NCBI GenBank assembly: GCA_022361535.1
Contig: JAKSAU010000309.1
Coordinates: forward strand, 1-21,961
Source: Desulfobacterales bacterium
Lineage (GTDB): Bacteria; Desulfobacterota; Desulfobacteria; Desulfobacterales; Desulfobacteraceae
DNA length: 21,961 bases
Reading direction: 5' to 3'
Both the position numbers and the translations under genes were made by a program. Positions 1 to 21,961 of this stretch are shown here, piece by piece (within the stretch, counting starts at the first letter, position 1; each line of letters begins with the position of its first letter). The notes below the pieces were generated by a model. That model had not been told where the DNA came from and made no database searches. It saw only the letters and a program-made list of their open reading frames with translations.

Positions 1-999
1 AAAAAAGAAGTCCCTTGTTTCATTGGTGAAAGCCAGGTGATCAACGATATTATGGCCTATATCGAAAAAGTGGCTAAAAGTCCGGATACACCGGTACTCA
101 TATTAGGGGAGACAGGCACTGGAAAAGAACTTCTGGCATCCACCATCCATTACAGGAGCCCTAATTTTGCAGGCCCTTTCATTACGGTGAACTGCGCCGC
201 AATCCCTAAAGACCTTATTGAAAGTGAATTGTTCGGTTATGAAAAAGGGGCATTCAGCGGTGCGTCGCCCAGCGGAAAAATGGGACTCATAGAAATGGCG
301 GACAAGGGAACCCTTTTCCTCGATGAGATTGGGGACCTGAATCCTGATGCACAGGCCAAACTTTTACGGTTTATGGAAAACGGCGAATTCTACAGGGTTG
401 GCGCCACTGAGAAAAAGCATATTTCCACCAGAATTGTTTCTGCCACCAACAGGGATCTGGAAAAAATGATTGAAAGTGAGAGCTTCAGGGATGATCTGTA
501 CTTCAGGATCTCAGTAATTAAAATTCAGGTGCCGACCTTAAATCAGCGCCGGGAAGATGTTCAGATTTTTGCAGAACATTTCTTCAGATTTTTCAATGAA
601 AAGTTCAACCGGAATCTTACAGGAATTCAAAAGGATGCCATGACACTTCTCAGTCAGTACAAATGGAAGGGTAATGTCAGAGAATTGAAAAATATCATGG
701 AGCGCGGGGTGCTTACTGCCAATGGACCGGAACTGACACGTGAAGACCTTGGCCTCAGTCGGTCTAATACCGCCAAGGGAACTGACAATGATTTATCTCT
801 TGATTTGCCCCCCCTGTCTATGGATGGCGTTGATCTTACCGCCATGAAAACAGAGATTGATAAATTCTATTTCAGCCGGGCCATGGAGCTGGCCGGTGGC
901 AATGAAAGCCAGGCTGCCAGGCTTTTGAATATGAAGCATCATGCGTTCAGGTATCAATATAAAAAAGCCATGGAAGCCCCCCTTCAAAAAAAAGAATAA
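1..999 (+). CDS. sigma-54-dependent activator (enhancer-binding protein), 5' end outside window
   Basis: This is an AAA+ activator that remodels sigma-54 RNA polymerase using ATP. The reading frame is open from base 1 and the protein already reads FIGES before the first candidate start (GTG at 37), so the gene begins upstream and any N-terminal sensor domain is not visible. Seen in order: Walker A GETGTGKE (106-129), the sigma-54 contact loop as GAFSGA (247-264, usual family form GAFTGA), Walker B around FLDEIGDL (about 316-339), the VSATNRDL sensor I segment, and a Fis-type C-terminal HTH with GGNESQAARLLNM just before the stop. No gene lies between it and the perfect sigma-54 promoter 163 bases downstream, so activation of the GcvT-family gene is the natural inference. 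Family assignment is very secure; the inducing signal is unknown. Confidence 0.95.
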   Translation, partial: KKEVPCFIGESQVINDIMAYIEKVAKSPDTPVLILGETGTGKELLASTIHYRSPNFAGPFITVNCAAIPKDLIESELFGYEKGAFSGASPSGKMGLIEMADKGTLFLDEIGDLNPDAQAKLLRFMENGEFYRVGATEKKHISTRIVSATNRDLEKMIESESFRDDLYFRISVIKIQVPTLNQRREDVQIFAEHFFRFFNEKFNRNLTGIQKDAMTLLSQYKWKGNVRELKNIMERGVLTANGPELTREDLGLSRSNTAKGTDNDLSLDLPPLSMDGVDLTAMKTEIDKFYFSRAMELAGGNESQAARLLNMKHHAFRYQYKKAMEAPLQKKE

Positions 1000-1153
1000 T
1001 GCGCTTGAAAACCTGACCGCATTCTAATCTGAGAAAATTCTTAAATCTTTTGCACCGGTTTAATATTTTTATTATCTTTTAAAGTCCTTTGTAAATCACC
1101 CCACAGCACCTGCCACAGCTAAACAACTGTAATAACAAAATTTTTTTACCAAA

Positions 1154-1198
1154 ACAACTTTCTGGCACATCAATTGCTCTATTGGTTCTAAAAGTTGT
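1154..1198. repeat. 8-bp inverted repeat bracketing the sigma-54 promoter
   Basis: ACAACTTT (1154-1161) and its exact reverse complement AAAGTTGT (1191-1198) flank the -24/-12 element and expected start site. A related ACAACTGT lies at 1123-1130, within an imperfect dyad ACAGCT-AAAC-AACTGT (1115-1130) centred roughly 66 bases before the predicted start. Any of these could be a regulator site; none is proven. Confidence 0.35.
1163..1178 (+). promoter_or_regulatory. sigma-54 (-24/-12) promoter of the GcvT-family gene
   Basis: The bases TGGCACATCAATTGCT match the sigma-54 consensus TGGCACRNNNNTTGCW at every fixed position, with the GG and GC dinucleotides 10 bases apart. Transcription would start near 1188-1190, giving a leader of about 90 bases before the ATG at 1281. 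An enhancer-binding activator is encoded directly upstream. Confidence 0.9.
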
Positions 1199-1280
1199 GG
1201 ATATAGGTTTTCTGCACTGAAAAACTGCAGCAGGCAAACCTTAAAAATACTCAAACCATAAAAAAACAAAGGAACAAGAC

Positions 1281-2375
1281 ATGACCCAAATTACACGGAC
1301 ATCTGCACTTACAGCCCGTCACATCGACCTTGGAGGCGATCTTCAGGAATACATCCGTATGGGAGTACCACTGACCTACAATACCGACCCTAAAAAAGAA
1401 CATGACGCCCTTCGTGAGGCTGCCGGGATGTATGATTTCACAGCATTTCTCAAATTCCGGGTTTCCGGCCCGGATGCAGCAAAGGCCCTTAACCATGCTG
1501 TCACATTTGATGTAACCAAGATCAAACCCGGTGAGTCCAAATACGGCCCTTATCTCAGGGAAACCGGTGTGATCTGTGATGACGGCATCGTGTTCAACCT
1601 TGGCAATGACCAGTGGCTGGGCTGTCATGGTGACGGTTGTGCCAGAGCCATGGTGGAACTTTCTGCTGAAGGCCTGGACTGCGTGGTTGAGTATGATTTC
1701 TGGACCCACTTGATCTCACTGCAAGGGCCCAAGGCTGTTGAGTTGCTGGATGCGCACTCACCTGACGATATTGCAGCCATTGAATATTTTAACCATCTCA
1801 ATGAGACCGAATTGTTCGGCTGCAAGGTTATGGTTTCCCGGACCGGTTTTTCCGGGGAGCGCGGTTATGAAATCATGTGTGGTCCGGACCAGGCTGTTAC
1901 CATCTGGGACAGCATCCTTGAGCACGGCAAAGACATGGGTGTTATGCCTTGTGCTGTTGAAAGTGTATTCCCCTTACGCATGGAAGCAGGTCTTCTTTGG
2001 AGACGCTTTGACCTGATGGAAAACACCCCCTGGGAAGTCAACATGGGATGGTCCGTGGACAGAAACAAAGGCGATTTCCGGGGAAAAGAGGCATTGATGG
2101 CTGCTGAAGGCAAAGAACGCTTTAAGCTCGTCGGTTTGGAAATTGATATTCAAGAGGCCCTGAAAGGCGGTGAAAAGATTTTCGTAGATGGTGAACAGGT
2201 CGGCAAAGTACATGACAAACCGGTCTGGACCCATCGTATGAACAAATCCCTGGCCCGGGCTCAGGTGAAACCGGAGTTTAAAGCTGTGGGAACCAAACTT
2301 AACATTCAAAGAGAAGAAGGCATGTGTACTGCCACAGTTGTGAAGTTCCCGGTTTACGATATTAAAACCCGGTAG
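1281..2375 (+). CDS. GcvT/DmdA-family tetrahydrofolate-dependent methyltransferase or demethylase
   Basis: A 364-residue cytoplasmic protein of the aminomethyltransferase fold, whose members move one-carbon groups to tetrahydrofolate (glycine cleavage T protein, DMSP demethylase, methoxyaromatic demethylases). Seen: MYDFTAFLKFRVSGPDA near residues 50-66, TGVICDDGIV with the conserved acidic pair D100/D101, FSGERGYEI, the LRMEAGL segment and the C-terminal VVKFPVYD. The length fits stand-alone GcvT or DmdA (about 360-370). AAAGGA sits 7 bases before the ATG. There is a perfect sigma-54 promoter upstream, an intrinsic terminator just downstream, and no other glycine-cleavage genes nearby. That makes a catabolic demethylase more likely than housekeeping GcvT, but the substrate (DMSP, a methylated amine, a methoxyaromatic) cannot be read from the sequence. 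Confidence 0.85.
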   Translation: MTQITRTSALTARHIDLGGDLQEYIRMGVPLTYNTDPKKEHDALREAAGMYDFTAFLKFRVSGPDAAKALNHAVTFDVTKIKPGESKYGPYLRETGVICDDGIVFNLGNDQWLGCHGDGCARAMVELSAEGLDCVVEYDFWTHLISLQGPKAVELLDAHSPDDIAAIEYFNHLNETELFGCKVMVSRTGFSGERGYEIMCGPDQAVTIWDSILEHGKDMGVMPCAVESVFPLRMEAGLLWRRFDLMENTPWEVNMGWSVDRNKGDFRGKEALMAAEGKERFKLVGLEIDIQEALKGGEKIFVDGEQVGKVHDKPVWTHRMNKSLARAQVKPEFKAVGTKLNIQREEGMCTATVVKFPVYDIKTR

Positions 2376-2401
2376 TCCACTCGCTTTTATTTTCACGACA
2401 T

Positions 2402-2447
2402 AAGACAGCAGACGGCCAAATTATGGGGCAGTCTGCTGTCTTTTTTT
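2402..2447 (+). terminator. intrinsic terminator of the GcvT-family gene
   Basis: A 12-bp perfect stem (AAGACAGCAGAC with GTCTGCTGTCTT) closes a 17-base loop and runs into seven T residues at 2441-2447. It lies 27 bases after the stop codon, between convergent genes. Confidence 0.92.
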
Positions 2448-2485
2448 CTACATGACTCAACTTGCTGTATTATGTTCATAACGGT

Positions 2486-3823
2486 TTAGGATCCCACGAC
2501 CCTTACCTGGGCAAACTGCCGGTGTCCGTCCCGGGTGCCGTGGAATCCAAGACCACTTTCTTTTGCCCCAACCCATGGGGCATTACCGCTACCCACACCC
2601 TGGTTAATACCGATCATTCCGGCCTCAAGACGATCTGCCACATCTGCGGCCTCTTCTTTACCAAACACGACAGCCCCCAAGCCGTAGGGGCTGTTATTGG
2701 CCCGGCGGACAGCCTCTTCAACATGCTTGAACCGGCTGATGGCCGCCACAGGGCCAAAGGTTTCTTCCTGCTCCATGACCATATCTTCGCTCATGTCTGC
2801 AATAACCGTGGGGTGAATATAAGGAGCGGACTGGTCGGCACCGCCTAACAGAATACGCGCCCCTTTGGCCTGTGCGTCCCGAATATGCTCCAGGATCATG
2901 GCGTGCTGTCTGTCATTAACAATGGGGCCCACGTTAACCCCTGGCATGTCCCAGGGTCCTGCTTTATATAAAGCGGCAATGTCAGCTACCCTGGATTCAA
3001 ACTGATCTGCAATCTTTTCATCCACATAAATCCGTTCCGTGGAAGTACACATCTGGCCTGCATTTTCAAATGAACTGCCCACAGCAAACCGTGCGGCTGC
3101 CTCAACATCTGCATCTGACAGAACGATCATGGGGTCATTGCCCCCAAGTTCCATGACAAGCCGTTTGATGCCGCCGGCCGCCCTGGCCATGATGTCTTTT
3201 CCCGCAGCCCTTGACCCTGTAAATGCAATGATGTTTACCTGGCTTTCCACAAGCACCCGGCCTTGGACACCTGTGCCATGGACAATCTGGAGCGCATGCT
3301 CGGGCAGCACCTGGTTCAACAGGCGGACAAAAAGGTCTGCTACCAAAGGCGTTTCCTCAGAAGGTTTGAACACAACCGGATTGCCTGCCATCAGGGCCGG
3401 CACAATGAGGTTGTTGGCCATGGCCAACGGATAGTTCCATGGCGAAATCACTGCTGCTACACCCAGGGGCCTGTATTCGATTGTTGTCCCGTTACCCACG
3501 GATTTCGGCTGGAGTGCTGCTTGGGCTTCTTTGGCAATATATGGACCTCCGTAAACCGCACCTTGAACTTCTCCGGAGGCACGTCGAATGTCCTTTCCCA
3601 TTTCCCGGCTGACCAGTTCCGCCAGTTCCCCAGCCTTTGATTCAGCCGCAGACCATGCCTTTTCAATCAGGGAAAGCCGTCCGTCAAGTCCCAGCTTCAG
3701 CCAGTCGAGCGCAAATTTGCGGGCACGAGCTACACATTCGTTTATTTCGTCAGGGGAAGAGACTTTTACCTCTCCTAATTTTTCGCCTGTGGCCGGGTTG
3801 TATGATGCCAGTATATTTTCCAT
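2486..3823 (-). CDS. NAD(P)-dependent aldehyde dehydrogenase
   Basis: A 445-residue member of the ALDH superfamily, oxidising an aldehyde to the acid with NAD(P)+. Seen: PWNYP in the cofactor-binding half, FKPSEETP, IAFTGSRAAG (Rossmann Gly motif), the general-base Glu in VMELGGNDP, the nucleophile Cys in NAGQMCTSTERIYV, and EETFGPV near the C-terminus. It is a little shorter than typical 470-490-residue members but has all catalytic elements; the overall look is closest to succinate-semialdehyde dehydrogenase types. The start is supported by AAGGAG 7 bases before the ATG. It follows the radical SAM gene by 19 bases on the same strand, so the two are probably co-transcribed under the TetR-type operator at 5014-5033. 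The aldehyde substrate is unknown. Confidence 0.93.
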   Translation of the reverse strand: MENILASYNPATGEKLGEVKVSSPDEINECVARARKFALDWLKLGLDGRLSLIEKAWSAAESKAGELAELVSREMGKDIRRASGEVQGAVYGGPYIAKEAQAALQPKSVGNGTTIEYRPLGVAAVISPWNYPLAMANNLIVPALMAGNPVVFKPSEETPLVADLFVRLLNQVLPEHALQIVHGTGVQGRVLVESQVNIIAFTGSRAAGKDIMARAAGGIKRLVMELGGNDPMIVLSDADVEAAARFAVGSSFENAGQMCTSTERIYVDEKIADQFESRVADIAALYKAGPWDMPGVNVGPIVNDRQHAMILEHIRDAQAKGARILLGGADQSAPYIHPTVIADMSEDMVMEQEETFGPVAAISRFKHVEEAVRRANNSPYGLGAVVFGKEEAADVADRLEAGMIGINQGVGSGNAPWVGAKESGLGFHGTRDGHRQFAQVRVVGS

Positions 3824-3842
3824 TTTGTACTCCTTAAGGTTC

Positions 3843-4997
3843 TTATATAAACCGCTTCATGATGGTGCTGGTAAATTCATTCACATTTTCAGGGGTAATA
3901 CCAAACTGCTGAATGGTTTTATCCAGTCGGGCAGTCATTCCTGGATTATCCATATCTGCCAAAGAGGTGAGAATCCCGGTGCGTCTGCCGACCATGAACC
4001 TCATCTGGTCCTCGGGCAACAGGGCCAGAAACCTTCTGATGGGTTCAGTTATCTTTTGCTTATCATCCGGCAGTACCCCGTCAACTTCCTGGAAGAGGTT
4101 CAGAATATGGTCACTTTTTACAGCAGAGGCTATCCCTTCTAAGTGGTCGAGCATCATCAGCAACTCTTCTGCCGCTTGAACATCATTGAGCGTGGTGAAA
4201 AGGCCGTCGCGAACGTCCTTTGCAAGGTCACTAAAATCCGTAACCGCAAGGGTCCTGATACGTATGAAATCAGGGTTTATCTGGTTTAAGGCATCAGCCG
4301 TTTCCAGTGCATTGGACGTTGAGAATTCTTGTCCGCCAAGTCCCGGCATAAAATACTCGGACAGTTCGATCCCGGCGCGTTTCACCCGCTGACCTGCCTT
4401 GATATGAGTTGCCTTATCCACACCTTTTTTCACAAATTTAAGCACCTCATCTGATGCCGATTCCATTCCGATATGGATACGGTTGAGGCCTTCTTTTGCA
4501 AGGCGCACCATGTCTGCATCGCTTATTCGGGCAATGGTATGTGATCTTGCATAGGAAGTGATCCGCTGGATCTCAGGAAACGTCTGTCTTAAAAAGCTCA
4601 GAGTCTCAACAAGGTCATCCGGTTTTACAATAAGGGTGTTGGCATCCTGCAAAAAAACAGATTGCATGCCTCCCCTGTACCAGTTAAGGGCAGCGTGAAA
4701 TGCTGTCTGGTCCTGGCCGTCCTCTTCTCTAAGTTTGTCCATAAGTGTTTTGGAAACAGCCATCTGCGGTGTCATCTCATGGCGGATATCGTCAATATAT
4801 TCCTTTAACCTGGTGATATCCTTTTTAATGTGGTCCACAGGCCGTATGCTGAACTTTTCTCCTTTGTAGAGTCCGCAGAACTTACAACGGTTCCATGGAC
4901 AGTTCCGTGTAATTCTAAGCATCAGGCTTCCAGCCTCGCTTGGCGGCCGGATGGGACCAACTTCAAATCCTGTATATGTTTCTTCTTTCATATTCAT
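3843..4997 (-). CDS. radical SAM protein with noncanonical CX4CX2C cluster motif
   Basis: A 384-residue protein of the radical SAM superfamily, which uses a [4Fe-4S] cluster and S-adenosylmethionine for radical chemistry. The cluster cysteines are in RNCPWNRCKFCGLYKG: C33, C38 and C41, giving CX4CX2C instead of the usual CX3CX2C. A later HIGMESASDEVLKFVKKG segment is the typical GxE/substrate-pocket strand of Elp3/MiaB-like radical SAM barrels, and MPGLGGQEFS follows. The C-terminal 100 residues are helical and unrecognised. The start is the first ATG of a close pair, with GGGGAG six bases upstream. It lies downstream of tetR and upstream of the aldehyde dehydrogenase on one strand. The reaction is unknown. 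Confidence 0.88.
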   Translation of the reverse strand: MNMKEETYTGFEVGPIRPPSEAGSLMLRITRNCPWNRCKFCGLYKGEKFSIRPVDHIKKDITRLKEYIDDIRHEMTPQMAVSKTLMDKLREEDGQDQTAFHAALNWYRGGMQSVFLQDANTLIVKPDDLVETLSFLRQTFPEIQRITSYARSHTIARISDADMVRLAKEGLNRIHIGMESASDEVLKFVKKGVDKATHIKAGQRVKRAGIELSEYFMPGLGGQEFSTSNALETADALNQINPDFIRIRTLAVTDFSDLAKDVRDGLFTTLNDVQAAEELLMMLDHLEGIASAVKSDHILNLFQEVDGVLPDDKQKITEPIRRFLALLPEDQMRFMVGRRTGILTSLADMDNPGMTARLDKTIQQFGITPENVNEFTSTIMKRFI

Positions 4998-5013
4998 ATG
5001 CCTCTCCCCATAT

Positions 5014-5033
5014 TACCTACTAATAGATAGGCA
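5014..5033. promoter_or_regulatory. predicted TetR operator before the radical SAM gene
   Basis: TACCTACTAATAGATAGGCA matches the 20-base site upstream of tetR (5622-5641) at 16 of 20 positions. One pair of differences is compensatory, preserving the dyad (C/G against T/A at positions 3 and 18). It lies 17 bases before the radical SAM ATG, where bound repressor could block transcription. Confidence 0.7.
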
Positions 5034-5049
5034 ACAGTTTGAAAAAATT

Positions 5050-5619
5050 TTATGCTTCCAAGGACTGGATCATCATCTGTGTGGCAGCATTAAACGCCTC
5101 AACACCACCTTTTACCCTTGACGCAATCTGCACGCCCACAAGAAAAGAAAAATACGCATAACCGGCATTTTCATTGCTACCGGTAAAAGCAAGGGAACCT
5201 TCCTCCCTGCCCTGCCTGAAAACTGACGAATAAATGGCAACTGTGCGCTCAAGTGTATTTTCAAGTTTTTTACAGGATGCATCTTCCAAGGTATTCATGT
5301 CCGAACTGACCATCCCGACCAGGCAAAGCTTATTTTTGCTTAATCCATCGGCAAAGACGCCAGCAATAAGGCGAAGCTTTTGTGGTGCTGAACAATCACT
5401 GTCTGCAATGATCTGGTATCTGCCGCCGTAATCAGCATCGCACCGGGCCAGAAGTGCATCCACCATATCCTTTTTCTGGGGGAAATGGTAATGGATGCTT
5501 GCTTTGCGGATTCCCACGGCATCGCTGATGTGTTTGTAACTCATTGCATTGATGCCCACGCGCCGGACCAGATCTTCTGCCACATCTAGTATATTTGTTT
5601 TTGTATCTGTCATAACCAT
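5050..5619 (-). CDS. TetR/AcrR-family transcriptional repressor
   Basis: A one-domain-plus-ligand-pocket regulator. The N-terminal HTH is clear: NILDVAEDLVRRVGINAMSYKHISDAVGIRKASIHYHFPQKKDMVDALL, with the hallmark YHF after the recognition helix. The C-terminal ligand domain is unclassified and carries several Cys. The frame stays open to a TTG at 5631, but that codon lies inside a palindromic operator, so I place the start at the ATG at 5619 (MVMTDTK); the ATG at 5613 is also possible, and no strong ribosome-binding site decides between them. Near-identical palindromes before this gene and before the downstream radical SAM gene indicate autoregulation and control of the radical SAM-aldehyde dehydrogenase pair. 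The ligand is unknown; a substrate aldehyde or its precursor is a guess. Confidence 0.92.
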   Translation of the reverse strand: MVMTDTKTNILDVAEDLVRRVGINAMSYKHISDAVGIRKASIHYHFPQKKDMVDALLARCDADYGGRYQIIADSDCSAPQKLRLIAGVFADGLSKNKLCLVGMVSSDMNTLEDASCKKLENTLERTVAIYSSVFRQGREEGSLAFTGSNENAGYAYFSFLVGVQIASRVKGGVEAFNAATQMMIQSLEA

Positions 5620-5621
5620 TC

Positions 5622-5641
5622 TATCTACCAATAGGTAGACA
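5622..5641. promoter_or_regulatory. predicted TetR operator before tetR (autoregulation)
   Basis: TATCTACCAATAGGTAGACA contains the perfect dyad TCTACC-AATA-GGTAGA. It ends two bases before the likely tetR start codon and resembles the CTACC/GGTAG-type palindromes bound by TetR-family proteins. It is the partner of the 5014-5033 site. Confidence 0.75.
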
Positions 5642-5902
5642 ATTTGTCAATCGCAAAAAGTATAGGGTTTAATTTTCTCTCTGCGCCCAACTTGATCGAG
5701 CGGCTTTTTTAAAATGGCTTCTAATCAGTATTCTATATGATAAATTTGTTATGAATCTGTATGATTAAATGCACCTTCTAAAAATATTAAGATTTTTAAG
5801 GCTTCAAAATCATGTTAGGGTTAAATTTAAAAGAACGTTCTATCTGAGCTAAACATAATATAGCTAAATAGTGATCCAAGCTAATTTGAAAAAGGGTTAA
5901 AA
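5642..5902. other. divergent intergenic region between tetR and the cyclase gene
   Basis: AT-rich, with no coding signal. It must hold the promoters for tetR (leftward) and the cyclase-ATPase gene (rightward). AGCTAA occurs three times close to the cyclase start (5847, 5862, 5879), with no known meaning. Confidence 0.5.
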
Positions 5903-8900
5903 ATGAAATGTCACGCATGCCAGGCTCATAACAGGGATATTGTAAAATACTGTGAAGACTGTGGGACACAAATCGCTTTTGCATGTTCCAGGTGTGGTTT
6001 CAGTGTTCCTATGGGGAAAAAGTTCTGCGGTCAATGCGGGCATAAACTATCTGACACTGCTTTTATAAAGGCTGACGACCGGATTGGACAGGGAACGCAA
6101 GGCCCTGACATTGATTTCAACCGGCCCGATTCTTACACCCCCAAATTCATGGCGGAAAAAATACTAACAACCCGGAGCAGTATTGAAGGCGAACGGAAGT
6201 TGGTCACCGTGTTCTTTTGTGATGTGACCGGATTCACTTCACTGTCTGAACAGTTAGACCCGGAAACAGTGCACGAAATCATGGATGGGTGCTTCAAAAT
6301 ACTCATGGAGGAGATTCATACTTACGAAGGTACCATTAACCAATTCACCGGTGACGGGGTAATGGCATTGTTTGGCGCACCCATTGCCCATGAAGATCAT
6401 GCTCAAAGAGCCTGCCATGCATCTTTAGCTATCCAGGCAGCCCTCAGGGAATACGGACAAAAAGTGGATGAAGCCTACGGTACAAATTTCAAAATGCGTA
6501 TTGGGCTTAACTCCGGACCTGTAGTTGTGGGGGCTATCGGTGATGACCTGCGTATGGACTACACTGCCGTTGGGGATACCACGAATCTTGCGGCCCGGAT
6601 GGAGAGCATGGCCGATCCCGAAGGAATCCTGATATCTGCCAGCACCCACCGCCAGGTGAGCCGGTATTTTGAAACACAAAGCCTTGGGCCGGTAAACGTC
6701 AAAGGGAAAAAGGAGCCACAGCAGGTTTACAAACTTCTGGGAAGCACCGGGATCGAAAGCCGGCTGGATGCCTCCAGGTCCAGGGGATTGGTGAAATACA
6801 TTGGCCGGGAAGAAGAGTTGATTGATCTTACAAAAGCATACGACAAGGCTGCATCCGGTCAAGGTTGTCTGGTCGGTGTGGTTGGAGAACCGGGCATCGG
6901 AAAGTCCAGGTTCGTATTTGAAATGCAGCGTCAAACCAATGATGACTGCAAATTCATGGAAACCCGCTGCCTTCAGTATTCAAGTTCAATTCCGTTTCGA
7001 CCTGTACTAAATCTTGTAAAAGGCTATTTCAATATTGGAGGGGACGAAACAAAGGCAAATCTGGACTCTAAATTAACAGAAGGACTGGGTAAAGATTTGG
7101 CCGTTCATCTACCGGCTTTCAGGCAGTTTTTATCCCTGCCGCCAAATGATGCGGCATGGGAAAGCCAGGACCCCAAAGAAAAACGCATGGGCATATTTGA
7201 AGCCCTCCGTAATTTTTTTCTGGCGCTGGCAAAAGACAACACCTTAGTCATAGCGGTGGATGATCTCCAATGGCTGGATAAAACTTCGGAAGAATTTTTA
7301 GACTATTTTATCGACTGGATTGGGAACTCAAAAATCCTGCTCATATTGCTATTCAGACAGGAGTACAGCCATTCCTGGGGCGGAAAATCATTTTACAAAC
7401 AGATCGGTTTGCCCCCATTGACCGACAGCCAAAGCCTGCAATTTATCGAAAGTATATTGAATGACGGAGAGGTCTCTAAAGATGTGTCGGATTTAATCAT
7501 CAGCCGAACATCGGGAAACCCATTGTTCATGGAAGAGTTAACCATTTCCTTGCTGGAAAACCAGATTCTCCTGAAACAGGACGGACAATACCGCCTTGGC
7601 GAAACAACGCTGCTGGACCAGGTGCCTGATACGATCCAGGGTATTATTACGGCCCGAATGGATCGGCTGAATGAAAACGTTAAATCGACAATGCAGGTGG
7701 CTTCTGTCATTGGCCGCAAGTTTGCAGCAAGACTTGTCCATGCCCTCACCGATCCGGACCAAGATGCACGGCAATATCTCATCAAACTCCAAAACTTGGA
7801 ATTCATACATGAAAAACAGGTGCTCCCTGAACTGGAATACGTATTCAAAAACCCCATTACCCAGGAAGTCGCTTATAACAGTCTGCTTTTAAACAGACGG
7901 CGGCAAATTCACAGCAATTGTGCAAGGGCCATAATAGAGATGTACCCAGATCAAAAAGAAGCCTACTACGAAATTATTGCTTTCCACTTTTCAAAGAGTG
8001 ACAACTATGATGAGGCTGCGACATACTTAAAGCTTTCAGGGGATAAAGCGATACAAAACAACTCTGCCTGGGAGGCGCTTGCATTCTATAAAAAAGCATT
8101 GGCTACAGTTGAAGACCTGCCCACGAATGAAAAAACAGATGAACAAATGAATCAGCGCAAGCTGGAGCTTTTACATGCGCTTATCACACCTACCATTCTC
8201 CTGGATTTCCCCAAAGGAAGCCTGGGACTGCTCGAACAGGGGGCCGAGACGGCAAAAGCCCTGGACGATTGTAAAAGCACAATACGATTCCACTCCAATA
8301 TGGGGTTTTACCATTCTGTACACGGACATCCTGAAGAGGGGATAAAATTCTCCGGTAAAGCCTTTGCACAGGCAACCGCCATAAAGGATCTGGAGGCAAT
8401 GGCCCAGGCAGCGCCGGACCTGATCATGGCACACATGGCCCGCGGCCGTTACAAGGAAGCCCTTGACATTACCAGCAGCATGATACCCGCCATACAGGAG
8501 GCCAATAGGCAGACAGATACATTTGGCGGACCTGCTATGGTTTATTTTACTTTTTATACTATCCAGGGTTATACACGGGCCTGCCTTGGTGACTTCTCCA
8601 ATGGACTGGCCGACTGCCACAAAGGATTAGAAGCTGCAGAAACCCAAGGCAACCTGTTCACCTTGAACCTGTGTCGATTTTATTCAGGCTTAACTTATAT
8701 GCTAAAAGGAGACTGGGAAACCGCCCATACGTTAATAGACCAATGCGTTAAAGAAATTGAAAAGGTGGATTTTCTTTTAATAGAGGCCCTGTCCCGGGGA
8801 AGCCTGGGGTTAATCCACGCATTCCGGGATGACCCGGCAACAGGCCAAGACTTTGTGGAACAGGGTTTAGCAATACTACAGGAAAACGGTCTTGAGTGGA

Positions 8901-9295
8901 ACTTAACCGCTTTCCTGCAGAATATTGGAATTTGTAAATTCATGGCCAAAGACTTTGAAAATGCCCTGGCATTTATGGAACAGGCACTGGAAACCACCGA
9001 AACCATAGATGATCCGCCTGGAAAGGCGACAGCCTTGATTTGGGGAGGCCGGACGAACGGCAGGCTGGCCGACCACCCCAATGCTGAAAATATGATCCGT
9101 GAAGGTATTGACCTGATGAATCAACTCGGGGCAAAACCGGGAGCAGCTCTTGGCCAATTTTTTCTTGGGGAACTGCTCGCTGATGTCGGCCGGACGGACG
9201 AGGCCGCAGAGCAACTCAAGAACGTCCAGAATCAATTCAAATCCCTGGAAATGACCTATTGGTCAGATCAGGCACGCTCTCTTCAAGGGATCTAA
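5903..9295 (+). CDS. zinc-ribbon / class III nucleotide cyclase / AAA-type ATPase / TPR fusion protein
   Basis: An 1130-residue cytoplasmic signalling protein of the soluble-adenylyl-cyclase-like architecture. Residues 1-46 hold two CxxC...CxxC zinc ribbons (C3, C6, C17, C20; C28, C31, C42, C45). Residues about 97-280 are the class III cyclase domain: metal-binding D107 (FFCDVTGFT) and D151 (FTGDGVMALFG), T221 in YTAVGD, N228 and R232 of the transition-state pair. The substrate-selecting Lys position is Gln (Q147). About 300-600 is an AAA_16/NB-ARC-like ATPase with Walker A GEPGIGKS (about 328-335) and Walker B LVIAVDDLQWLD. The rest is helical TPR-like repeats. Such fusions are usually called adenylate/guanylate cyclases; cAMP is the likelier product but activity is not certain. 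The stop overlaps the convergent SGNH gene by 4 bases. Confidence 0.93.
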   Translation: MKCHACQAHNRDIVKYCEDCGTQIAFACSRCGFSVPMGKKFCGQCGHKLSDTAFIKADDRIGQGTQGPDIDFNRPDSYTPKFMAEKILTTRSSIEGERKLVTVFFCDVTGFTSLSEQLDPETVHEIMDGCFKILMEEIHTYEGTINQFTGDGVMALFGAPIAHEDHAQRACHASLAIQAALREYGQKVDEAYGTNFKMRIGLNSGPVVVGAIGDDLRMDYTAVGDTTNLAARMESMADPEGILISASTHRQVSRYFETQSLGPVNVKGKKEPQQVYKLLGSTGIESRLDASRSRGLVKYIGREEELIDLTKAYDKAASGQGCLVGVVGEPGIGKSRFVFEMQRQTNDDCKFMETRCLQYSSSIPFRPVLNLVKGYFNIGGDETKANLDSKLTEGLGKDLAVHLPAFRQFLSLPPNDAAWESQDPKEKRMGIFEALRNFFLALAKDNTLVIAVDDLQWLDKTSEEFLDYFIDWIGNSKILLILLFRQEYSHSWGGKSFYKQIGLPPLTDSQSLQFIESILNDGEVSKDVSDLIISRTSGNPLFMEELTISLLENQILLKQDGQYRLGETTLLDQVPDTIQGIITARMDRLNENVKSTMQVASVIGRKFAARLVHALTDPDQDARQYLIKLQNLEFIHEKQVLPELEYVFKNPITQEVAYNSLLLNRRRQIHSNCARAIIEMYPDQKEAYYEIIAFHFSKSDNYDEAATYLKLSGDKAIQNNSAWEALAFYKKALATVEDLPTNEKTDEQMNQRKLELLHALITPTILLDFPKGSLGLLEQGAETAKALDDCKSTIRFHSNMGFYHSVHGHPEEGIKFSGKAFAQATAIKDLEAMAQAAPDLIMAHMARGRYKEALDITSSMIPAIQEANRQTDTFGGPAMVYFTFYTIQGYTRACLGDFSNGLADCHKGLEAAETQGNLFTLNLCRFYSGLTYMLKGDWETAHTLIDQCVKEIEKVDFLLIEALSRGSLGLIHAFRDDPATGQDFVEQGLAILQENGLEWNLTAFLQNIGICKFMAKDFENALAFMEQALETTETIDDPPGKATALIWGGRTNGRLADHPNAENMIREGIDLMNQLGAKPGAALGQFFLGELLADVGRTDEAAEQLKNVQNQFKSLEMTYWSDQARSLQGI

Positions 9296-10089
9296 AGCGC
9301 CTGAATTGCCTTATAGATTTTATTTGCAACCTTATCAAACCCTGCTGGTGTCGGGTGTATTTCGTTGCGCCATTCATCTTCTGCAACACAACCGTGTGTA
9401 TCAACAACAATAAGGTTATCCTTATATTTTTTCCCAACCTTATTTAACGATCGTTTGAAGCGCTTTAAAATGCTATGGATGATTTTTTTCTGGTCATTAT
9501 AATCATGGATCTTCTTGTTTTCCATGTACGGATACATCCATGATTTTCCCATTGGAATAATGTCAAACAGTTCAAATCCTTCTTTAGATGGAAGCGCCAG
9601 GTCATAGGTGTGGGTGATCACTTTAAACTTGGGTTTGAGGTCTAAAATCCGTTCCATCATTTCCATATAGACAAGTTCAAGTTGCTGGATCTTGATGTCT
9701 AAATGGTCTTTATTGATGCACGCCTTCCAATCCATACTCCCCTTTTTCTCATTGATCAGAAACCCGAAATCATACCGTCCTACAAGGTCATTTCCGCCCC
9801 CGGAGAATAACATTGCATCAAAATCCATGTGTTTCAGGCGCTTAAGCAGCGACAGTTTCTGGTCTCCTGACATCATGTCAGCCGCTTCATCCCCGTTTCT
9901 GCTGGTGTTCAGAATGGCAAGACCTGGTTTGTCGGCCAGATGGTCAATTATGTTGGCATCCTTGCCAAAAAAGTAGAATCTTCTGGGGTAGGCAAACCAG
10001 GAATCACCTTCTGCTAGAAGTTTCGTATCGTTGGGATGGTTCTCGATATGCTTTTTAAATTCAACGGTATCGACTGTCTCAAAACCCAT
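9292..10089 (-). CDS. SGNH/GDSL-fold hydrolase
   Basis: A 265-residue protein with the SGNH hydrolase blocks: GDSW with nucleophile S30 (block I), a block II Gly around SRNGDEA (G66), GGGND with N100 (block III), and H245 in NEIHPTPAGF (block V). In block V the position normally holding the catalytic Asp (DxxH) is N242. No signal peptide or membrane segment is visible, so it is probably cytoplasmic. Substrates of SGNH enzymes range over lipids, acyl-CoA and acetylated sugars, and this one cannot be assigned. AAGGAG lies 7-8 bases before the ATG. The 3' end overlaps that of the cyclase gene, and no terminator fits between them, so transcripts from the two strands probably overlap. Confidence 0.85.
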   Translation of the reverse strand: MGFETVDTVEFKKHIENHPNDTKLLAEGDSWFAYPRRFYFFGKDANIIDHLADKPGLAILNTSRNGDEAADMMSGDQKLSLLKRLKHMDFDAMLFSGGGNDLVGRYDFGFLINEKKGSMDWKACINKDHLDIKIQQLELVYMEMMERILDLKPKFKVITHTYDLALPSKEGFELFDIIPMGKSWMYPYMENKKIHDYNDQKKIIHSILKRFKRSLNKVGKKYKDNLIVVDTHGCVAEDEWRNEIHPTPAGFDKVANKIYKAIQAL

Positions 10090-10329
10090 GTGATTTCTCC
10101 TTTTCTCTGATGCAAAAAAGTGTCAGAAAGACTGTGGTTTATTGCTGTTTCGAACGTTTGATACATAGCCGCATATTATGAAAAAAACGAATGATACCCG
10201 GAGCAGCTATCTTAACCCATCAGGTAATTTTCATATCAGCATTACCAAAACGTGTAAAGAAGTGCATAGAGAATATAAGTCTTGTTTCACTCGATATATC
10301 GAAAAGATCTGTCGATCACTATAGATTGT

Positions 10330-11454
10330 TTACAAATGGACTTTTCCATAAAGCTTTCTCTGGGCCCTGAAATTCATGGCAATGTAAACCAGTTTTGAAA
10401 ATGCGGCCCCAAAAAGAATATACTGCGGTTTTGGCAGGAACAGCGCCAGGATTGCTATCACGAACATAACCAGGGTGTTGAGAATAATATATCCTCTGTA
10501 TTCGGGGCGATTCACGTAATAAGCGGTTTGCTTGCCAAAATAGAATGTCCCGACACCCACCATTACCATGATCCTGAAATCACTTATGGCCAGATCACCC
10601 AGTATGGCGTGGCGAATCATATTGGCCAGCACAGCAAATGAAATATAGGTGGACAACTGGGAAAACAATATCGCATCCCCGTTTTTATCCCTTTCCGACT
10701 CAATGAGCAGTGGGAATGAATCAAAATACATCCACCAGATCATGCATATAAAAAGGAACCCGCAGATCACTGTCGCTGTTGTAAGAGTGTCCCAGTTCAT
10801 ATCAGAAAGGCCATATGAAATTGAGATAACCGATTCCCCCAAAAGTATGATTGCCAAAAGCCCTACCCGTTCTACCAAGTGATCCCTGTCCACGGGTATA
10901 ACATGCTTGACGATGAGCTGCCTGCCAACAATATCGAACAAAATCCCAAGGTAAAAAATGACGATGGCAAAGGAAAATGTAAAAAATACCGCGCTCATGC
11001 TGATAAGGGCCCCTATGGTAAAGGTAAGACCCATGCTCTTTGCAAACCCTTTCTTTTCAGGGTATTGGCCGGCAGCAGAAAAATACAGTACTGCGATAAT
11101 GAGCCGGGCAGTCCCGTATGCAAGCATAAACGGAACATAGCTGCCTGCCAGATCTTCTTTAAGGGTGATGGCACAGAGCATGATAATGGCCATAAGCAGA
11201 AGGGTAACCACCCGGTGGGGCCGGCTGTCGGAATCAAACCGGTTGCTGTAAACCATATGCCCGACCCAGATCCACCACATGGGGATAAATGTCAGTATAA
11301 ACGAAAACCAGACATGCCCTTCGAGGTGGCCATGGTGGGTGTGGACCAAAAAATGGGTCAGTTTTCCCAAAGCCACTACAAAAATCAGGTCAAAGAAAAG
11401 TTCCAGCCATGTGGCCTGTCTCGGTTCTAAATAGAGTAATTTTTTACCAGCCAT
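10330..11454 (-). CDS. LtrA-family (low temperature requirement A-like) membrane protein
   Basis: A 374-residue polytopic inner-membrane protein. It has the family hallmarks TWLELFFDLIFVVAL at the N-terminus, a HRV-containing segment after the second helix, and ERVGLLAIILLGESVISI in the middle. There are about nine or ten hydrophobic helices and a short basic C-terminal tail. The molecular role of this family is not established; the name comes from Listeria genetics. AAAGG lies about 8 bases before the ATG. It is 90 bases downstream of the DsbA-like selenoprotein gene on the same strand, so read-through from that operon is possible but not shown. Confidence 0.88.
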   Translation of the reverse strand: MAGKKLLYLEPRQATWLELFFDLIFVVALGKLTHFLVHTHHGHLEGHVWFSFILTFIPMWWIWVGHMVYSNRFDSDSRPHRVVTLLLMAIIMLCAITLKEDLAGSYVPFMLAYGTARLIIAVLYFSAAGQYPEKKGFAKSMGLTFTIGALISMSAVFFTFSFAIVIFYLGILFDIVGRQLIVKHVIPVDRDHLVERVGLLAIILLGESVISISYGLSDMNWDTLTTATVICGFLFICMIWWMYFDSFPLLIESERDKNGDAILFSQLSTYISFAVLANMIRHAILGDLAISDFRIMVMVGVGTFYFGKQTAYYVNRPEYRGYIILNTLVMFVIAILALFLPKPQYILFGAAFSKLVYIAMNFRAQRKLYGKVHL

Positions 11455-11544
11455 TTTTATTGCCTTTTACTTCATAATGTTATGTTCTGCCCCAGTTGGA
11501 ATACCGTTTCCTTAATCCGGGAATTTCACTGATGGTCAAAACGT

Positions 11545-12162
11545 TCATGTATGCTTCTGTTTTTGTGCCAATTTGTTGAGTATTTTTCTGAAATTTTCGA
11601 TGGGCTCAGCACCTGTCACAGTCCCATATCCTTCAATGACAAATGTGGGAGCAGAGGAAATCATGTTTTTCTTTGCTGCAAGTGTAGTCTCATCCAACAC
11701 CGTTTTGTATGTTCCTGCAGCCAGTTCCCTTTCAAGTTGTTCCGTATCCAACTCAGCCCGCTCTGCGATATCAAGGATCACTTTTGTATCGCCTATATCT
11801 TTACAATCTGTGAAAAAGGCTTTGAAGACAGCGTCATGAAATGCCTCATACCGTCCATGCTGCTTGGCGAATTCACCTGCCTGCATGGCTTTTGAGGAAT
11901 TGCTCATCAGTTCTTGAGGACCGAATTTCAATCCCATGGGAAAAGCCCTGGCATTCAATTGCCGCCAGAAGGCGATGGGGTTCATTCCCGGGAAATAATC
12001 CTTCCACAACACCCCTTTTTCAGGTGTGTCCGGATGGATTTCAAAAGGCAGCCATTCGTCGTCAATGGGAAATTCTTTTTTTAATTCGTCGATAATACCT
12101 TTACCGATAAAACAAAACGGTCAGATATAATCGGAATAGATTTGCATTTTAACGGGTTCCAT
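11545..12162 (-). CDS. DsbA/FrnE-family thiol oxidoreductase, selenoprotein (UPFC active site)
   Basis: The frame from the ATG at 12162 (AAGGAG 7 bases upstream) reads MEPVKMQIYSDYI, then UGA (12123-12121), then PFCFIGKGIIDEL and on to a normal stop, giving 205 residues with the UGA read through. In the DsbA/FrnE family this position is the first Cys of the CPxC active site (YVCPWCFIGK), so the protein is read as a selenocysteine enzyme U14-P-F-C17. The later SAPTFVI is the cis-Pro loop before the last strands of the thioredoxin fold. A SECIS-like hairpin follows the UGA. Without Sec, translation would stop after 13 residues and the start at 12012 would lack the active site. No signal peptide is visible, so it is cytoplasmic. 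It is the last gene of the mdaB-like operon, 11 bases after the Old Yellow Enzyme gene. Confidence 0.9.
12089..12107 (-). promoter_or_regulatory. SECIS-like hairpin of the DsbA-family selenoprotein
   Basis: Directly 3' of the UGA the mRNA can form a 7-bp stem (UCGGUAA with UUAUCGA, one G-U pair) capped by the loop AGGUA, spanning +14 to +32 after the UGA. Bacterial SECIS elements, as in E. coli fdhF, have a short stem with GGU in the apical loop at about this distance; SelB binds it. The loop G22-G23-U24 fits this well. Confidence 0.75.
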
Positions 12163-12173
12163 GAGTTTTCTCC

Positions 12174-13373
12174 TTATTCGTTCAGCACACATACCGTCGG
12201 TTGGTTGCCGTATCTCATCAAACATTCATTGCAGGATATACACGCAGGTTCGACAGACTTATCTTTTGCCCATTGATTGGGAAGATCCGGTTCAGACAGG
12301 ATCGTCCGGCAAAGGCCAAAAGCCACCACATCAGGATTAATGTCCATCACCTGCTGCATCACTTTGGTATCCCGGTTCCCACCGGTCAGGATCATGGGAA
12401 TATCCAAGGCACGATCAATAGCTTGAGCATCCTTTGCAAAATAAGACTGCAGGCTTGTATCATCACTGATTTCCGGGCGTATGGGCAGATTTTCAGGCGC
12501 ACTCATCAGGTTGCCGCCGCTGATATCAAGGGCTGTCACCCCTCTTTTGGCAAGACCTTTGGCAACATAGATGCCTTCATCCAGCGTCATGCCTTCTCTT
12601 TCCAGGTAATCCTGGCCGTGGATTTTGGCAACCACAGGATAATCTTCTCCCACAGCCATTCTTACGGCCTCGGTGATCTCAAAAATGATCCGGGCACGGT
12701 TCTCAATAGATCCGCCATATTCATCTGTTCGTTTATTAAAATGGGGAACCAAAAACTGGTTGAGCATAAAATTATGTACAAAATGCAGCTCAACTGCATC
12801 AAACCCTGCTTTTTGCGCCCTTGCCGCTGCCTGGGCCATCTCTTTTACGGCCTGTTGGATATCCTCTTTTGTCATAGCCTTGGGCGTGACTTTGGTAAAG
12901 GGATGGGGTATGGCAGACGGTCCCCATATTTCACGCTCCTTGACTTTGTACCCGGACATTGAACCTGCATACCCGATCTGGAGACAGGCCTTTGCCCCGT
13001 TTTTCTGCATTTTTTGGGCAAGTGTTTTAAACGCCGGGATCTGTGCATCATCATAGAATCCCAAAGCCGCATGAAAGGGCTGATCCTGTTTGTTGATATA
13101 GGCAAGCCCTGTAATGATCAGGGAGGCCCCGCCTTCTGCCACCTGCTCATATACCTTTAACAGTTGTGGTGTGGGCATACCATTCTCATCCGCCATTTCC
13201 ATGGACGTGGAGCTGCGTATAATCCTGTTTTTCAATTTTAACGTTCCAATTTTAACCGGATCAAACAGATCTCTTTTGGTCAGTGCATACACAGGTTTGG
13301 CAATGGGACCAAGGCCGGCTGCTACAGCACCTGCCCCCAGTATTTTCAAGGTCTCCCTTCTGGAAAAATTCAT
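12174..13373 (-). CDS. Tat-exported Old Yellow Enzyme-family NADH:flavin oxidoreductase with C-terminal Cys cluster
   Basis: A 399-residue FMN-dependent TIM-barrel ene/quinone reductase. The N-terminus MNFSRRETLKILGAGAVAAGLG is a twin-arginine signal (R5, R6), so export of the folded flavoprotein is predicted. The OYE fold is shown by FDPVKIGTLKLKNRII, the HFVH active-site pair in ELHFVHNFMLNQFLVP, DEYGGSIENRARI, and the phosphate-binding ILTGGNRD. The C-terminus carries C378, C381, C384 and C395 (CX2CX2CX10C), like the [4Fe-4S] ligands of the 2,4-dienoyl-CoA reductase / trimethylamine dehydrogenase branch, but it stops there: the second flavin/NAD domain of those enzymes is absent. AAGGAGG precedes the ATG. 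It lies in the operon mdaB-like, cupin-like, this gene, selenoprotein. Confidence 0.9.
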   Translation of the reverse strand: MNFSRRETLKILGAGAVAAGLGPIAKPVYALTKRDLFDPVKIGTLKLKNRIIRSSTSMEMADENGMPTPQLLKVYEQVAEGGASLIITGLAYINKQDQPFHAALGFYDDAQIPAFKTLAQKMQKNGAKACLQIGYAGSMSGYKVKEREIWGPSAIPHPFTKVTPKAMTKEDIQQAVKEMAQAAARAQKAGFDAVELHFVHNFMLNQFLVPHFNKRTDEYGGSIENRARIIFEITEAVRMAVGEDYPVVAKIHGQDYLEREGMTLDEGIYVAKGLAKRGVTALDISGGNLMSAPENLPIRPEISDDTSLQSYFAKDAQAIDRALDIPMILTGGNRDTKVMQQVMDINPDVVAFGLCRTILSEPDLPNQWAKDKSVEPACISCNECLMRYGNQPTVCVLNE

Positions 13374-13405
13374 TCTTCCTCCTTAAACTGCCGCTTTCTT
13401 CGGCA

Positions 13406-13549
13406 TTAATGTGTAGATGTCATGCTCTCAACGATAATGGCCCGGACGCGGACATGTTCATTTTCCATCAGAACTTTATAGGTATCCGGAGAGGCTTCTG
13501 CAGCTGGCGGTGCAGATATGTTACCTTCCTGTATTGTCATTTGTGCCAT
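13406..13549 (-). CDS. 47-residue cupin-like small protein
   Basis: A short frame with a strong ribosome site (AAAGGAG, 8 bases before ATG). It sits 13 bases after the mdaB-like stop and 32 bases before the Old Yellow Enzyme start, so it is placed as a true operon member. The product MAQMTIQEGN...YKVLMENEHVRVRAIIVESMTSTH ends where the start of small cupin proteins (YKVLLENERVRVLE...) would continue into the metal-binding barrel. It could therefore be the remnant of a truncated cupin or a genuine small protein. A weak hairpin (TGCCG-CGGCA) lies just after the stop. Confidence 0.55.
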   Translation of the reverse strand: MAQMTIQEGNISAPPAAEASPDTYKVLMENEHVRVRAIIVESMTSTH

Positions 13550-13562
13550 TACTCTTTCTCCT

Positions 13563-14114
13563 TTAGGCAAAAACGGTTTTCAAATGGTCCAGAAAGCGCA
13601 CTTCATCCCTGGCAAAATCCGGCTCATGGATCACGTTATGGCATGAAAAATGGGGGAGTTCCTCAAACCCGCAGAAGGTGTTGGTCTTTACCATGGGCAG
13701 CAGGACATCATTGGCAGATAGTTCGCCAAAGAATGCGTCTTGGTCTGAAAATGCATCCACAGGCGCATTCCATGTGGTGGACAGCATGAACTTTTTGCCT
13801 TTCATAAGGCCGCCAGATCCGTAACCATGGCCAGCAAACCCGAAAAACTCGTGAACCTGGTAAACATCGTCAAGATACTTTTTCAAGGATGCGGGCATCA
13901 TAAACCAGTAAACAGGATATTGAAAAATGACCACGTCCGCTTTTTTGAATTTTTCAATTTCCTCATTCACCTCATATCCACTTTCAATGTCCGTGGTCAG
14001 GATTTCGTAACCTTCTTTAAGATACGAAATCCCGGCATCAAAAAGTCCTTTGTTGTATGTACCCTTTGCCAGTTCATTGGTTTCCTTGCCCAAAATCATC
14101 AGTATTGTCTTCAT
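13563..14114 (-). CDS. MdaB-like NAD(P)H quinone oxidoreductase (flavodoxin-2 fold)
   Basis: A flavodoxin-fold FAD/FMN reductase of the MdaB/NQO1 family, which carries out two-electron reduction of quinones and so avoids semiquinone radicals. Seen: MKTILMILGKE start strand, a DVVIFQYPVYWFMMPASLKKYLDDV segment typical of MdaB, GLMKGKKFMLSTTWNAP, and the C-terminal CHNVIHEPDF. The frame opens at 14126, but GGAGAG within the first codons lies properly spaced before the ATG at 14114, so I take that start (183 residues). No signal peptide is visible; it is cytoplasmic. It is the first gene of the operon running to the DsbA-like selenoprotein, with the HxlR-type operator about 125 bases upstream. 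Confidence 0.9.
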   Translation of the reverse strand: MKTILMILGKETNELAKGTYNKGLFDAGISYLKEGYEILTTDIESGYEVNEEIEKFKKADVVIFQYPVYWFMMPASLKKYLDDVYQVHEFFGFAGHGYGSGGLMKGKKFMLSTTWNAPVDAFSDQDAFFGELSANDVLLPMVKTNTFCGFEELPHFSCHNVIHEPDFARDEVRFLDHLKTVFA

Positions 14115-14223
14115 TTGTCTCTCCATCTGATACGTTTTTTGTCTTGTTTTCTTGGGGTTGCTGAGTCATTCCCGTCAAGCATCAAGGAAGACTCATTCTT
14201 CAATTGTTGAAATTATAAATAAT

Positions 14224-14279
14224 ATTATAAAAAAGAAAAGTACCTACTTTAAAGTTGTATACATACTAAATAGTAAGAT
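14224..14279 (-). promoter_or_regulatory. promoter and predicted HxlR operator of the mdaB-like operon
   Basis: On the minus strand TATAAT (14224-14229) is a good -10 box with only a poor -35. Immediately upstream, 14238-14279 aligns without gaps to 15288-15329 in front of hxlR: 28 of 42 bases are identical. Both have TACNTAC half-sites 19 bases apart (here TACCTAC at 14241 and TACATAC at 14260), the second opening a dyad TACATACT-AAAT-AGTAAGAT. The site would overlap the -35 region. Confidence 0.65.
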
Positions 14280-14571
14280 TTATTAATTATCAATTAGTTA
14301 AATGAAATATTTTTTTGATTTAATCCGAAAAATAATCAATTCTCCCATGATACTGACTGCAATTTCAGCCCGGTTCATTCGTCTTTTGGAATTCTCAACA
14401 AGTTGTGATGGAAAAGACGGAACAAAGGGCTGTATCCAGACGGTGACATAGCCGAAGCAAAATTACCAGGATCATACCTGCATATAGCTGATCTGACCCC
14501 GGCCCTTTCATTGGCGGCTGCCTTTTGTACCAAGAGCAGTTTTTACTTTAACCTGTCTGTTCCTTCCCATT
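14280..14571. other. intergenic region downstream of the peroxiredoxin gene
   Basis: I see no convincing gene. The left part is AT-rich; 14380-14530 is of coding-like composition but every frame is broken and unrecognised. No clear intrinsic terminator for the peroxiredoxin gene is visible. Confidence 0.5.
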
Positions 14572-15216
14572 TTATATACGGTCAAGAATATCTATAATCT
14601 GGGAAGGTTCCGGCCTGATGGTATAATCCGGATTGACTTCGGCATCAATGATTTTGCCTTTGGTATCTGCGATGAAACGCGCCGGCATGGGCAGTTGCCA
14701 GGAATCGCTTCCGTTGAACCGTTTCAGATCAATGCCGAAATTGCTGTATATCTGCTTTAATTCTTCAGGCAGGTCAGAAGTCAGTCCGAATTGTGAAGCG
14801 ACTTTGTTTTCTAAATCACAAAGGACAGGATAGGTCAGTTTGGATTTTTTAGAGACCTGTTTTGAATATTTTTCCAGTTGAGGAGAAATCACAACAAGGG
14901 ATGCCCCCCTTTTCTCAATTTCCGGATGAACTGCCTGCAGAGCTTCCAGCTCCAGGTTGCAGTACCCTCACCACACTCCTCTGTAAAAACTGACCACTAC
15001 CGGGCCTTTCTCAACTAATGCCTTAGAAGATACCCCTTCCCCATTGTGATTCAACAATGAAAACTTAGGAAGCGCCTCTCCTTTTTTTATCACATTGTCT
15101 GTTTTACCTGAATTTATCAGCGTTTCTGTTTCCCGGTGCATAACGGCAAGCGCCTCCGGGGGAATACGGCTTTCAACCTGAGCCTTCATTTGATCTATTT
15201 TTTCCTGCAGTGTCAT
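14572..15216 (-). CDS. peroxiredoxin-like (AhpC/TSA) selenoprotein with UGYC active site
   Basis: From the ATG at 15216 (AAGGAG 8 bases upstream) the protein reads to VVVSFYRGVW, then UGA (14970-14968), then GYCNLELEALQAVHPEIEKRGASLVVISP and on to a stop at 14572: 214 residues with the UGA as U83. AhpC/TSA relatives have FYRGxWCPYCNxEL here, so UGA replaces the peroxidatic Cys and the partner C86 is kept (UxxC; the usual Pro is Gly). The thioredoxin-fold core continues with YPVLCDLENKVASQFGL and MPARFIADTKGKI. Likely function: selenol-based reduction of hydroperoxides, in the cytoplasm. It is divergent from hxlR, with a shared operator between. A SECIS-like hairpin follows the UGA. Confidence 0.9.
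14934..14956 (-). promoter_or_regulatory. SECIS-like hairpin of the peroxiredoxin-like selenoprotein
   Basis: At +12 to +34 after the UGA the mRNA forms CCUG-GAGCU-GGA-AGCUC-UG-CAGG: nine base pairs, a 2-base bulge on the 3' side and a small loop starting with GG. Distance and loop guanines agree with bacterial SECIS elements. Confidence 0.75.
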
Positions 15217-15287
15217 TTTCGCATCTCCTTTTTTGAATTTGGGTGATTTACATGTGGTGGGAACTATGCTAATTTTATCATATTATC

Positions 15288-15329
15288 AAGTACTTACTTT
15301 TTTGTTTAATACTTACCCAAAGGTATGTA
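15288..15329. promoter_or_regulatory. predicted HxlR operator and hxlR promoter
   Basis: This stretch holds the half-site TACTTAC at 15291 and, 19 bases on, the dyad TACTTACC-CAAA-GGTATGTA (15310-15329, one mismatch). A weak promoter TTGTTT (15302) / TATGTA (15324) with 16-base spacing overlaps the dyad, so binding would shut off hxlR. The region is shared with the divergent peroxiredoxin gene. It matches the site before the mdaB-like operon. Confidence 0.7.
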
Positions 15330-15348
15330 ATGAAGACTGGAGGACAAT

Positions 15349-15789
15349 ATGACAGCTACATGTGATATAAAAAGAGCAGGACAAGTAGAATTCAGATGCT
15401 ATTTTCAATTGGCAATGCAAATCATCGGCGGGAAATGGAAACCAAAGGTTTTGTTTCACCTGTCTGAACATGGAACGGTCCGGTTCGGGGTTATGAAACG
15501 GGGTATCTATGGTATATCGGAAAAAATGTTGATTCAAAGCTTAAAAGAGCTTGAAAAGGACGGTCTTGTCAACCGCAAAGTCTATCGCCAGGTACCTCCC
15601 AAAGTTGAGTACTCTTTAACTGATATGGGGAAATCCTTTATCCCTGTTTTAAACGGTATGTTTGACTGGGGCAAATCTTATGCGTCTTATCTTATTTCCA
15701 AGGAGGACAGCTCCTGCCAATACTCCCCTGGCATTGTTTTCGACAATATTGACGAAATGGTAAGTGAAGAAGCTGCTCCCTCCAGCTGA
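15349..15789 (+). CDS. HxlR-family winged-helix regulator
   Basis: A 146-residue MarR/DUF24-type regulator. The family signature is C17...AMQIIGGKWKPKVLFHL, then VRFGVMKRGIYGISEKMLIQSLKELEKDGLVNRKVYRQVPPKVEYSLTDMGKSF (winged HTH). C17 lies at the place of the redox-sensing Cys of YodB/HypR/CatR-like HxlR proteins, and C123 in the C-terminal tail could be a disulfide partner. GGAGG is 5 bases before the ATG. It is divergent from the peroxiredoxin selenoprotein. The shared operator points to autoregulation and control of that gene and the mdaB-like operon, probably in response to quinones, aldehydes or other electrophiles (inference from family and context). Confidence 0.92.
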   Translation: MTATCDIKRAGQVEFRCYFQLAMQIIGGKWKPKVLFHLSEHGTVRFGVMKRGIYGISEKMLIQSLKELEKDGLVNRKVYRQVPPKVEYSLTDMGKSFIPVLNGMFDWGKSYASYLISKEDSSCQYSPGIVFDNIDEMVSEEAAPSS

Positions 15790-16465
15790 CCTCAATACAA
15801 AATTAAATATCAAGTTTAATAATAGGTCATAAAAGTGTTTCAGACAACTCCCTGGACCGGTTGGACAGTCACCTCAAAAAGGTTTTATTCGCTGACTTCT
15901 GGCCGAGCATTGCCATGGTGTAAGCGGGGTCAACATGACCAGCCGCATTGAATCTTATTAGGACTGGCTTCTACACCAATAAGAATAGAAATGAAAGCAA
16001 AGGCAGGTAAAAGTATGCCTTTGCTATGTAAGTATTGTTTTCAGCAGTTTAAGAGAAATCCTGCCAACCGCCTTTTAAATTCGGAATAGACACGTTAATA
16101 GACTTTTGCCAGGTTAAACATGATGCAGTCTTCATACATGGTCCGATAACATCGTATTGTGGTCGAGAGAATTTCCAAGAAAGCGGTCAAAAATAGACAA
16201 AGCATTCACTTTTCAGTCTGTGATTTTTATAAATTTACTATTATTCATGCTGAATATATAGGCCCTTCTCATATGGCAGGTCAATGCTTTCCAAGAAAGA
16301 GTTGACAATGTGGATTGTCGTTCTTTGGTTTAATACTATAATAAAACAACGTTTGTAGAATATTCAATTTTGTTGCCTCGATACTATAACTTTTGGTATA
16401 ATATTTATGTTACATCACGTCCGGTAAGTCATCCCAAAAAAATCGTCAGGATAGCAGAGGAGTTC
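15790..16465. other. long intergenic region with no clear gene
   Basis: No intact gene is seen. On the minus strand around 16030-16150 broken frames read like a decayed protein end (for example TMYEDCIMFNLAKVY), perhaps an old mobile-element scrap. At 16296-16326 there is an extended dyad: GACAAT-GTGG-ATTGTC enclosed by AAAGA/TCTTT across a small internal loop. The promoter of the GGDEF gene should lie near its right end. Confidence 0.45.
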
Positions 16466-18076
16466 ATGAAGACCAAGACGGCACGTATATCCAAAAAAGT
16501 GTTTTTCATCCCGCTTGGGCTTATTGCCATGTTTATCCTGGTCGCTTTCGGTGTCATTGATTTATATTTTGAACAGCGTGCTCTGGACCGGTATGAAAAG
16601 GATCTGACCCGTTTGGCACGAAGTGGTGCTCAGATGATCTACCTGATGGAGAATCGTTCAGATATTCCTGATTTCGATCGTTTGGCAGATAAATTCTCTG
16701 AAAACGGACCATTATAGACTGGACCGGGAATGTTCTCGGGGATTCCAGGTTATCCATCTCCGAAGTAAAGCAAATCGAGAATCATGCCAAGCGGCCTGAA
16801 ATTCTTATGGCCAGGGAATCGGGGCTTGGCTTATCCAGGAGATATAGCAGCACCTTGAACATTGACCTGCTTTATGTGGCGGTTAAATTCAATACGCAGC
16901 ACCAAAAAGGTTTTTTCAGGACAGCCCTTCCCCTAATCGATCTGGAGCAAGATCTCATGAGACAGCGTATGATACTTGGAACCTTCTGTTTTGTCTCGTT
17001 ACTGGTAGCTTGTGTATTGAGCCTGCTTAACTCCCGACATCTGATGTCATTAATCCAGATTAATGAAGCCATTCTAAAGCAACGTGTTCAAAAGCGCACA
17101 GAGGAAATAGAAACCTTACAGAATCTGGGAACTCAATTGACTGCGTGTCAATCAATTGAAGAGGCCTTGGAAGTGATTAAATTGTCAACTTCCATCCTGC
17201 TGCCTCGTTTTACAGGTAGATTGGCCTTGTTCAAGCCTTCTCGTGACAGTTTGGAATTTGTTGAATCCTGGAACGGTGACCAGCTATCCCACAAGCTGTA
17301 TTCCCCGGAGGAATGCTGGGCACTGCGTTCGGGAAAACCTTATATCGGTGATATCCGGATAGGCAATATTGTCTGCTCCCACCAGAAAAAAAAAGGACAA
17401 GCAAACCTTGTGTATCCCATTGACTGCTCAGGGAGAAACCCATGGCGTCTTACATTTTTCAAGCAAATACGACCTGAGTTGGACGCCAGAAGAACATCAG
17501 CTTGCATCAGCCGTTTCAGAGCATGTTAGCATGACTCTGGCGAACCTGGATCTAAGGGACAGTCTTCGCCAGCAAGCCATAAGGGATCCTCTTACGGGTT
17601 TATACAACAGGCGCTATTTGCTTGAAACCATGGAGCATGAGATCAGTCGTTCTTCCCGCAAAAAAAGCGAAATGGGGCTGATGATGATCGATTTGGACTA
17701 TTTTAAGAAATTCAATGACACTTATGGTCATGATATTGGTGATTTCATTCTGGCCGAGTTCGGGCGACTGATCCAGTTAATAATCCGAGAAGAGGATATT
17801 GCCTGTAGGTATGGTGGAGAGGAATTTACCCTAATGCTACCGGAAACAGGGAAAAACGATACTCTGAAAGTGGCTGAAAAAATTAGAAACCACATCCAGG
17901 CTCATAAATTCTATTTCAACAATAAATCCTATGCCCCGATCACACTCTCAATCGGAATTGCTGTGTTTCCCCATGATGGCAAGACTACTTCGACTTTGCT
18001 CAAACAGGCCGATGAAGCTCTTTATCAAGCAAAGGATCAGGGACGCAATCAGGTAGTTACTCTTTTGACATCGTAG
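16466..18076 (+). pseudogene. membrane GAF-GGDEF diguanylate cyclase, interrupted by two frameshifts
   Basis: Start ATG at 16466 with AGAGGAG three bases before. Frame a (16466 to about 16703) encodes a transmembrane helix (residues about 12-34) and the beginning of a periplasmic sensor. Frame b (about 16702-17394) continues it (IIDWTGNVLGDSRLS, IENHAKRPEI), then a second TM helix and a GAF-like domain. Frame a resumes at 17387 with the rest of GAF and a GGDEF domain: DPLTGLYNRRYLLE, MMIDLDYFKKFNDTYGH, RYGGEEF (active-type) and an RxxD inhibitory site (REED) five residues before. The first shift needs one extra base near the A4 run at 16701-16704; the second falls in an A9 run (17386-17394). 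Together they restore about 536 residues. It may be a pseudogene, a sequencing error, or recoding by slippage. Confidence 0.8.
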
Positions 18077-18510
18077 TGCCCAGAATGTTTTAGAGGAAGA
18101 TTTAAAGGAATGGTTTGCCTTTCAACAGTTTCTGTGAAGCCAAAGTAAAAAAACAAATAAACTGTAGGAGGATACACGATCCAGAATGAATGGTATTAGC
18201 TGATGCTTTTTCTCATGATCCCAACCACAACATCTGGTATGCAGTCCTATCCTGAACTTGCGGTCTAAAATCAAGATTATGCCCTGTTAAATTTCTTTTT
18301 GAGGAAAATGAAAAGCAAGGAGCCTACATTGATAAATTGCGTTTTCTAAAACAGTTGTTCTATCAATTCCATACTTTTAAATATATAAAACATCTTGGCG
18401 TGAACTTTAGCTGCTGCGGAATGTGAACCCAAGGCATCGCCTTTATAAGCTTGTTATCAGAAGGTAAATACGTCTTTCAATTTTATTAATTGTCCTCAGA
18501 GTTCACCGGA
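18077..18510. other. intergenic region with no recognisable gene
   Basis: No frame of coding character and no clear terminator for the GGDEF gene. AGGAGG at 18167-18172 precedes no ATG at proper distance. Confidence 0.5.
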
Positions 18511-18542
18511 AAGGGTGCGGCAGAAACATCCGCCCCACCCTT
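18511..18542 (-). terminator. possible terminator hairpin of the lipoprotein gene
   Basis: AAGGGT-GCGG pairs with CCGC-ACCCTT (10 bp, with a 3-base bulge) around a 9-base loop, 23 bases past the lipoprotein stop on the minus strand. There is no clear T tract after it, so this is a weak call. Confidence 0.35.
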
Positions 18543-18565
18543 CTCCAATCTCGAGTAGATTATGA

Positions 18566-20101
18566 TTATCTTTTTTTAGGATCGGTTGAAAGACCATCCT
18601 TAATATCCGGCAACCGGTCATAATAGCTACCAGGGTCCGGATACGGTAAACGACCCCTCCAATCAATTTCTATTTTTACAGGATCTTCACTCAGTTCATA
18701 GGAGCGCTCCATCATTGAGGTCATCCACTCGCTGAAGTCCCATAGTTCTTTCCTATTCGGATAACCGTAACTATGGCCGAAACGTATGTTGACCACACGA
18801 TACCCTTCACTACCTGCCAAGCTAAAGACATGCTGCTCCGGTGATTGGTTATAGCTGTATTGATGGATCAAGCGATATTCACCGACGAGTTGCTTGCCGG
18901 CAGGCAGACGCGGATCTATCACTTCGAAGCTTCCCACAACATAACCACCAGTGACATTGGGAATTTTAACAGCGTCTTCTATAATGGGAGTTTGGATTTC
19001 CCACATCAGGTCTGTTTGAACTGCCCCGGCAAACCTGGGATAGGTGAAATGGACGTCCCGGTAATATATGGCGTTCCAACTGGGAAGGATAAACTCAGTG
19101 GTGATTGTTACATCTTCCCCCTGTTTAACGGGCTTGTCGGTTAAATCCCAATCAACATCAAGTCCCCGCCTTGGATTATGCTCTTGGATATCTGGTGGCA
19201 CGGGTGTCTCACGATCCAGCCAAGTGTGGTAGGAAAGAATGTCAACATCTGTGCCAACTGTATAATGGAGATCAGTTGCACTCTGCTCGTTTGTCTGTTT
19301 GATTTTGTAGGACCCGACAACCCGCTGGGCTCCGGCTGAGCCACTGAACCTATCCGCAGGCGACAGTACAGTAATATTTCTTAGATATGGATGGTTGGCA
19401 TCAAAGTTAAAATACCAGCCATTTCCTTCATTTGCACCACCTGGATTTGGATTTGTGAAAGTGTCGTATATATATTCCTGCACGTCACCTCCGGTATCGC
19501 GATCGGAATCCGTCATGATCACTCTGGTTGGATTTGTGGTAATGGGTGATGAATCATTTTTTTTCGCCCATAAGCCATCTCCCCAGGCTGTTGTGGCATG
19601 CCCGCCGGTACCAACCACACCAGGAGCATTTGTTGGCCAGCTGAACGCAAGACCGACAAAATTACATTGACGTAATTGATTGCCAATTTCCCGAGCCCCA
19701 TTGGGATCATTCCACGGATTCATAGTTTTGGTGCCGTAGACGGTGACTACAGTATAGGGATTGCTCGGCCAAGTGTTATTCGCAGAACCCAGCCACCAGC
19801 TGAGCGCCGCATCCGGCCAACCTCTTGGAACCGTAGTGTATTGGGCGATCATGTCGCCATAGATATCGGCAGCCCTCGCTTGAACAGTCGTACCATCGCC
19901 ATAACCTGCTCCAGCCAACATATTCGCGGCGGTAGCGTTCCAACAACTGTTGTTAGCCACACCAGGGACAAAAACTTTATCATTGTCCGCCGGGGGGTTC
20001 ATTTTCATATAGCTACATGAACTGAGTAAGCACGCAATTCCGGCAAACAGAATTGTCGCCACCCAAATTCGTAAAGAATGTGAATTCACTGAATGTCTCA
20101 T
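18566..20101 (-). CDS. lipoprotein with papain-like cysteine peptidase domain (IdeS/C66-like)
   Basis: A 511-residue protein with a lipoprotein signal: hydrophobic stretch, lipobox LSSC with C29, then Ser at +2, which favours the outer membrane. Right after the anchor lies a cysteine-peptidase-like domain: NNSCWNATAANML with C53, GGHATTAWG with H168, and IMTDSD with D198, in the order and spacing of a Cys-His-Asp papain-type triad. CW-A--ANML, HA-T-WG and DSD resemble IdeS/Mac (peptidase C66) and related C39-like families. The C-terminal 300 residues are beta-rich and unrecognised. There is a good AGGAGG before the ATG. It is isolated in a low-density stretch. Proteolytic activity and target are inference; the similarity is by motif only. 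Confidence 0.65.
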   Translation of the reverse strand: MRHSVNSHSLRIWVATILFAGIACLLSSCSYMKMNPPADNDKVFVPGVANNSCWNATAANMLAGAGYGDGTTVQARAADIYGDMIAQYTTVPRGWPDAALSWWLGSANNTWPSNPYTVVTVYGTKTMNPWNDPNGAREIGNQLRQCNFVGLAFSWPTNAPGVVGTGGHATTAWGDGLWAKKNDSSPITTNPTRVIMTDSDRDTGGDVQEYIYDTFTNPNPGGANEGNGWYFNFDANHPYLRNITVLSPADRFSGSAGAQRVVGSYKIKQTNEQSATDLHYTVGTDVDILSYHTWLDRETPVPPDIQEHNPRRGLDVDWDLTDKPVKQGEDVTITTEFILPSWNAIYYRDVHFTYPRFAGAVQTDLMWEIQTPIIEDAVKIPNVTGGYVVGSFEVIDPRLPAGKQLVGEYRLIHQYSYNQSPEQHVFSLAGSEGYRVVNIRFGHSYGYPNRKELWDFSEWMTSMMERSYELSEDPVKIEIDWRGRLPYPDPGSYYDRLPDIKDGLSTDPKKR

Positions 20102-20177
20102 GATACACCTCCTTGTTTAGTTGAATAACTTTTTTTTAGTTGTCTATCATAATGTACTTTTTGATTAGATCACCCAC

Positions 20178-20405
20178 TTACCATTGGGTAACAAATTCCT
20201 CCCCTCTCAACCGTAGGATTTCGGCGTAGTTTGGTTTCACAACACAACCAGGACCATTTGGAAAACTTCCAGGGAAGAGAAGTTCAAAGCTCATGGGTTC
20301 ACCCATTACGAATATGAGCTCCGGATCAGTTTTGTTTCTCGACTCGATTATTCGATTGTAATCCTTTGATATACTTTTCTTAGCAAGAGTATAAACTTCC
20401 TCCAA
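20178..20405 (-). CDS. small hypothetical protein, unrecognised
   Basis: A 75-residue frame (TTG start at 20405) with the sequence EEVYTLAKKSISKDYNRIIESRNKTDPELIFVMGEPMSFELLFPGSFPNG... ending RLRGEEFVTQW. The frame stays open about 120 bases further upstream without an ATG, and the AAAGGAG before the TTG is too close to be a good ribosome site. It could therefore be the 3' end of a decayed gene. Composition looks protein-like. It lies 76 bases before the lipoprotein gene on the same strand. No function can be given. Confidence 0.35.
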   Translation of the reverse strand: MEEVYTLAKKSISKDYNRIIESRNKTDPELIFVMGEPMSFELLFPGSFPNGPGCVVKPNYAEILRLRGEEFVTQW

Positions 20406-20607
20406 GGCTCCTTTGAGAATCTCGACAATTTGAAGAAAAAAGAGTAGAGAAGAGCAGTGAGTATAAAATTTAGAAGAGAATAAGATTAATGAACTGTATG
20501 ATCTTGAAAATATTTTGAAAAATCATTTTACAATATATCTGGTTATAATAAAAAGTCGAATGAATAGTCAATAAAAAACAAGATTGGAGTAAAACGTAAA
20601 TGCTTAA

Positions 20608-20745
20608 AAACACAGATACGAACCAAAACCATATATTGGGGATGGATTCACGAATGTGTCGATAGATTTACTACGCTATAACAAAGAAGCGATTTACACC
20701 TTTTTTAACTATCCTGATAGCATAAGAAAGAGATCCTCCATTTAG
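20608..20745 (+). pseudogene. possible transposase remnant (IS256-like)
   Basis: A short open frame without a start reads ...VSIDLLRYNKEAIYTFFNYPDSIRKRSSI and stops. The stretch FFNYPDSIRK resembles the segment before YTTNAIE in IS256/Mutator-type transposases, but the diagnostic YTTN is absent. It lies in an AT-rich 417-base gap (20406-20822) that otherwise shows nothing. Confidence 0.25.
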
Positions 20746-20822
20746 AAATAAAAATCGACATAGAGAAGTAGGCAATATGTTGCGATAGGAATAATATAGG
20801 TTTTGACAATTTATGTTTTCCT

Positions 20823-21623
20823 TTAATTCTTGGATGTCAACTGGTATTTCATTAGAAAAGTTTCATACGTACCGTCCAAGACGATTTCATTTAAAGCGGA
20901 TTCCATTTTTTCCATAATTTTTTTGTGATCCTTAATACGATGGGTGTGTTTGCTGACCGCAAAGAATGTCCTATTTTCTGCTACTTGAGTTTCTAAAGCC
21001 GCAACACTTTCAGCTACTCCTAACTGGTTGGCATGATACCACGTTAAATGTTCAGTTGCGATTAATCCGTCGAATCGATTCAGCATTAATTTATGAAGAT
21101 TTTGGTCGTGACGCTCAGCTTCATCAATGAAAATCTTCTTTTCTTTTACAGCCCTCTCTAATTCTAAATTATTCAAAGACCACCCTGCGATAGCACCAAA
21201 TTTTTTCCCGTACAGATCGCTTATTGAACGAAAAGTGAACTCCTTGCCTTTTTTGACAAAAACAAGAGTTCTACTCACTAATACCGGGTATTTTGAATAC
21301 AGCAAATACCCTTCACGTTCTTTTTTGTGAAAGATGGAAATCGTACCGTCAAGTTCACCAAGCTGCAAATATCTGTTAAGCCTTTTAAATGGATAAAGAA
21401 CAATGATGATTTCCAGTCCCGCCCGCTTACCGGTTTCCGAAAGAACATCAGGGAAAAACCCCTTAGCACTGCCCTCTTGAACGAATGAGAGTGGCGGGAT
21501 GTTAGGAACACCCCCAAAGACCATCAGGTTATCTGCCAAGCAATACTTTGACACGCCCAGTAGCATGAGCAACATACTAAAGACCACAAACAGTACAGGC
21601 ATGTATTGCTTCCTACAAAGCAT
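20823..21623 (-). CDS. periplasmic solute-binding protein, family 3 (amino-acid type)
   Basis: A 266-residue protein with an N-terminal signal peptide (hydrophobic MPVLFVVFSMLLMLLGV, cleavage probably near CLADN). The two-lobe SBP_bac_3 fold follows: PPLSFVQEGSAKGFFPDVLSETGKRAGLEI, LQLGELDGTISIFHKKER, the hinge and ISDLYGKKFGAIAGWSL, FDGLIATEHLTWYH. No permease or ATPase genes are adjacent, so it may serve a distant transporter, act as a sensor input, or be an orphan. Two starts are possible: ATG at 21623, or ATG at 21602 with AGGAAG six bases upstream; the second fits a signal peptide better. Ligand unknown. Confidence 0.85.
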   Translation of the reverse strand: MLCRKQYMPVLFVVFSMLLMLLGVSKYCLADNLMVFGGVPNIPPLSFVQEGSAKGFFPDVLSETGKRAGLEIIIVLYPFKRLNRYLQLGELDGTISIFHKKEREGYLLYSKYPVLVSRTLVFVKKGKEFTFRSISDLYGKKFGAIAGWSLNNLELERAVKEKKIFIDEAERHDQNLHKLMLNRFDGLIATEHLTWYHANQLGVAESVAALETQVAENRTFFAVSKHTHRIKDHKKIMEKMESALNEIVLDGTYETFLMKYQLTSKN

Positions 21624-21858
21624 CCTTGTACCCCTATCTATACCCTACCACTGCCAACAAAAACACGCTAACGTGGCAGGGTCTGATGCTGCATTAAAAA
21701 ATCGATTACATCTTGAATACTTATAAGGTTCCGGAAATCAACTTAAGTGAAGATTATCCTGACTCTTCTCAGGAATGCAAACTAAAAAGACAGATAATTT
21801 ATATTTTAGTTTCGAAAAAATGTAACGTCGCAACCAAAAGGTGCAACCAAAAATCAAA
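21624..21858. other. intergenic region, short direct repeat
   Basis: AT-rich, no gene. GCAACCAAAA occurs twice, 13 bases apart (21830 and 21843), next to the tRNA terminator. A small nested dyad (CACG-CTAA-CGTG) lies near 21665-21676 in the leader of the solute-binding protein gene. Confidence 0.45.
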
Positions 21859-21889
21859 AAAGGCTTTCAGCAAAACGCTGAAAGCCTTT
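21859..21889 (-). terminator. intrinsic terminator, after the tRNA sequence
   Basis: A 13-bp perfect stem with a 5-base loop. On the minus strand it runs into TTTTTGATTTTT, a proper terminator 9 bases after the tRNA CCA end. The plus strand is also T-rich after the stem, so it may work both ways. Confidence 0.9.
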
Positions 21890-21898
21890 ATTTTCTTA

Positions 21899-21943
21899 TG
21901 GTCGGGACGGCAAGATTTGAACTTGCGACCACTTGTCCCCCAG
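21899..21943 (-). tRNA. tRNA-Pro (GGG) 3' fragment, from anticodon loop to CCA
   Basis: Read on the minus strand: anticodon loop CTGGGGG (GGG at its centre), 3' anticodon arm ACAAG, variable TGGTC, T stem GCAAG/CTTGC with loop TTCAAAT, acceptor strand CGTCCCG, discriminator A and encoded CCA. G72 and A73 fit proline tRNAs, which start with C1. The 5' anticodon arm should be CTTGT but the window shows GAGTT, so the tRNA sequence appears to break off at the loop. Only 18 bases of the far side are visible. It may be an attachment-site copy left by an element integrated to the right, or a decayed tRNA. Confidence 0.7.
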
Positions 21944-21961
21944 AACTCATGCCGAGTTTCA

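Follow-up and report, generated by a model that had tools for sequence, protein, structure and literature searches.

A probable HxlR-controlled thiol/electrophile-stress regulon with two selenoprotein genes in a Desulfobacterales bacterium

The locus lies in the genome of a Desulfobacterales bacterium (assembly GCA_022361535.1, contig JAKSAU010000309.1), and the window, meaning the whole stretch of DNA analysed, comprises 21,961 nt. When the window was re-read, the genes, in-frame TGA codons, and motifs were located at the positions given in the original prediction, which had described an HxlR regulator and two selenocysteine enzymes in two jointly controlled units. The features are the following:

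15349 to 15789, plus strand: HxlR/DUF24-family regulator, 146 aa (PF01638, 105.4 bits, cut-off 20.8)
15288 to 15329, plus strand: operator 1, HxlR/PrxU intergenic region (0 of 24 specified positions mismatched; 52.9 bits)
14572 to 15216, minus strand: PrxU, Prx-like selenoprotein, 214 aa, Sec83 in UxxC (PF00578, 88.7 bits)
14938 to 14954, minus strand: predicted bSECIS hairpin of PrxU, core GAGCTGGAAGCTC (alignment columns 17-33 from the UGA)
14238 to 14279, plus strand: operator 2, upstream of the MdaB-OYE-DsbA-U operon (29.6 bits, second-best in the window)
13563 to 14126, minus strand: MdaB-like NADPH:quinone reductase (PF02525, 105.4 bits; PDB 4s24 MdaB, E 8e-38)
13406 to 13549, minus strand: 47-aa cupin stub (no Pfam match)
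12174 to 13373, minus strand: Old Yellow Enzyme (OYE), Fe-S type, YqjM-like (PF00724, 218 bits)
11545 to 12162, minus strand: DsbA-U, DsbA/FrnE-like selenoprotein, 205 aa, Sec14 in UPFC (PF01323, 90.7 bits)
12089 to 12107, minus strand: predicted bSECIS hairpin of DsbA-U (alignment columns 17-35 from the UGA)
10330 to 11454, minus strand: LtrA family membrane protein, 90 nt behind DsbA-U (PF06772, 208 bits)
2486 to 5631, minus strand: associated module behind its own TetR (TetR 5050-5631, radical SAM 3843-4997, aldehyde dehydrogenase 2486-3823)

Profile scans of 18 window proteins bore out the MdaB-like, OYE, and DsbA/FrnE-like assignments in the operon. The start of MdaB is more likely at 14114, after the ribosome-binding site GGAGAG. 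The small cupin-like protein proposed for this operon is a stub, since it has no Pfam match and BLASTP aligned it only with residues 3-26 of a 108-aa cupin from a related locus (13/24 identical); that intact homologue itself scored 23.3 bits with Cupin_2, under the 27.2 cut-off. The OYE carries CxxCxxxC-x11-C near its C-terminus (by eye) and no FAD/NAD domain, and its N-terminal half matched mycofactocin OYE2/BaiCD under their cut-offs. The suggested Tat export of this enzyme is plausible from its SRRETLKILG segment, but the Pfam score lies under the cut-off (16.7 vs 22.7 bits); the OYE next to the HxlR gene of genome G733 has no Tat signal at its start, and export is accordingly not a common trait. 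DsbA-U matched FrnE in the PDB (E 9e-13), and a signal peptide was not apparent by eye. LtrA is possibly the last gene of the operon; its relatives occur beside DsbA/radical SAM (66%) and beside an HxlR fragment (87%). Relatives of the module's radical SAM and aldehyde dehydrogenase genes are lined up with DsbA-U and PrxU in another locus, L003.

Judging from the sequence comparisons, both UGA-interrupted genes are selenoprotein genes. The TGA codons (codon 83 of PrxU, WUGYC, within an active-site region reading SFYRGVWUGYC; codon 14 of DsbA-U) are in frame and aligned with cysteines of homologues. In the motif search of the collected loci, the Sec position was occupied by 35 TGA and 3 TGC among 38 Prx-like rows, and by 25 TGA and 6 TGC/TGT among 32 DsbA rows; the one remaining DsbA row (L083) was a false hit of the motif. 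The hairpin codons of PrxU read GAG-CTG in every one of the 35 UGA-containing Prx-like genes, window included, while these codons make up 35% and 41% elsewhere; the three Cys homologues have GAA at the hairpin codon. Chance stop codons or pseudogenes were rejected on the strength of the cysteine alignment and the codon constraint. A bSECIS hairpin is predicted just 3' of the UGA in both genes. Covariation of the PrxU stem pairs did not exceed that of shuffles, the stem being almost invariant, and the DsbA-U hairpin showed one compensatory pair (U-A in the window, C-G in relatives), a level reached by 38 of 500 shuffles. Folded as single sequences, the SECIS regions were not significant, and an Rfam scan of the window at gathering scores returned no RNA family. 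SelB exceeded the cut-off in 8 of the 10 relatives searched, as did tRNA-Sec (8/10), compared with 2 and 5, respectively, of 14 control genomes; the draft assembly of G002, which has both selenoprotein genes, yielded neither above the cut-off. A point against the regulon reading comes from G743, where the PrxU Sec codon is TAA and HxlR is a fragment. As to the family of PrxU, a structural model search placed its predicted structure near AhpE/BCP/ResA folds, which confirms only the thioredoxin/peroxiredoxin fold, and a peroxiredoxin sensu stricto was rejected for want of the PxxxTxxC motif.

The regulator contains the HxlR winged-helix domain and matched the HxlR structures 7bze/7bzd in the PDB (E 1e-30). 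The candidate sensing cysteine proposed earlier, Cys17, is kept in 13 of 13 aligned HxlR proteins and stands opposite Cys11 of Bacillus subtilis HxlR, and Cys5 is kept in all 12 aligned proteins that reach that column. YodB, CatR, and QorR are HxlR/DUF24-family redox/electrophile regulators. The window protein has in common with Bacillus HxlR, YodB, CatR, and HypR and with QorR the family, an N-terminal cysteine, and redox target genes beside the regulator, here together with its own predicted operator; unlike in those systems, selenoproteins are among the predicted targets. In B. subtilis HxlR, whose reactive residue is Cys11, a Cys-x-Lys pair is described, in the portion of the study drawn on here, as forming a methylene bridge with formaldehyde (PMC7835342). 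The window HxlR lacks a lysine two residues after its cysteine, Phe19 occupying the alignment position of B. subtilis Lys13, and formaldehyde sensing through a Cys-Lys bridge is therefore unsupported.

Concerning the operators, the same layout (GTAC-n-TAC, ATAC-n-TAC, inverted GTA-n-GTA) precedes both units. Operator 1 stops 19 nt short of the HxlR start, with 71 nt separating it from the start of PrxU, while operator 2 overlaps the -35 of a promoter predicted at 14253-14224 on the minus strand, a type of prediction found 9 times in the window against 9.8 expected by chance. Matching the two window operators directly against each other was not decisive (best 30/45, shuffled maximum 29 in 60), and we therefore relied on a matrix built from eight sites, all in other genomes, five of them first found by inspecting the intergenic sequence ahead of HxlR or PrxU and three by a pattern search whose columns had been picked with both window sites in view, which brings in some circularity. 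This external matrix returned exactly two strong sites in the window (52.9 and 29.6 bits), as the original prediction of a shared operator design would have it; the next-ranked places were the same two sites read backwards (7.3 and -1.7 bits), followed by one at -5.5, and the best of 60 shuffled windows gave 1.8 bits, with 0 of 2000 local shuffles reaching the sites. The operator was present in 9 of 389 genomes, among them every one of the 8 whose HxlR is at least 55% identical. When 11 genomes were scanned with a shorter pattern for additional trans sites, 10 of them yielded 15 matches in total and the reversed-pattern control yielded 16, so the known sites gained no sure additions. Three such matches, all in G442, have a different half-site. 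In G736, a partial operator (23.5 bits) lies upstream of a Prx-like gene without a nearby HxlR (L072).

Comparison across relatives, with neighbour names checked by Pfam/NCBIfam for the proteins of six loci (L001, L002, L003, L156, L158, and L159), indicated conserved neighbourhoods with variable composition. Genes for HxlR, DsbA-U, radical SAM, PrxU, KefF, KefC, and MdaB occur together in L001, L002, and L010, and the same HxlR clade directly precedes DsbA-U in L001 and L010. Genome G761 has HxlR-PrxU and both operators, operator 2 in the same relative place; its draft showed no MdaB homologue at E <= 1e-15, and the contig stops 153 nt past operator 2. HxlR accompanies KefF-KefC-MdaB in G436, ABM-SDR in G581, and radical SAM-OYE in G733, and overall the operator or HxlR elsewhere neighbours PrxU, DsbA-U, KefF-KefC-MdaB, ABM-SDR, nitroreductase, or radical SAM-OYE. 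The two selenoprotein genes also share a neighbourhood in four further genomes, accompanied by this HxlR in three of them and placed behind a TetR in the other. The original prediction would have been refuted by neighbourhoods conserved in no relative, which is not what was found. Among the loci examined, the exact MdaB-cupin-OYE-DsbA-U operon was seen in the window only. Within the order, 31 of the 36 PrxU genes whose surroundings were inspected (36 of 73 matches) had no HxlR, which counts against the regulon reading.

Taken together, the locus is probably a Desulfobacterales HxlR-controlled thiol/electrophile-stress regulon and seems to use selenium in protecting the cell from chemicals that damage thiols. 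Electrophiles or oxidants such as quinones, unsaturated carbonyls, aldehydes, and organic polysulfides or thiosulfinates would modify Cys17 of HxlR, perhaps with Cys5, and the modified regulator would bind both operators differently, so that both units are induced. In the cytoplasm, the selenols of PrxU and DsbA-U could thereupon act on proteins and small thiols by reducing mixed disulfides or peroxides, MdaB would carry out two-electron quinone reduction, and the Fe-S OYE, possibly Tat-exported, may reduce activated C=C bonds extracytoplasmically, fed by an electron donor. Since a regulator and operator of the same kind precede KefF-KefC (K+/H+ antiport), ABM monooxygenase-SDR, or radical SAM and OYE in sister loci, the shared job would be protection of the thiol pool and not one fixed pathway.

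An unlikely alternative is peroxide or oxygen defence, in which PrxU would be the main enzyme, a peroxidase, with HxlR sensing peroxide and the reductases repairing by-products. The modelled fold near AhpE and BCP is consistent with it, as is the oxidative-stress resistance that FrnE is reported to give Deinococcus, according to the portion of the source used (PMC7119367); the missing PxxxTxxC motif, the absence of catalase and superoxide dismutase among the 18 window proteins scanned, and the operator-adjacent genes of relatives (KefF-KefC, nitroreductase, ABM-SDR, OYE), which point to electrophiles, argue against it. It is improbable that the genes form a catabolic or detoxifying pathway for one unsaturated or aromatic compound, with HxlR sensing an intermediate and the selenoproteins keeping the pathway reduced: OYE, SDR, aldehyde dehydrogenase, and radical SAM genes do recur, but the operator-bearing loci have no constant enzyme core, only the regulator and operator being constant. 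We consider it just as improbable that this HxlR controls only the HxlR/PrxU unit and that the MdaB-OYE-DsbA-U operon answers to another HxlR of the genome. Such a split would fit the weaker operator 2, which deviates at its 3' end, and the second HxlR of G442, which accompanies sites of the same layout; it fits poorly with two strong sites 1 kb apart around this HxlR, with the same pair in G761, and with the HxlR clade directly before DsbA-U in L001 and L010.

The thiol/electrophile-stress reading gains weight because elsewhere the operator and HxlR precede KefF-KefC-MdaB, ABM-SDR, nitroreductase, and radical SAM-OYE. The original prediction of an undescribed electrophile-defence unit is strengthened by these genes in its functional part, but the unit resembles a described Pseudomonas cluster. 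The allicin-tolerance sets of Pseudomonas PfAR-1 comprise osmC, sdr, tetR, frnE-like dsbA, and trx, with ahpD, oye, 4-ot, kefF, and kefC (PMC7119367). Sensitivity to allicin rose when frnE-like dsbA, trx, kefC, oye, or ahpD was disrupted by an insertion, and a kefF insertion had no visible effect; the set gave protection from allicin, but none could be detected against H2O2, cumene hydroperoxide, or N-ethylmaleimide, as given in the parts of that report drawn on (PMC7119367). For these reasons the analogy alone is no support for general electrophile defence. Shared with that set are OYE and a FrnE-like DsbA (likened by family) in the window operon, SDR, KefF, and KefC in sister loci, TetR in L003, and a thioredoxin-fold partner, trx there and PrxU here; the Desulfobacterales cluster differs in having Sec in two enzymes, HxlR as regulator, and additionally radical SAM, MdaB, and LtrA. 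None of ahpD, osmC, glutathione reductase, trx, or kefF-kefC was found among the 18 window proteins scanned, kefF-kefC occurring in sister loci only. In B. subtilis, allicin and a diallyl polysulfane induce the YodB, CatR, HypR, and HxlR regulons, according to the section of the source consulted (PMC6943732).

Prx-like UxxC and DsbA UxxC selenoprotein families were on record by 2008 (PMC2398784), and PrxU and DsbA-U share fold family and UxxC with the "Prx-like thiol:disulfide oxidoreductase (UxxC)" and "DsbA-like protein form 1 (UxxC)" families (PMC13188914, PMC2398784), PrxU being likened to Prx-like UxxC selenoproteins generally, since the review has several Prx-like entries (PMC13188914). 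The portion of this 2026 review drawn on calls the functions of such selenoproteins largely uncharacterised and names the operons Grd, Prd, Frh-Hdr, Prx-SelW, Prx-like/AhpD-like, SAO, and Tso, the window cluster not being among them (PMC13188914); "HxlR" does not occur in its text. Literature searches for HxlR with selenocysteine found nothing, HxlR with selenoprotein matched on Treponema, and no published account of the cluster was among the matches listed, though an earlier description may exist.

More tentatively, the cluster could be a selenium version of a thiosulfinate/polysulfide-tolerance kit in sulfate reducers, in which HxlR would coordinate two selenol enzymes, cytoplasmic quinone reduction, and, here, extracytoplasmic enone reduction; with selenols in place of thiols, the enzymes might remain repairable when they meet alkylating or sulfur-radical stress in sulfidic sediments, and the regulator (HxlR or TetR) and accessory enzymes may be swapped between lineages around a selenoprotein core. 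The operator pattern is specific enough for regulon mapping in new genomes. A regulator with an operator identified from sequence would give the Prx-like UxxC and DsbA UxxC selenoproteins an inducible, testable setting, suggested to be thiol/electrophile stress, and this may offer a possible reason why anaerobes retain selenium in thiol-disulfide enzymes.

The 4.2-kb stretch of the window comprises one regulator and two transcription units. The HxlR gene is divergent from that of PrxU, a Prx-like UxxC selenoprotein (Sec83), which is separated by a 445-nt gap from a row of minus-strand genes behind it, including that of DsbA-U, a DsbA/FrnE-like UxxC selenoprotein (Sec14). Families were assigned with Pfam and NCBIfam, together with sequence matches to solved structures, and the features are as follows.

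15349-15789, plus strand, HxlR regulator, divergent from PrxU
15216-14572, minus strand, PrxU, divergent from HxlR
14126-13563, minus strand, MdaB-like quinone reductase, first of the tight row, with a start at 14114 favoured by a ribosome-binding site
minus strand, cupin stub of 47 residues, starting 13 nt after the MdaB-like gene
minus strand, Old Yellow Enzyme (OYE), 32 nt behind the cupin stub
minus strand, DsbA-U, 11 nt behind the OYE gene
10330-11454, LtrA family protein, 90 nt behind DsbA-U

Among solved structures, the regulator matched B. subtilis HxlR, the reductase MdaB, the OYE YqjM, and DsbA-U FrnE. The small cupin-like protein of the original prediction proved to be a stub, aligning only with residues 3-26 of a 108-aa cupin from the related locus L002 (13 of 24 residues identical). 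The OYE matched the mycofactocin OYE2 and BaiCD models over their first halves, both below the model cut-offs, and carries near its end a CxxCxxxC-x11-C motif, recognized by eye; judged by its sequence, it is of the Fe-S type. The protein ends where the FAD/NAD domain of these models would start, and an outside electron donor would therefore be needed. PrxU was ruled out as a true peroxiredoxin, as its SFYRGVWUGYC segment occurs without PxxxTxxC. No catalase, superoxide dismutase, AhpD, or KefC was detected among the 18 window proteins scanned. Relatives of the LtrA family protein recur near DsbA or HxlR genes at L005 (66%) and L098 (87%).

The predicted operator is an ungapped 42-mer common to the window and to relatives' intergenic regions preceding HxlR or PrxU. 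In the window, it occurs between HxlR and PrxU (15288-15329, operator 1) and upstream of the operon starting with the MdaB-like gene (14238-14279, operator 2). A pattern of 24 fixed positions, whose columns were picked with both window sites in view, was searched with up to three mismatches in 389 genomes of the order, yielding 11 sites in 9 genomes, while the reversed control gave 5 sites in 5 genomes. Eight of the 11 sites lie directly before an HxlR gene (genomes G733, G761, G004, G442, G436, G001, G002 contig 193, and G581). The others precede an HxlR fragment (G002 contig 46), precede PrxU with an HxlR fragment approximately 1.1 kb away (G743), or, for the second G761 site, lie behind PrxU in the same place as operator 2. 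The G733, G442, and G761 sites have three mismatches, the loosest level allowed, and are supported by their position. In a separate protein search (E <= 1e-36), HxlR proteins at least 55% identical were found in 8 of the 389 genomes, the G743 match being an 85-residue fragment, and all eight fall within the nine operator genomes (hypergeometric 7e-16).

A scoring matrix was built from eight sites, all outside the window, of which five came from inspection of intergenic DNA and three from the pattern search. The original claim that one operator design precedes both units agrees with its scores of 52.9 bits at 15288 and 29.6 bits at 14238, which argue for a shared predicted operator. Below them in the window ranked the reverse orientation of these two sites (7.3 and -1.7) and then a place at -5.5. 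Among 60 shuffled windows the top score was 1.8, and when each intergenic region was shuffled 2000 times, the observed score was never reached. Compared directly, operators 1 and 2 show weak likeness (30/45; the highest value in 60 shuffles was 29), and for this reason the argument is built on the outside sites. The -35 element of a predicted promoter and operator 2 overlap; promoters of this kind are no commoner in the window than in shuffles. Additionally, three G442 sites (C303:2653, C303:6386, and C761:21285, in loci L182, L189, and L192) have the same layout with a different half-site, and one of them precedes another HxlR divergent from an FMN-reductase-like gene; HxlR operators in general may share this layout. 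In G736, which gave no HxlR match at E <= 1e-20, a PrxU gene is preceded at about 90 nt by a partial operator of 23.5 bits (L072, 2224-2265).

Close full-length relatives of the selenoproteins in public protein sets show W in place of Sec (P0128, P0129, P0131, P0132; P0004, P0005, P0006), presumably TGA translated as Trp, and other public relatives have an annotated start downstream of the Sec codon. At the DNA level, a motif search of the loci gave TGA in 35 of 38 Prx-like rows and TGC in three, and TGA in 25 of 32 DsbA rows and TGC or TGT in six, the remaining row (L083) being a spurious motif match. Whole-genome searches gave 73 Prx-like matches (E <= 1e-30) across 389 genomes of the order, 67 of them with at least one in-frame TGA, and 63 DsbA matches (E <= 1e-25) across 395 genomes of the phylum, 53 of them likewise with at least one. 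In the hairpin after the PrxU UGA, GAG and CTG occur in 35/35 sequences, while outside it GAG accounts for 35% of Glu codons and CTG for 41% of Leu codons in the same genes; naive probabilities for these codons are too strong because the sequences are related. Three Cys homologues of PrxU have GAA at the hairpin position. The DsbA-U stem, aligned in 15 of the 25 TGA sequences (14 distinct), shows 95.9% pairing and a single compensatory change, located in the window sequence, a result equalled by 38 of 500 shuffles. Single-sequence folding after both UGAs was not significant, covariation of the PrxU stem pairs did not exceed shuffles, and Rfam at the gathering threshold gave no RNA family in the window. 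SelB and tRNA-Sec each exceeded the cut-off in 8 of 10 relatives, neither doing so in G002. A second PrxU gene with one in-frame TGA lies off the HxlR cluster in G001 (C97), G002 (C240), G004 (C36), and G761 (C332).

When compared across relatives, the neighbourhood is conserved in part: clusters of HxlR, PrxU, and DsbA-U recur, while the exact operon (MdaB, cupin stub, OYE, and DsbA-U) was absent from all relatives' loci examined. PrxU occurs in 4 of 28 loci encoding DsbA relatives (L001, L002, L003, and L010), three of which (L001, L002, and L010) have an HxlR of the window kind. These three contain HxlR, DsbA-U, radical SAM, PrxU, KefF-like, KefC-like, and MdaB-like genes, named on the L001 proteins with KefF and KefC somewhat under the NCBIfam equivalog cut-offs. 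An SDR-like gene also lies within or next to each of these rows, and L002 has a cupin in addition. L003 encodes in one direction TetR, radical SAM, DsbA-U, aldehyde dehydrogenase, and PrxU, and its radical SAM (56%) and aldehyde dehydrogenase (63%) have relatives at window positions 2486-5631, behind the window's own TetR. Since the L003 row joins relatives of this TetR module with DsbA-U and PrxU, HxlR and TetR appear to have been exchanged around one gene set. Two TetR-like palindromes were noted by eye near 5009 and 5627.

Other genomes carry related arrangements. In G733, the operator-bearing HxlR lies beside a 44-residue aldehyde dehydrogenase match, a radical SAM (51%), and an OYE (36%), and the G436 row reads HxlR-KefF-KefC-MdaB, with a remnant of the beginning of DsbA-U, its Sec codon TGG, between HxlR and KefF (L157, 5910-5975). 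G743 bears a decayed copy (L098, 1594-4741) in which PrxU has TAA at the Sec codon, along with fragments of HxlR, LtrA, and radical SAM. G761 is the closest relative found (HxlR 83%, PrxU 70%); its contig stops 153 nt beyond operator 2, and its draft yielded neither an MdaB homologue (E <= 1e-15) nor a DsbA of more than 33% identity. Among 30 PrxU loci from the order-wide search, HxlR was within 1.5 kb in two (G761 and G743), three more were in HxlR clusters (G001, G002, and G004), and 25 were without HxlR. Larger pieces (up to 19 kb, mostly round the same PrxU genes) revealed no HxlR beyond G761 and G743, nor was one near six further PrxU genes (L035, L036, L037, L097, and two in L113), so that HxlR was lacking in 31 of 36 surroundings examined, out of 73 order-wide matches. 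In G585 (L106, 905-2960), one of the 25 loci without HxlR, an OYE-like gene (31%) is situated about 0.6 kb upstream of PrxU on the same strand, and the 4.2-kb contig has no HxlR. On the L005 contig, labelled Nitrospirota, a DsbA homologue at 10001, whose match begins only at residue 27, lacks the Sec site and overlaps the end of the upstream reading frame, possibly a chimera or recent join.

DNA binding by HxlR-family proteins is switched through an N-terminal Cys, and in the alignment with B. subtilis HxlR, Cys17 of the window protein pairs with Cys11. Phe replaces the Lys required for the formaldehyde bridge. In the study of formaldehyde sensing, Cys11 is termed conserved and the Cys of other members is reported as reactive toward electrophiles and oxidants (PMC7835342). 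In B. subtilis, allicin and a diallyl polysulfane are described as inducing the YodB, CatR, HypR, and HxlR regulons (PMC6943732). KefC, an antiporter guarding against electrophiles, is reported to require KefF, a quinone reductase, for full activity (PMC10224563). The content of the operator-bearing loci is probably best matched by a system in which HxlR would sense thiol-reactive compounds, the unit's reductases would reduce quinones and enones, and the selenols would repair thiols; the sequence is compatible with HxlR as repressor or activator alike. The separate parts are of known kinds. Their combination was absent from the literature found, within its limited coverage, and the selenoprotein operons named in the accessible part of a 2026 review are others. 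What would be new is a selenocysteine-bearing, putatively HxlR-controlled thiol/electrophile-stress regulon, as a variant on known parts.
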